From Meiothermus cerbereus DSM 11376 (GTDB lineage: Bacteria; Deinococcota; Deinococci; Deinococcales; Thermaceae): DNA of 64,000 nucleotides. Location: the NCBI RefSeq assembly GCF_000620065.1, contig NZ_JHVI01000004.1, positions 62,001 to 126,000 on the forward strand, written 5' to 3'. Both the position numbers and the translations under genes were made by a program. Below the pieces are notes generated by a model, which saw nothing but the letters and a program-made list of their open reading frames with translations, searched no databases and was not told the origin of the DNA. Within the stretch, counting starts at the first letter, position 1. Each line of letters starts with the position of its first letter. Below are positions 1 through 64,000 of this stretch, piece after piece.

Positions 1-1
1 C

Positions 2-430
2 GAAAAGACCGCCACCCTGCGCTCCGCTACCGCTGAGGCCACCGTGCGGCTCACCCCGGAAGCAGTGGGGGCACTGCGGGAAGGCGGGGTAGGGAAGGGC
101 GACCCCCTAAGCGTGGCCCAGCTTGCCGGTATCATGGCCGCCAAAAAAACCGGAGAGCTGATTCCCCTGTGCCACCCGCTACCCATCACCAGCGCGAAGG
201 TGGAACTTCGTTTTGTGCCCGAAGAAGCCAGGGTACACATCAGCGCGACCGTCAAAACCAAGGCCGAGACCGGGGTGGAGATGGAGGCCCTCACGGCCTG
301 CGCCATCGCCGCTCTCACGGTCTACGACATGCTCAAAGCAGCCAGCAAGGGCCTGGAAATTACCGACCTGCGCCTCTTGCATAAGTCCGGGGGTAAGTCG
401 GGGGAGTGGAAGCGGGAGGGCGGCACCTGA
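2..430 (+). CDS. moaC: Cyclic pyranopterin monophosphate synthase MoaC (5' end outside window)
   Basis: MoaC works with MoaA in the first step of molybdenum cofactor synthesis, making cyclic pyranopterin monophosphate from GTP. The frame is open from base 2, so the N-terminus lies upstream of the window. The visible part has the family motifs [10 protein letters not shown] and [20 protein letters not shown] followed by LKA; the Asp and Lys of DMLKA match the catalytic pair known in the family. About 142 residues are present, so only some 10-20 are missing. The stop lies 2 nt before the next gene's ATG, which suggests co-transcription. The identification is firm. Confidence 0.95.
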
Positions 431-432
431 GT

Positions 433-1023
433 ATGGCCCGCTCGAGGTCGTCCAGGCTTGGGGTGGTGTTTTCGGATCCCACCATGCAAAGGCTGGCCGA
501 GCAACACGGCCCCGCACCTTTTGCGCCCCACCCCTTCCCGCTGCGCCCGCCGTATGTGGTGCTCTTGAGCTCGATTGTGGGGCAGCAGCTTTCGGGCAAG
601 GCCGCCGATACCATCTGGCGTCGCCTGACGGGCCGCTTTGCGCTCGAGCCCGAGGTGCTCTACCAGGCCCCCACCGAAGACCTGCGCGCGGTGGGGCTGT
701 CTTATGCCAAGGCCCGCTACGTGCAGGACCTGTCGCGCTTTGCCCTGGAAGGCGGCCTCCAGGGCATTGAAAGCCTGCCCGACGAGGTGCTGATAGGCCA
801 CCTGACCCAGGTCAAGGGCATTGGGGTCTGGACGGTGCAGATGTTTTTGATGTTTGGTTTGGGTCGCCCCGACGTATGGCCCGTGCTGGATCTGGGCATC
901 CGCAAAGGGGCCCAGAAGCTATATGGCCTCAGCCAGCGACAGGAGCTAGAAGCCCTGGGAGAGCGCTTCCGGCCCTACCGCTCCCATGCGGCCTGGTATC
1001 TGTGGCGGGTGCTGGAGCAATAA
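433..1023 (+). CDS. DNA-3-methyladenine glycosylase, AlkA-like (HhH-GPD family)
   Basis: A 196-residue base-excision repair glycosylase of the HhH-GPD superfamily, expected to remove alkylated purines such as 3-methyladenine. The helix-hairpin-helix is seen at about residues 124-140 (LTQVKGIGVWTVQMFLMF). The catalytic Asp is D153 in PVLDLGIRKG. LLSSIVGQQLSGKAAD near residue 45 is typical of AlkA-type enzymes. The ATG at 433 is chosen because it lies 2 nt after the moaC stop; a GTG at 406 would overlap moaC. It lacks the N-terminal domain of E. coli AlkA, so it belongs to the shorter class. Substrate range cannot be read from sequence. Confidence 0.88.
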   Translation: MARSRSSRLGVVFSDPTMQRLAEQHGPAPFAPHPFPLRPPYVVLLSSIVGQQLSGKAADTIWRRLTGRFALEPEVLYQAPTEDLRAVGLSYAKARYVQDLSRFALEGGLQGIESLPDEVLIGHLTQVKGIGVWTVQMFLMFGLGRPDVWPVLDLGIRKGAQKLYGLSQRQELEALGERFRPYRSHAAWYLWRVLEQ

Positions 1024-1036
1024 AACCAGCGCGTGG

Positions 1037-2218
1037 CTAAAGGGCCGGCGCTCCTGCCACAAAAACGGAGTGGATGGGCAGATGGCCCCAGCGGTAAAGG
1101 GCCTCGAGGGCATGGGCCGAGGCCACCACCACAAAGTCGGCTCGAGCCCCCACCGCAATCTTTCCCAGATCCTTGCGCCCCAGGGCCAGCGCGGCGTTTT
1201 CGCTGTGGGCCAGCAGGGCTTCCTCGGCGCTGAGGTTTCCCAGGCTCATGGTGAGCTGCATAGCCAGCCAGGGGCTAAAGAGCGGGCTGCTGCCGGGGTT
1301 GTGGTCGCTGGCAATGACAACTTTGACCCCCGCATCCCACATGGCCCTTGCGTTGGGGAAAGGCTTGCGCAGGATCACCGCTGCGCCAGGGAGCACCGTG
1401 CCCACCGTGCCGCTTTGAGCCAGGGCCTGCCAGTCTTCTGGGGTGGCTTGCTCGAGGTGATCCGCCGACAAGGCTCCCAATTCTGCCGCGAGCCGGGTGG
1501 CCCCGGTGTGGGCGAGCTGCTCGGCATGGAGCTTGACCCGGAGGCCGTGGACGAGGGCGGCCTCGAGGATGGCCCGGGTTTCCTCCAGCGTAAAAGCCCC
1601 CTGGTCGCAGAACACGTCCACTGCTTCGGCCAGGCCCGTACGGGCGACCTCGGGTATAAGTTCGTCGGTGAACATCTGCACGTACTTTTCCCGTTCCCAG
1701 CCCTGGGGCACCACGTGGGCCAGCAGGGTGGGGAAGATGCGCTGGGGCAGGGTTTCCCCCAGCCGCCGGATCACCCGCAGCATTTTTAGCTCGGCTTCGG
1801 GCAGGAGGCCGTAGCCGCTTTTGATTTCCAGGGTGGTGACCCCCTGGGCTAAGAAAATGTGAGCTCGAGCCCGCGCCAGCTCGTAGAGCTCCTCTTCAGA
1901 AGCCGCGTCGGTGGCCCGTACTGTGGCGTAAATCCCGCCGCCTGCGGCTAGAATCGCCTCGTAGTTTTCGCCCCTGGCCCGCTGCAGGTACTCGGCCAGC
2001 CGCTCGCCGCCGTAGACCAGGTGGGTGTGGGCGTCCACCAGGCCGGGCACCACCCCGCGCCCGCCCAGGTCGGTGCGGGGCCAGCTTCGATAATCGTCGG
2101 GCAGGCTGGACTCGGTTCCCACCCAAACAAACCGTCCATCCTGCACGGCCAAGGCGGCCTGCTCGAGCCTTTCTTTGGGCGTGAACAGTTCGGAGATACC
2201 GGTGAAAACTTGTTTCAT
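1037..2218 (-). CDS. hutI: Imidazolonepropionase HutI
   Basis: Third enzyme of histidine degradation: hydrolyses 4-imidazolone-5-propanoate to N-formimidoyl-L-glutamate. It is a metal-dependent amidohydrolase of 393 residues, the usual length. Visible metal and active-site motifs are VDAHTH near residue 66, LHAEQLAHTG and SADHLE in the middle, and ASDHNPGSS near residue 310. It is the last gene of hutC-hutU-hutI, 48 nt after hutU, with a palindromic repeat in that gap. Its stop faces the alkA-like gene across 13 nt. No hutG or hutF is visible, so the final step must be encoded elsewhere. Confidence 0.96.
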   Translation of the reverse strand: MKQVFTGISELFTPKERLEQAALAVQDGRFVWVGTESSLPDDYRSWPRTDLGGRGVVPGLVDAHTHLVYGGERLAEYLQRARGENYEAILAAGGGIYATVRATDAASEEELYELARARAHIFLAQGVTTLEIKSGYGLLPEAELKMLRVIRRLGETLPQRIFPTLLAHVVPQGWEREKYVQMFTDELIPEVARTGLAEAVDVFCDQGAFTLEETRAILEAALVHGLRVKLHAEQLAHTGATRLAAELGALSADHLEQATPEDWQALAQSGTVGTVLPGAAVILRKPFPNARAMWDAGVKVVIASDHNPGSSPLFSPWLAMQLTMSLGNLSAEEALLAHSENAALALGRKDLGKIAVGARADFVVVASAHALEALYRWGHLPIHSVFVAGAPAL

Positions 2219-2228
2219 GGCTGTGGTT

Positions 2229-2264
2229 CACCCCTCTCCCCTTGGGAGAGGGCCGGGGTGAGGG
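2229..2264. repeat. Short C-rich palindromic repeat, copy 1 (hutU-hutI gap)
   Basis: A stretch of the form CACCCCTCTCCC-CTTGGGAGAGGG-CCGGGGTGAGGG fills most of the hutU-hutI gap. A close copy lies in the pgk-gap gap (36593-36631), in the same orientation relative to the genes. CCCTCTCCC and GGGAGAGGG can pair as a hairpin. It looks like a REP-type intergenic repeat; a role in mRNA stability or partial termination is inference. Confidence 0.7.
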
Positions 2265-2266
2265 AT

Positions 2267-3887
<1,621 letters not shown>

Positions 3888-3913
<26 letters not shown>

Positions 3914-4622
3914 AGGAACGCTCCTTTGCCGGGAACTCGGTTTGGGGAATAAAGGTGTCTTCCAGGTAGTAGCGGTCGGCCCGCATCAGGTACTCCACCC
4001 AGGTGATGGGCGCCTCGAGGGTGTAGGTAAGCCGCTCCAGGCGCAGGGCGGGCGCCCCTTGGGGCTGCTGGAGCAGCAGGGCGATCTCCTGCTCTAGGGC
4101 TACTGCTTCCAGCCGCTGCCAGACCTTGGTCAGGGGCAAGCCCAGGGTGTGTACCAGTAGGTTGTGGATGGACTCGCTGGTGAGGTCGTGCTCGAGGATG
4201 GAAGCACAGTAAACCGGGTGCAGGTAGCGCACCTCCCGCTGCACCGGCTCCTCGTCCAAAAAACGCAGCCGCTCGACGTAGATGGCCTTTTTCACCCCCA
4301 GCTTTTCCCGAACCTCGCCTGGGGTAGGGCGCAGCTCGGCGGCCAGTACCTGGGTCTGGGGCCGGGCCCCCTGGGCCTGGGCGAACTCGTAGAAGGGCCG
4401 CACCCGCAAAAAGCCCTGGCTAAAGCGCCGGGGGGCAGGGGTGCTGCTGCGGCCCTGGGTACGCAGCAGCCAGCCCTCCTGCTTTAGCTCCTGCAAGGCC
4501 CGGCGGGCGGTCATGCGGCTCACGCCAAAGCGGCGGGCCAGGCTGTTTTCCGATAGGGGGAAGCCTGGGCTGGGCTTCTGCAGCTCCGCCAACACGGCTT
4601 CCTTGACGTGCAGGTATTTCAC
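3888..4622 (-). CDS. hutC: GntR-family histidine-utilisation repressor (HutC type)
   Basis: A 244-residue GntR-family regulator of the HutC subfamily. Residues 1 to about 70 form the winged helix-turn-helix ([20 protein letters not shown]). Residues about 80-235 are a UTRA ligand-binding domain, which in Pseudomonas HutC senses urocanate. The start codon is GTG at 4622. It is the first gene of the leftward hut operon and faces hutH; the palindrome TTGTATATACAA between them matches the TGTA-N2-TACA core reported for HutC. I infer that it represses both directions, including itself. The ligand is inferred from context. Confidence 0.9.
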
Positions 4623-4670
4623 CGTTTATCCTCTCACTTGTATATACAACCTAGCCCCAGGGTGGGTCAA
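4618..4670. promoter_or_regulatory. Divergent hut promoters with HutC operator
   Basis: A perfect 12-bp palindrome TTGTATATACAA lies at 4638-4649. Leftward, TTGACC (reverse of 4665-4670) and TATATA (4641-4646) stand 18 bp apart. Rightward, TTCACC (4618-4623) and the same TATATA stand 17 bp apart. Both promoters would therefore share one palindromic -10 box inside the operator, and bound repressor would block both. Confidence 0.75.
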
Positions 4671-4681
4671 GCGAGGAATGG

Positions 4682-6202
4682 ATGCTGGAACTGGATACAA
4701 AGCTAAGCCTGGCGGACTTCCGCCGGGTGGTGCGGGAAAAAGAGCCGGTGGGCCTGAGCCCATCCGCACGGGAGCGCATAGCGCGTTGCCGGGCTTTTGT
4801 GGAAACGCTGGTGCAGCAGAACGAGCCGGTGTACGGCCTGAATACCGGCTTCGGCAAGCTGGCTACCGTGCGCATCGAGGCCAAAGACCTGCGGTTGCTG
4901 CAACGGAATTTGCTGCTCTCGCACGCTATTGGGGTGGGTGCGCCCTTTTCATCCGAGGTGGTGCGGGGAATGCTGTTGCTGCGGGCCCAGAGTCTGGCCC
5001 TGGGCTACTCCGGGGTGCGGGTGGAGGTGGTGGAGCGGCTTTTGGACTTCCTAAACCTCGATCTGATTCCGGTGGTGCCCTCGCAGGGCTCGGTGGGGGC
5101 TTCGGGCGACCTGGCCCCCCTGGCCCATATGTGCCTGCCTTTGATGGGGGAGGGCGAGGTGGTGTACCGGGGTGAGGTGCGCCCGGCGGGCGAGGTGCTG
5201 CAGGCGCTGGGGCTTGAGCCCCTCGAGCTCCTGGCCAAAGAAGGCCTGGCGCTCATCAACGGAACCCAGGCCATGTGCTCGCTGCTGGCCCTGCTGCTGC
5301 TGGATGCCGAGATACTGCTGCAAACCGCCGATATTGCGGTGGCTATGAGCGTGGAGGCCCTGAAGGCCAGCCACCGGCCCTTCGACGAGGCGGTGGCCCG
5401 CCTGCGTCCGCATCCGGGGATGCGAGCCACCAGTGCCAACGTGCAGCGGCTTTTGCAAGACTCGGAAATCATGCGCTCGCACCTGGACTGCGACAAGGTG
5501 CAGGATGCCTACAGCCTTAGGGCAGCTCCCCAGGTGCACGGGGCCAGCCGCGATGCCCTGGCCCACGTGCGGGAGGTGGTGCTGCGCGAGATGCAGAGCG
5601 TGACCGATAACCCGCTGGTGCTGCCCGAGGAGGGCCGCACCCTTTCGGCGGGCAACTTCCACGGCCAGCCCCTGGCCTTGGCCGCCGACTATGCCGGCAT
5701 CGCCCTCGCTGAACTCGCTAACATCGCCGAGCGCCGTATCGAGCAGATGCTCAACCCCGCCCTCTCGGGCCTACCGGCCTTCCTGGCCGAAGGCAGCGGC
5801 CTGAACTCGGGCCTGATGATCAGCCAGTACACCGCTGCCGCGCTGGTGAGCGAGAACAAGGTGCTGGCCCACCCGGCCTCGGTGGACTCGATTCCCACCA
5901 GCGCCAACCAGGAAGACCACGTCTCGATGGGCACCATCGCCTGCCGCAAGGCCCGTAGCATCTTCGAAAACAGCCTCTGGGTGCTGGCCATCGAGCTGGC
6001 CTCGGCGGCCCAGGCCCTCGATTTTCATGCCCCACTGCGCCCGGGCCGGGGTGTGGAGGCAGTCTACCGCCGCATCCGACAGGAAATCCCCCACCTCGAC
6101 CGCGACCGCTACCTGAAGCCCGAGCTGGCCCGCATCTGCGAGCTGATTCGCACAGGTGAACTGGTGCGGGTGGCAGAGGAGGCTGTGGGTGGCCTGGAAT
6201 AG
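4682..6202 (+). CDS. hutH: Histidine ammonia-lyase HutH
   Basis: First enzyme of histidine degradation: converts L-histidine to urocanate and ammonia. The 506-residue length is normal. The self-made MIO cofactor comes from Ala140-Ser141-Gly142, seen in [15 protein letters not shown]. Other family marks are [11 protein letters not shown] near residue 40, SDNPL-type [12 protein letters not shown], and [11 protein letters not shown] near residue 400. It is transcribed away from hutC-U-I from a shared control region, with a GAGGA site 4 nt before the ATG. The divergent layout lets urocanate, its product, relieve repression of the whole pathway (inference). Confidence 0.97.
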
Positions 6203-6263
6203 GCATTTCTGGGCTGCGACGGATGTTCCGCGAACCTCCTGCATGGCGTACACTGGGCAGGTT

Positions 6264-7205
6264 GTGGTCGCTGAGCCAACCACCCTCACCGGCTTTTATG
6301 CACGCATGCTGCGCGTGCCCAGGGCGGTTTTGGCCCCCATGGCGGGCTACACCGATGCGCCCTTTCGGCGGCTGGCCTGGGAGCACGGGGCGGCCTGGAC
6401 GGTAAGCGAGATGGTGCTGGCCAGGGGTTTTCTGGCTGGGGAGCGCAAATCCACCGAGCTGGGGGCTCCTTATCCGGGAGAGCCAAACCTAGTGGTGCAG
6501 CTTTTTGGCGACGACCCCGAGGTGCTGCGCGATGCAGCGGCCAGGGCGGAAGCCATTTTTTCGCCGGTGGCGATAGACCTGAACATGGGCTGCCCGGCCC
6601 CCAAGCTGGCCGGGCGGGGTGGGGCTTGTTTGTTGCAAACCCCCGAGCGGGCTTTTGACCTGGTGAGGGCTATGCGCCAGGGAACCCGGCTCGAGGTCAG
6701 CGCCAAGATTCGCCTGGGCTGGGACGAAGACCGGAGCCTGGAAGTGGCCCAGGGCTTGGAGGCCGCCGGGGTGGCTCTCATCACCGTGCATGGTCGCACC
6801 AGTGAGCAGCGCTACCAAGGGCAGGCCGACTGGGAAGCCATTGCCAAGGTGGCCCAAAGCGTAAAGGTGCCGGTGCTGGGCTGTGGAGACGTCACCCACG
6901 CTGAACATTTTTTTAAGCGCCTTCAAACTGGTGTTGCTGGGATCATGATCGGGCGGGGAGCGGTGGGCAACCCCTGGATTTTTCGGCAGATTGCGGGGGA
7001 TAACCGCGACCCGAGCGAGCTCGAGCGTATCCAGACCGCGCTGCGCCACGCCCAACTTAATGTGCAGTGGTACGGCGAGTTTCACGGCGTTCGCCAGCTT
7101 CGCAAGGTGCTGTACCGCTACTTTCCCCACCGCCCCGAGCTACACCCCGCCCTCAAGCAGGTATCCACACTGGAAGAGTTGCACGCCCTGCTGGGCGGAG
7201 CCTAG
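6264..7205 (+). CDS. dus: tRNA-dihydrouridine synthase (Dus family)
   Basis: An FMN enzyme that reduces uridine to dihydrouridine in t[18 protein letters not shown] near the N-terminus, the catalytic Cys in [24 protein letters not shown] and [13 protein letters not shown] are Dus hallmarks, closest to the DusB type. The start is uncertain. Candidates in frame are ATG 6243, GTG 6264 and ATG 6306; extension further upstream would run into hutH. A TACACT box at 6249-6254 favours a start at or after 6264, while 6306 ([14 protein letters not shown]) fits the length of related N-termini. The target uridine cannot be assigned. Confidence 0.9.
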
Positions 7206-7309
7206 GGCTGAACAGGTATACTCGACCTAACCACCTGCGCCTGGCCTCGAGCAACCGTGTGTGCTGTAGAGTCTGTGAACCCAGGGCAGTGTAAAAAAAG
7301 GGGGTGGGT

Positions 7310-7450
7310 ATGGCTACCAAGCCGAATTACAAGTTCCAAAAGCGCCAGCGTGAGCTGGAAAAACAAAAAAAGAAGGCCGAAAAGGCCCAGCGTAAGGCCA
7401 GGGCTACCGAGCCGGAGGCAGCCGAGGGGGGCAACCTCGAGCGCGAATAA
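7310..7450 (+). CDS. 46-residue lysine-rich protein, small conserved type
   Basis: A very short gene that starts MATKPNYKFQKRQRELEKQK and continues with Lys/Arg/Glu-rich sequence to an acidic tail ending NLERE. The GGGGGTGGGT stretch just before the ATG can serve as ribosome binding site. Its opening (KPNYKFQKRQRELxKxKK) resembles a family of tiny basic proteins annotated as hypothetical in many bacteria. The helical, strongly charged composition suggests nucleic acid or ribosome binding, but no function is established. It stands alone between dus and the SRPBCC gene. Confidence rests on the recognisable N-terminal pattern and the good start context. Confidence 0.65.
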   Translation: MATKPNYKFQKRQRELEKQKKKAEKAQRKARATEPEAAEGGNLERE

Positions 7451-7576
7451 CAACCTGCGCCAAAGTAAACAGGTTAGTCTGTAGCGACCCACCCAAACCA
7501 CAACCCGCTGTATCCGTTCAGCAGAGGGCTGGCGCACTTTTTCTGAGCGAGGTTAGTTGCTTTCGATGTGATTCTG

Positions 7577-7607
7577 TTGACAACATATAAATAGATGGCT
7601 ATATAAT
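7577..7607 (+). promoter_or_regulatory. Sigma-A-type promoter of the SRPBCC gene
   Basis: TTGACA at 7577-7582 and TATAAT at 7602-7607 are both perfect consensus boxes, 19 bp apart; TATATA at 7600-7605 would give 17 bp. TAGAT (7592-7596) and ATCTA (7606-7610) form an inverted repeat over the -10 region and could be an operator half-site pair. The gene start is about 66 nt downstream of the -10. Confidence 0.7.
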
Positions 7608-7673
7608 CTAATGTCGAATAAGCCTGACCACAGCCTCGGATGACTTCAGTGCCGATACAAGGGGGTTTTTTGT

Positions 7674-8093
7674 ATGAACAAAGCCATCAGCGTTACTGCT
7701 GTAGTGAAGGCCCCGTTGCAAACCGCCTGGGAGGCCTACACCCAACCCCAACACATTACCCAGTGGAACCACGCCTCCGACGACTGGCACTGCCCCAGTG
7801 CCACCAACGACCTGCGGGTAGGCGGCAGGTTCAGCTCTACCATGGCGGCCAAGGACGGCAGCTTCAGCTTCGAGTTTGAGGGGGTTTATACCCATGTGGA
7901 GCCACACCACCGCCCCGCTTACACCTTCGGCGACCGCCGGGCCGAGGTGGTGTTCGAGCCGGTTACGCCCGGCAAGACCAAAGTCACCGTGACGTTCGAC
8001 CTCGAGGACACCAACCCCGAAGAGATGCAGCGCGCCGGTTGGCAGGCTATCCTCGAGAACTACAAGAAGCACGCCGAGTCGCTGGCGGGGTGA
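7674..8093 (+). CDS. SRPBCC-domain protein, AHSA1-like
   Basis: A 139-residue single-domain protein of the START/Bet v1-like (SRPBCC) superfamily, AHSA1 branch. Typical marks are VKAPLQTAWEAYTQPQHITQW at the N-terminus (17 of these residues are strongly family-like), LRVGGRF, FEFEGVYTHVEPHHRPAYTF and the C-terminal helix GWQAILENYKKH. Members bind hydrophobic ligands in a deep cavity, and in bacteria are often stress-linked; the ligand here is unknown. It has its own strong promoter and no operon partner. An AGGGGG site lies about 8 nt before the ATG. Confidence 0.88.
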   Translation: MNKAISVTAVVKAPLQTAWEAYTQPQHITQWNHASDDWHCPSATNDLRVGGRFSSTMAAKDGSFSFEFEGVYTHVEPHHRPAYTFGDRRAEVVFEPVTPGKTKVTVTFDLEDTNPEEMQRAGWQAILENYKKHAESLAG

Positions 8094-8175
8094 GCTCGAG
8101 CGCGACCGCGAGGTGAGCGGGGCCTCCAGGGCGGGAGCCTTAACTGCTGGCTTACCAACGCTTTAGGAAGCGCGA

Positions 8176-8946
8176 TCAGTAGCCAAACAACAGCCCCCGC
8201 CGCTTGGCGGCCTGCACGGCCCGGCTAAAGACCACAATGCCCAGGGCCAGATAAGCCAGGCCGTTCAGCAGGGCCAGGCCCAGCAGGTTCCAGTCCAGAG
8301 CGGCCTCTTTAGCCATCATCTGCCGGGTGAGGTCGGCGCCGGGGACCAGCGGCACAAAGTAGCCCAGCTTGGCTAGCCAGCCGCTGCCTTCCAGCGGGTA
8401 TTGCAGCAGAAATATCAGCAAAAACTGGCTAATACCCAGCAACTGCTGCACCCTTTTGAAGAGCAGGGCCAGACTGGCCATGGCAAAGCCCAGGCCGTAT
8501 CCGCCAAGCAGCACCGTCGTGATGGGCAGCAGCAGTAGGGGGGTAAAGCTCAGGCGAGCCCCGGTTATGAGTAGCAGCACCAGGGCGATACTACCCATGA
8601 GCAAGAGCTGGGTGCCCAGGCCAGCCAGGTTACGCACCAGCAGCAAGGGTATGGGGCCATAGGGCGTGAGAAAGACCTGCTCGAGGGTGCCGGTCTGGGC
8701 CTCCTCGGAAAGCCCGAAAGACAGCGAACTATAGGAGAAAAGGGTCAGGGTCCAAAGTAGGAAACCGGCCAGAAGGGCTTCGGTGCGCTCACCAAACTCG
8801 GCGCTGGGGCCAGCCAGAAAGCGGGCACCCAAAAACAGCAGCAAGAAGAGGATGCTGAGGCTCACTACGGTTCCCACGAACTCGCTGGGATAACGGCGCA
8901 GATAGAGCCAACTGCGTTTGAACTCCACCCAGAAGAGGTCAAGCAT
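8176..8946 (-). CDS. ABC-2 type transporter permease
   Basis: A 256-residue integral membrane protein with about six hydrophobic segments, the layout of ABC-2 exporter permeases. It overlaps the end of the upstream ATPase gene by 8 nt, so the two are translationally coupled and form one exporter. The first segment follows FKRSWLYLRRYPSEFVG; a conserved-looking loop SEEAQTGTLEQVFLTPYG (EExxGTLEQ) is typical of the CcmB/ABC-2 permease group that exports drugs or lipids. The substrate cannot be predicted. Confidence 0.88.
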   Translation of the reverse strand: MLDLFWVEFKRSWLYLRRYPSEFVGTVVSLSILFLLLFLGARFLAGPSAEFGERTEALLAGFLLWTLTLFSYSSLSFGLSEEAQTGTLEQVFLTPYGPIPLLLVRNLAGLGTQLLLMGSIALVLLLITGARLSFTPLLLLPITTVLLGGYGLGFAMASLALLFKRVQQLLGISQFLLIFLLQYPLEGSGWLAKLGYFVPLVPGADLTRQMMAKEAALDWNLLGLALLNGLAYLALGIVVFSRAVQAAKRRGLLFGY

Positions 8947-9844
8947 GGCCCACCACCTTCAAGAATACCTCCAGCAGATCGGTCTCGGCCCGGGCCACCT
9001 TCTTGAGGGGCCAGGGCTTGAGGGCCTCGAGCAGCCGCCACAGCCCCTCGCCATCACCTTGGTAGACATAGCTAGGCCCCTCCCCCTCGAGCCCCAGAGC
9101 CCGCAACGATGCCAGCCGCTCAGGTGGAAGTGGGGTCTCTAGCTCGACCACGTAGTGTTCCCCGGCAAAACGGCCCAGTACCTCGGCGGTGCGGCCCTCC
9201 AGCAGAATTTTCCCTCGCTGGATGATGGCCAGGCGGCTGGCCAGGCGCTGGGCCACCTCGAGCTGGTGGGTGGTGAGCAGGATGGCCTTGCCCTCCCGGG
9301 CCAGCCCCCGCACCATCTCCTCGACCCGCAAGGCGCTTTCCACATCCAGCCCCAGGGTGGGCTCATCCAGCAGCAACAGCTCAGGGTGGTGCATGAGGGC
9401 TACGCCCAGCGAAAGCTTCTGCTGCATGCCGCGGGAAAGGTGGCGCACCTCGGTGCGGCTTTTTTCAGCCAGTCCCAGCTGCTCCAGAATGTTTTGCGCC
9501 CGCCGGGAGGCTTCTCCAAACCGGAGGCCCCGGGCCACCCCGAAGTAGACCAGGTTCTCCTGCGCGGTCATGCGCCAGTAGACATTGCGGTTGCCCTCCA
9601 GTACGGCCCCCAGGTGGCGTAGGGCCCAGGGGTCCCGGTGGGGGTCTTTGCCCATCAGGTGAACCTGGCCCCGGTCGGGCCAGAGCAGCCCGGCCAGCAT
9701 CTTGATGGTGGTGGTTTTGCCCGCCCCGTTGGGCCCCAGAAAGGCCAGTACCTCGCCCTGGGCCAGGTGCAGGCTCACCCCTTCCACCGCCAGCAGCGTG
9801 CCAAAACGTTTGTGAAGTCCGGTGGCCTCGAGTACAGCGGTCAT
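8939..9844 (-). CDS. ABC transporter ATP-binding protein (ABC-2 exporter)
   Basis: A 301-residue cytoplasmic ATPase. Walker A is GPNGAGKT at residues 37-44, the signature is LSRGMQQKLSLG, and Walker B is LLLLDEPTLGLD, followed by LTTHQLE with the switch His. The C-terminal 80 residues form the usual extension of CcmA-type ATPases for drug or multidrug export. It pairs with the overlapping permease gene downstream. A possible broken small ORF lies just upstream (9852-10012). Confidence 0.93.
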   Translation of the reverse strand: MTAVLEATGLHKRFGTLLAVEGVSLHLAQGEVLAFLGPNGAGKTTTIKMLAGLLWPDRGQVHLMGKDPHRDPWALRHLGAVLEGNRNVYWRMTAQENLVYFGVARGLRFGEASRRAQNILEQLGLAEKSRTEVRHLSRGMQQKLSLGVALMHHPELLLLDEPTLGLDVESALRVEEMVRGLAREGKAILLTTHQLEVAQRLASRLAIIQRGKILLEGRTAEVLGRFAGEHYVVELETPLPPERLASLRALGLEGEGPSYVYQGDGEGLWRLLEALKPWPLKKVARAETDLLEVFLKVVGHA

Positions 9845-9851
9845 ACCTCGC

Positions 9852-10012
9852 TCAGATTATCATCCAACGCTTACCCAAGCCCACCAGCACACTCAGAAGC
9901 CCCAGCGCCAGCAGCACTCGGCAGCCGTGCGGGGTTCACAGAAGGCCCCCAGCAGGCGCGCCAGGTTGGCGTCTAGCAAAAGGGCGACAGGTGCGGGCGA
10001 AGTTTCGGGCAT
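9852..10012 (-). pseudogene. Possible frameshifted small membrane-protein gene
   Basis: On the minus strand an ATG at 10012 opens a 39-residue frame (MPETSPAPVALLLDANLARL and on) that stops at 9893. A second frame overlapping its end reads VLLALGLLSVLVGLGKRWMI and stops at 9852, just before the ABC ATPase gene. Joined by a single indel near 9910 they would make a short protein with one C-terminal membrane helix. It could be a decayed gene or chance. Confidence 0.25.
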
Positions 10013-10037
10013 ACCCCCCCCAGCATACGCGGCGGGT

Positions 10038-10820
10038 CTAGCGCAAAATCCCCTGCAACACCTGCACCACCGGACGATCCAGGATGCCCGGAATGCGGGC
10101 GGTCAGCCCCAGGTCTACACTCACGCCCCCCACCCCCGGCAGGCCCGACAGACCCAGGCGCAGCTCGCCGCGGTTGCGCCCACTGGGTGCAAGTCCAAGG
10201 CTGAACCCGCTCTCGGCCACGCTGCGCCCGCCGATCAGGAGGCGCAAAGGGCCTTCCAGGGTGAACCCGATGGGGTTGGGGTTTTCCACTTCCAGCACCA
10301 GCCGGATGGCCAGCCCATCCAGCCGGATCTCGACCAGGCGAATGGTGGGAAGCTGGAAGGCAAACTGGATACGCACATCGCGGTCCACCAGCGTCACCGG
10401 CCCAATCGGAACCACTGCCGGGCCAAGCTGGGCCCGCAGCTCCCCCAGCAGGCGGAAGCGGGTATTCTGCCCGCTCACCAGGCTGGCCAGGGCGCGGGTG
10501 CCCTCTGCGATGGGCACCACCAAGCGGGTCTGGGCCTCGCGGCTGGCGCCGGAGGGTATTTCCAGGGCCGGTAGGGTCAGGCGAAACGCCGCGCCGCCCA
10601 GTTCTGCTGTCAGGGTGCTGTCCAGCAAAGGCAGTGTAAAAGAGTTGGGGTTGGTCAGGCGCAGGCGCAGGTCAAACTCGCCCCGCCCGCTAAAGGGATC
10701 CAGGGAAACCAGGTTGAACTGCAGCAACTCAACCTGAGGGGCCTGGGGCCGCACGGCCTGCGGCACACAAGCGCCCAGCATCAGGGCCAAACCCAGCAGT
10801 ATCAGCGAGACTCGGTGCAT
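10038..10820 (-). CDS. LEA14/WHy-domain lipoprotein
   Basis: A 260-residue predicted lipoprotein. It begins MHRVSLILLGLALMLGAC, a signal peptide with lipobox LGAC. Two similar halves follow, each with the LEA type 2 / WHy pattern: RLTNPNSFTLPL near residue 60 and LEVENPNPIGFTLEG near residue 180. WHy domains occur in plant desiccation proteins and bacterial envelope proteins; the role here is unknown. The ATG at 10820 has GGAGGA 5 nt upstream; a TTG at 10832 would put that site inside the gene. It stands alone between the ABC exporter and the DapA-like gene. Confidence 0.75.
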   Translation of the reverse strand: MHRVSLILLGLALMLGACVPQAVRPQAPQVELLQFNLVSLDPFSGRGEFDLRLRLTNPNSFTLPLLDSTLTAELGGAAFRLTLPALEIPSGASREAQTRLVVPIAEGTRALASLVSGQNTRFRLLGELRAQLGPAVVPIGPVTLVDRDVRIQFAFQLPTIRLVEIRLDGLAIRLVLEVENPNPIGFTLEGPLRLLIGGRSVAESGFSLGLAPSGRNRGELRLGLSGLPGVGGVSVDLGLTARIPGILDRPVVQVLQGILR

Positions 10821-10885
10821 GCTGTCCTCCAAACCAAGCTTACCGAATCCCTAGCATCCTGGACGGTTCATTTGGCTCAACGAGC

Positions 10886-11746
10886 CTAACCCACCGTCCA
10901 GCCTTTTTCCCGGAACTCTTCCAGCAGGGGCTGGAAGCTGGGCCAGACCGGGCTTTCGCTGGGGTAGGGGGGACGGGGATACCCTCCGGGCAGCCCCAGA
11001 TGCCGCAGGGCTTGCTTGAGGAGCACAAAGCCCCCCTGGGCCAGCACCCGGCCAAAGGGTTCTACTTCGGCTTGCAGGGCCTGGGCCTCGGCCACCTTGC
11101 CAGCCTGCCACAGCTCGAGCAGCATCCGGTAGGGCTTGGGAGCCAGGTTGGACACGGCCAGGATGCCCCCGTGCGCGCCAAGCGCCAGGGCACCCAAAAA
11201 AGTGGGGGCATGGCCGGTGTATAGCTTTATACCCAGGTTCTGCGCCCTGTAGAAGGCCATGCGGGCCAGCTCCCCGCTGGAGTCCTTAAGGCCGCCAATG
11301 TTGGGGTGCTGGGCCAGCTCGGCCACCACCGGCAGGGGCATCTGGGCTTTGGTGTTGGCGGGCACGTGGTAGAGCCAGACCTCGGCCTGGCCCATATCGG
11401 CAATGCCGCCGAAGTAGCGTAGCAGGCCTTCGTGGCCCAGGTTGGCCTCGTAGTAGCGGGGGGGCGTGACCAGGACCCTGGCCCCCAAGTTTGCGGCTTC
11501 GTTCAGGGCGATGGCGGCCTGGGCCAGGGTTTCTTCCATCAGGCCCACCATGGCGGGCTTCCTGGGGGTCTGAACGGCCAGGCCTGCGGCCCGCTCCTCG
11601 CGGGTTAGGTGGACGCCTTCGCCGTTGGAGCCGTAGAACAACAGGCCGTCCACGTGCGGTTCTACGATCTGCGCCAGCTCATGAAAAGCTTCGACGTCGA
11701 GGTTGCCACTGCGGTCGAAAGGGGTGGGAAGGGGAGGGATAATCAT
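10886..11746 (-). CDS. DapA/HOGA-family aldolase-lyase
   Basis: A 286-residue class I aldolase of the dihydrodipicolinate synthase / N-acetylneuraminate lyase family. The Schiff-base Lys is K154 in IGGLKDSSGEL; the catalytic Tyr is Y126 in WLYHVP; the N-terminal FYGSNGEGVHLT replaces the GTTGE loop of true DapA. The altered loop and lack of lysine-pathway neighbours favour a 2-keto-3-deoxy-sugar or 4-hydroxy-2-oxoglutarate aldolase over DapA, but the substrate is open. The ATG at 11746 follows AAAGGAAG; the longer frame has no family similarity upstream. Confidence 0.82.
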   Translation of the reverse strand: MIIPPLPTPFDRSGNLDVEAFHELAQIVEPHVDGLLFYGSNGEGVHLTREERAAGLAVQTPRKPAMVGLMEETLAQAAIALNEAANLGARVLVTPPRYYEANLGHEGLLRYFGGIADMGQAEVWLYHVPANTKAQMPLPVVAELAQHPNIGGLKDSSGELARMAFYRAQNLGIKLYTGHAPTFLGALALGAHGGILAVSNLAPKPYRMLLELWQAGKVAEAQALQAEVEPFGRVLAQGGFVLLKQALRHLGLPGGYPRPPYPSESPVWPSFQPLLEEFREKGWTVG

Positions 11747-11990
11747 AAAAACGGCTTCCTTTTGTAAAGCCAGGTGATTGTAACGCAAAAGCAAACCTTG
11801 GAGTGCCGTTTGCCAACACAACACCCTACTGGCTGGCAGACGACCCGTTGTGCCCAAAAGCGCATGGGTTGCCAAACACGCTCCGGCTTAAAAAAACTGC
11901 AAGCGTCCGACGACCAAATGGCCTGCCTTACGGTATTGCGGCCTGGTTGGGTAGGTGCATGTCCGGGTAGAGCCAGCTATACTTGGGCCT

Positions 11991-12302
11991 GTGCAGCGCT
12001 TGCTTGACCAGGCAGCAATTCTTATACGGGATGCCCGCGAGGCGCCGCCGGAGCAGGCGGTAAGTGCGCTAAGGGAAGCGGTGGCCTTGCTGGAGGCGGT
12101 TCGCCCTTGCAAGGAGCGCGATGGCATGATGGCCCTGGCCTACCTGCGTCTGGCCCAGCTCCAGCGCCAGCTTGGCAAGCGCCACGAGGCCGAGCGCTTT
12201 TTCATGCTGGGCTACAGCTATGCCCGCAGCTCGAGACAGGAGCGGGTGCGGCGACTGGCAGAAAAACTCGGCAGCGAATTTGTGAGCCGGCGCCAGGGAT
12301 AA
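11991..12302 (+). CDS. Unknown TPR-like helical protein
   Basis: A 103-residue mostly helical protein with a repeat-like pattern: QAVSALREAVALLEAVRPC, then MMALAYLRLAQLQRQLGKRH, then EAERFFMLGYSYARSS. This looks like two or three tetratricopeptide-type helices, suggesting a protein-binding role. The GTG at 11991 is chosen because TATACT ends 7 nt upstream, as for a leaderless mRNA; an in-frame GTG at 11955 would place that box inside the gene. It is followed by a DUF420 gene on the same strand. No specific function can be given. Confidence 0.6.
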   Translation: MQRLLDQAAILIRDAREAPPEQAVSALREAVALLEAVRPCKERDGMMALAYLRLAQLQRQLGKRHEAERFFMLGYSYARSSRQERVRRLAEKLGSEFVSRRQG

Positions 12303-12376
12303 ACCCGTAGCTTGCCAATACACTGCTTGCACGAAGCTACAGCAAACCCTGTAGCGAACAGGAGGAATGGGTTTAG

Positions 12377-12814
12377 ATGGGAGAGTTACTAGGAGACATC
12401 GCGGCAACCCTGATTGCGCTTTCGGGGCTGGCGGTTGTGGTGGGTGTGGTTTTGATTAAGCGCAAGGATCGGGTCTGGCACCCGCGGGTAATGCTGGTGG
12501 CTACTGCCCTGGCCGCGCTTTTTCTGGTGTTTTACCTGCTCAAGTGGGGCCTGTATGGCACCACCCGCTACGTGGGGCCGGAGGAGTGGCGCGTGGCTTA
12601 CTACGCCTTGTTGATCAGCCACACCATTTTGGCGGCCCTGAACGGCCCCCTGGTTTTGTGGTTGCTCTACAACGCCTTCAAGCAACGCTTTAGCGTCCAT
12701 AAGGCCTGGGCCCGCTGGACGGTGCCGGTCTGGCTTTATGTGGCCTTTACTGGCTGGGTGATCGACCTGGTGCTCAAGCGCTACGGCGAGCCAGCAGGTG
12801 GCATTGGCTTTTAG
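12377..12814 (+). CDS. DUF420 membrane protein (YozB/CtaM-like)
   Basis: A 145-residue protein with four predicted membrane helices and the DUF420 pattern: HPRVMLVATALAALFLVFYL, then HTILAALNGPLVLW, then HKAWARWTVPVWLYVAFTG. The conserved His residues in the second and third parts could bind metal or haem. Relatives in Bacillus and Staphylococcus (YozB/CtaM) are needed for haem-copper oxidase function, so a respiratory assembly role is likely by family. An AGGAGG site lies about 12 nt before the ATG. Its end overlaps the end of minC by 3 nt on the other strand. Confidence 0.82.
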   Translation: MGELLGDIAATLIALSGLAVVVGVVLIKRKDRVWHPRVMLVATALAALFLVFYLLKWGLYGTTRYVGPEEWRVAYYALLISHTILAALNGPLVLWLLYNAFKQRFSVHKAWARWTVPVWLYVAFTGWVIDLVLKRYGEPAGGIGF

Positions 12815-13353
12815 CGCTTTCCCCAGGCCTCGAGCACAATCTGACCATCTGCTACCCGGGCCCGCTCAGGGCCGCGGTTGCTGGTGTCGCCTGCCGGAGC
12901 CTGGGCCAGGTGGTGGGCAATGCGGAGCTGCTTCGCTTCTAGGCGCATGGCCCAGATGGTGGCCTCCTCCTGGCCGGTGGCCCCGGCGTGGGCCAGTCCG
13001 CGCAGCTTGCCTACCACGATGATGTCGCCGGCGGCCACCACTTCGGCCCCGGCGTTCACGTCGCCCAGAATGACCACCGTACCCGGCGACTCGATGCGAA
13101 CGCCCGCGCGCACCGTCTGGTCAATCACCTCGGTATAGGGGATGTATTTCTCGCCCCGCTGGGGCCTGAGCTGCAAGCCCCGCTCCCGGCCCAGCTCGAG
13201 CAGGGCCTCCAGTACCCCCTGGTTCACCACCCCCGCTACCTCGACCTCGAGCGGCAGCGGAGGCAGGTCGGCCAGGGCTTTTTTCAGCATCTCCGGGGTT
13301 TCGTTGCCGTCGAGCCGAACTGCCAGGGCGTTAAGGGTCGCACGAATTCGCAT
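12811..13353 (-). CDS. minC: Septum site-determining protein MinC
   Basis: A 180-residue division inhibitor that blocks FtsZ assembly away from mid-cell. The C-terminal beta-helix domain is clear: TVRAGVRIESPGTVVILGDV followed by NAGAEVVAAGDIIVVGKLRGLAHAG. The N-terminal domain (about 75 residues) is shorter than in E. coli, as is common in Thermales. No minD or minE lies beside it, which is unusual because minC and minD are often adjacent; the partner must be elsewhere. It follows lpdA on the same strand by 23 nt, with TATAAC 8 nt before the ATG, so it may have its own promoter. Confidence 0.9.
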   Translation of the reverse strand: MRIRATLNALAVRLDGNETPEMLKKALADLPPLPLEVEVAGVVNQGVLEALLELGRERGLQLRPQRGEKYIPYTEVIDQTVRAGVRIESPGTVVILGDVNAGAEVVAAGDIIVVGKLRGLAHAGATGQEEATIWAMRLEAKQLRIAHHLAQAPAGDTSNRGPERARVADGQIVLEAWGKR

Positions 13354-13376
13354 GCAAGGCAGTTATACCAGAAAGC

Positions 13377-14771
13377 CTAGCGGTTGGCGATGTGGATGGC
13401 CTGACGGTGCAAGTGTTCGGCGGCCTCCATGATGCCTTCGGAAAGGGTGGGGTGGGCGTGCACGGTGAGGGCCACGTCGGTTACGGTAGCACCCATCTCC
13501 AAGGCCAGGGCCAGCTCGGCAATCAGGTCGGAGGCGCTTGGGCCCACAATGTGCCCACCCAGCAACAGGTCGGTCTCGGCGTCGCCAATCAGCTTTATCA
13601 GGCCCTCGGTGGCGTCCAGGGTCATGGCCCGGCCCGAGGCCGCGAGGGGAAACTTGCCCACCTTGACCTTGTACCCCGCCTTGCTGGCTTCCTCCTCGGT
13701 CATCCCCACCGCGGCCCACTCGGGGCTGGTGTAGACCACGTTGGGAATCTGGTAGTCCATCACGGCGTTGCCCCCGGCGGCGTTTTCCGCGGCAATCAGG
13801 CCCTCCTTCATGGCCTTGTGGGCCAGCAGGGGGGGGCGGGTGACGTCGCCGATGGCGTAGATGCCAGGCACGTTGGTTTCCATCTTTTCGTTGGTGGGCA
13901 CATAGCCGCGCTCATCCACCACCACCCCGATGGCCTCGAGGCCCAGTCCCTTGCCCCGGGGGCGCCGCCCGGTGGCCACCAGAATCTTGTCCACCACCAA
14001 GGTGTCCTGCTGGCCGCTTTTGACATCCTCGAGGGTGACGTGCAGGCCGTCTTTTTTCCGCTCGACCTTCACGCCTTTAGTGTTGGTGCGGATGGTGATG
14101 CCCTGCTTGGTCAGAATTTTGGCCAGCAGACCTGCGGTCTCGGGGTCGGCAGCGGGCAGAATCTGGCCCATGAACTCGATCACGGTGACCTCGGCCCCCA
14201 TGCGCTTGTAGACCTGGGCGAACTCGAGCCCAATCGCACCCCCCCCGATGCAAAGCATGCGCTTGGGGAATTTGTCCTCGATACGCAGGGCCCCGGTGGA
14301 GTCCACGATGTCTTTCTGGTCTACCTCGAAGCCCGGCAGGGTGTTGGGCTCCGAGCCGGTGGCCACGATGAAGGTCTTGCCCTGGACGCGCTCGCCCCCC
14401 ACCTCGATGGTGTTTTTATCAACAAACCTGGCAAAGCCGGTTTTCAGCTCTACCTTGTTGCCCTTCAGAAGCTGCGAGACCCCGCCGGTGAGCTTCTTGA
14501 CGATGCCGTCACGCCAGCCGCCCAGCTTTTTGTGATCAAGCCGGGCCTCCTTGACCTCGAGGCCGAAGGCGCTTCCGTGTTTGATGCCCTCGAGTTCTTC
14601 CGCGGCGTGCAGTAGCGCCTTGGTAGGAATACAGCCCACGTTCAGGCAGACCCCCCCCACATGTTCGGCCTCCACCGCCAGCACCCGCTTGCCCAGCTGG
14701 GCCGCCCGAATGGCCGCATGGTAGCCGCCGGGGCCGGTTCCGATCACGATTACGTCGTAGATGGTTGACAT
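13377..14771 (-). CDS. lpdA: Dihydrolipoyl dehydrogenase (E3)
   Basis: FAD flavoprotein that reoxidises the lipoyl groups of 2-oxoacid dehydrogenase complexes with NAD+. About 464 residues. It shows the FAD fold [11 protein letters not shown] at residue 11, the redox disulfide C42-x4-C47 in [12 protein letters not shown], the NAD-binding [11 protein letters not shown], and the C-terminal HAHPTLSEG with the catalytic His-Glu pair. It is the last gene of the E1a-E1b-E2-E3 operon, 56 nt after E2. The ATG at 14771 is preferred over a GTG two codons earlier. Confidence 0.96.
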
Positions 14772-14827
14772 AGACACCCCATTCTAGTAAGGCTATGTAT
14801 AAAAAACAAAATCCGTATGATGAAAAA

Positions 14828-16228
<1,401 letters not shown>

Positions 16229-16238
16229 CTTTTCTCTC

Positions 16239-17213
16239 CTAGTAGTCCAGTAGACGCTTGGCTGCGTTCAGGATACGGGTTACGGTGGGCATGTACAGCT
16301 TGTCCTGGGCCAGCGGGTAGGGGGTGTCGAACCCGGTAACCCGCAGGGGCGGGGCCAGCAACTGGTCGAAAAGCTCTTCGGAAATGGTGGCGGTCACCTC
16401 CGAGGCCATGCTGGCCGTGCGCGGCGCTTCGGAGATCATGAGCAGGCGCCCGGTCTTGGCTACCGACTCCAGCACGGTTTGTTTGTCCCAGGGCATTACG
16501 GTGCGCAGGTCAATTACCTCCGGGTCGATACCTGCGGCGACCATCTCCTCGGCGGCTTTGAGGGTCTCGACCATTGGCCCGCCATAGGAAACCAGGGTGA
16601 TGTCGCGGCCTGTGCGGCGGATAGCTGCCTTGCCGATGGGCAGCAAGAAGTCGTCGCTGGGTACCTCTTCCTTTACCGCACGGTAAAGGCGCTTGGGCTC
16701 CATAAACACCACCGGGTCATCGTTGCGGATGGCGGCTTTGAGGAGCCCTTTGGCGTCGTAGGGGGTAGAAACCACAATCACCTTCAGACCAGCGGTGTGG
16801 GCAAAGTGGGCTTCGGGGCTTTGCGAGTGGTGGTGGCCCCCCTTCACACCCCCGCCGGTGGGCATGCGTACTACCATGGGGGCGCTGAACTGGCCTCCTG
16901 AGCGGTAGCGTAGCTTGGCGGCCTGGGAAAAGAGCTGGTCGATGCCGGGAAAAACGTAGTCGGCAAACTGAATTTCGGCCACTGGCCGCATCCCGTGGGC
17001 AGCCAGCCCCACCGCGGCCCCGATGATGGCGGCCTCGGCGAGGGGCGTGTCCACTACCCGCTCGGGGCCATACTTTTGCTGCAGGCCCTCGGTGGCCAGG
17101 AAAACCCCGCCTCGCTTGCCCACGTCCTCGCCCAGCAACATCACCCGCTCGTCGCGGTTCATCTCTTCGTCCAGGGCCTCATTTATAGCCTGGATAAGGG
17201 TCATGGTTGGCAT
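16239..17213 (-). CDS. Branched-chain 2-oxoacid dehydrogenase E1 beta subunit
   Basis: A 324-residue thiamine-diphosphate E1 beta subunit, forming an alpha2-beta2 enzyme with the gene upstream. Family segments are [37 protein letters not shown] (with the catalytic Glu that activates the cofactor) and [18 protein letters not shown] with the active-site His. [20 protein letters not shown] is very close to the T. thermophilus branched-chain E1 beta of known structure. AGGAGG lies before the ATG and the gene starts 9 nt after E1 alpha ends. Confidence 0.93.
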
Positions 17214-17222
17214 AAAACCTCC

Positions 17223-18567
<1,345 letters not shown>

Positions 18568-18574
18568 ACCAAAG

Positions 18575-18601
18575 ATTATAGCGGGTTTTGGGCCGTCTCA
18601 A
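18575..18601 (-). promoter_or_regulatory. Promoter of the 2-oxoacid dehydrogenase operon
   Basis: On the minus strand TTGAGA (18596-18601) and TATAAT (18575-18580) are 15 bp apart; TTTGAG shifted by one gives 16 bp. The -10 is consensus. A near-palindrome CTTTGGTACCAAG sits right at the expected start point. Confidence 0.6.
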
Positions 18602-18704
18602 ATTTGGGTGGGGTCAAGGTTGGTTGTGTGTGGCCGCGTTTCGCAGCCGACGGAACCTCGAGGCCAACCTATAAACTGGCCCCTGGGGGGTGTGGGGATC
18701 GGGT

Positions 18705-19142
18705 ATGAAGCTCAGGATTTGTGTAATCGGTAAGCCAAAACTAGAGTTCGCCCGTGTGGGACTGGAGATGTATGCGGCAAGGCTGCATAGGTACACCAAA
18801 CTGGATCTGGTTTACCTAAGAGAGAGTACACCGGTTCAAGAGGGGCAACGCTTGCTGGAAGCCTCCCAGGGCTACCGGCGGGTGGTGCTGGACGAGCGGG
18901 GACAACTGCCCGATACCCTGGCGCTAAAAACCCGGCTCGAGGCCTGGGAAATGGGGGCCGAAAAAGGCGTGGCTTTTCTGATAGGGGGCGCCGAGGGCCA
19001 CGCCCAGGCCGTGCGCGACCAGGCCGACTGGCTGCTGGCCCTATCCAGGCTCACCCTGCAGCACGAGCTGGCCCTGGTGGTTTTGCTGGAGCAGCTCTAC
19101 CGGGTCGAGACCCTCAAGCGCGGCGAGCCCTACCACCGCTAG
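18705..19142 (+). CDS. rlmH: 23S rRNA (pseudouridine1915-N3)-methyltransferase RlmH
   Basis: A 145-residue SPOUT-fold methyltransferase that methylates pseudouridine 1915 in helix 69 of 23S rRNA. It starts MKLRICVIGKPK, has FLIGGAEGHAQAVR as the S-adenosylmethionine-binding knot, and ends LQHELALVVLLEQLYRVETL then KRGEPYHR, the family signature. The ATG at 18705 is chosen by alignment with this family; a TATAAA box lies at 18670-18675. Its end faces the subtilase gene across 21 nt. Confidence 0.95.
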   Translation: MKLRICVIGKPKLEFARVGLEMYAARLHRYTKLDLVYLRESTPVQEGQRLLEASQGYRRVVLDERGQLPDTLALKTRLEAWEMGAEKGVAFLIGGAEGHAQAVRDQADWLLALSRLTLQHELALVVLLEQLYRVETLKRGEPYHR

Positions 19143-19163
19143 CCAGGCAGCTCTCCGCGGGCT

Positions 19164-21416
19164 TTACCGGCAGGGTGGGAAGATTTGAGCAGGGCGTAGC
19201 AGGGGCTGGGGCGATACATAGGGCTCGAGCCTGAGTTGCAACCCACTGCGGCCTACGTTGAGGAACGCAACATTGCCCGATTCGGTGTACCAGGCGAATA
19301 AATCCCCCGCATCGGTGTTGCCATTGCCATTCACATCCTTCCAACCCTGCAGTTTGTACTGACGATCCGCGGGCAGGTTGCTGAAGTTGAACGGCGAGGA
19401 AAGGACATTTTGTGTAATGGTGATCTCCTCTGCACACAGAATGGTGTCGCCCGATACGCCAAACAAGGTCAGAAGGGTTCCGTTGAGCGAGGCCGTGGGT
19501 GGGGGTGGGGTCTGGGGCTGGGTCACAGTCAAAGTGATGCGGGTTTCTGCGCTGGTTCCGCTGCCGCTGCCGCCAATCACCAGGGTGTAGCTTCCGGGGC
19601 CGACCCCGCTGCCCACGCTCAGGCTGAGGGCGCTGTTCGCAGTGGTGGGGTTGGGACTGAAAGAACCCGTTACCCCGCTGGGTTGCCCGCTGAGGGTGAG
19701 GGTTACGGGGCCGCTGAAGTTACTGCGGTTCACACCGATATTGACGGTGGCGTTGCCCCCAGGGTTCAGGCTAAGGCTGGTGGGGGCCGCAGTCAGGCTC
19801 AGAGCAGGGGCGGGCGGGGCGCTCAAGCGATCCAGGGCGGCTTTCGCGTCAATTAGGCCCGCACCGCAATCGTTGCCGCTGCTGCGATTGCACTGAGCGG
19901 CGCTCAGTGGCCAAGCGGTTTGCTTGAGGATGGTCAGAGCTTCGCCGGGGGTCAGGCTGGGCTTACGGCTTTTCATCAAAGCCAGCACACCCGCCACATG
20001 CGGAGCGGCCATCGAGGTGCCTTGCTTGAAGCCATAATTGTTGCTGTTGATGGTACTCAGAACGCCATTGGAGGGGTTATTGCGGGTATCGCCACCCGGT
20101 GCCATCACATCAATGCGGGTTCCGTAGTTGGAGTAAAAAGCCCGGTTTCCACTCCGGTCGGTAGCGCCCACGGTGATGACCCCGCTGCAACCCGCCGGCG
20201 TAAAGGTGCTGGCGTCCGCATTGGAGTTGCCCGCCGCCACGACCATAATTTTGCCCGCAGCCGCCACGTCGTTGATGGCAGCTTGCATGGTGGACGAAGG
20301 GGCGCAGGCCACCTGCCCGCCCAGCGACATATTGATGATGTCGGCTGGATTGGCGTTGCTGGGAACACCGGCCACACTGAGGCCTGCAGCCCAGCGCAGG
20401 GCATCGGCCACGTCGGCCAGGGTTCCCCCCTCGCTGCTCAAGGCGCGGATCGGAACCAGTCGGGCCCCCCAACTGACCCCGGCCACGCCGGTACTGTTGT
20501 TGGTGGCCGCGCCTACGGTTCCGGTTACGTGGGTTCCGTGGAAATCGCTGTTGAGGCCGGTGTCCTCGGGGTTGGGGTCCCGCCCATCGCCATCGCCGGA
20601 GACACTGCTGTCGCTCACAAAGTCGTAGCCGAGTAGCAGCTTGCCGGCAAGGTCGGTGTGGGCTGAAAAAATACCGCTATCAATAACGGCTACTCGAACC
20701 GAATTGCTGCCGGTCTCGCCATCCCAGGCCTGGGGCAGGTTGATGGCGGCGTAGTGCCACTGTTCGCCATAGCGAGGGTCGTTGGGGGTGAGGAAGGGCT
20801 CCAATATATAGTTGGGCTCGGCATATTCCACGTCACTTCTGGATAGCAATGCGGTTACGGCTGAGAGTGTGTCGCTGGCATCGAGGTTGGCTCGGTACAG
20901 ATGGGTATTGGCTAGGCTCAACGGACGCAGTCGCTGGAGGGCCACACCCCCCACCGAGAGGGTTTCGACCGATTGCAGGCTAACCCCGGATTTGAAACGA
21001 ACGATAATTTCACCCGCCACAAAGCGAGCCGCTTGAGTGCCGGCAGGGGCGGCAATGCTCACCGTACCGCTGATGCTGCCGCTTCCCGTGGGGGGTGGAG
21101 CACTCACGTTAAAACTCACCGAAGCGCTTTTGCTGCTATCGGCCTGGCTGGTGGCGGTTACGGTGGCATTACCTTCACCTACAGCAGCCACCAGGCCCGT
21201 GTCGCTCACGGTCACAACAGCAGAGTTGCTGCTCCTCCAGGTGACGGCAGTGTTGGAACTGTTGCGAACCTGAGAACTCAGTTGAAGGCTCTGTCCGGTG
21301 AGCAAGGCGATAGGGCCGGACGGGGTGACGGAGACGGAAACCGCAGGTGCAGGCGGATTGTTGCAGGCTGCGAGCAAGGCGAGGGTCAATACCCAGAGTA
21401 ATCGGATTCTGAACAT
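19164..21416 (-). CDS. Secreted S8 (subtilisin-like) peptidase, predicted lipoprotein
   Basis: A 750-residue extracellular serine protease. Residues 1-18 are a signal peptide with lipobox LLAAC, so it is probably lipid-anchored. A BIG2-type Ig-like domain spans about 26-106, a propeptide-like region 125-205, and the S8 catalytic domain 215-530 with D246 (VAVIDSG), H293 (DFHGTHVTGT), N397 (oxyanion hole) and S468 (GTSMAAPHVAG). Beyond 535 are a Ser/Thr-rich Ig-like domain and a C-terminal region with DVNGNGNTDAGD, a possible calcium site. TATGCT lies 6 nt before the ATG, a leaderless layout. Confidence 0.93.
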   Translation of the reverse strand: MFRIRLLWVLTLALLAACNNPPAPAVSVSVTPSGPIALLTGQSLQLSSQVRNSSNTAVTWRSSNSAVVTVSDTGLVAAVGEGNATVTATSQADSSKSASVSFNVSAPPPTGSGSISGTVSIAAPAGTQAARFVAGEIIVRFKSGVSLQSVETLSVGGVALQRLRPLSLANTHLYRANLDASDTLSAVTALLSRSDVEYAEPNYILEPFLTPNDPRYGEQWHYAAINLPQAWDGETGSNSVRVAVIDSGIFSAHTDLAGKLLLGYDFVSDSSVSGDGDGRDPNPEDTGLNSDFHGTHVTGTVGAATNNSTGVAGVSWGARLVPIRALSSEGGTLADVADALRWAAGLSVAGVPSNANPADIINMSLGGQVACAPSSTMQAAINDVAAAGKIMVVAAGNSNADASTFTPAGCSGVITVGATDRSGNRAFYSNYGTRIDVMAPGGDTRNNPSNGVLSTINSNNYGFKQGTSMAAPHVAGVLALMKSRKPSLTPGEALTILKQTAWPLSAAQCNRSSGNDCGAGLIDAKAALDRLSAPPAPALSLTAAPTSLSLNPGGNATVNIGVNRSNFSGPVTLTLSGQPSGVTGSFSPNPTTANSALSLSVGSGVGPGSYTLVIGGSGSGTSAETRITLTVTQPQTPPPPTASLNGTLLTLFGVSGDTILCAEEITITQNVLSSPFNFSNLPADRQYKLQGWKDVNGNGNTDAGDLFAWYTESGNVAFLNVGRSGLQLRLEPYVSPQPLLRPAQIFPPCR

Positions 21417-21460
21417 AGCGCTAGCATAGCTGCCCTGTGTTCAGGGGCTGTGAAAGCAAA

Positions 21461-22639
21461 TTAAAGAGACCTTTTGTTTGCTTGCAGGGCCAGCGGCAGG
21501 TATCCCCCAATGGCCAGCGCGATGAGCGCCGACCAGATGAGCAAGGCCGTGCTGTAGTTGCCGAGCCCCAGCACCACCCCTATGCCCCACTGGAGCAAGA
21601 ACACCCCCATAAAACCCATAAAGTTGATGGCCGTGACGGCACGCCCGGTTAGCTCGGTGGGGAAGGTCAGGCGGGCCTGGGCCAGGCTCAGGATGTTAAA
21701 TGCGCCGGTAAAGCCCATCAGTGCGTAGGTTATGTAGATACCCAAAAGCGGCATCTGAGGCCACAGGGCCAGCAGCAAGGGCCCCAGGGTGAAGGCGATG
21801 CTGGCCGTGAGCAACACCCGCGGCAGGCCCCAGCGGTCGGCCAGGGGGCCGCACAGCAAAAAGCCCAGCAGAGCGGCCAGCGAGAAGGTGAAGAGGATGC
21901 TGCCGACCTCGAGGCTCCCCATACCCCGCACCTTGAACAAAAAGTCGCCGCCCCACAGGGTCTGCCAGGCCAGAAACCCACCCCCCAACATGAAGTTGAG
22001 CCAGCCCATGCGCCAGAAGAGGCTGCTCTGCCAGATCAAAGCGGCGTTGCCGCCCTGGGCATTGCGGGGTAGCGCCATGCCCGTGGGGGCGTTGCGTACC
22101 CCCAGCGCCACCACCAGCGCCACCAACACAATCACCAGCGCGCCCCACTCGAAAACCGTCCGCCAGCCTATTTGTTCTTTAAGCCAGGCCAGGGGGCTCG
22201 AGGCCGCGATGGCCCCGGAGGCGCCTAGGGCCACATACAGGCTGCTGACGCTGGCGTAGCGGTGGGCCGGAAACCACAGCGAAAAAGCCTTCAAAGCGCC
22301 CATCAGTGCCGCTGCAAAGCCGATGCCCAGGAGCGCTCGCCCCAGCGAAAGGGTGAAGAAGTCCTGCGCCGAGGCGAAGATGAGGGCCCCTATAGCCCCC
22401 AACAGCATGAGGGCCGGGTGTACGAAGCGCGGGCCAAAGCGGTCTAAGAGGGCGCCCAGGGGCAACTGGGCGATGGCAAAGGTCAGGTAAAAGAGGCTGG
22501 TCATCAGGCCCAGCTCGGCCGAAGTAAGGCCCAGGTCGCGCCTTAGATCGGGCGAGATAACCGCGTTGGTAGCACGGAAAAAGTAGGAGAGAAAGTAGGC
22601 CAGAAGCAGAATTATGAAAACCCGTGAGGCCGCCGACAT
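21461..22639 (-). CDS. MFS transporter
   Basis: A 392-residue major facilitator superfamily permease with about 12 hydrophobic segments. RFGPRFVHPALML after the second segment is the MFS loop 2-3 motif (GxLaDrxGrr type). The N-terminus reads MSAASRVFIILLLAYFLSYF, then RATNAVISPDLRRDLGLTSAEL, like organic-anion or sugar-phosphate type MFS proteins. The substrate is unknown. It is divergent from the next gene with only 18 bp between the two ATGs, and a shared TATCCTA core would serve both. Confidence 0.88.
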   Translation of the reverse strand: MSAASRVFIILLLAYFLSYFFRATNAVISPDLRRDLGLTSAELGLMTSLFYLTFAIAQLPLGALLDRFGPRFVHPALMLLGAIGALIFASAQDFFTLSLGRALLGIGFAAALMGALKAFSLWFPAHRYASVSSLYVALGASGAIAASSPLAWLKEQIGWRTVFEWGALVIVLVALVVALGVRNAPTGMALPRNAQGGNAALIWQSSLFWRMGWLNFMLGGGFLAWQTLWGGDFLFKVRGMGSLEVGSILFTFSLAALLGFLLCGPLADRWGLPRVLLTASIAFTLGPLLLALWPQMPLLGIYITYALMGFTGAFNILSLAQARLTFPTELTGRAVTAINFMGFMGVFLLQWGIGVVLGLGNYSTALLIWSALIALAIGGYLPLALQANKRSL

Positions 22640-22645
22640 GTCCAG

Positions 22646-22652
22646 TATCCTA
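22646..22652. promoter_or_regulatory. Shared bidirectional -10 element of two divergent leaderless genes
   Basis: TATCCTA reads TATCCT rightward (22646-22651), 6 nt before the ATG at 22658, and TAGGAT leftward (22652-22647), 7 nt before the ATG at 22639. Both match TANNNT at the leaderless spacing used elsewhere in this window. The whole intergenic region is 18 bp. Confidence 0.6.
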
Positions 22653-22657
22653 CCCCT

Positions 22658-22987
22658 ATGAAAGCCAATTCGACTTCTACGCTATGGCTCGAGCTCCTGG
22701 GCGGCCTTTTGGTGGTGCTGGGGTCCCTTTTGGCCTGGCTGGCTTTCACCCTGGCCAACCAGACCCTCGACCCCACCCTGGAGAAAAACCTCCTGCGTAT
22801 CCGGCTCGATCTTCCGGGCTTTCTGGACGGAGTGGCCCGCCATCTTTCGGTCGCGGGGGCCTGGATGGCGGGGGTGGGGGCCTTGCTCTTTTTTGGGGCC
22901 AGCTATCTGGTGCAGGTCTTCCGGGTGGTGTTGGGCCTGGCGGCCCTGTTCGCCCTGGGGGTCTGGGCCTGGCTGGCACTGGGTTAG
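22658..22987 (+). CDS. Unknown small membrane protein
   Basis: A 109-residue protein with three hydrophobic segments, near residues 10-33, 62-83 and 86-108, joined by a polar loop (NQTLDPTLEKNLLRIRLDLP). I do not recognise a family. It is divergent from the MFS gene and 60 nt before sufS on the same strand. The predicted mRNA starts at or near the ATG. Codon use looks like that of its neighbours, so it is probably a real gene. Confidence 0.6.
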   Translation: MKANSTSTLWLELLGGLLVVLGSLLAWLAFTLANQTLDPTLEKNLLRIRLDLPGFLDGVARHLSVAGAWMAGVGALLFFGASYLVQVFRVVLGLAALFALGVWAWLALG

Positions 22988-23047
22988 CGGGGTCAAAATG
23001 AACCCTCTGCCCTAAACAACCGGCCCCAAATGGGCTACCCTGAGTGC

Positions 23048-24274
23048 ATGGCCATCGTTACATCCCAAGCCATTCGCCAGGACTTCCCGCTTTTGTTGCA
23101 CCACCCCGATCTGGTCTACCTCAACTCGGCGGCCACCAGCCAGAAGCCCGAGGTGGTCATCGAGGCGGTATCCCGCTACTACCGCGAACTCAATGCCAGC
23201 GTGCACCGGGGGGCCTACACCCTTTCGGTACAAGCCAGCGAGGCCTACGAGCGGGCTCGTCGCACCCTGGCCCGCTTCATTGGGGCCGACGAGCACGAGA
23301 TTATCTTCGTGCGCAACACCACCGAGGCCCTCAACCTGGTGGCCTATGCCTGGGGCCTGCACAACCTGGGGCCCGATGACGAAATTCTCCTGACCGAGAT
23401 GGAGCACCACGCCAACCTGGTGCCCTGGCACCTGGTTTGTGAACGCACTGGGGCCAAAATCAAGGCCATTCCGCTGGGGCCGGATGGCCGCTTGGAGCTC
23501 GAGGCCCTGGACTCGCTGCTCTCCGATAGGGTCAAGCTGGTGAGCGTGATGCACGTCTCCAATGTGCTGGGTACGGTCAACCCGGTGGCACAGATTGCCC
23601 AGGCGGCCAGGGCTATGGGCGCTTTGGTGGTGGTGGACGGGGCCCAGTCGGCGCCGCACATGCCCATAGATGTGCGGGCTTTAGGAGCTGATTTCTACGC
23701 ATTTTCCGGGCACAAGATGCTGGGGCCTACCGGTATCGGGGTGCTCTGGGGGCGCTACGAGGTGCTGGAAACCCTGGCCCCCTTCTTGGGGGGTGGCAGC
23801 ATGATCCGTGAGGTGTTTGTCGACCGCTCCACCTATGCTCAGCCCCCCCAGCGCTTCGAGGCCGGAACCCCGGCGGTGGCCGAGGCGATTGGGCTGTCCA
23901 AGGCCGTGGAATACCTGGAAGGCCTGGGCATGGACAGGGTATGGCAACACGAGCTCGAGCTGGCCGCCTACGCCCTGAAGCGCCTGGACGAGGAACTGCC
24001 GGAGGTGCGTACCTTTGGCCCCCGTGGTCCCGACCGGGGCGGGGTGATCCCCTTTGTGCTGGGCGGTATCCATGCCCACGACGTAGCCACCGCCCTCGAC
24101 CAGTATGGTATCGCGGTGCGGGCCGGACACCACTGCGCCCAACCCCTGCACCGCAAGCTTGGCGTTCCGGCCACGGTGCGGGCCAGTTTTTACGTCTACA
24201 CCACTCCCGAAGACGTCGATCGCTTTATCGAGGCCCTCAAGAAAGTGCGGGACTTTTTCAAAGACTGGTTGTGA
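23048..24274 (+). CDS. sufS: Cysteine desulfurase SufS
   Basis: A 408-residue PLP enzyme that takes sulfur from cysteine for Fe-S cluster assembly. The PLP Lys is K223 in FSGHKMLGPTGIGVLWG; the persulfide Cys is C363 in RAGHHCAQPLHRK, the group II (SufS) type. YLNSAATSQKP and VHRGAYTLS near the start are also SufS-like. TACCCT lies 6 nt before the ATG at 23048, a leaderless layout; an ATG at 23030 would be inside the promoter. Its scaffold partner sufU lies 2.1 kb downstream, separated by an ABC exporter on the other strand. Confidence 0.93.
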   Translation: MAIVTSQAIRQDFPLLLHHPDLVYLNSAATSQKPEVVIEAVSRYYRELNASVHRGAYTLSVQASEAYERARRTLARFIGADEHEIIFVRNTTEALNLVAYAWGLHNLGPDDEILLTEMEHHANLVPWHLVCERTGAKIKAIPLGPDGRLELEALDSLLSDRVKLVSVMHVSNVLGTVNPVAQIAQAARAMGALVVVDGAQSAPHMPIDVRALGADFYAFSGHKMLGPTGIGVLWGRYEVLETLAPFLGGGSMIREVFVDRSTYAQPPQRFEAGTPAVAEAIGLSKAVEYLEGLGMDRVWQHELELAAYALKRLDEELPEVRTFGPRGPDRGGVIPFVLGGIHAHDVATALDQYGIAVRAGHHCAQPLHRKLGVPATVRASFYVYTTPEDVDRFIEALKKVRDFFKDWL

Positions 24275-24415
24275 TGTTCTGGGTTCCCCCGAATACCCAG
24301 TACGGTGTTTGTGGCAGGGGCGCAATAATCGTGTAGTGTACTCGAATTTGCAACGATAAAACCCACCCGTGGCGTCCGGTCAAATCCGAGGGAATACAAA
24401 CCTCCCCGTTAATGC

Positions 24416-24432
24416 TTGGGGCCTGGCCCCAA
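24416..24432. terminator. Hairpin between sufS and the ABC exporter
   Basis: TTGGGGCC-T-GGCCCCAA is an inverted repeat between convergent gene ends. It lacks a clear T-run in either direction, so it may mark 3' ends rather than act as a strong terminator. Confidence 0.4.
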
Positions 24433-24475
24433 AAGCAGAACCCATCTGAAAATTATCCCTGCCAACGCGTCGCCC

Positions 24476-26266
24476 TCAGGTGATGGGGGCTTCCTCGCGG
24501 AACTGCAACTCATAGAGATCGCGGTAAAGCCCCCCTTGGGCCAGGAGCTCCTCGTGGGTGCCCTGCTGGACGATCTGCCCTTTGTCCAGAACCACAATCT
24601 GGTCGGCGTTGCGCACGGTGGAGAGCCGATGGGCAATGACAAAAGTGGTGCGGCCTTGCATGAGTTTATCCAGGGCTTCTTGCACCAGCGCCTCCGACTC
24701 CGAGTCGAGCGAGCTGGTGGCTTCGTCCAGAATCAAAATCCGGGGGTTTTTGAGCAAGGCTCGAGCAATGGCGATGCGCTGGCGTTGCCCACCCGAGAGC
24801 TTGACTCCGCGCTCGCCCACCAGGGTTTGGTAGCCCTGGGGAAAGGCGCTGATGAACTCGTGGGCGTTGGCAGCCTTGGCGGCCTCGATGACCTCGGCCT
24901 GGCTGGCCAGGGGGTTGCCGTAGCGGATGTTTTCCTCGATGGAACCCGAAAAGAGCAAGGTTTCCTGGGGTACCAGGGCAATCTGGCGCCGCAGGTCTAC
25001 CAGCCGTAGCTGGCGGATGTCCACTCCGTCCAGGGTAATGCGGCCTCTGGTTACATCGTAAAAGCGTGGAATCAGGGCAATCAGGGTGCTTTTACCAGCA
25101 CCGCTGGGGCCCACCAAGGCCACCACCTGGCCGGGAAGGGCGGTCAGGTTGACCCCGCGCAGGATCGCGCCGCGCTCATCGTAAGCAAAGTGGACGTCTT
25201 CCAGCCGTACCTCGCCCCGCACCGCCACCAGGGGGTAGGGGTTTTCGGGTTCTTTCAAGTCGGAAGGGGTATCCAGCAGCTCAAAAATCCGGCTGCTGGC
25301 ACCCAATGCGCTTTGTACCTGGCTCCAGATGCCGGCCAGCGTGCCCACACTGGCGGCCACGTTGAAGGCATACAGGATGAAAGAAACCAGCTGCCCTGGG
25401 GTAATCTCGCCCAACGAGACCAACCGCCCGCCATACCAGAAGATGAGCCCCAAGGCGCTGAAGATGGTAAAAAACACCACCCCGCTGAGCCCCGAAGAAA
25501 CCAGCGCCCGCCGCAAAGCAGTGCGGTATGACTCACCGATGAGCTGGCTGTAGCGCTCGGCCTCGAGCTTCTCTGCCGTAAAGGACTGCACCACCCGAAT
25601 GCCGCTTATGGACTCTTCGGCGCGGGCGTTGGCCTCGGCCACTTTGTCCTGATAGGCCTTGCTGAGCCGCCGGATCATGCGCCCCAGCACGATGGCCACC
25701 AGGATGACCACAGGAACCACTGCCAGGATGAAGCTCGAGAGCTTCCAGTTGGTCCAGAACAAGATGGTCAGGGTGGCGGCAAACATCAGCGGGGTGGTAA
25801 AAAGCTGCACCAGGGCAGTCGAAACCACCCCTTGCACGGTGGCGACATCGGAGGTGAGCCGGCTGGTGATGTCGCCGGTTTTATGGTTCTCAAAAAAGCG
25901 AGGGGAGAGCGAGAGCAGGTGGCTAAACAGGTGGCGGCGCAGGTCGGCCACCACCCCTTCGCCCGAGCGGGCAAAGAGGTAGTTTTGCAGGCCAGAAAAC
26001 ACGGCCTGGCCGGCAAAAACCAGCACCAGCAAGAGGGTGTAGCGGTCAATCTGGGCCAGGTTACCCTGCTCGAAAATCGAGGTATCGAGCATCCGGCTCA
26101 CGAGCTGCGGGAAAGCCAGAAAAAAGCCGGTGGAGATCAGGCTCGAGATTCCCGCCAGCAACAAGCCCAGCCGGTAGGGGCGGGTGTAGGCCAGCAGGCG
26201 GCTCAGCTGACGAAAATCGCGCCGCGATGCCGATGCGGATGGAGGGGTTTGTGATGTGGGTCGCAT
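24476..26266 (-). CDS. ABC exporter, fused permease and ATPase (MsbA-like)
   Basis: A 596-residue half-transporter that works as a dimer. Residues about 30-330 hold six membrane helices of the type I exporter fold (GDITSRLTSDVATVQGVVST is the coupling-region pattern). Residues about 350-590 are the ATPase, with Walker A GPSGAGKST, signature LSGGQRQRIAIARALL, Walker B ILILDEATSSLD and switch VIAHRLSTV. It could export lipids, peptides or drugs. Its gene separates sufS from sufU on the opposite strand, with no evident functional link. Confidence 0.92.
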   Translation of the reverse strand: MRPTSQTPPSASASRRDFRQLSRLLAYTRPYRLGLLLAGISSLISTGFFLAFPQLVSRMLDTSIFEQGNLAQIDRYTLLLVLVFAGQAVFSGLQNYLFARSGEGVVADLRRHLFSHLLSLSPRFFENHKTGDITSRLTSDVATVQGVVSTALVQLFTTPLMFAATLTILFWTNWKLSSFILAVVPVVILVAIVLGRMIRRLSKAYQDKVAEANARAEESISGIRVVQSFTAEKLEAERYSQLIGESYRTALRRALVSSGLSGVVFFTIFSALGLIFWYGGRLVSLGEITPGQLVSFILYAFNVAASVGTLAGIWSQVQSALGASSRIFELLDTPSDLKEPENPYPLVAVRGEVRLEDVHFAYDERGAILRGVNLTALPGQVVALVGPSGAGKSTLIALIPRFYDVTRGRITLDGVDIRQLRLVDLRRQIALVPQETLLFSGSIEENIRYGNPLASQAEVIEAAKAANAHEFISAFPQGYQTLVGERGVKLSGGQRQRIAIARALLKNPRILILDEATSSLDSESEALVQEALDKLMQGRTTFVIAHRLSTVRNADQIVVLDKGQIVQQGTHEELLAQGGLYRDLYELQFREEAPIT

Positions 26267-26399
26267 ATCTGGATTAGTCTGCTGGGGGAAAGGAGCGGAT
26301 AGTGTGGGTTAGGTTTGAATGGAGCTCTACGCTGCGATAGATGCCAAGGCCCCTTTAGTTTACTGAATGCCCCGTTGGGGGGGCCTTACAATGAATCCC

Positions 26400-26849
26400 A
26401 TGAGCCTTTTGGATGAGCTGTACAAAGAGATCATCCTGCGCCACTACAAGTCGCCGCACAACTATGGGCCGCTGGAGACGGCCAACGTGCGGGTGATGGG
26501 TGACAACCCTTCCTGTGGCGATCAGATTGAGTTGCAGGTAGAGACCGATGGTGAGCACATAGCCAACCTGCGCTTTAGGGGGCAGGGCTGTGCCATCTCG
26601 CAGGCTTCGGCTTCGCTGATGACCGACCTGGTCAAGGGCAAGACCTGGGCCGAGGCCCTCGAGCTAAAGAGCAAGTTCAAATCCATGATTGTGGACGGCA
26701 CCCCACCCGTACCCGAGCTGGGCGATCTGGCGGCTTTGTCGGGTGTACACAAACTGGCAGCACGGGTTAAGTGCGCTACCCTGGCCTGGAATGCCCTAGA
26801 ACAAGCGGCCCATCAAGCGGGTGCGGTGTCTCGAGCGCCAAACGCATAG
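26400..26849 (+). CDS. sufU: Fe-S cluster assembly scaffold / sulfur acceptor SufU
   Basis: A 149-residue IscU-fold protein that takes sulfur from SufS in Gram-positive-type SUF systems. The zinc/cluster ligands are C39 and D41 (NPSCGDQIEL), C64 (GQGCAISQASASLM) and C125 (RVKCATLAW). The extra segment between C64 and C125 (KSKFKSMIVDGTPPVPELGD) marks it as SufU rather than IscU. The start is the ATG at 26400 because TACAAT ends 7 nt upstream; the ATG at 26391 overlaps that box. A strong hairpin terminator follows directly. Confidence 0.92.
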   Translation: MSLLDELYKEIILRHYKSPHNYGPLETANVRVMGDNPSCGDQIELQVETDGEHIANLRFRGQGCAISQASASLMTDLVKGKTWAEALELKSKFKSMIVDGTPPVPELGDLAALSGVHKLAARVKCATLAWNALEQAAHQAGAVSRAPNA

Positions 26850-26875
26850 CCCAGGCTGATCAGCCTGGGCTTTTG
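26848..26875 (+). terminator. Intrinsic terminator of sufU
   Basis: AGCCCAGGCT-GATC-AGCCTGGGCT forms a perfect 10-bp stem followed by TTTT. It overlaps the stop codon of sufU. Confidence 0.85.
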
Positions 26876-26888
26876 CTGAGGTTCGTTT

Positions 26889-27920
26889 CTAACCAAGCAA
26901 GGTGCTGAAGTCGTTGAAATCGGCGCGAAAACCGCCGGGTACGCCTTTGGCGATCACCGAGACCGCATCGTGGGAGTGCAGGCTCTCGAGGTGCGAGCAG
27001 GCCACCTGGAAGTCGTGGATTCGCCTGTCGGCCTCGAGCTGCTCGTAAAGCAGCCGGGCGGCATCCTCCACAAACTTAACGTAGGCCCCGTTCAACTCGG
27101 CAAAGGCCTGTTCGTCCTCACGTTTGACCATGACTTGGGTCTCGGTCTTGAGGGCTTCGCGGGCGTGCTGAATCAGGTCTTCCAGGTGCAGTGAGGTATC
27201 GGGGGCCACCTCCACCTTGATGCGGGCCTTGGAGCGCTGGCTGTGGGGAATGGCATACACCCCGCGGGTGTCGCGGGCGTGCTCGGCCAGCTCGGCGGAG
27301 CAGGGGCAGGCCGAGGAGTAGACGAAGTCCAGCTCTACATAGCGCCTTAACGTTCCGTCTGCTTCGATGGCGGCCTCGTAGCTGCCGCTGTAGTACTGGT
27401 AGCCTTCCAGGCCCGAGCGCAGGGCCGATACCAGCATGGGGTAGTTGAAGGCTACCTTAACCCGGGCGGTCAGGCTGCCCAGCTCGCGGCGGTAGTCTTC
27501 TACTACCTGGGCCAGGGTATCCAGGCTGAAAACCGCGTCTTTGTGGGCATAAAAGGTGCGGATAATCCGGCTCATGTTGATGCCCTTGAGGTTGGCCTGG
27601 AGGGAAACCGTACCGGTAACGCGGGCCTCGAGGGTCAGGGCTTCACCTCCAGGAGTAGCAAACCTGAGCGGCAGCCGGAAGCCCGAGATGCCTACCTGCT
27701 GAATAGGAACGTTGGCCCCTTCGACCGAGTCCACCGTCTCGGTCATGTCGGGCAGGCTGGCTTTGTAGGCGGGGTCGGGCTGAAATTGATGGTCGTAATG
27801 GCGAGTGATGATGGGTTCCGCACCGTCGGTATTGCGAAACAGGTAGGCTTTTTTGCCGCCGTTTTGGTCGAGTTTGGATGGGGGAGTATCGAGGATTTGC
27901 TTATCGTCGTAGCTAAGCAA
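26889..27920 (-). CDS. folE2: GTP cyclohydrolase FolE2 (type IB)
   Basis: Converts GTP to 7,8-dihydroneopterin triphosphate, the entry to folate and queuosine-type compounds; the type IB enzyme uses metals other than zinc and often replaces FolE under zinc limitation. The metal Cys lies in [16 protein letters not shown]; other marks are [29 protein letters not shown] and the N-terminal [12 protein letters not shown] region. About 343 residues from a TTG at 27920, which has AAGGAG 6 nt upstream; a TTG at 27971 has no such site. A pseudoknot-like leader lies upstream. Confidence 0.92.
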
Positions 27921-27973
27921 GGGTATCTCCTTTTTCGTCAGCAACCTCGAGCAGTCTGACGCGTGTTTCAAGC

Positions 27974-28026
27974 GAAGGGAACCTCTTGAGTAGACCCTGA
28001 ACCACTTCCCTTCATCCCGGTTCAGG
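27974..28026 (-). promoter_or_regulatory. Pseudoknot-forming leader of folE2 (candidate riboswitch)
   Basis: On the minus strand CCTGAACC (28026-28019) pairs with GGTTCAGG (28003-27996), an 8-bp stem with a 15-nt loop. That loop contains GAAGGGAA (28013-28006), a perfect complement of TTCCCTTC (27981-27974) just downstream. Together they make a compact H-type pseudoknot of about 53 nt, some 53 nt before the folE2 start codon. It does not match a motif of any riboswitch class I know. Confidence 0.5.
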
Positions 28027-28146
28027 AACCAATGTCAGTCTAGAACAACTGCATGGCTATAGCATGCCACCTTATACATAAACTGAACGTAACCTAGACA
28101 CTTGTTTTTCCTGGGGTGTGTATGATGGGGCGCGAACCACAATAGT

Positions 28147-28172
28147 AAAATCCCCTCCTGTGGGAGGGTTTT
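28147..28172 (-). terminator. Intrinsic terminator of the Nudix-SDR pair
   Basis: CCCTCC-TGTG-GGAGGG flanked by AAAA and TTTT, so it can terminate in either direction. It lies 12 nt after the SDR gene and isolates it from folE2. Confidence 0.75.
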
Positions 28173-28183
28173 AGATTTCCGTG

Positions 28184-28897
28184 CTAGAGATTCCATCCGC
28201 CCGCAACCTCCACAACCTGACCGGTGAGGTAGCCGCTATTTTCTTCCACAAAAAACAGAACCGCTCGAGCCAGCTCCTCCAGACTGGCCAAGCGACCCAT
28301 GGGAATCTTGTCTAGGGGCTTGGAGACGGAGTTTTCGGCTACTCCCGGTGAGACCACGTTTACCGTTACGCCTTTGGGCGCGAGGCGCTGGGCCAGCGAC
28401 TTGCTGTAGATCACCAGGCCGGTTTTAGCGATAACATAGGGCGTAATATCCGGGCGGGCCAGCAGGTTCTGCGCCCCGGCGAACCCGATGTTAACCACCC
28501 GCCCATAGCCGCTCTGGCTCAGGTAGGGGAGGGCAGCCTGGGTTAGGTAAAAGGGCGCATTGAGGTTGGAATCGATTATCCGGCGCCATTCTTTGGGGGA
28601 GACCTCGTCAATGGGTTTTTTTAGGTAGTCGCCCACGTTGTTAACCAGTACCTGCAGGCCCCCAAGCTGCTCGACCACCGCAGCGATGAGTGCCCGGGCT
28701 TCGTGCTCCTGCGTCACGTCGGCTTTTACCTTGATGGCCTGAACCCCATGCTGCTCGGCTTCCTGACGGGTTTGTTCGGCCTCGAGGGCGCTGGTGTGGT
28801 AGTGCACGGCCACATCAAAGCCCCTCTGGGCCAGCGCCAGCACGATGGCCCGCCCAATCCCCCTGGCCGAGCCGGTCACCAGGGCCACTTTGTTCAT
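28184..28897 (-). CDS. Short-chain dehydrogenase/reductase lacking the usual catalytic Ser
   Basis: A 237-residue SDR oxidoreductase. TGSARGIG (residues 8-15) binds NADP(H), NNVGDY is the NNAG-type motif, N111 and the Y154-x3-K158 pair are present. The position that normally holds the catalytic Ser reads F139 in VVNIGFAGAQNLL, and the spacing to Tyr is two residues longer. The NxxxAxxQxLL pattern recalls pteridine reductases, where that Ser is also replaced. The ATG at 28897 overlaps the Nudix stop (ATGA), so the pair is coupled. Being 0.26 kb from folE2 makes a pterin substrate possible but unproven. Confidence 0.85.
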   Translation of the reverse strand: MNKVALVTGSARGIGRAIVLALAQRGFDVAVHYHTSALEAEQTRQEAEQHGVQAIKVKADVTQEHEARALIAAVVEQLGGLQVLVNNVGDYLKKPIDEVSPKEWRRIIDSNLNAPFYLTQAALPYLSQSGYGRVVNIGFAGAQNLLARPDITPYVIAKTGLVIYSKSLAQRLAPKGVTVNVVSPGVAENSVSKPLDKIPMGRLASLEELARAVLFFVEENSGYLTGQVVEVAGGWNL

Positions 28898-29310
28898 GTG
28901 GCCCCCTGGCGCATGTACGCCTCCATCAGGGCGCGGGTGATGCGGTTCAGGGGATACCTTAGTGCCTCCTCTGGGCGAACCCAGGCCCACTCCACAATTT
29001 CTTCGTTGGGCTGGACTTCCTCGCTGGAAGACTGGGCGAAGTAGTTGACGAACAAAAAGTGCATGGGTTTGTGAAACTCTGGGTCGAACACCCCTTCCAG
29101 CAACAGGGCGTGGCGGATGTTGAAGAGCTCGAGGCCCACTTCTTCCCGGAACTCTCGCCTTAATGCCTTTTCCAGGGGCTCGCCCCACTCAATCTTGCCT
29201 CCTGGCACGCCCCACAAGCCCTGCCACTTGGTGGTTTTGACTATCAGTACCCGGCCCGACGGCCCCTGTACCAGGGCGCCCACGGTGGGGATAGGGTATG
29301 TGTGTTGCAT
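28894..29310 (-). CDS. Nudix hydrolase
   Basis: A 138-residue Nudix-family pyrophosphatase. The Nudix box spans residues 38-60 (GKIEWGEPLEKALRREFREE then VGLEL), preceded by WGVPGG. It is translationally coupled to the SDR gene downstream and may form a functional unit with it and folE2. One candidate substrate is dihydroneopterin triphosphate, but mutated nucleotides or NDP-sugars are equally possible from sequence alone. Confidence 0.9.
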   Translation of the reverse strand: MQHTYPIPTVGALVQGPSGRVLIVKTTKWQGLWGVPGGKIEWGEPLEKALRREFREEVGLELFNIRHALLLEGVFDPEFHKPMHFLFVNYFAQSSSEEVQPNEEIVEWAWVRPEEALRYPLNRITRALMEAYMRQGAT

Positions 29311-29398
29311 ACAGGTTTCAGGCTACGTGAGCAGGGCCAAAGAGAAGGTGCTAAAGGTTAACATGCCAGCCCGGAAGGGGTGGGGGCCGAATGTGCGG

Positions 29399-30124
29399 CT
29401 AGTTCTGCAACTCCTTATAGACCGCATACACCCGCCCCCCTTTGGGGTAGGCCTCGAGGCCATACAGCACCCTATGGTTGGGCAAAGCGGTTTTGCTTTT
29501 TTGCGGCAGGCCGGTTTCGAAGGCCACCACTAATGGGTCATCTCGACGGAAGCCTGTGCCACGGCTCACCCGGTCGAAAATACGCGGATGCTTGGCGCTG
29601 AAATAGACCCGCAGGGGTCGGCTACCGGCCATGAGCACGATGGAGGGCACGGGGCCGCGCTCGGCCAAGGCGATGATGACCACCTCCTCCGAGACCTGGT
29701 GCAGCTCGGACAGTTCGGGCACCAGTTTAGGGCTCTGGCCTTTTTTGGCCATGGCGGCTTCTACTACCTGACCGGGAAGCAGCATCTCGGCGGCCCCCAG
29801 GTTGCACAGGGCCTCGAGCTCTCTTTCCAGCTCCTGGCCTTGGTAGGTTTCGTGCAGGTCGGAGAGTAGGTCGTCGTCCTGTTGAATCAAGACGTGCATT
29901 ACCTCGTGCGCCAGGGTAAAACGCTGGCGACGGGGGGGCGAGTCTTGGTCAATCAGAATATGATTCTGCCCCGGTACCAGCGCCCCAAACCGGCCCACTG
30001 GCAGCTTGCCGTAGGAGAGGCTCGCACCGATGCCCGCGGCCAAACGCTCGGGCGTGAGGGGGGCGTGGGCCTTGCGGTAGTCCTGGGCCAGTTCGATGAC
30101 CTTGGTTCTGAGGTCTATGGACAT
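29399..30124 (-). CDS. irrE: IrrE/PprI-type metalloprotease, DdrO-cleaving switch
   Basis: A 241-residue COG2856-type zinc protease. RQRFTLAHEVMHVLI holds the HExxH site (H73, E74, H77), with E104 at the spacing of the third ligand in Deinococcus deserti IrrE. DDDLLSDLHETYQGQELERE, then LEALCNLGAAEMLLP, matches Deinococcus IrrE almost word for word. In Deinococcus, IrrE cleaves the repressor DdrO after radiation or desiccation and so switches on DNA repair genes. ddrO lies 1.1 kb upstream on the same strand. It follows the GyrI-like gene by 12 nt. GGGAGG touches the ATG directly, an odd spacing. Confidence 0.92.
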   Translation of the reverse strand: MSIDLRTKVIELAQDYRKAHAPLTPERLAAGIGASLSYGKLPVGRFGALVPGQNHILIDQDSPPRRQRFTLAHEVMHVLIQQDDDLLSDLHETYQGQELERELEALCNLGAAEMLLPGQVVEAAMAKKGQSPKLVPELSELHQVSEEVVIIALAERGPVPSIVLMAGSRPLRVYFSAKHPRIFDRVSRGTGFRRDDPLVVAFETGLPQKSKTALPNHRVLYGLEAYPKGGRVYAVYKELQN

Positions 30125-30136
30125 CCTCCCGTCAGG

Positions 30137-30604
30137 CTACTTTATGGCCACAAAAATCGAAACCCGCTGGGTGTTTTCGTACACTTCGTAATCGAAAGTA
30201 TAGGCCCTTGTCGGGGCGCTGGGCTGCTGGAAATAGGCCCGGATTTGCTGCCAGGCTTGCCTGACCAATTCTGGCCTGGAACCCAGCACGGTAAACATCA
30301 AGTACCGGCCCCCTGGCACGTTGAGCCCGCTCAGGCCAGGTGGAACGTCGTCCTGTCCCAGAACCTGGTAGCCCAGCAGCACCGAGAAAGGGCCCTGCTC
30401 GCTTTCGTAGCTGTGGTAGACCACAAAGGGCTTTCCCTTTGCCAGGCGCTTTGGTATCTGCAGCTCGAGCTCCCCGCTTTCGATTTTGCTCCAGAGCGGG
30501 GGAATCCGGGCGGTCTGGGGGTTTTGCTCCAGGGCCAGGCTGGTGCGAACCTCGTAACCCGCCACAAAAAAGCCGGATTCGGAGGTGCGAATGGGTTTGT
30601 CCAT
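30137..30604 (-). CDS. GyrI-like / AraC effector-binding domain protein
   Basis: A 155-residue single-domain protein of the GyrI-like (SHS2) superfamily, which binds small hydrophobic ligands and in E. coli includes the gyrase inhibitor GyrI. The pattern GFFVAGYEVRTS at the start, IPPLWSKIESGELE, YHSYESEQGPFSVLLGYQV, and IRAYFQQPSAPTRAYTFDYE then VYE at the end fits the Cass2/effector-binding type. It lies between the DinB-like gene and irrE on the same strand with short gaps. TAAGAT 6 nt before the ATG suggests a leaderless start of its own. The ligand is unknown. Confidence 0.82.
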   Translation of the reverse strand: MDKPIRTSESGFFVAGYEVRTSLALEQNPQTARIPPLWSKIESGELELQIPKRLAKGKPFVVYHSYESEQGPFSVLLGYQVLGQDDVPPGLSGLNVPGGRYLMFTVLGSRPELVRQAWQQIRAYFQQPSAPTRAYTFDYEVYENTQRVSIFVAIK

Positions 30605-30613
30605 GGCATCATC

Positions 30614-31123
30614 TTATGAAGCTTTGGCCCTGAACACCCAGGGTGGTGCGTTGTCTATCCGGGACCGCAAGATCAGGTTGAGCTGTGCGGTGTGGTGCTG
30701 GACGTGGCGCATGTTGTAGAGCAGCAACTCGGCAAAGCTCATCTCGCCCCAGCCGAACTTGCAGACCCGGCGGGCACCCTGGTCGGTCAGGGATTCGATG
30801 GTGCTATTGCACTTCTGGCGGCAGTGGTGGAGGTATGCCAGCATCTCGGCCTTGCTGTAGATGCGGTCGGGCAGCACCCCGGCAGGGTCGAACTCTGAGA
30901 GACCGTACGGCTCTTTGGGCATGAAACCTTCCTTCGACCCGTGTAGGTAAAACTCGAGCCAGAAGAGGGTGTGATAGGTCATATACCAGGGTTCGTGCCA
31001 GGCCTCGGATAGCTTGGCGGGGTCGCCCCATAGTTCATCCGGATACATCTGCACGGCCTGCTCGAGCGCGTCAATGCTCGCGCCAAACTGCGACCAGATA
31101 ATATTCTTGGTGAACGCATCCAT
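30614..31123 (-). CDS. DinB-family metal-binding protein
   Basis: A 169-residue four-helix protein of the DinB/YfiT superfamily. The metal His triad is H51 (MTYHTLFWLEFYLHG), H140 and H144 (NMRHVQHHTAQLNL). DinB was first described as a DNA-damage-induced gene of Bacillus; members act as thiol-dependent S-transferases or have unknown roles. The ATG at 31123 has GGAG 6 nt upstream; a longer frame would run through the ddrO terminator. The position between ddrO and irrE makes a damage-response role plausible. Confidence 0.85.
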   Translation of the reverse strand: MDAFTKNIIWSQFGASIDALEQAVQMYPDELWGDPAKLSEAWHEPWYMTYHTLFWLEFYLHGSKEGFMPKEPYGLSEFDPAGVLPDRIYSKAEMLAYLHHCRQKCNSTIESLTDQGARRVCKFGWGEMSFAELLLYNMRHVQHHTAQLNLILRSRIDNAPPWVFRAKAS

Positions 31124-31139
31124 AAACCACTCCATAAAC

Positions 31140-31175
31140 AAAAAAAGCCGACAGCACCTTTTTTTGCCATCGGCT
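31140..31175 (-). terminator. Intrinsic terminator of ddrO
   Basis: On the minus strand AGCCGA (31175-31170) and TCGGCT (31151-31146) form a stem around a loop with A7, followed by T7. It lies between ddrO and the DinB-like gene. Upstream, GCCGAAAG is repeated twice, part of a word-repeat hairpin. Confidence 0.7.
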
Positions 31176-31194
31176 TTCGGCTCAGAGCTTTCGG

Positions 31195-31587
31195 CTAGCC
31201 TTCCAGCACCCGCTTGAGATGCAGGAAAATTTCGTACCAGTCGCGCTTGGACTCCGGACGCTTGCCCCGCAGCTCGATGCGGGCCAGGGTGCGCTGCCAC
31301 TCGGGTGTAATTTCTGCCCCGAGCTGTGGGTCGGCGATGAGTTCGGCCAGTCCCTTCGGCAACGAGGCTTCGGTGCGCTCACCGTAGAAGTCTACCGGGG
31401 CCAGCAGGTCGTTGACCGAGACGTTGTAGGAGTTGGCCAGGGTTTGCAGGGTGTCGAGGGAAGGGTTGGTACGGCCCCGCTCGAGGTCGGACAGGTAGGG
31501 CACGGAAAGCCCACTTTTCAGGGATAAATCTTTCAGGCGCCAGCCCTGTTGGGTGCGCAGTTCGCGTAGACGTTCGGCTAGTGTCAT
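31195..31587 (-). CDS. ddrO: DdrO-type repressor of the DNA damage response
   Basis: A 130-residue XRE-family repressor. Residues 1-60 are the helix-turn-helix ([20 protein letters not shown] then [14 protein letters not shown]). Residues 75-130 form the DdrO dimerisation domain, with the IrrE cleavage site seen in Deinococcus (Leu106-Arg107) preserved in residue number and sequence as RIEL106-R107GKRP. The ending [13 protein letters not shown] is also typical. DdrO represses repair genes through a 17-bp palindrome (RDRM). The promoter of this gene carries such a site, so autoregulation is likely. TACCGT lies 7 nt before the ATG, a leaderless layout. Confidence 0.94.
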
Positions 31588-31594
31588 GTTTCTG

Positions 31595-31630
31595 ACGGTA
31601 GCATAAAAGTTTTATACGGTCAAGACGTAA
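31595..31630 (-). promoter_or_regulatory. ddrO promoter with RDRM-like operator
   Basis: Minus strand: -35 TTGACC (31623-31618), 17-bp spacer, -10 TACCGT (31600-31595), then 7 nt to the ATG. The -35 lies inside TTACGTCTTGACCGTATAA (31630-31612). Its first part, TTACGTC-TTGAC, matches the Deinococcus RDRM (TTATGTCATTGAC...) with one substitution and one missing base. Confidence 0.6.
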
Positions 31631-31664
31631 TGTCCCCCTAAAGGTATTGCGTTATGCAGATAGA

Positions 31665-31681
31665 TTATGCTAGTATCATAA
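31665..31681. promoter_or_regulatory. Second RDRM-like 17-bp palindrome
   Basis: TTATGCTAGTATCATAA has the length and both 5-base ends (TTATG and CATAA) of the Deinococcus RDRM TTATGTCATTGACATAA but a different centre. It overlaps the likely -10 (TAGTAT) of the gene at 31696, which points away from ddrO. Confidence 0.45.
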
Positions 31682-31695
31682 CGGGAGGCGAACGT

Positions 31696-31992
31696 ATGAA
31701 TATCAGCGAAATTGTTTGGAAGTCCGTGGGGCGTGGTGCGGTACACCCCAGCGAAGTGCTTAATGTCCTTATTGAACTGGACAACCGCAAGGGCCAGATT
31801 GGTTTGTGGGCCCTGGAAAACGAGCTGCGCGCCAAGATTCCCCTGCTTCGCCCCACGGCTCAGCCCCTGGCTAAAGCCTGGCTCGAGGCCACCATCCAAT
31901 ACCGCATGACCTACTACCCCGAGGGCCGCCTGTCCCGACTGTTTAATCGCTTTAGCCAGCCCGAACGAGAATCCTTTCCTCTTGCAAGCTAG
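31696..31992 (+). CDS. Unknown protein divergent from ddrO
   Basis: A 98-residue soluble protein, MNISEIVWKSVGRGAVHPSE and on, with no family I recognise. It is rich in charged residues with several likely helices (EVLNVLIELDNRKGQIGLWA; AQPLAKAWLEATIQYRM). GGGAGG lies 6 nt before the ATG. It is divergent from ddrO, and a DdrO-like palindrome covers its promoter, so it is a candidate for a damage-induced gene. That is an inference from position. Confidence 0.65.
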   Translation: MNISEIVWKSVGRGAVHPSEVLNVLIELDNRKGQIGLWALENELRAKIPLLRPTAQPLAKAWLEATIQYRMTYYPEGRLSRLFNRFSQPERESFPLAS

Positions 31993-32151
31993 CGGGCAAC
32001 TTTTGCAGGAAGCAGAATCTGCTGAGCCCGTGGGGTGATCATGTTTTTTACCTTTTTGTGGGAAGTAGAAGCCAGGCATCGGCACCAAAGCTTACTCGAG
32101 GAAACCGTGGGGATTGGCCCTGCCGTTCCAAAAGTTGTACAGGAGGCCCGC

Positions 32152-32421
32152 ATGATGCAACTCGCCCAGCAAGCCCAGGTTTCGGTGGTGGAGAATATCT
32201 GTCGTGTATCTGCTTATGTGTTCGTTTCGTGCGCCCAACCCAAGCGCATTGTGCGGGCCCTGAGCCGCCTGCCAGGAGTGGTTAAGGCCGATGCCTTGCT
32301 GGGGGCTTCCGAGGCGGTGCTGGTGGTGGAGCGGCACAACTTCGAAGCGCTGCAAACCCTTCTGACCGAGGTGCAGTCTACCCCAGGGGTCAAGAAGATT
32401 TCGGTAAAGCTGGCGGCCTGA
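32152..32421 (+). CDS. Stand-alone Lrp/AsnC ligand-binding (RAM) domain protein
   Basis: An 89-residue protein that is only the RAM domain of Lrp/AsnC regulators: VSAYVFVSCAQPKRIVRALS then RLPGVVKADALLGASEAVLV and a final beta strand KKISVKL. There is no DNA-binding domain. Such stand-alone RAM proteins bind amino acids as oligomers and can modulate partners. The ATG at 32152 follows AGGAGG by 4 nt; the longer frame from 32035 has no domain match. Confidence 0.78.
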   Translation: MMQLAQQAQVSVVENICRVSAYVFVSCAQPKRIVRALSRLPGVVKADALLGASEAVLVVERHNFEALQTLLTEVQSTPGVKKISVKLAA

Positions 32422-32486
32422 AAAGCCGACCCAATCTGACCTCGCAACAGGCTGCCAGGCTTGTGCGATGTGCAAGGAGATGCAAA

Positions 32487-33383
32487 ATGCCCACCATCGT
32501 ACCCAACCTATGGTTCGATAAAGAAGCCAAAGAAGCCGCCGCTTTCTATTGCAGTGTAATTCCAGATTCCAAAATAAATAGCTCGGTTGTCCTGCGTGAT
32601 ACGCCCTCGGGCGACTGCGACCTGGTCTCGTTTGAGCTGGCGGGCCAGCCCTTTATGGCCATCAGCGCGGGGCCGTTGTTCAAGTTTAATCCCTCCACCT
32701 CGTTTATCCTTAACTTCGACCCTTCCCAGGGGCGTACCCGCCAAGACCTCGAGGCCCTGTGGAACCAGCTCCTGCCAGGGGGCAGCGTGCTGATGCCACT
32801 GGCCCCATACCCCTTTGCCCCCCTCTTCGGCTGGCTGCAAGACCGGTACGGGCTTTCCTGGCAGCTCATCCTCTCCGATCCCAGCGGTGAGGCGCGCCCT
32901 TTCATCACCCCTGCACTGCTGTTTGTGGGTGAGGTGTGTGGCAGGGCCGAGGAGGCTCAGGACTTCTACGTGTCGGTGTTTGCCAATGCGCGGCGGGGAA
33001 CAGCCATGCGCTATCCGGCGGGCATGGAGCCCGAACGAGAGGGAACCCTGATGTATAGCGATTTTATGCTGGAAGGCCAGTGGTTTGCTGCGATGGACAG
33101 CGCCCAGCCGCACAACTTTGCCTTCAACGAAGCCATCTCGTTCATGGTTTACTGCGACTCCCAGGCCGAGATAGACCATTACTGGACCCAGCTCTCGGCG
33201 GTGCCGGAAGCAGAACAGTGCGGCTGGCTCAAAGACAAATACGGTCTGAGCTGGCAAATTGTGCCAAGAGCCTTAGAGCGCATGCTGCAAGACCCCGACC
33301 CGGAACGGGTAAACCGGGTCAACCAGGTGGTGCTGCAGATGAAGAAGCTCGAGCTGGCCGAGCTGCAAAGGGCCTATGCTTGA
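32487..33383 (+). CDS. Two-domain VOC protein (PhnB / 3-demethylubiquinone methyltransferase-like fold)
   Basis: A 298-residue protein with two copies of the PhnB-type VOC domain. Copy 1 starts TIVPNLWFDKEAKEAAAFYC and ends LQDRYGLSWQLIL; copy 2 starts ITPALLFVGEVCGRAEEAQD and ends LKDKYGLSWQIVP. The repeated KYGLSWQ ending is the family hallmark. Despite a common database name, this fold does not imply ubiquinone methylation. The ATG at 32487 follows AAGGAG by 7 nt. The function is unknown. Confidence 0.85.
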   Translation: MPTIVPNLWFDKEAKEAAAFYCSVIPDSKINSSVVLRDTPSGDCDLVSFELAGQPFMAISAGPLFKFNPSTSFILNFDPSQGRTRQDLEALWNQLLPGGSVLMPLAPYPFAPLFGWLQDRYGLSWQLILSDPSGEARPFITPALLFVGEVCGRAEEAQDFYVSVFANARRGTAMRYPAGMEPEREGTLMYSDFMLEGQWFAAMDSAQPHNFAFNEAISFMVYCDSQAEIDHYWTQLSAVPEAEQCGWLKDKYGLSWQIVPRALERMLQDPDPERVNRVNQVVLQMKKLELAELQRAYA

Positions 33384-33384
33384 T

Positions 33385-33490
33385 GTGAACCTCACCTGAA
33401 GCTTTCTGGTTGGGTCAAAACCAACTGGATGTAAGTGCAGCGCTTGACGGCACTTCAGGTGGTGGCCCAGCAGAATGAACGAATCAAGAA
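33385..33490. repeat. Structured intergenic repeat, copy A
   Basis: About 105 bp directly after the VOC gene, closely related to 47257-47367. CACCTGA (33393-33399) and TCAGGTG (33455-33461) form an outer stem. Inside are hairpins GTTGG/CCAAC (33409-33413, 33421-33425) and AAGTGC/GCACTT (33433-33438, 33450-33455). Shared words with copy B include GCTTTCTG, CAAAACC and TGTAAG. The stems keep pairing despite base changes between the copies. Confidence 0.8.
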
Positions 33491-33567
33491 CCTTTCTTGT
33501 GAGCGGTTTATAGATCCTTTTGGCAAACCAGGACGATCTGCTAATCATCCCCCATTTGAGGTAGCCT

Positions 33568-33939
33568 ATGCAGGTGAAGATGCTGGCGTGTATCCCAGTC
33601 GTACCCAGCCGCGACGTGCAGGAGTCGTTGCGGTTCTATCAGACCTATCTGGGCTTCCAGGACCCCTTTACCTGGGGCGAGAACCCCATCGAGTATGGCG
33701 GCCTGAGCCGGGATGGGCTGCGGCTGCACTTCTACCTCGAGCCCAATGCGGAAATCCCCCGCAACTATGCTTTTCGGCTCGAGGTAGACGAGGTAGATTT
33801 GCTCTATGTGGCCTGCGAGGCGGCGGGCATCGTGCACCCCAACGGCAAACTGGAAAACAAACCCTGGAATACGCGCGAGTTTACCCTCCTCGACCCTTCA
33901 GGTGTGGCCATTCGGGTCTACCAGGAGCTTACGGGATAA
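33568..33939 (+). CDS. VOC-family protein (glyoxalase / bleomycin-resistance type)
   Basis: A 123-residue single VOC domain. MLACIPVVPSRDVQESLRFY and LGFQDPF form the first beta-alpha-beta unit; LRLHFYLEPNAEIPRN and the second unit end in FTLLDPSGVAIRVYQ, the usual VOC ending. Members bind drugs such as bleomycin or catalyse metal-dependent reactions; no specific substrate is evident. The stop overlaps the end of the convergent nitroreductase gene by 11 nt. Confidence 0.85.
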   Translation: MQVKMLACIPVVPSRDVQESLRFYQTYLGFQDPFTWGENPIEYGGLSRDGLRLHFYLEPNAEIPRNYAFRLEVDEVDLLYVACEAAGIVHPNGKLENKPWNTREFTLLDPSGVAIRVYQELTG

Positions 33940-34882
33940 CCCGCTCTTTGGGGGCCTCGAGCAAAGCCTTGCCGAGGGCTTCGCCGGGTTTGCCCTCGCC
34001 CCGGTAGGCTTCAGGTTCTTTTTCAATCCAGACGTAGCCTTTGCTGTGAAACTGCAAGCTGCGGAAGCCCTGGGCGAAGGTGGCTTCGATGAGCTGGCCC
34101 AGTGAGCCCACCTCGAGGCCCTTTTCTTGCAGCGCCTCGAGCAGTTCGGGCGGTAGATCGGGCTCGAAGCCCTGCTGTGCGGTGAGGCACTCGTAGGCGG
34201 GCTCGCGCTCTTCCATGGTGCCGTCCTGGGCAAAGTAGCGTTCCAACACCCTGTACCAGTCGCCGCTCCTGGTGATGGGGGCCATCGCGGCGTAGGCCTG
34301 CTCGAGGGCTTCCGGGCTATAGTCGTGGTACTGGTTTTCGTGCACCACCAGCTCGCGGGGCAGGCGTGGGCGGGGGGCGGGGGTTTCGTCGGGCACGCCC
34401 ACACACAGCCCGGCCACCGGCACAACCCCCTGCGGCAGCCCACACAGCGCCTTAATTTCCCTTATGCCGTTCAGCACCCCCCCAATCCACACGATGCCGT
34501 AGCCCAGGCTTTCGGCCATGGTGGCCAGGGCACTCCCGGCCAGCACGGCATCGGTAATGGCAAAGTGCAGCGCGGTGCGGGGCCAGTGCCCAAACACCCC
34601 GCCGCGGTGCTCGACCAGCCGGCGCAGGCGGTAGACGTCGGCCAGAATCAAAAAGAACTCGGCGCAGGTCTCGATGTGGGGGTTGGTGCCGGAGTGGCTG
34701 CTTACCTTGCGCCTTAGCTCGGGGTCGCTGATGCGCAGCAGGCTGTACATCTGGGCAGTGGCGTCGGTGGGAGCCCGCTGGGCGGCAAAGAGAATTTTGT
34801 CCAGGTCGCCTTCGCGCAAGGGCTCGGGTTTGAACTTACGCACGCTGGCGCGGTGTTGGTAAAGCGTGAAAAGGTCGTTCAC
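33929..34882 (-). CDS. Nitroreductase-family protein with extra C-terminal domain
   Basis: A 317-residue protein. Residues 1 to about 190 are an NfsA/FRP-type FMN-binding nitroreductase (HRASVRKFKPEP at the start, APTDATAQMYSLLRI, and GYGIVWIGGVLNG). About 110 extra residues follow that do not belong to the enzyme fold (from SGDWYRVLERYFAQDGTM on, ending KALLEAPKERVIP). Its role is unknown; it may be an independent domain. The start is GTG at 34882 with TAGGCT 6 nt upstream, a leaderless layout. Confidence 0.85.
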   Translation of the reverse strand: MNDLFTLYQHRASVRKFKPEPLREGDLDKILFAAQRAPTDATAQMYSLLRISDPELRRKVSSHSGTNPHIETCAEFFLILADVYRLRRLVEHRGGVFGHWPRTALHFAITDAVLAGSALATMAESLGYGIVWIGGVLNGIREIKALCGLPQGVVPVAGLCVGVPDETPAPRPRLPRELVVHENQYHDYSPEALEQAYAAMAPITRSGDWYRVLERYFAQDGTMEEREPAYECLTAQQGFEPDLPPELLEALQEKGLEVGSLGQLIEATFAQGFRSLQFHSKGYVWIEKEPEAYRGEGKPGEALGKALLEAPKERVIP

Positions 34883-34928
34883 GGGTCTAGCCTATCGTCT
34901 GAAGGTGGGTTTAACTGTGGTGCTGCTC

Positions 34929-35384
34929 TTACAGCTTCTTTTCCATGCAGATGCTCAAGGGGTCTTCAAAGTAGGGGCCAAAGGGGGGGATGCGCTGAAA
35001 GCCGAAACTTTGATACAGGCCGATGGCTTCGGTCTGGAACACCCCGGTCTCGAGGCGAAGCAGCGGGATGCCGCGCTCGAGGGCGTAGGCTTCCAGATGG
35101 GCCAGCAGTCGTTTCCCCACACCCCGGCCGCGAAATTCCGGGCGCACGTACATGCGCTTGATTTCAGCGTATTCGCTGCCAAAAAGCTGCACCCCACCAC
35201 ACCCTACCGCCTGCTCCTCGAGGTATGCCACAAAGAAGGCAACCTTCTGCTGGATGAGCTTTTCTACGCTGTAGCCGTGGCGGCTTTGTGGGGGGTAGTG
35301 GGGTTTCAGGACTGCATCCAGCTCTGCGATCAGGGCGCTGGCCACAGCGCTGTCGGGCCGCTCGGACTGGATGCGTAGGTGCAT
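34929..35384 (-). CDS. GNAT-family N-acetyltransferase
   Basis: A 151-residue acetyltransferase. The acetyl-CoA loop is RGRGVGKRLLAHLEAYALER in RPEFRGRGVGKR. VGCGGVQLFG and IGLYQSFGFQRIPPFGPYFE are the usual GNAT strands and C-terminal motif. The substrate is unknown. Its ATG starts 3 nt after the pgk stop, so it is the third gene of a gap-pgk-GNAT operon. A protein-modification role linked to glycolysis is possible but speculative. Confidence 0.88.
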   Translation of the reverse strand: MHLRIQSERPDSAVASALIAELDAVLKPHYPPQSRHGYSVEKLIQQKVAFFVAYLEEQAVGCGGVQLFGSEYAEIKRMYVRPEFRGRGVGKRLLAHLEAYALERGIPLLRLETGVFQTEAIGLYQSFGFQRIPPFGPYFEDPLSICMEKKL

Positions 35385-35387
35385 GTC

Positions 35388-36575
35388 CTAGCTTAGCGCT
35401 TCTATACCGGGGAGGGTACCGAGTTCCAAGAGCTCGAGGCTGGCCCCCCCGCCGGTGGACACGTGGCTGAACCGCTCGGCCATGCCCAGCTTGTTGGCGG
35501 CGGCCACCGAGTCGCCCCCGCCAATTACGGTAAAGGCCCCTTCCAGCCGGGCAATGGCCTCGCCCACCGCCAGGGTGCCCCTGGCAAAGTCGTCAATTTC
35601 AAAAACGCCCATGGGCCCGTTCCACAACACAGTCTTGGCGCCTTGAAGAGCTTGGGCAAAAGCATTAGCGCTCTCAGGCCCAATGTCCAGCCCCATCCAG
35701 TCATCCTCGATGGCGTTTGCGGGCATGATGCGGGTAGGGGCCCCCGCCTCGATTTTCTGCGCGGCCACCACATCGGTGGGTAGCAGCAGTTTTACCCCCA
35801 GGTCGGCGGCTTTTTTGAGCGGGTTGCGGGCCAGATCCAGCTTGTCGTCCTCCACCAGGCTCTTACCCACCTGCCCCCCCTGGGCCTTGATAAAGGTGAA
35901 GGCCATGGCCCCGCCGATCACCATGCCGGTCACTTTGGGCAGCAGGTTCTCGATCACCCCAATCTTGTCCGAGACCTTGGCCCCGCCCAGCACCACCCAG
36001 TAGGGCTTTTCGGGGTTGTGCAGCACCCTGCCGATGCTTTCAACCTCCTTTTCCATCAGGAAGCCTGCGTAGCTGGGCAAAAACTGGGCCACGCCGGTTA
36101 CCGAGGCATGGGCCCGGTGGGCCGAACCGAAAGCGTCGAGCACAAAGGCATCGCCCAGCCGGGCAAACTTTTGTGCCAGGGCTGGATCGTTCTTCTCTTC
36201 ACCCGGCTCAAAGCGCACGTTGTCCAGCAGAATTACCGATCCAGACGGGGCAGCTTTGACGCGCTCGAGGGTCGCATCGCTGGCAGGGGTCAGCTCGGGC
36301 GACCCCCCAATAAAAATGACCGGCTTGCCCAGGTGTTTTTCCAGTACTGGGGCCACGGGGGCAAGGCTGCTGGCCTCTTCGTAGCCGCCCTTGGGCCGCC
36401 CCAGGTGCGAGAGCAGCACCAATGTCGCGCCCTGCTCCAATAGGTGTTTTAGCGTCGGGATGGCCGCTGCCACCCTGGTCTCGTCTTTGACCTGCCCCTC
36501 TTTGATAGGCACGTTGAAATCCACCCGCACCAGTACGCGCTTACCGGCCGCATGGAAGTCCTTTAGTGTTCGCAT
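35388..36575 (-). CDS. pgk: Phosphoglycerate kinase
   Basis: Glycolytic enzyme making ATP from 1,3-bisphosphoglycerate; 395 residues, normal length. RVDFNVPI near residue 17, SHLGRPKG near 56, [33 protein letters not shown] and [15 protein letters not shown] are the family motifs. It follows gap with 58 nt between, where a short palindromic repeat sits, and precedes the GNAT gene. Confidence 0.98.
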
Positions 36576-36592
36576 ATTACCTCCTGGGCAAA

Positions 36593-36631
36593 CACCCCCC
36601 TCCTACTTGGGAGAGGGGCGGGGGTGAGGGG
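36593..36631. repeat. Short C-rich palindromic repeat, copy 2 (gap-pgk gap)
   Basis: Same family as 2229-2264: CACCCCCCTCC-TACTTGGGAGAGGGG-CGGGGGTGAGGGG. Again it lies in a gap between two co-transcribed genes and in the same orientation relative to them. Confidence 0.7.
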
Positions 36632-36633
36632 TA

Positions 36634-37644
<1,011 letters not shown>

Positions 37645-37678
37645 TTAAACGCCGGATAGCCTCCGCGTTCTGCTGGAT

Positions 37679-37708
37679 ACTATAACGCCTCCATTAAGAG
37701 ACGCCCAA
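37679..37708 (-). promoter_or_regulatory. Promoter of gap-pgk
   Basis: On the minus strand TTGGGC (37708-37703) and TATAGT (37684-37679) stand 18 bp apart, about 53 nt before the gap start codon. Confidence 0.55.
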
Positions 37709-37924
37709 GCACAAGGATACCTTCTTTGGCACACATTGGACGGAGACAGGTGTCCTGCTGACTTCTATCGTGCAAGGCTTTATCAGCACAAATGCCTATT
37801 TTGCCTGCCCCTGTTTGAATGCCTGGCTTTGCACATGGCTATTGATGGCAGTGTGTTTTAGGATAGCAGGGTTGAGGCCTATATGTGCTATAGGTAAATA
37901 TCGCCTGAAAGGCAGGTCTGGGTG
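37709..37924. other. Non-coding stretch upstream of the gap promoter
   Basis: About 216 bp with no gene I can support. One small hairpin, CCTATA-TGTGC-TATAGG (37878-37894), and GCCT-GAAA-GGC just after it are the only structures I see. Confidence 0.5.
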
Positions 37925-38055
37925 TGATACCAGATTCGGTTAGTTCGTCACCGAACGGTGACGAACTAACCCGACCGAAGGGAGTGCTCTAGGATTCAAA
38001 AAGATAGCCTCTTAGCGCTTTTTGTTTGAAGATTATCTTTTTGAATCCGGTATGA
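37925..38055. mobile_element. MITE-like palindromic element
   Basis: About 131 bp with near-identical inverted ends: TGATACCAGATTC (37925-37937) and GAATCCGGTATGA (38043-38055), 11 of 13 matching. Inside are a 16-bp perfect inverted repeat with a 2-bp centre (GGTTAGTTCGTCACCG at 37938-37953 and its complement at 37956-37971) and a 15-bp one (GGATTCAAAAAGATA at 37992-38006 and complement at 38034-38048). It has no coding capacity. It lies between gap's upstream region and the 3' end of pilD. Confidence 0.55.
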
Positions 38056-38066
38056 CAGGCTGCACC

Positions 38067-39230
38067 TTAGGCCAGACCGATGTAACCCAAATACCACTGC
38101 ACGATTGCTTTTCCGTAGAAGAAAGCAACCAGCCCACCTATTGCCAGGTAAGGCCCAAAAGGAATTTGGTTGTCGCCGCCAAACCGCCGCAGGATTGAGC
38201 CAATAATAGCTCCAGCAAATACGGCGATAAAAACTGCCACCATCAGACTGCTAAAGCCCAGCCAAACTCCCAAAAACCCCGCCAGCACTACGTCGCCATA
38301 TCCCATAACGCTCACGTAGCCCTCGAGGTTTTCCTCAGCGGGTGCGGGTTCAACCTTGTCGGATGGGTTGCGAAGCCACCAGTACAGCATTCCAGCTAAG
38401 GCCATACCACCGGCGCTGACCAGCATTCCTCGCAGGCTTTCCAGTGGCGATAGGCCCAGCAGCCAGGCCACAATGGGAGCAAGTGCCCCAAGGCCGAGGG
38501 TCAGGCTGTCGTGTAGGGCAAATACCTTGCCTGTGCGGGCATTGAGCGAGGCATTGAGCAACCCCACCACGATGCCCAATCCCCCCAGCCAGGTGCCTCC
38601 TACTGTGCCCAACATTCCACCCAGGGCACCCACCATAGCCGCTAGATGCACCTGATGCACGCCAAACGGGCCTTCGCGGGGGCCATCTTTGAAGCGGTTG
38701 TATAGCCACCCGCCATAGCCCGCAAATAGGGCCACCAAACCAGCCCCCATCAAGCCGCCGTCTACTGCTGCTTGGAAGTTTTGGGGGAAACCCAGGAAGC
38801 CAGCCCCCAGCAAACCCAGGAAAATTCCCCCATAGTTGAGCGAGTTGGGCAGGGTTTTGGTGTCGATATCAATAAACGCTAGCGCAATCAACAAGGCGAT
38901 AAAGGCCCATATAAAGACCAGCTCGGGAAAAACAGGACGCAGTAGAGCAGCCACGCCAAAAAGAACTGCCGTCAGGCCCTCCACGGCCGGATAGCGCAGC
39001 GGGATGGGGCGTTTGCAGTTTTTGCACCTGCCCCCCTGTACTACCCACGAAACAATCGGCACCAGCTCGAGGGGGGAGAGCACATGCCCACAGTGGGGGC
39101 AGCGGGAGCGGGGCCACACCACCGATATGCCTGCTGGAACCCGATAAATCACGACATTCAGAAACGAACCAATCAGGCTTCCGAGCAGGAGGGCAAAAAC
39201 CACAAGGAGGGACAGGGGTAATAGCTCCAC
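38067..39230 (-). CDS. pilD: Prepilin peptidase with an extended internal region
   Basis: An inner-membrane aspartic protease that cleaves and methylates type IV prepilins. Two CxxC pairs (C44/C47, C69/C72) bind zinc. Catalytic Asp residues are D121 (AFIDIDTKTLPN) and D313 (GYGDV). They are 192 residues apart instead of about 65 in typical enzymes. The inserted part contains GVHQVHLAAMVGALGGMLG, which resembles a second GYGDV-type module without its Asp. The start is GTG 39230 with TACAAT 6 nt upstream. pilF lies 1.8 kb away. Confidence 0.9.
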   Translation of the reverse strand: MELLPLSLLVVFALLLGSLIGSFLNVVIYRVPAGISVVWPRSRCPHCGHVLSPLELVPIVSWVVQGGRCKNCKRPIPLRYPAVEGLTAVLFGVAALLRPVFPELVFIWAFIALLIALAFIDIDTKTLPNSLNYGGIFLGLLGAGFLGFPQNFQAAVDGGLMGAGLVALFAGYGGWLYNRFKDGPREGPFGVHQVHLAAMVGALGGMLGTVGGTWLGGLGIVVGLLNASLNARTGKVFALHDSLTLGLGALAPIVAWLLGLSPLESLRGMLVSAGGMALAGMLYWWLRNPSDKVEPAPAEENLEGYVSVMGYGDVVLAGFLGVWLGFSSLMVAVFIAVFAGAIIGSILRRFGGDNQIPFGPYLAIGGLVAFFYGKAIVQWYLGYIGLA

Positions 39231-39514
39231 CCCGCTATTGTAAGAGGAGGGGCACTGGATGGCTTGTGATGTGTATGGTTCCAATCCACCCAGCAGCGCC
39301 ACTATGCCAAAAGATGCGCCGGAGCAGGGAAGGGGTTTGCTTACCCGCAGCAGTGCATAGTGGCAAACCAGGGGTTTGCACGGTAAGGTTAGAGCAGTGG
39401 CTGGCCTGCATGACCCGGCTGAGTGGGAAGAAGGCAGGTACCGGCTCTGTTTTTCTGGGCCTTTACCTGAATCTTTGTGCTGGGGGCCCCCCGCATAGAT
39501 AGAACGCTTCTTAT

Positions 39515-40261
39515 ATGAATCAACCCGTTTTGATGCTCAAGAGCCCATTGTTGCAAGTGCCGCACGGCTTTACCACCCGTGAGGGTGGGGTCTCACCTGC
39601 ACCTTTCGATAGCCTCAACCTGGGCATTTCCACGGCTGATAGACCCGATTGCGTACTGGAAAACCGCCGGCGGGTGCTGGCGGCTTTTGGCAACCCGCCC
39701 GTGGTGGGATTAAGTCAAGTGCATGGCAATCAGGTGCATGTGGTTGAGACAGCCGGAGAACGGGAGGGCGATGGGGTGCTCACATCCACGCCAGGGTTGC
39801 TGCTGCGGGTTACTGTGGCCGATTGCTACCCTATTCTGTTACACGATCCGCTGCGGGGGGTGGTGGGGGCGCTTCACGCAGGTTGGCGTGGGGTGGTTTT
39901 GGGCATATTGCCGCGGGCTCTTGAGCTGATGCAAGCCCGGTACGGCTCGAGCCCAGATGACATCCGTGTGGCGGTGGGCCCTGGTATTAGCGGCCCCAAC
40001 TTTCAGGTGGGGCCGGAAGTGCTCGAGCAGTTCGAGCGTCAAGACCTGGCCTTTGCCTGGCCCGACCCAGAGCACTCCGGCAGATACCGGCTCGACCTCG
40101 AGCGAGCCATACGTACCCAGGCCCAGAGGGCTGGCATTTGTCCGCAGCACTACTGGGCGCTAGGACGCTGTACCTATGCCGACCCGCTTTTCTTTTCCCA
40201 CCGGCGCGATAGGGGTCAGACTGGGCGGATGTGGGCTTTGATTATGCTGCCGAGCCAGTAG
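39515..40261 (+). CDS. pgeF: Multicopper-like peptidoglycan editing factor / purine nucleoside enzyme (PgeF, YfiH family)
   Basis: A 248-residue protein of the YfiH/LACC1 (DUF152) family. ADCYPILLHD, HAGWRGVVLG and VAVGPGISGPNFQVGPEV are the family's metal-site and core motifs. Members were first called polyphenol oxidases and later shown to act on purine nucleosides or to edit peptidoglycan precursors; which applies here is open. It precedes the YqeG-like gene on the same strand. Confidence 0.93.
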   Translation: MNQPVLMLKSPLLQVPHGFTTREGGVSPAPFDSLNLGISTADRPDCVLENRRRVLAAFGNPPVVGLSQVHGNQVHVVETAGEREGDGVLTSTPGLLLRVTVADCYPILLHDPLRGVVGALHAGWRGVVLGILPRALELMQARYGSSPDDIRVAVGPGISGPNFQVGPEVLEQFERQDLAFAWPDPEHSGRYRLDLERAIRTQAQRAGICPQHYWALGRCTYADPLFFSHRRDRGQTGRMWALIMLPSQ

Positions 40262-40365
40262 GAGAAAGGGTGCTGGCCCCCAGCGGATTTTTTGCACTTA
40301 AAAAGCCATTTGATTGAGTGGGCTTTGTTCTTCAGTCTTACAAAAGTTTTCGTTACACTAAAGCT

Positions 40366-40920
40366 GTGCTTAAGCCTGGGGCCCAGCTCAACTCGGTTAC
40401 TCAAATTACCCCTGCGTGGCTTCAGGAGCGGGGTTTGAAGGCGGTGCTGCTCGACCTGGATAACACCCTGGTGCCCTATAAGACCTACGGCGAGGCGCCC
40501 GAGGGCTTGCTGACATGGCTGCAAAGCCTTAAGAATGCCGGTATTCCGGTAATGCTCGTCTCCAATGCCAGCCCCTGGCGGGTGCGTTATTGGTGTGAAA
40601 AGCTGGGAATTCCAGGTTTTGGCCCGGCAGGAAAGCCCTGGTTTGGATTTCGCAAGGCCCTGAGGCGGCTGGGCCTGCCGCCCCGCCAGGTGGTCGTGGT
40701 GGGTGATCAGCTTTTTGCCGATGTGCTGGGAGGAAATCTGGCTGGGATGTATACCGTGCTGGTTCCCCCGCTTTCGCAAAACGAGCTGGGGTATACCCGA
40801 CTGGTGCGAAAACTTGAGCGCTGGGTGCTACAGAACCCCAACTTCAGATGCGCCCCAGGAGCCAATGAGGAATTTGACCCAAAAGATTTCTGCCAAAACT
40901 CCACAATAAGCAAAGACTAG
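40366..40920 (+). CDS. YqeG-family HAD phosphatase
   Basis: A 184-residue HAD phosphatase of the YqeG (IIIA) type. DLDNTLVPY holds the catalytic Asp pair, VSNASPWR is motif II, and GKPWFGFRKAL then VVVVGDQLFADVLGGN supply the Lys and the metal Asp. Family members act on phosphatidylglycerophosphate or unknown substrates. The GTG at 40366 is chosen because TACACT ends 6 nt upstream. It lies before pilF; a link to pili is not indicated. Confidence 0.85.
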   Translation: MLKPGAQLNSVTQITPAWLQERGLKAVLLDLDNTLVPYKTYGEAPEGLLTWLQSLKNAGIPVMLVSNASPWRVRYWCEKLGIPGFGPAGKPWFGFRKALRRLGLPPRQVVVVGDQLFADVLGGNLAGMYTVLVPPLSQNELGYTRLVRKLERWVLQNPNFRCAPGANEEFDPKDFCQNSTISKD

Positions 40921-41037
40921 GAGGAAGCGAAGCGATGCCTTATGTTAGCCTGGTAAATAACCCGATGATCTTGTTCATTAAATGGCATTCCATTACTGGC
41001 TCTGGCATTAACAGCTTCGAGTAGGAGGACGGGTCGA

Positions 41038-43695
<2,658 letters not shown>

Positions 43696-43734
43696 ATCAG
43701 GGCCCGCTTTAGGGGTGGTCGGGGGGTATTTGGT

Positions 43735-44448
43735 ATGGCTCGAGCTAAAGCTTCTTACGGGGTATGTAAGCTTTGTGGTTACCGTGGCACCAAGGCCAGC
43801 ATGACCAAACACCTTGCCCGGTGTGTGGAGCAGCCGAGTTCAAACAAAGGAAAGCCGGTTCGCTTGCTGCACCTGCGGATTGAAGACGCTTATAAGCCCT
43901 CGCCCTTCTGGATGGATATCGAGATTAAAGCCAGTGCGTCTTTGCATGTGCTGGACGATCTCTTGCGCGATATCTGGCTCGAGTGCTGCGGCCACCTGAG
44001 CCTGTTCAAAATAGACGGGGTGATTTATGAAGCGGTTATTGACCGCAGTTGGGGACTGGACGACTCAAAGTCCATGGAGGTCGCGCTGGACAAGGTGGTG
44101 CAGGTGGGCTCGAGCTTTGCTTACGAGTACGACTATGGCTCAACCACCGAGCTCCGGCTTAGGGTGCTGGGCGAGCGCGATGCCTACCTGAAGAAAAACC
44201 TGCGCCTGCTGGCCCGCAACGAACCACCGGAGTGGCAGTGTACGGTGTGCGGCCAACCGGCCACCCAGATAGACACCGAGTGCGCCTACGAGATGGACAA
44301 TCCCTTCTTCTGCGACCTGCATGCCCAGGAGCATGTGGAACAGCGCCACGACGGTGACGATTACATGTTCTTACCCGTGGTCAACTCGCCGCGCATGGGA
44401 ACGTGTGGCTATACAGGCCCTGCCGATGAAAGCCCTTACCTGGCCTGA
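43735..44448 (+). CDS. PRiA4_ORF3-like protein with N- and C-terminal zinc-finger motifs
   Basis: A 237-residue protein. Residues about 10-30 are a CxxC...HxxxC finger (VCKLCGYRGTKASMTKHLARC). Residues about 45-155 are the pRiA4b ORF-3 (IS1096 TnpR-like) domain: LHVLDDLLRDIWLECCGHLS, and FAYEYDYGSTTELRLRVLG, which contains the characteristic YxYDxG pattern. Residues 170-225 hold CTVCG and later CDLHAQEHVEQRH, probably a second zinc site. The function of the domain is unknown; it need not mark a mobile element. It follows pilF by 39 nt. Confidence 0.8.
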   Translation: MARAKASYGVCKLCGYRGTKASMTKHLARCVEQPSSNKGKPVRLLHLRIEDAYKPSPFWMDIEIKASASLHVLDDLLRDIWLECCGHLSLFKIDGVIYEAVIDRSWGLDDSKSMEVALDKVVQVGSSFAYEYDYGSTTELRLRVLGERDAYLKKNLRLLARNEPPEWQCTVCGQPATQIDTECAYEMDNPFFCDLHAQEHVEQRHDGDDYMFLPVVNSPRMGTCGYTGPADESPYLA

Positions 44449-44498
44449 GGGCGGGTGGCCCAACCCCATTTGCGGTGTTGGGCGGTAGAATCTCAGCT

Positions 44499-45857
44499 AT
44501 GAGCTGGAAAGACTACTTGCAGCAACACCAGTCCGCCCATCTAGAACACTTCCGCGACTTTCTCGCCATTCCCAGCATCTCGGCCCAGCCCGACCATCAG
44601 GCCGACGTGCGCCGGGCGGCGGACTGGCTGGCCGAGCGCTTCCGCAAGGCGGGTTTTACTGCCGAAGTGCTGCCCACCGCCGGACACCCGGTGGTGCTGG
44701 CCGAATACTGCCCCTACCCCAACCGGCCCACCGTGCTTTTCTACGGCCACTACGACGTACAGCCCGCCGACAACCCCGAGCGCTGGAACTCCCCGCCCTT
44801 CGAACCCACCGTGGTGGATGGGCGTATTGTGGCCCGTGGGGCTTCGGACATGAAGGGCCAGGTCATGGCCTTCCTGCTGGCAACGGAAGCCCTTATTGCC
44901 ACCGGAAACCTGGGCCTCAACGTTAAGGCCCTGATTGAGGGGGAAGAAGAGATCAGCAGCCCCAGCCTGCCTGCTTTTATCGAGCAGAACCGAGCGCGGC
45001 TCCGCTGCGACATGATCATCAACGGCGACAGCGGCCAGCTTTCCGAGACCACGCCGCTTTTAAGCCTGGGTGCGCGGGGCATTTGCGGGCTCGAGTTCGA
45101 CCTGACCGGCCCCAGCCACGACCTGCACTCCGGCTCCTGGGGCGGCCAGGTGCAAAACCCCCTGCATGCCATGGCTGAGCTCATTGCCTCGCTGCACAAC
45201 CCCGATGGCAGCGTGGCGGTAAAGGGCTTTTACGACGATGTGGAGCCCCTAAGCGCCGAACTGCGGGAATGGTACAAGCGCATCCCCTGGAACGAGGAAG
45301 AGATGAAACAGAAGCTGGGGGTGCCCGAGTTTTATGGTGAAGTGGGTTATACCGCCTGGGAACGCATCACCGGGCGGCCTACGCTCGAGGTCAATGGGAT
45401 GTGGGGCGGCTATATGGGGCCGGGGGGCATGACCGTGATTCCTTCCACCGCCCACGCCAAAATAACCTGCCGCCTGGTGCCCCAGCAGGATCCGGAGAAG
45501 ATTGTGACCCTGGTGCGGGCGCACCTAGAAGAGCACCTGCCCAAAGGGGTGCGCCTGCAGGTACGGGTCAAGGAGTCGGGCGCCCCGGCCTTCCGCATGC
45601 GGGCCGATCACCCGGTGGCCGAGGTGGCCCGGGAAGTGCTTACCGAGCTTTATGGGGTGCCGCCGGTGGAGACCATGTTTGGTGGCTCGGTGCCCATTCT
45701 AAGTACCCTTAAGCAACTTCTGGGCCACGACCCGGTGAGCTTTGGCTTTGGCCTCGAGGACGAGCTTATTCACTCACCCAACGAGTTTTTCCGGCTGTCC
45801 AGCTTTGAAAAAGGCAAGCAGGGTTTTGCCCTGCTCCTGATGCGCCTGGCTCGATAA
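44499..45857 (+). CDS. M20-family dipeptidase / metallopeptidase
   Basis: A 452-residue zinc peptidase of the M20 family (ArgE/DapE/carnosinase group). FYGHYDVQPAD gives the first metal His-Asp, RGASDMKGQ the bridging Asp, EGEEEISSP the catalytic Glu pair, and IHSPNEFFRLSSFEKG the C-terminal His ligand. A dimerisation domain lies near 190-310. The ATG at 44499 has TAGAAT 7 nt upstream, so a leaderless mRNA is likely. Dipeptides or N-acyl amino acids are the probable substrates. Confidence 0.93.
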   Translation: MSWKDYLQQHQSAHLEHFRDFLAIPSISAQPDHQADVRRAADWLAERFRKAGFTAEVLPTAGHPVVLAEYCPYPNRPTVLFYGHYDVQPADNPERWNSPPFEPTVVDGRIVARGASDMKGQVMAFLLATEALIATGNLGLNVKALIEGEEEISSPSLPAFIEQNRARLRCDMIINGDSGQLSETTPLLSLGARGICGLEFDLTGPSHDLHSGSWGGQVQNPLHAMAELIASLHNPDGSVAVKGFYDDVEPLSAELREWYKRIPWNEEEMKQKLGVPEFYGEVGYTAWERITGRPTLEVNGMWGGYMGPGGMTVIPSTAHAKITCRLVPQQDPEKIVTLVRAHLEEHLPKGVRLQVRVKESGAPAFRMRADHPVAEVAREVLTELYGVPPVETMFGGSVPILSTLKQLLGHDPVSFGFGLEDELIHSPNEFFRLSSFEKGKQGFALLLMRLAR

Positions 45858-46025
45858 GCGCAGCCAACAAGACAACCCCATGCTGTCCGGTGGTTATCGG
45901 TAGCTGCTAAAACAAGAGGGCAGGTGGTGATAAAGATTGGCTAAACGCCAAGGTTAACGTTGGCTGAATGGCTTCTCACTACTGCCAGACGCTGTATTCT
46001 ACCCTGGGGGTGGAGGAGGCCATAC

Positions 46026-47255
46026 ATGAAGCGAATCTTTTCAACGACCATTGGACTCTTGCTGGCAGGCTCTGCGCTGGCCGCGCCCCAACTCAGCCCT
46101 CAGGGCATCATCGTCAACCCGGTACCCACCGACCTACAGGTGCGGGTCTGGGTCAATAAAGACCCCGGCAAAACCGGCAACCCCGTCTATCAGATTGGGG
46201 AGCGCATCCAGGTTTCGGTGCAGGTTAACCAGGACGCCTATGTGTACATCTTCAGCGTCAAGTCGACGGGCGAGATTGGCCTGATCTTGCCCAACGCCTT
46301 CGACCAGAACAACCTGTTGCGCTCAGGTGAGACCCGCACCTATCCACCCGCCGTGGGTGCCCGCTACAACCTCGAGGTCGCCGGCCCCGAAGGGCAGGAT
46401 CGGGTGCTGGCCATCGCCAGCCGCCAGCCCTTGTCGCTGGCCCAGATTGCCGACATCCAGACGGGCCGGGTGAACGTGCAGGGCGCAGATAACCTGGCTC
46501 GAGCCCTCTCGATTGTGGTCACGCCGCTGCCCCAACAGGACTGGGTTTCCAACGTGGCTTTCTTCATCGTGGGACGGGCGGCAGTTACCCCTGTGCAGCC
46601 CGTACAACCCGGTACCGGCACCCTTAGTGTGAACTCGAGCCCGTCGGGGGCGCAGGTGCTGGTCGAAGGCCGGCTGGTGGGCAGCACCCCCCTTAGCCTG
46701 GTTCTGCGCCCGGGCCGTGTGGATGTGGAGCTGCGCCTGGGGGGTTACCAGTCCTTCCGCACCTCGGCCCAGATTCGGCCTGGCGAGACCACGGTCATCA
46801 ACGCCAACCTGATTGCAGTGGTGCAGAATGGTCTGCTGCAAGTCAACTCCAACCCCCCGGGGGCGCAGGTGCTGTTGGGTGGTCGGGTGGTGGGCAATAC
46901 GCCGCTTAACCTGACCGTGCAACCAGGCCGCTACGAGGTTGAACTGCGCCTGAGCGGTTATCAGAACTTCCGTGCAACGGTAAATGTGGGCAGCGGCCAG
47001 ACCGTGCCGCTGAACGCCACCTTGCAAGCCCTGCGGGGGGCGCTCGAGGTCTTTACCAACGTAGAAGCCCGCATCTTCCTGGATGGGCGCGAGGTGGGCC
47101 AGACCCGCAGCGGCTTCCTGCGCCTTGACGAGCTAGAGGGCGGCAGTGTTCAGGTAGTGGCCCTGGCCCCTGGCTACCGGGTGGTTTTCCAGGATATCCG
47201 CATCGAGGCCGGGCGCACGCAACAGGTACGGCTCGACCTGATGCGGGCCAGGTAG
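46026..47255 (+). CDS. Secreted DUF4384 and PEGA-repeat protein
   Basis: A 409-residue exported protein. Residues 1-20 are a signal peptide (MKRIFSTTIGLLLAGSALAA). Residues about 40-170 are a DUF4384 domain (VNQDAYVYIFSVKSTGEIGL). Two PEGA repeats follow (VNSSPSGAQVLVEGRLVGST and VNSNPPGAQVLLGGRVVGNT), then a diverged third (VEARIFLDGREVGQT). PEGA domains are found in surface-associated proteins of bacteria and archaea. GGAGG lies 6 nt before the ATG. The role is unknown. Confidence 0.82.
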   Translation: MKRIFSTTIGLLLAGSALAAPQLSPQGIIVNPVPTDLQVRVWVNKDPGKTGNPVYQIGERIQVSVQVNQDAYVYIFSVKSTGEIGLILPNAFDQNNLLRSGETRTYPPAVGARYNLEVAGPEGQDRVLAIASRQPLSLAQIADIQTGRVNVQGADNLARALSIVVTPLPQQDWVSNVAFFIVGRAAVTPVQPVQPGTGTLSVNSSPSGAQVLVEGRLVGSTPLSLVLRPGRVDVELRLGGYQSFRTSAQIRPGETTVINANLIAVVQNGLLQVNSNPPGAQVLLGGRVVGNTPLNLTVQPGRYEVELRLSGYQNFRATVNVGSGQTVPLNATLQALRGALEVFTNVEARIFLDGREVGQTRSGFLRLDELEGGSVQVVALAPGYRVVFQDIRIEAGRTQQVRLDLMRAR

Positions 47256-47256
47256 T

Positions 47257-47367
47257 GGCGAACCCCACCTGAGGCTTTCTGTTCGGTGCAGGCCAAAACC
47301 GACTGGGTGTAAGCACAGCTCTCGGCAGCGCTTCAGGTGGGGCCTCAGCCAACCGAACCAAGCAAGC
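47257..47367. repeat. Structured intergenic repeat, copy B
   Basis: Second copy of the element at 33385-33490, again directly after a stop codon. CCCCACCTGA (47263-47272) and TCAGGTGGGG (47333-47342) form a perfect 10-bp outer stem. Inner hairpins are TCGGT/ACCGA (47283-47287, 47298-47302) and AAGCAC/GCGCTT (47311-47316, 47328-47333, one A-C mismatch). A T-A pair in copy A is C-G here in each of the two inner stems. Confidence 0.8.
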
Positions 47368-47392
47368 ACCTTTTATCGCACGCTTCACAGAG

Positions 47393-47416
47393 GTGGCCTC
47401 CCGGATGGGAGGCCAC
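47393..47416. terminator. Perfect hairpin after repeat B
   Basis: GTGGCCTCCC-GGAT-GGGAGGCCAC, a 10-bp stem with a 4-nt loop but no T-run. It may terminate or protect the PEGA gene transcript. The rest of the gap to 47563 holds one more weak stem (GGTGGTC...GACCACC near 47520-47550) and no gene. Confidence 0.45.
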
Positions 47417-47563
47417 TGTGCTGTGTAGAGCGAGCAATCAAACTTGGCATGGGGCTCAATGATTATGGAGAGTTGTGCCTCCCCTTGCTATGCAGGGGGT
47501 TCTTGTGCTGCTTTAGGATGGTGGTCTTCGCCAACGAGAAGTGGACCACCCCGGAAGACCGCT

Positions 47564-48718
47564 TTATACGATTTCTAGAATGGCAAACTTCAAATAATGC
47601 GTCTCGGGCACATTGAGCAAGACTGGATGATCCCAGCCCTGGCCGCGCTTTTCCACCACCCGAACGGTGCGGTGGGCATCACTGGCGGCCTCGGCGAGCA
47701 TCTGATAAAACATGGCTTCGCTCAGGTGATGGCTGCAGGAGGCGGTGGCCAGGATGCCCCCGCGGGGCAGCAGCTTCATGGCCCGCAGGTTAACTTCTTT
47801 GTAAGCAGCATAGGCCCGCTCGAGGTCGCGCCTGCTTTTGGCAAAGGCCGGGGGGTCCAGCACAATCAGGTCGTAATGGGCTCTGCGCCGCTCCTCCTCA
47901 CGCAAAAACTCAAAAGCATTGGCCTCTTTGAAGGTGATGTTGGACAGGCGGTTGGCCTGGGCATTCTCCTGGGCCCTTTGCAGGGCGAGAGCCGAGCTGT
48001 CCACTGCCACAACCTGCTCAAAGCCCTGGGCCAGATGCAAGGCAAAGGAGCCGTGGTAACTGAAGACGTCCAGGGCGGTTTTTCCCCTGTAGGCTTGCAG
48101 CCGAATGCGGTTGTCGCGCTGGTCAATGAAAGCCCCGGTTTTCTGGCCCTCTTTAAGGTCGACCCGATACAGAATGGAGCTCTCCTGCACCATCACCGCG
48201 TCGGGCACCTGACCCAGCAGGGGCTTGACCTCTAGGGGAAGGCCCTCGAGGCTACGGGATTTGTGGTTGTTCTTGGCCAGCAGGCTTTGCGGGGCAACCT
48301 CGCTTCGAATAACTTCCACCAAAGCCTCAGTAAGCGGTTCTAAGGCCGCCGAGCCTACCTGTAAAACCCCGTGACCGGCGTAATAGTCGAGCACCAGGGC
48401 CGGGAGCAGGTCGCCCTCGGCGTGTGCCAGCCGGAAGGCCCCCTGGGGTTCTTGCGTTATGGCCTTTTTACGCCGTCTCAGGGCTTTGCGGAGGTTGTCG
48501 AGCAGGACCTCCTGGGGCCGCTCGGCTTTATCGAAGCTAAAAGCCCGCACGGTGATTTCGGAAGCCGGGTTATACAGGGCCAAAGCCAACACCCCTGCAC
48601 CGGCTTGAACAGGGTACAGACCGGGCTCTTTGGGCCCCCCCACCACATCGCTGCGATAAACCCAGGGATGACGGGCCATCAGCCGGGCTGCACCTCTGGC
48701 ATTAACTCGAATATTCAT
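47564..48718 (-). CDS. 23S rRNA m5C methyltransferase, RlmI/RlmO family
   Basis: A 384-residue S-adenosylmethionine-dependent methyltransferase. Residues 1-75 form an N-terminal PUA domain ([14 protein letters not shown]), and the catalytic domain has [27 protein letters not shown] and the catalytic DPPAFAKS. The Cys of TASCSHHL is the likely catalytic thiol for m5C formation. In T. thermophilus the related RlmO methylates C1942 of 23S rRNA; the E. coli relative RlmI acts at C1962. Which site applies cannot be settled here. Confidence 0.9.
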
Positions 48719-49049
48719 TTGCGGGTACCGGCTTCACATAAGATGGCCTGCCACATCTTTGTAAAGCTCAGCAAACTCCTTTCTGTGGGGGCAGATGTCC
48801 TCAATGATAGAAGACCTGCCCAAACCTGGTATGAGTCTACCGCTTCTAGCGGCGGGTGATGCGACGGCTCAGCATCCATGCGGCGGTCTCGTGCTCCCTA
48901 GCCCCTGCAAATCGCAATTGTTTTGGCCGATGTGTAAATTTTCTATATTATTGCCATTGCCTGTGGGGCTCGAGGCATTGCAGGGGATGCCTTAATGTAT
49001 GTTTTTATACGATGCTTTGTTCAAACTTGCTGTTGTATGCTATCTCGCG
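48719..49049. other. Non-coding stretch before the V-ATPase promoter
   Basis: About 330 bp, more AT-rich toward its right end, with no ORF of credible codon use. I see no tRNA, clear repeat or long stem. It should contain the promoter of the methyltransferase gene leftward. Confidence 0.5.
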
Positions 49050-49079
49050 TTGACACGAGTCCCAGGGAATCGCTATGAT
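49050..49079 (+). promoter_or_regulatory. Promoter of the V-ATPase operon
   Basis: TTGACA (49050-49055) and TATGAT (49074-49079) stand 18 bp apart. The start point would be near 49086, giving a leader of about 80 nt before atpG. Confidence 0.75.
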
Positions 49080-49094
49080 TCTTGGGGTTCATTT

Positions 49095-49116
49095 TGAGCA
49101 AGTTTTCACTTGCTCA
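49095..49116 (+). promoter_or_regulatory. Hairpin in the V-ATPase operon leader
   Basis: TGAGCAAGT-TTTC-ACTTGCTCA is a perfect 9-bp stem with a 4-nt loop, about 10 nt from the predicted mRNA 5' end. No T-run follows. A 5'-protecting or translation-affecting role is possible. Confidence 0.5.
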
Positions 49117-49165
49117 CTTTCCCGCTGTACAGACCTAAAACGATGGTGGCAAGAAAGGAGGGAAC

Positions 49166-49480
49166 GTGGCTGGATCAGGACTCATAAAAAGCCTTGCGGA
49201 GCGCGAACAGGCCCTGGCTAAGCAGCTTGAAGAGGCCAAGCGGGCCGCGGCAGCCAAAGTCCAGGAGGCCGAGCTTAAGGCCGCCCAGATTATGGCGGAA
49301 GCCGAGCGGGCCGCACAGGACTTGGAAGCGCAGTTCCGGACCCGCACCGCCGAAGCAGTGGCCAGAATTGAAAGCGAAGCCAGGGCCAGGGCTGAAGCGG
49401 AGGCCAGGGCTATTAGCGAAGCGGCAACTGCGAAGGTGGCCGAGGCGGTTCAGGCGGTGCTTAAGGAGGTACTGCCTTGA
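49166..49480 (+). CDS. atpG: V/A-type ATPase peripheral stalk subunit G
   Basis: A 104-residue coiled-coil protein, first gene of the operon. The whole length is Ala/Glu/Lys-rich heptads (AEREQALAKQLEEAKRAA-type pattern with no break). With subunit E it forms the two peripheral stalks that hold the A3B3 head in the rotary enzyme. The start is GTG at 49166 behind AAAGGAGGG. The stop overlaps the atpI TTG start (TTGA). Confidence 0.88.
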   Translation: MAGSGLIKSLAEREQALAKQLEEAKRAAAAKVQEAELKAAQIMAEAERAAQDLEAQFRTRTAEAVARIESEARARAEAEARAISEAATAKVAEAVQAVLKEVLP

Positions 49481-51501
49481 TCGCTCCCATGGAGAAGCTG
49501 ATTGTGGCTGGCCCCAAGCGGCTGGCCCGGGAGCTTTTGGCTGAGCTGCAAAAGGCTGGGGTGGTGCATATTGACCCCCTGCGCCCTGATGAACTGGGCG
49601 AGTACCGCTTGTCCCCGACCGAAGAGGCCGAACTTAAGCGCTGGGAAGCTGTGGTCTCGCAGACCGAGCAGTCGCTGGCTGTAGCCGGCCTGACCCCGCT
49701 GGCGGGTGGCAAGCAGTTTGCGGGGTCGCTCGAGGAGGCCGAGGTCGTCCTTCGTCCGGTGGCCCGTCGGGCCGAGGTGCTGGGCAAGGAGCGCGCGGTG
49801 CTGGAAGAAGAAATCCAGACCATCGAGCTGTTCGGTAAAGCCGTCGAAAAGCTGGCTGCGCTGGTGCAGGGGCTGGACGAGAGCCCCCGGCTGGGGGTGA
49901 TCCCGTTTTTGCTGGCCAAGCCGGAAGAACTCGAGCCGGTGCGTAAGGCCCTGCAGGATGCCCTGGGCGACCGTTTCGTGCTCGAGGCCGAGCCCCTGGA
50001 AAACCAGGTGGCGGCGGTCGTGGTGGTCAGGCGTAGCGAACTCGAGCAGGCCCGCTCCTCGCTTTCCCGCTTGGGCCTGGCCGAACTGCGCCTTCCCGGC
50101 AACTACGGCACCCTGTCCATCACCAAGGCCGCAGCCCGCATGAAAGAACGGGCCAAGCTGGCCCCCGAAGAGCTATTGGGCATCCGCGAAGAGATCGCCC
50201 GACTCTCGAGGGAGTCCAAAGATGCCCTCTTGCACCTGTGGGCTCGAGCCAAGGACGAGGTGGCCCGCTACAAGACCTCTGCCGATATGGCGGCGGGCAA
50301 GTACGGGATTGCCCTTATGGGCTGGGTTCCCCAAAAATCCAAGGGTAAGGTGGAGGAAGCCCTGGGCCGCCTGCGCGACCAGATTGTCTACACCTTCGAA
50401 CCCGTAGACGAGCACCACGAAGGGCATCAGGTTCCCGTAACCCTGGAAAACCCGGCCTGGGCCAAACCTTTTGAGCTTTTGCACGGCTTCCTCAACACCC
50501 CCGCCTACGGCGGGCACGACCCCACCCTGATGATCGCCATCTTCTTCCCGCTGTTTTTCGGCATCGTGGTAGGGGATATCGGCATAGGCCTGCTTTTTTT
50601 GCTGGCTGCCCTCTGGATGGCGGGTAAAGCCCGCCGCGGCGAGACCCTGCGTATCGATTTTCTTGGGGCGGCTTTCGGCCCTGATGTGCTGGGTAAGCTC
50701 TCCATCATTGGAAAATGGATGGCGGGCTGGGCCATCTTCTGGGGGGTGCTGTACGGGGAGTTCTTCGGAACCTTCCTGGAGAAGCTGCGCCTTCCCGGTA
50801 TGTTTGGCCTGAAGGACGGCTGGCGGGTCTTCTATCCGACCGGCCCCGGCTACGATCCCGAGAAGTACTATGGCCTGATCCCCATGGTCATCAACCGCCT
50901 GGATTTCGCCCAAACCGCCAATGGCCTGATGGTCTTTGCCATTATGTTCGGGGTTTTCCAGGTTCTGTACGCTTTCTTCTTGCGTATGCGCCTGGGGCTC
51001 AAACACGGCCACATGAAGCACTTCTGGGAAGGCTTCGGCTATTTCTCGGGTCTGGTGGGTCTGGTGGCCTTCGCCTACAACTTCCTTACCCAGGCCAACA
51101 TCGCCATCCTGAACATCGTCTTTGTGGTGGGCATCATCCTCTTCCTGGTAGGCGTGGCCCTCTCGCGTGAAGTGCTGATGATTGCTGAGCTACCCGGTAA
51201 GGGTGGGCAGATTCTAAGCTATATCCGTTTGTACGCGGTGGGGGTGGCAGGGGGTGTGCTGGCCAGCCTGGCCAACCAGGTGGGCTTTGGCCTGGCGGAG
51301 CGTTTTGGCTTTATTGGCGGTGTGCTGGGATTTTTCATCGGTCTGATCCTGATCCTGGCGATCATCGTCATTACCACCCTGGGCCACGTGATCCAACCCA
51401 TCCGTTTGCTGTGGATTGAGTTTTCCACCAACTTTGGCTTTTTCGAAGAGAGCGGACGGCAGTACAAGCCCTTTAAGTCGGTTAAGGAGCAGAATAGCTA
51501 G
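49477..51501 (+). CDS. atpI: V/A-type ATPase subunit I (membrane stator, a-type)
   Basis: A 674-residue subunit with a soluble N-terminal half (residues 1 to about 330) that binds the peripheral stalks, and a membrane half with about eight helices containing the half-channels and the conserved Arg for proton passage. The protein starts MIAPMEKLIVAGPKRLAREL, like its Thermus counterpart, which supports the TTG at 49477 (GGAGG 7 nt upstream) over ATG 49489. Key membrane segments include GDIGIGLLFLLAALWM and YIRLYAVGVAGGVLASLANQ. Confidence 0.95.
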   Translation: MIAPMEKLIVAGPKRLARELLAELQKAGVVHIDPLRPDELGEYRLSPTEEAELKRWEAVVSQTEQSLAVAGLTPLAGGKQFAGSLEEAEVVLRPVARRAEVLGKERAVLEEEIQTIELFGKAVEKLAALVQGLDESPRLGVIPFLLAKPEELEPVRKALQDALGDRFVLEAEPLENQVAAVVVVRRSELEQARSSLSRLGLAELRLPGNYGTLSITKAAARMKERAKLAPEELLGIREEIARLSRESKDALLHLWARAKDEVARYKTSADMAAGKYGIALMGWVPQKSKGKVEEALGRLRDQIVYTFEPVDEHHEGHQVPVTLENPAWAKPFELLHGFLNTPAYGGHDPTLMIAIFFPLFFGIVVGDIGIGLLFLLAALWMAGKARRGETLRIDFLGAAFGPDVLGKLSIIGKWMAGWAIFWGVLYGEFFGTFLEKLRLPGMFGLKDGWRVFYPTGPGYDPEKYYGLIPMVINRLDFAQTANGLMVFAIMFGVFQVLYAFFLRMRLGLKHGHMKHFWEGFGYFSGLVGLVAFAYNFLTQANIAILNIVFVVGIILFLVGVALSREVLMIAELPGKGGQILSYIRLYAVGVAGGVLASLANQVGFGLAERFGFIGGVLGFFIGLILILAIIVITTLGHVIQPIRLLWIEFSTNFGFFEESGRQYKPFKSVKEQNS

Positions 51502-51577
51502 GGGTGCGTGGCGCCCAATAAACCAGTCCATAATGTGCTGTAGGCACATGGAACCAAGTACCAAAAGGAGAGAAACC

Positions 51578-51874
51578 ATGAAGAGTGTAAAGCTAACCAA
51601 GACCCTCTTGATCGTCGCTGTTGCCATTCTTGCCACTGTAGCCTTTGCCGCCGAGGAAGGCGCCGCCGCCGGCACTTCTCTGGCTGCCATCGGTAAGGGC
51701 CTGGCCATCGGCCTGGGCCTGCTTGGTACCGGTATGGCCCAAAGCGCCATTGGTGCGGCAGCTGTGGGGGCAGTGGCGGAGGACCGTCGCAACTTCGGTA
51801 CGGCCCTGATCTTCTTCCTGATTCCCGAAACGCTTGCCATCTTCGGTCTGGCTTTCTCGTTCCTCATCAACTAA
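51578..51874 (+). CDS. atpL: V/A-type ATPase rotor ring subunit L (c/K type)
   Basis: A 98-residue proteolipid with a cleavable-looking leader (MKSVKLTKTLLIVAVAILAT then VAFAAEE) and two membrane helices. The proton-carrying Glu is E84 in FFLIPETLAIFG; the loop AAVGAVAEDRRNFG matches Thermus. It is needed in many copies, and unlike the rest of the operon it has long gaps on both sides: a hairpin upstream (51533-51549) and a word-repeat stem downstream. Confidence 0.95.
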   Translation: MKSVKLTKTLLIVAVAILATVAFAAEEGAAAGTSLAAIGKGLAIGLGLLGTGMAQSAIGAAAVGAVAEDRRNFGTALIFFLIPETLAIFGLAFSFLIN

Positions 51875-51879
51875 CGCGG

Positions 51880-51947
51880 ATGGCCGATAGTCGATGGCTC
51901 ATAGTTTTTTTTCTTTAGCCATACGCTATCAGCCATCGGCTATCAGC
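51880..51947. repeat. Word-repeat hairpin region after atpL
   Basis: Left part has GGCCGATAG and TCGATGGCTCATAG, then T8, then AGCCATACGCTATC and AGCCATCGGCTATCAGC. The arms are built from repeated versions of one word (GATGGCT / AGCCATC) and can pair in several registers. ATGGCT (51894-51899) and AGCCAT (51917-51922) flank the T-run. Confidence 0.55.
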
Positions 51948-51969
51948 AAGAAGCACAAAGAGGAGCCAA

Positions 51970-52536
51970 ATGTCAAAGCTTGAAGATATTCTGCAAAACG
52001 AAGTGGCCGCCGAAATAGGCGCGATTGCCGCAGAGGCTGAGGCCAGGGCTAAAGCGATTGTAGATGCCGCAATGGCCAAAGCCGAGGCACTCAAAGCAAA
52101 CAAACAGCGCCAGCTCGAGGCCGACCATGCAGCCGCTTTGCGTCGGGCCGAGAGCGCCGCCGAACTACTGCTGAGCCAGGCCCGCATTACGGCCAGGGGC
52201 CAGGCCATGGAGCGGGTTCGGGCCGAGGTGGGGGACAGCCTGCAAAAACTGACCCAAAAGCCCGAATTTGCCACCATCCTGCACCAGCTGGCCGATGAAG
52301 CCTTGAGCAACATTGGCAAGGCCGAGTCGGTAGTGGTTAATCCGGCCCATGCCAGCTTGTTGAATGAATGGGCCCAGAGCAAAGGTTTGCAACTCAAAAC
52401 CGACCCCTCCATTCGCGATGGGGTTCGGCTGGTAGCGGTAGGAGGGCGGGCATTCGTACAAAACACCCTGAGCGAGCGCCTCGAGCGGGCCTGGGATGCT
52501 TTGTCGGCCAAGGCGGCCAAAGCCATCTGGGGGTAG
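51970..52536 (+). CDS. atpE: V/A-type ATPase peripheral stalk subunit E
   Basis: A 188-residue subunit. The first half (residues 1 to about 90) is a long Ala-rich helix that pairs with subunit G (AEARAKAIVDAAMAKAEALK); the second half is a globular domain touching the head (IRDGVRLVAVGGRAFVQNTL). AGGAG lies before the ATG. The gene ends 1 nt before the GTG of atpC. Confidence 0.92.
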   Translation: MSKLEDILQNEVAAEIGAIAAEAEARAKAIVDAAMAKAEALKANKQRQLEADHAAALRRAESAAELLLSQARITARGQAMERVRAEVGDSLQKLTQKPEFATILHQLADEALSNIGKAESVVVNPAHASLLNEWAQSKGLQLKTDPSIRDGVRLVAVGGRAFVQNTLSERLERAWDALSAKAAKAIWG

Positions 52537-52537
52537 T

Positions 52538-53524
52538 GTGCTAACCCGTAACACGTTTGCCTACCTTAACGCCCGCGTGCGCTCGAGGCGAAGCCAGGTG
52601 GTTCCAGAGGCCTTTTTTCAACAGGCCCTGAGCCTGTCGTTCCCGGATTTTTTGCGCCTGCTGTCCGAAACGGTCTACGGGGCAGACCTGGTGGGCGACT
52701 CCCTGGCCGATGTGGACCGCGCGGTGACCAACCACCTGGCCCGTACAGTGGGTGACCTGCCGGGGCTGGTCTCGGGTGAAATGCGAGCGCTGGTCAGCCT
52801 GCCCCTGTTTCGCGCCGACCTGATTAACCTCAAGGCCATCTTGCGGGGTAAGCAGAGCAACAAAACGCCCGAGGAGATCAAGGCAACATTGCTGGGTGGA
52901 ACCCTGAAAGAGCCGCTCATCAACGCCATGATCCAGGCCCCGGATGCGGCCAGCGTGGCCCAGATTCTGCAAGTGCCGGGGCATCCTCTGGCTAAGGCTT
53001 TGCGCAGCGCAGCAGCGGGCAACCCCGACCTTCTGGCCCTGGAGGTTGCGCTGGATCGGGAGTTTTTTGCGGCCAGTTTTGAGAGGGCCAAGAAGTTAGG
53101 GCAGAGCCGGATTTCTGCCTACTTTGCCCTCGAGGTAGATGTAACCAACCTGAACACCGCCTTCAAGCTGCAGGCCCTGGGGGCCAGCCTCCCCAACCTG
53201 GATGGCTACTTCATTGCTGGGGGCAGGTACCTGGGCCGCGCGGTGTTTGGCCGAATTGCCTCGGGGGACCTGGCGGCCCTCGATGCGCTGGGCGGTACCC
53301 CCCTTGCGCCCGCCATGGGGGCCCGCACCCTGGGCGAGCTCGAGCGGGCTGTGCGGGGAATTATGCTGGCCAGGGCGGCTTCGGGCGCGACCGATAGCCT
53401 GGGCGGTGGGCTGGTGCTCGACTACATCCAGCGCAAGCAGTGGGAGGCCAGCCGTATTCGCCTGCTGGCTCGGCGCGCCTACTTCAACCTGCCTGCCGAG
53501 GCTGTGGCAAAGGAGATCGCATGA
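52538..53524 (+). CDS. atpC: V/A-type ATPase subunit C (central stalk socket)
   Basis: A 328-residue funnel-shaped subunit linking the central shaft to the membrane ring. FAYLNARVRSRRSQ at the start, FLRLLSETVYGADL, LEVDVTNLNTAFKLQALG and RLLARRAYFNLPAEAV near the end match the Thermus C subunit. The start is GTG at 52538, directly after the atpE stop. It ends in an ATGA overlap with atpF. Confidence 0.93.
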   Translation: MLTRNTFAYLNARVRSRRSQVVPEAFFQQALSLSFPDFLRLLSETVYGADLVGDSLADVDRAVTNHLARTVGDLPGLVSGEMRALVSLPLFRADLINLKAILRGKQSNKTPEEIKATLLGGTLKEPLINAMIQAPDAASVAQILQVPGHPLAKALRSAAAGNPDLLALEVALDREFFAASFERAKKLGQSRISAYFALEVDVTNLNTAFKLQALGASLPNLDGYFIAGGRYLGRAVFGRIASGDLAALDALGGTPLAPAMGARTLGELERAVRGIMLARAASGATDSLGGGLVLDYIQRKQWEASRIRLLARRAYFNLPAEAVAKEIA

Positions 53525-53841
53525 AGATCGGTGTGCTGACCGATATCGAGACGGCCTCCGGCTACCGCATTGCGGGCCTCGAGGCGGTTACGGCTGGCCC
53601 CGAGGAGGCCGCCCGGAAGCTCTCGGAGATGGTTCAGTCGAACCAGTACGCCCTGATCGCTGTAGACCAGCGGCTGCTGCCCGACCCCAACAAGGCGGTC
53701 GAGCGGGTCATGCGGGGGCGCAATGTGCCGGTGCTGCTCTCGCTGCCCAACCTGCTCGACACCTTTAGCGGTGCAGGCGATGCCAAGGCCTACATGCGCG
53801 CTCTGGTGCGTGAGACGATGGGGTTTGACATCAAGCTATAA
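53521..53841 (+). CDS. atpF: V/A-type ATPase subunit F (regulatory)
   Basis: A 106-residue Rossmann-like subunit on the central shaft, thought to favour ATP synthesis over hydrolysis. MKIGVLTDIETASGYRIAGL, ALIAVDQRLLPDP and VPVLLSLPNLL show the CheY-like strands. The ATG overlaps the atpC stop. A 74-nt gap with GAAGGAGG leads to atpA. Confidence 0.93.
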   Translation: MKIGVLTDIETASGYRIAGLEAVTAGPEEAARKLSEMVQSNQYALIAVDQRLLPDPNKAVERVMRGRNVPVLLSLPNLLDTFSGAGDAKAYMRALVRETMGFDIKL

Positions 53842-53915
53842 GCCCATAGCCGATGCTGGGCAGCTATCATCAAGAAGTCATTTGCTGCGAGCTAAGAGCA
53901 TCCGAAGGAGGATAC

Positions 53916-55652
<1,737 letters not shown>

Positions 55653-55662
55653 GGAGGTTTTG

Positions 55663-57063
55663 ATGCTCAAAAAAGAATATAACGCCGTAACTTACGTCTC
55701 CGGCCCGCTTTTGTTTCTGGAAGGGGCTTCCGACCTGGCCTACGGCGCCATTGTGAACATTGATGACGGCACGGGCCGCATTCGCGGCGGCCAGGTGATC
55801 GAGGTCTCTGACCAGTACACGGTTTTGCAGGTCTTCGAGGAAACCTCGGGGCTGAACCTCGAGCACACCACGGTTTCGCTGGTGGAAGATGTGGCCCGCC
55901 TGGGCGTCTCCAAGGAGATGGTGGGCCGGGCCTTCAACGGTATCGGCAAGCCCATCGACGGCCTGCCCCCGGTGGTGGCCGATAAGCGCCTGCCCATCAA
56001 CGGCGCCCCCATCAACCCGGTGGCCCGCGAGAAGCCTGAGGAGTTCATCCAGACCGGGGTTAGCGCCATTGACGTCAACATGACCCTGGTGCGCGGGCAG
56101 AAGCTGCCCATCTTCTCCGGTTCCGGTCTGCCGCACAACGAGCTGGCCGCCCAGATTGCCCGTCAGGCCAAGGTGCTGGGCGAGGGCGAGGGCTTCGCGG
56201 TGGTGTTTGCCGCAATGGGCATTACCCAGCGCGAGGTGAGCTACTTCATGCAGGAGTTTGAGCGTACCGGGGCTTTGAGCCGCTCGGTGCTCTTCCTCAA
56301 CAAGGCCGACGACCCCACCGTGGAGCGCCTGCTGACCCCCCGCATGGCCCTCACGGCTGCCGAGTACCTGGCCTTCGAGCACGACTACCACGTGCTGGTG
56401 ATCCTCACCGACCTGACCAACTACTGCGAGGCCCTGCGCGAGATTGGTGGGGCCCGGGAAGAGATTCCGGGCCGCCGCGGCTACCCTGGCTACATGTACA
56501 CCGACCTGGCCTCGCTCTACGAGCGTGCGGGCGTGGTGCACGGCAAGAAGGGCTCGGTGACGCAGATCCCCATCCTCTCGATGCCCGGCGACGACATCAC
56601 CCACCCCATCCCCGACCTGACCGGCTACATCACCGAAGGCCAGATCTTCATTGCGCGCGACCTGGCCCAGCAGGGCATCTTCCCGCCCATCAACGTACAG
56701 CCCAGCCTCTCGCGGCTGATGAACAACGGTATCGGCAAGGGCAAGACCCGCGCCGACCACAAGGAGCTGGCCGACCAGCTTTTCAGCTCCTACGCCCGTG
56801 GGGTGAACCTGCGCCGGTTGGTGGCCATTACCGGCGAGGACGCTCTGACCGAGATGGACAAGAAGTACCTGCGCTTCGCCACCAACTTCGAGCAGAAGTT
56901 TATCAACCAGGGCCAGAAGGAGCGCTCCATCGAGGAGAGCCTGAACATCGGCTGGGCTTTGCTCGCCGACTTCCCGCCCTCTGAACTCAAGCGTATTCGT
57001 CGCGAGTACATCGAGCAGTACCACCAGAAGACCGGCAAGCTTGAAGAGCTGGTGGGAGCTTAA
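55663..57063 (+). CDS. atpB: V/A-type ATPase non-catalytic subunit B
   Basis: A 466-residue partner of subunit A in the A3B3 ring. It has the B-type sequence [20 protein letters not shown] in place of a P-loop, so it does not hydrolyse ATP, and [20 protein letters not shown] and [20 protein letters not shown] further on. AAGGAGG lies before the ATG at 55663. A long hairpin (57071-57148) separates it from atpD. Confidence 0.97.
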
Positions 57064-57070
57064 CGCATGA

Positions 57071-57148
57071 AAGGCGTGGAAAGTAGAAAGAGAAAAGTAA
57101 AGTCAAGGGCTCTTGGGTTTCCTTTCCACTTTTCTCTTTTCTCGCCTT
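57071..57148. repeat. Long purine/pyrimidine hairpin, copy 1 (atpB-atpD gap)
   Basis: An imperfect palindrome whose left arm is nearly all A/G (AAGGCGTGGAAAGTAGAAAG, AGAAAAGTAAAG) and whose right arm is nearly all C/T (CTTTCCACTTTTCTCTTTTC, TCGCCTT). TTTT follows the stem, so it may act as a partial terminator inside the operon. A related element lies at 61171-61255. Confidence 0.7.
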
Positions 57149-57162
57149 TTAGGGGTTAAATT

Positions 57163-57828
57163 ATGGCTGAACCTGTCTCACCGACCCGCTCCACCTTGCT
57201 GGCCAAACGCGACCAGAAGCGGCTGGCCTTGCAAGGCGTGGAACTGCTAAAGAACAAGCGGGACGCCCTGATTGGCGAGTTTTTCGCCCTGGTGCAAGAC
57301 TCGCTCAAAGCCCGCGAGGCCCTCAACAATGCTGCTAAGGAGGCGTACTTCAGCCTGCTGATTGCCAAGGCTTTCGATACCCCCGAGGCGGTGGAGTCGC
57401 TTTCGGGTAACCCCATCGAGGTGCAGATAGAGGTAGAGAGCCTTTATGGCGTTAAGGTGCCCAGGATTTCTGCGCCAACCTCGGAAGGAGGCTTGTCCTT
57501 TAGTCCGATTGGGGTAGGGGCCAAGACCCTCGAGGCCGCCACCGCCTTCCGCCGCCTGGCCGAGGCCATCATCGCGGTGGCCAACACCGAAAACCGCCTG
57601 CGCAAGATCGGCGAGGAGATCAAGAAAACCAACCGCCGGGTGAATGCCCTCGAGCAGATCTCCATCCCCGAGATTAACGAGCAGATCAAGTTCGTTACCG
57701 ACACCCTCGACCAGCGCGCTTTGGAGGAGGTGACGACCCTCAAGCGCATCAAGGCCGCCATTCTGGCCCGCGATGCCGAGGAGCAGGGCATCGTCTCGGC
57801 GCATATCGAGAAAGGCGCTGGGTTATAG
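57163..57828 (+). CDS. atpD: V/A-type ATPase central shaft subunit D
   Basis: The 221-residue rotating shaft: two long helices (residues about 10-80 and 120-210) in a coiled coil, with PTRSTLLAKRDQKRLALQGV at the N-terminus and RRVNALEQISIPEINEQIKF near the C-terminus, both typical of subunit D. It is the last gene of the operon, followed by a strong terminator. Confidence 0.95.
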   Translation: MAEPVSPTRSTLLAKRDQKRLALQGVELLKNKRDALIGEFFALVQDSLKAREALNNAAKEAYFSLLIAKAFDTPEAVESLSGNPIEVQIEVESLYGVKVPRISAPTSEGGLSFSPIGVGAKTLEAATAFRRLAEAIIAVANTENRLRKIGEEIKKTNRRVNALEQISIPEINEQIKFVTDTLDQRALEEVTTLKRIKAAILARDAEEQGIVSAHIEKGAGL

Positions 57829-57848
57829 GGCACCACGCAGTTTGCATA

Positions 57849-57872
57849 CCCCGCCGAAAGGCGGGGTTTTTT
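57849..57872 (+). terminator. Intrinsic terminator of the V-ATPase operon
   Basis: CCCCGCC-GAAA-GGCGGGG, a 7-bp GC stem with a GNRA tetraloop, followed by T6. Confidence 0.92.
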
Positions 57873-58025
57873 GGTTTGCCCTCGAGCCTATTTTTTGAGT
57901 GCGCTCGAATGCTCCAAATATACGACGAAGCGGTTTTTGTCCCCAAATCAATACGCGGAGCGGAACTGTCTTCTGCTTTTGAGAATGGCGACATCAATGA
58001 GATGCGCACGATAGAATGAGCCGCA

Positions 58026-58376
58026 ATGCTTGATTTTTTCGTCGGATTGGGGTTGTTCTTGCTGGCATTGGTAGTGGTGCGTCGCCTGGGCTGGGCCTGG
58101 GGGGTGGTGGGGGTCTGGCTCAACCTGTTGTGGTTTATCTACCAGAACGAACTGGGCCAGGGCTGGCTGTTTTACATGCGCGGGGTGGGGCTGGCCTTTG
58201 TGCTGGCGGCGGGCTATCGGCAGTATGGGCTGGCCTGGGCCCTGCTGCCCTGGCCACTGCTTGTGGTGGGGCGTTTTGAGATGCAGATGCTCTGGCCCTA
58301 CTTTCCCGCCTGGGGCGAAGGGCTGATGCTGGGGGCGGTGTTTTACTTGCTGGTGGGGCTTTTTAAGAGGCCCTGA
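58026..58376 (+). CDS. Unknown small membrane protein
   Basis: A 116-residue very hydrophobic protein with about four membrane segments (MLDFFVGLGLFLLALVVVRR, GVVGVWLNLLWFIYQ, GLAFVLAAGY, LGAVFYLLVGLF). No family recognised. TAGAAT lies 8 nt before the ATG. Its last 34 nt overlap the end of the convergent nitrilase gene. Confidence 0.6.
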   Translation: MLDFFVGLGLFLLALVVVRRLGWAWGVVGVWLNLLWFIYQNELGQGWLFYMRGVGLAFVLAAGYRQYGLAWALLPWPLLVVGRFEMQMLWPYFPAWGEGLMLGAVFYLLVGLFKRP

Positions 58377-59110
58377 TACAGCTCGGGGCGGCGCTGGGGG
58401 AAGACGGGGAAGTCCTGGCGCAGCTTGGCGGGATAACTGGGGTCGAGCGCCACCACCCCAAGCCCCTCGCTTTCTACCCGCAGCAGCTCCATGCCCAGGG
58501 GGTCTACCGCCAGGCTGGGCGCACCAAAGGGTTCTTCGGCGTGGTTGACCGCAACTAGGTAGGCCTGGTTTTCGGCGGCCCGGGCTTTGCAAAAAAGCTC
58601 CCAGGCGTAGCTGCGGCTCATGGGCCAGGCCGAGGGAATCAGGAATAGACTGACCCCCTGTAGGGCATAGGCACGGAAGAGCTCGGGGAAGCGCAGGTCG
58701 AAGCAGATGGCGATGCCAACCTTGAAGCCCCCCAGCTCGAGCGCAACCAAATCCTGCCCCGGAACCATGGTCTCGGGCTCGCCAAAGGCGGGAATCAGGT
58801 GGGTTTTGGTGTAGCAGGCCCCCTGGCCCGCGGGCCCCATGACCCTGGCCCGGTTGGCGTGGCGCTCGCCGGCCTGCTCCAGCACCCCGGCGACCAGGGT
58901 CATGCCGGTTTGGCTAGAGAATTGCTCGAGGTGCGTCAGCACGGCTGGGGTAAAGGCAGCATCGGCAAAGCGGTAGCCGCTGGGGAATAGCTCGGGCAGC
59001 ACCGCGACCTGTGCGCCTTCCTGGTGGGCCTGGTGGAGGAGCTCGAGAGCCTTTTCCAACGTGGCCTGGGGGGTTTCGCGGGTTGCCAGGTGCAGTAGGG
59101 CTACTTTCAT
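58343..59110 (-). CDS. Carbon-nitrogen hydrolase (nitrilase superfamily)
   Basis: A 255-residue amidase-type enzyme. The Glu-Lys-Cys triad lies in LPELFPSGY, YTKTHLIPAFGE and GIAICFDLRFPELFRAYAL. It could be an omega-amidase or act on a small amide; the exact substrate is unclear. The ATG overlaps the stop of the membrane protein gene upstream (ATGA), so the three leftward genes 59785-58343 form one operon. Confidence 0.9.
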   Translation of the reverse strand: MKVALLHLATRETPQATLEKALELLHQAHQEGAQVAVLPELFPSGYRFADAAFTPAVLTHLEQFSSQTGMTLVAGVLEQAGERHANRARVMGPAGQGACYTKTHLIPAFGEPETMVPGQDLVALELGGFKVGIAICFDLRFPELFRAYALQGVSLFLIPSAWPMSRSYAWELFCKARAAENQAYLVAVNHAEEPFGAPSLAVDPLGMELLRVESEGLGVVALDPSYPAKLRQDFPVFPQRRPELYQGLLKSPTSK

Positions 59111-59451
59111 GCTTTCTCCCGCAAGCGGTAGGCCAGATAGGGCAGGCCCAGTCCCAGGGCGCTTCCCAGCAGTGCGGCCCAGAGCTGCCCGCCCACACCC
59201 AAGAGCCCTCCGACGGCCTGTGCCAGCACCAGCGCGGCCAGCACCGCCACATACAGCGGGATGACAAAGGGTTTACCGCTGCCGTACTGCACCAACCCGG
59301 CCCCCACCAGCGTTGCTACGGAAAGGGTGGCGCCAAAGGGGCTGGGCTGTACAAAGAAAAACCAGATAAAGCCAGCTATTCCAGCATAGATGAGGGTACG
59401 GGCCAGCCAGTCGGGTGCTAGCGAGCGCTCCAGGAATGTGCCCAGCTTGCT
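59107..59451 (-). CDS. Unknown membrane protein, second gene of the nitrilase operon
   Basis: A 114-residue protein with about four hydrophobic segments (LIYAGIAGFIWFFFV, ATLSVATLVGAGLV, VIPLYVAVLAALVLAQAV, LLGSALGLGLPYLAY). The start is TTG at 59451 with GGAGG 6 nt upstream; the longer frame runs into the preceding gene. No family recognised. Confidence 0.6.
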   Translation of the reverse strand, partial: SKLGTFLERSLAPDWLARTLIYAGIAGFIWFFFVQPSPFGATLSVATLVGAGLVQYGSGKPFVIPLYVAVLAALVLAQAVGGLLGVGGQLWAALLGSALGLGLPYLAYRLREKA

Positions 59452-59473
59452 CAAACCCGGCCTCCAAAGCGTA

Positions 59474-59785
59474 TCAGGACTTGATAAAACGCCAGACGAT
59501 GAGGCTCGACAAAATGAGCCCCAGGCCACCCCAGGCCACCTGAGGCTCGCTGCCCGCAAAGCCCAGCAGTGCGGCCAGCACACCTGCGCTCAGGAAGCCA
59601 GGCGCATACTTTGGATTGACGGTCAGTCCCAGCAGGAACGCTACCAAAAAACCCGAAACTGCCGGTGGCATACTGGCCCCCACCGCTACTACCACAATTA
59701 ACAAGCCCAGGGTAATTACCAGGCCTACGAAATAAGCCCCTGGAAAGGGTTCCTTGCTCGGTTTGTCTGTTGCTTTCTCTGCCAT
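59474..59785 (-). CDS. Unknown membrane protein, first gene of the nitrilase operon
   Basis: A 103-residue protein with a polar N-terminus (MAEKATDKPSKEPFPGAYF) and three to four membrane segments. No family recognised. A TATAAA box lies 13 nt upstream of the ATG. It is followed by a second small membrane protein with a similar hydrophobic plan, so the two may form a complex. Confidence 0.6.
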   Translation of the reverse strand: MAEKATDKPSKEPFPGAYFVGLVITLGLLIVVVAVGASMPPAVSGFLVAFLLGLTVNPKYAPGFLSAGVLAALLGFAGSEPQVAWGGLGLILSSLIVWRFIKS

Positions 59786-59943
59786 GTGCTATACCTGCTT
59801 TATAGCTTACCGCTTTTGGATGAGCTTGGCACCTAAGCAGCTTCGTTCGCTGGGCTTTCCCTGGGCATTGTTATGCCTGTGCTGGTGGGCGGCATTTTGC
59901 TATTGGCTAGCGTCAGCAGTCATGTTAGCATTCTTTGCTAGCT

Positions 59944-61170
59944 ATGGCCCTCATTGTCCAAAAATATGGCGGAACCAGCGTGGGCGACCTCGAGCGCATT
60001 CACAAGGTGGCCCAGCGCGTCCACCACTACCTCGAGAAAGGACACCAGCTTGTGGTGGTGGTCTCGGCCATGGGTCGTATGACCGACGAACTGATTGCCC
60101 TGGCCAGGCGGGTGAACAAACGTCCGCCTCAGCGCGAACTCGACATGCTTACCACCATTGGCGAGCAGCAGTCGGTGGCCTTGCTTTCGATGCAGCTCAA
60201 CGCTATGGGTATTCCAGCGCGGGGGTTTACCCAACACCAGATTGGTATAACTACCGATGGGCGCTACGGCGATGCCCGCATTTTGCGGGTAGAGCCCACC
60301 CTCATCCAGCAAGCCCTGAACCGGGGAGAAGTGGCGGTGGTGGCGGGCTTTATGGGCACTACCCCCGAAGGCGAACTGACTACCCTGGGGCGCGGCGGCT
60401 CCGATACCACCGCAGTTGCTCTGGCAGCGGCCCTGGGGGCGCGGGAGTGCGAAATCTTTACCGACACCGAAGGGGTTTATACCACCGACCCACACACCAT
60501 CCCTGAGGCGCAAAAACTCAACAAAATTGGCTACGACCAGATGCTGGAGATGGCGGCCCTGGGAGCGCGGGTGCTGCACCCCCGGTCGGTCTACTACGGC
60601 AAGCGCTATGGGGTGAGAATCCACGTGCGCAGCAGCTTTTCCTATAACCCTGGCACCATTGTTACGGAGGATGGAATGGAACTCGATCGCCCAGTGACGG
60701 GGGTAGCCCTCGACGACGAAATTGCCCAGATCGGTCTGATAGGCATTCCGGATCGGCCCGGCATTGCAGCCCGGGTCTTTGAAGCCCTAGCCCGCAAAGG
60801 CGTGGCCGTAGACATGATTATCCAGGGGGTTCCCGGCCACGAAGCCAGCCGAACCCAGATGGCTTTTACCGTTAACCAAGACTTTGTCGAAGAGGCCTTG
60901 GAGGCCCTCGAGCCCGTTCTGGCCGAGATTGGCGGCGAGGCCCAGCTGCGCCGGGACATCTGCAAGATTTCCATCGTGGGGGTGGCCCTGGCCTCGACCC
61001 CCGGCATTCCGGCCCGGATGTTCCAGGCCCTCTTTAGCGCCGGGGCCAACATCGACATGATTGCAACCAGCGAGGTGCGCATCTCGGCCATTATCCCCTC
61101 GCAGTACGCCGAAGCGGCCCTGCGCGCAGTGCATAGCGCGTTTGAGCTGGATAAGCCGGTGGAAAAGTAA
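59944..61170 (+). CDS. lysC: Aspartate kinase
   Basis: First enzyme of the aspartate pathway (Lys, Met, Thr); 408 residues. KYGGTSVGDLERI binds ATP, GRGGSDTTAVALAAALGA and FTDTEGVYTTDPHTIPEAQK complete the kinase domain (1 to about 240). Two ACT domains follow (near 260-330 and 340-405) for feedback inhibition. A TTG at 59935 is possible but the ATG at 59944 gives the usual N-terminus. An internal start at 60676 would make a separate ACT-only beta subunit. Confidence 0.96.
   Translation: MALIVQKYGGTSVGDLERIHKVAQRVHHYLEKGHQLVVVVSAMGRMTDELIALARRVNKRPPQRELDMLTTIGEQQSVALLSMQLNAMGIPARGFTQHQIGITTDGRYGDARILRVEPTLIQQALNRGEVAVVAGFMGTTPEGELTTLGRGGSDTTAVALAAALGARECEIFTDTEGVYTTDPHTIPEAQKLNKIGYDQMLEMAALGARVLHPRSVYYGKRYGVRIHVRSSFSYNPGTIVTEDGMELDRPVTGVALDDEIAQIGLIGIPDRPGIAARVFEALARKGVAVDMIIQGVPGHEASRTQMAFTVNQDFVEEALEALEPVLAEIGGEAQLRRDICKISIVGVALASTPGIPARMFQALFSAGANIDMIATSEVRISAIIPSQYAEAALRAVHSAFELDKPVEK
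60676..61170 (+). CDS. Aspartate kinase beta subunit from an in-frame internal start
   Basis: An ATG in the lysC frame (residue 245, MELDRPVTGVALDDEIAQIG) has GGAGG at 60666-60670, 5 nt upstream, a perfect ribosome site inside a coding region. The 164-residue product would be just the two ACT domains. Thermus aspartate kinase is known to be alpha2-beta2 with the beta subunit made in this way, so the site is probably used. Confidence 0.75.
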   Translation: MELDRPVTGVALDDEIAQIGLIGIPDRPGIAARVFEALARKGVAVDMIIQGVPGHEASRTQMAFTVNQDFVEEALEALEPVLAEIGGEAQLRRDICKISIVGVALASTPGIPARMFQALFSAGANIDMIATSEVRISAIIPSQYAEAALRAVHSAFELDKPVEK

Positions 61171-61255
61171 CAGGCGAGAAAAGTGGAAAGAGAAAAGGAA
61201 AATCCAGAGCTTTTGACTTTTCTTTCCTCTTTCCCCTTTTATCTTTCCTCGCCTG
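61171..61255. repeat. Long purine/pyrimidine hairpin, copy 2 (after lysC)
   Basis: CAGGCGAG (61171-61178) and CTCGCCTG (61248-61255) close an imperfect stem with an A/G-rich left arm (AAAAGTGGAAAGAGAAAAGG) and a C/T-rich right arm (CTTTCCTCTTTCCCC, TATCTTTCC). Same design and sequence as 57071-57148. It directly follows the lysC stop. Confidence 0.7.
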
Positions 61256-61265
61256 TGGGGGTCAT

Positions 61266-61781
61266 ATGAGTGAAACCACCAACTACTCTGGCAAACAATA
61301 CCTGAGCTGGCAGGATATTACCAACCTGGTTTCCAAGCTGCTGGGCCAGGTCAACCCCAACGACTTTGACTGCATTCTGGCGGTAACTCGAGGTGGTATG
61401 ATTCCGGCCTGCCTGGTTTCCGAGGCCACCGATCAGCGCAACATTCTGACTGCTGCTGTGATGTTTTACACTGATGTGGGCGAGACCATCAAAGACCCTG
61501 TTTTTCTCCAGTTTCCCTCCGATAGTTTGCTGTATGGTAAGCGGGTACTGGTTGTAGACGACGTGTGGGATTCGGGTAAAACGGCTGTGGCGGTGCGCGA
61601 GCGCATCCGGATGGCCGGTGGACGTCCTCAGGTAGCGGTCTTGCACTACAAACCCAGCAAAAGTCAGTTCCCCGCTGACGGCCCCGACTACTACGCTGCC
61701 GAGACCGAGGCCTGGATTGTGTATCCCTGGGATCCGGCCCAGGGCTGGACCACCTTGGGCCAGGGGGCCAGCCAGGCCTGA
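61266..61781 (+). CDS. Phosphoribosyltransferase family protein
   Basis: A 171-residue type I phosphoribosyltransferase. The PRPP motif is VLVVDDVWDSGKTA; the pyrophosphate loop is AVTRGGMIPA. It resembles xanthine/hypoxanthine-type enzymes, but similar proteins act as regulators. The ATG at 61266 lies 10 nt after the purine/pyrimidine hairpin. It follows lysC and is followed by a hairpin. Confidence 0.88.
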   Translation: MSETTNYSGKQYLSWQDITNLVSKLLGQVNPNDFDCILAVTRGGMIPACLVSEATDQRNILTAAVMFYTDVGETIKDPVFLQFPSDSLLYGKRVLVVDDVWDSGKTAVAVRERIRMAGGRPQVAVLHYKPSKSQFPADGPDYYAAETEAWIVYPWDPAQGWTTLGQGASQA

Positions 61782-61853
61782 AATACGGCAAGTGCGGTGG
61801 AGGGGCAGATTTAACTAGCCGCTCACAACTTGAATTGCTGTGAAAGGTGCGAT

Positions 61854-61883
61854 AAGCGGGCCTTACCGAGGTGAGGCCCGCTT
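61854..61883. terminator. Hairpin between the phosphoribosyltransferase and mdh genes
   Basis: AAGCGGGCCT-(10 nt)-AGGCCCGCTT is a perfect 10-bp stem, followed rightward by GGTTTG. A second hairpin, CCCGAA-GCG-TTCGGG (61928-61942), followed by GAGCGTTTT, lies nearby. Either could end transcripts from the two convergent genes. Confidence 0.6.
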
Positions 61884-61984
61884 GGTTTGTCCCGAAGGGG
61901 AAATAGCAAAATGCCGTAAGACTAACGCCCGAAGCGTTCGGGTGAGCGTTTTCCCCCTATTGCTGCTACGGGCGGAGGCTCCTA

Positions 61985-62974
61985 CTACTTGATCAGGCCC
62001 AGTTGCAGCACCGCGTCGCGCTCCTCGGCCAGCTCTCTGGCGGTAGCGTCCATCTTGCTGCGGCTGAACTCGTTGATATCCAGGCCCTGCACAATTTCAA
62101 AGTCGCCGTCTTTGCAAACACAGGGGTAGCTGTACACCAGCCCTTCGGGGATGCCATACGAGCCGTCGGAGGGAACAGCCATGCTGACCCAGTCGCCCTC
62201 AGGGGTGCCCAGGGCCCAGTTGCGCATGTGGTCGATGGCCGCGCTGGCTGCCGAGGCCGCCGAGGAAGCGCCGCGGGCTTCAATAATTTCAGCCCCGCGC
62301 TTGGCGACTTTGGGAATGTAGGTATTGACGTACCAGTCGTGGTCGCCTACCAGCTCGTAGGCATTTCTGCCCCCAACTTCGCAGTGGAACAGGTCGGGGT
62401 ACTGGGTGACGGAGTGGTTGCCCCAGATGGTCATCTTCTTAATCTCGCTTACGGGCACCTTTAGGCGGGCCGCCAGCTGCGAGATGGCCCGGTTGTGGTC
62501 GAGGCGGGTCATGGCGTGAATCTGACGCGGCGAGAGGTTGGGGGCGTTTTTGTAGGTGATGAGGGCGTTGGTATTGGCTGGGTTGCCTACTACCAGCACC
62601 TTTACATCTTTGCGGGCGTTGTCCGAAAGAGCGCGGCCCTGGGCGGTGAAGATGGCGCCGTTGGCCTGGAGCAAGTCGGCGCGCTCCATGCCTTGTTTGC
62701 GGGGCATGGCCCCTACCAGCAGGGCATAGTCGGCGTCGGCAAAAGCTATGTTGGGATCGTCGGTGGGTACGATGCCTGCCAGGGTGGGGAAAGCACAGTC
62801 CTCGAGCTCCATAACGACCCCATTCAGGGCCTTGAGGGCCGGGGTAATCTCCAAGAGCTGCAGGATAACCGGCTGGTCTTTGCCGAGCATCTCGCCTGCG
62901 GCAATGCGGAACAGCAAGCTATAGCCAATTTGACCGGCTGCACCAGTAACTGCGACACGTACAGGGGACTTCAT
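61985..62974 (-). CDS. mdh: Malate dehydrogenase
   Basis: A 329-residue NAD-dependent TCA-cycle enzyme. It starts [20 protein letters not shown] then [16 protein letters not shown], like Thermus mdh; TRLDHNRA and [13 protein letters not shown] hold the active-site Arg, Asp and His. The ATG at 62974 has AAAGGAG 8 nt upstream; a longer frame to 63043 runs into the promoter. It is divergent from the malic enzyme gene, which uses the same metabolite. Confidence 0.97.
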
Positions 62975-63020
62975 CTGAAAGCTCCTTTCAATGGGTTGTA
63001 ACCCATCTCTGCCGTTCACG

Positions 63021-63049
63021 ATAATAACGCGCCGAAGGCCCAATGTCGA
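63021..63049 (-). promoter_or_regulatory. Promoter of mdh
   Basis: On the minus strand TCGACA (63049-63044) and TATTAT (63026-63021) are 17 bp apart, about 47 nt before the start codon. Confidence 0.6.
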
Positions 63050-63146
63050 AGGACAAAGGTCGGGGGTAGTTACACCATTGAGGGGTTTTCAAAAAAATGC
63101 TTATCAGGCCCGCTTCCATTGGGAAGCTCGAGCCCCAGGTGGCCCT

Positions 63147-63162
63147 GAGCCGCGCGCGGCTC
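63147..63162. promoter_or_regulatory. Perfect 16-bp palindrome in the mdh/malic enzyme control region
   Basis: GAGCCGCGCGCGGCTC lies about 55 bp upstream of the malic enzyme start and 100 bp from the mdh promoter. It could be an operator for a dimeric regulator; no known site is matched. Confidence 0.35.
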
Positions 63163-63215
63163 GGCATGTAACCTGCATCTAGACCACAAATACCCTCTGG
63201 GCGTAACATTGCCAC

Positions 63216-64000
63216 ATGACCGTGAGCCGCTACTACGATGTGAAGCGCGATGAGCGAGGTAAGCGCTACCTGGAGCCATTTATCGAGGGATCGCTCTTGC
63301 TGGGGCTGCCCCTTTTGAACAAAGGAACGGCTTTTACGCATGAAGAGCGCAAAGCCCTCAAGCTCGAGGGCCTCCTGCCCCCCCACGTGACCAGCCTAGA
63401 GGAGCAAAAACAGCGCAATTATCGGCGCTACTGCCTGATCGAAAACGACCTGGAAAAACACATTTTTTTGCGCAACCTGCAAGACCGCAACGAGGTGCTT
63501 TTCTATGCCCTTTTCGCCGACCACATGAGCGAAATGCTCCCTATCCTCTATACTCCTACGGTGGGCGAGGCGGTCAAGCAGTTCTCGCATATTTATCGCT
63601 ATCCACGGGGATTTACGGCCTCCACCGACAACATCCACGAAATTGAGCAGGCCCTCTCCAACGTGCCCCTCAACGATGTGCGGCTGGCCGTTGCCACCGA
63701 TTCTTCGGCCATTCTGGGCATCGGCGACCAGGGTTTTGGAGGGATGGCGATCTCCATCGGCAAACTTTCCATCTATACCGCTGCCGGGGGTCTGGGCCCC
63801 GACAAAGCCCTCCCTATCGAGCTCGACGTGGGCACCAACCGGGCCGACCTGATCAACGACCCGCTCTACCTGGGGGTGCGCCACCGCAGGCTTTCGGGGG
63901 ATGAATACTTCGCCTTTATGGATCGCTTTGTGGAGGCTTTCTGCAAGCGCTACCCCAACGCGGTCATGCAGTGGGAAGACTTTGGCAAGGACACGGCTTT
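63216..64000 (+). CDS. NAD-type malic enzyme (3' end outside window)
   Basis: Converts malate to pyruvate and CO2. About 261 residues are visible. [40 protein letters not shown] and [20 protein letters not shown] are family motifs of the large (SfcA/MaeA-like) class; the Tyr of YTPTVG and the Lys of GKLS are catalytic. [19 protein letters not shown] follows. The NAD-binding half lies beyond the window. TAACAT ends 6 nt before the ATG, a leaderless layout. Confidence 0.95.

Follow-up and report, generated by a model that had tools for sequence, protein, structure and literature searches.

A conserved pseudoknot and an invariant-loop hairpin form a candidate cis-regulatory RNA in the folE2 leader of Meiothermus

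The preQ1-I, preQ1-II and SAM-II riboswitches are compact H-type pseudoknots located near the ribosome-binding site (RBS) of a metabolic gene; the 3' strand of their second stem overlaps or abuts the Shine-Dalgarno (SD) sequence, and invariant bases in their loops contact the ligand. In the THF-II riboswitch, the RBS forms the right arm of stem P1, and an asymmetric internal loop separates P1 from P2 (PMC6800512, PMC9881143). All 86 THF-II members in the 2019 paper are from Rhizobiales or metagenomes and precede folE (PMC6800512). Here we analyzed a 64,000-nt stretch of DNA from Meiothermus cerbereus DSM 11376 (the window), in which a leader of about 150 nt precedes folE2. None of the papers in the library searched joins folE2 and Meiothermus.

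All features described here lie on the minus strand. The folE2 gene (26889 to 27920) encodes a type I GTP cyclohydrolase FolE2 of 343 aa (PF02649, 238 bits; NF010200, 292.7 bits with a cut-off of 215). Both its TTG start codon (27918 to 27920) and the SD, AAGGAG (27927 to 27932), are conserved. A longer TTG open reading frame (26889 to 27971) was rejected as a coding explanation of the region, its frame being unconserved upstream and interrupted by stop codons in two relatives; a gene starting at 27971 is also unlikely in that it would contain the SD and the hairpin H3 discussed below. The next gene upstream, tmpR (28184 to 28894), encodes a TmpR-type bifunctional dihydropteridine/dihydrofolate reductase (SDR; NF012208, 390 bits, cut-off 325), and the end of this gene can be seen ahead of folE2 in most relatives. 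A terminator-like hairpin (28153 to 28168) lies between tmpR and the leader.

The leader transcript presumably starts at a promoter-like block, GTTACGTTCA...TATAAG (28071 to 28093), kept in 15 of the 15 leaders whose contig reaches that far; transcription is expected to begin near 28064. Within the genus the block reads GTTACGTTyA...TATAAGgTGGCAT and is strongly conserved; it has no sigma-70 -35 element or match to the sigma-70 consensus, and an operator could lie within it. Hairpin H1 (28036 to 28051), 5' of the pseudoknot, has 4 bp here and 5-6 covarying bp in relatives, and is deleted or strongly reduced in two genomes (G004 and G014).

The first-pass annotation, made from the letters of the window, had described an 8-bp stem with a 15-nt loop, eight bases of which pair perfectly just downstream. 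Its coordinates and lengths proved exact on the minus strand, where the H-type pseudoknot runs from 28026 to 27974 in the order CCTGAACC-GGGAT-GAAGGGAA-GT-GGTTCAGG-(14 nt)-TTCCCTTC. Stem S1 (8 bp) is composed of the 5' strand CCUGAACC (= CCTGAACC; 28019 to 28026) and the 3' strand GGUUCAGG (= GGTTCAGG; 27996 to 28003), which close the 15-nt hairpin loop (28018-28004). Within that loop, the 5' strand of stem S2, GAAGGGAA (28013-28006), is perfectly complementary over 8 bp to the downstream 3' strand UUCCCUUC (= TTCCCTTC; 27981-27974). The connecting loops are L1 (5 nt, 28014 to 28018), L2 (2 nt, 28004 to 28005), and L3 (14 nt, 27982 to 27995).

Taken from one sequence alone, a single 8+8-bp pseudoknot is weakly surprising and could be due to chance. 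Neither strand of the window contains a second 8+8 pseudoknot with this arrangement; however, 0.17 per strand are expected under a first-order Markov model and the region's nested folding is no better than that of shuffled sequences (z = -0.34), so that one sequence is unconvincing. By a crude estimate, stability of the pseudoknot is marginal and close to that of the nested ensemble.

Comparison with relatives settled the matter. The folE2 gene is present in 15 of 17 other genomes of the genus and in three genomes of another family of the order. We aligned 16 same-genus leaders, including that of the window, from the promoter-like block to the TTG start. The covariation in both stems that the first-pass annotation had suggested looking for is borne out in these leaders: 90.6% of the cells of S1 are paired and seven of its eight pairs show double changes; for S2 the figures are 99.2% and three of eight (for example, G-C to C-G in G002 and G003, an inner pair that is either A-U or G-C, and A-U to G-C in G005). 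In simulations that preserve the tree and the number of substitutions per column, none of 2000 runs reached the observed pairing for S1, S2, or H3, and the same three helices ranked as the top conserved ones in an unbiased screen of positions -205 to +90. Among single pairs the outcome differed: an R-scape-like test of all pairs with a tree null, in which 16 sequences are too few for power, gave no significant structural pair (best E = 1.25, rank 2 of 11325). The comparative evidence for the pseudoknot is that of the helix-level tests.

The geometry is retained along with the pairing. L1 and L2 measure 5 and 2 nt in all 16 leaders, with L1 varying in sequence, and L3 ranges from about 8 to 14 nt among relatives with no sequence conservation; in most relatives S1 is lengthened at its outer end to 11-14 bp, in many cases with a bulge, leaving an L3 of about 8-10 nt. 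Near-invariant unpaired bases were found in none of L1, L2, and L3 across the 16 leaders, although the lengths of L1 and L2 are kept. The loop of S1 pairs downstream and both stems show compensatory change, as in the H-type class. Because S1, S2, and their spacers are maintained through compensatory changes in 16 genomes of the genus, we regard the conserved pseudoknot of the folE2 leader as confirmed on comparative grounds. A covariance model of the whole leader gave one match per genome, always before folE2, in 16 of 16 genomes, and no strong match elsewhere among 111 genomes of the phylum.

The most conserved unpaired bases reside in a second element that falls outside the interval covered by the first-pass annotation (27974-28026). 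Hairpin H3 (27936 to 27961), identified by covariation and covariance-model search, lies between the pseudoknot and the SD and ends 3-4 nt before the latter. It has a 6-bp stem (7-10 bp in relatives) and a 14-nt loop, ACUGCUCGAGGUUG (27942 to 27955), whose consensus ACUnCnCGAGGUUG is invariant in all 19 sequences from the two families, one base being absent (13 nt) in two relatives. Its stem covaries, with 98.4% of cells paired and double changes at five of seven pairs, and the FolE2 proteins of the two families sharing the loop are merely 70-73% identical. An H3 covariance model returned one strong match per genome, only before folE2, in 16 of 16 same-genus genomes (that of the window included) and in 3 of 3 from the other family; among the 111 phylum genomes no strong match lay away from a folE2 leader. 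Weak matches in G000 and G020 were discarded as lying inside or among other genes.

Outside the phylum, H3 is absent from the nearest 80 named folE2 loci, mainly of Armatimonadetes and Verrucomicrobia at 53-67% identity. The model produced seven matches at E <= 0.01 in 201 Armatimonadetes genomes (the phylum of locus L058). Of these we read two: the first falls within a mutS-like gene and the second in a frame that has nothing to do with folE2, a result that also shows the E-values of so short a model to be optimistic. In the three other-family leaders that carry H3, no pseudoknot was recognized by eye, three sequences being too few for a test. These leaders (L017, L018, and L019) have a small stem, of the type GAACC...GAGGUUC, that encloses the SD 3' of H3, and their SD may be sequestered in a different manner.

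Genomic context bears on the signal that the leader might respond to. FolE2 is the sole GTP cyclohydrolase I here: among the genomes compared, PF01227 (FolE) is absent wherever PF02649 is present, and FolE occurs in the other families and in both genomes of the genus that lack folE2. Those two same-genus genomes (G001 and G017) carry FolE in place of FolE2 and have no leader, a difference that is a gene replacement within the genus. A zinc-sparing folE2 would accompany a zinc-dependent folE; no FolE stands alongside in the genomes compared, so FolE2 is not a second or backup enzyme, and the zinc status put forward as a signal in the first-pass annotation is not supported. The deazapurine ligand (preQ1) that it also proposed fared no better. 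Full-length QueC (PF06508) was not found in the genus, where the only matches cover about 60 residues inside ORFs of about 610 aa, and the FolE2 product probably feeds folate rather than queuosine synthesis. Judged on QueC, de novo synthesis of preQ1 would be missing in the genus. With FolE2 as the sole GTP cyclohydrolase I, the TmpR-type reductase gene adjoining upstream, and QueC missing, feedback on translation by a folate or pterin is favored over a deazapurine signal, and a response to folate would amount to product feedback.

A conserved structured RNA 5' of a metabolic gene is a general feature of riboswitches and is seen here, and folE2 is probably controlled by its own leader RNA. Our tentative reading, to which we give more weight than to any alternative though somewhat less than even odds, is that the leader of about 150 nt acts in cis on FolE2 translation, with H3 as a folate or pterin sensor in a negative feedback. 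A reduced folate or pterin, either the end product or an intermediate of the pathway, would bind the H3 loop; the bound hairpin would become rigid and impede loading of the 30S subunit at the SD 3-4 nt downstream, which would lower FolE2 synthesis. Here we infer the ligand identity, the on/off direction, and the coupling between pseudoknot and H3. The pseudoknot would act as scaffold or platform, holding the 5' portion of the leader in a fold clear of H3 and the SD. This division of labor, with H3 as the recognition site, is probable from the alignment because the pseudoknot loops vary while the unpaired bases of H3 are invariant; the pseudoknot may act as a scaffold, as a timing device, or as insulation of the SD. 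Its coupling to H3 is not visible in folding predictions, since at 37 C the predicted SD accessibility hardly shifts when the pseudoknot forms, from 0.38 to 0.44. The size of H3, about 28 nt, is smaller than that of the known folate aptamers THF-I and THF-II and counts against a folate sensor.

The invariant loop of H3 could equally be read by a protein. FolE2 itself, or another RNA-binding protein, would then repress translation from H3 and the pseudoknot would be structural, an explanation we hold to be rather unlikely even though H3 resembles an operator in being a short hairpin with an invariant loop and a free stem sequence, beside the SD of one gene. No candidate protein was identified, the fully covarying pseudoknot would be left without an evident role, and FolE2 is not known to bind RNA. 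A constitutive role, in which the structured 5' region shields the mRNA or keeps the ribosome site open and senses no signal, would suit the stable, covarying stems of S1 and H3, the variable sequence of S1, and the failure to find a conserved, mutually exclusive fold; it is nonetheless unlikely, as it explains neither the invariance of the 14-nt H3 loop across families with a varying stem nor the strict link to a single gene.

The remaining explanations place the activity in the pseudoknot. The first-pass annotation had viewed it as riboswitch-like, of the preQ1 and SAM-II size class, and of this proposal the folate or pterin signal stays plausible whereas the pseudoknot as aptamer is not supported, given that the near-invariant bases are in H3 instead of its loops. 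An aptamer of that class whose expression platform includes H3 would fit the strictly kept H-type geometry and the covariation of both stems. We consider it distinctly unlikely: besides the variable loops, the lack of QueC, and the absence of an Rfam match, about 40 nt separate the end of the pseudoknot from the SD further downstream, S2 has no conserved alternative partner, and H3 persists in three genomes without a recognizable pseudoknot. Very improbable is an anti-SD switch, in which pairing of UUCCCUUC with the S1 loop would give the pseudoknot (ON) and pairing with the SD AAGGAG the OFF state. The 3' strand of S2 is partly complementary to the SD in all species (-3.9 to -6.9 kcal/mol for this duplex against -9.0 to -12.4 for S2), yet unconstrained folding pairs the two appreciably in only two of 16 species (G016 and G006) and provides other partners elsewhere, and mean SD accessibility changes little. 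With an alternative partner that is inconsistent across species and not conserved, we rejected this switch.

Some Opitutae and Armatimonadetes have a different hairpin in their folE2 leaders, CGG-UUAUCGUC(A/C)C-CCG, with the loop UUAUCGUCmC and a compensating stem. It is present at 15 of 77 folE2 loci (among them L058, L059, L060, L061, L063, L065, L069, L073, L080, L096, and L097), within the 130 bases that precede position 1501, where the match starts, and once per genome in all six genomes tested; Rfam offered no match to it. At eight loci AAAAACGA closely precedes a start codon, by a few bases, and every one of them carries this hairpin; the UCGU of its loop could pair with the ACGA of AAAAACGA in a preQ1-I-like layout over the start codon. 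As these leaders carry a hairpin other than H3, control of folE2 at the RNA level may have evolved more than once.

The folE2 leader is a well-supported regulatory RNA that has no name so far; its gene encodes the enzyme through which folate synthesis is entered, and the thermophiles concerned rely on FolE2 alone. Were folate the signal, it would be a further, very small, independent RNA solution for the same cofactor; were a protein bound, a new regulator of folate synthesis would come to light. In either case the leader is a compact target whose mechanism is readily testable.

Regarding known systems, the first-pass annotation had recognized no familiar riboswitch, in agreement with our searches of all Rfam 15 families by cmscan. 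For the folE motif (THF-II) no hit appeared on the leader at thresholds up to E=5-10, nor on 13 loci at E=5, and the THF-I, preQ1, and SAM-II covariance models gave no match. Compared with preQ1-I, preQ1-II, and SAM-II, the leader differs in the distance of S2 from the SD and in its variable loops. Operator hairpins bound by proteins share the short stem, the invariant loop adjoining the SD, and the single target gene; the folE2 leader adds a covarying pseudoknot and has no known protein partner. THF-I shares folate sensing (proposed for the leader), control of folate genes, and the presence of a pseudoknot, but is built around a three-way junction. THF-II matches the leader in position and target, being a small leader RNA directly 5' of a GTP cyclohydrolase I gene, at the RBS, with conserved unpaired bases and reduced pterins as ligands of the known system (PMC6800512, PMC9881143). 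In the folE2 leader, however, the SD is outside H3, so the RBS is not in a P1-type arm, the conserved bases are in an apical loop, a pseudoknot lies upstream, and the gene is folE2; two defining features of THF-II, the RBS within the aptamer arm and a covariance-model match, are lacking. The leader is most fittingly treated as a new cis-regulatory RNA candidate, absent from Rfam. It is possible, though doubtful, that it represents a new folate/pterin riboswitch class unrelated to THF-I and THF-II, whose minimal aptamer would be a 28-nt hairpin (loop ACUnCnCGAGGUUG) located at the folE2 SD and, in one genus, helped by the H-type pseudoknot upstream of it.
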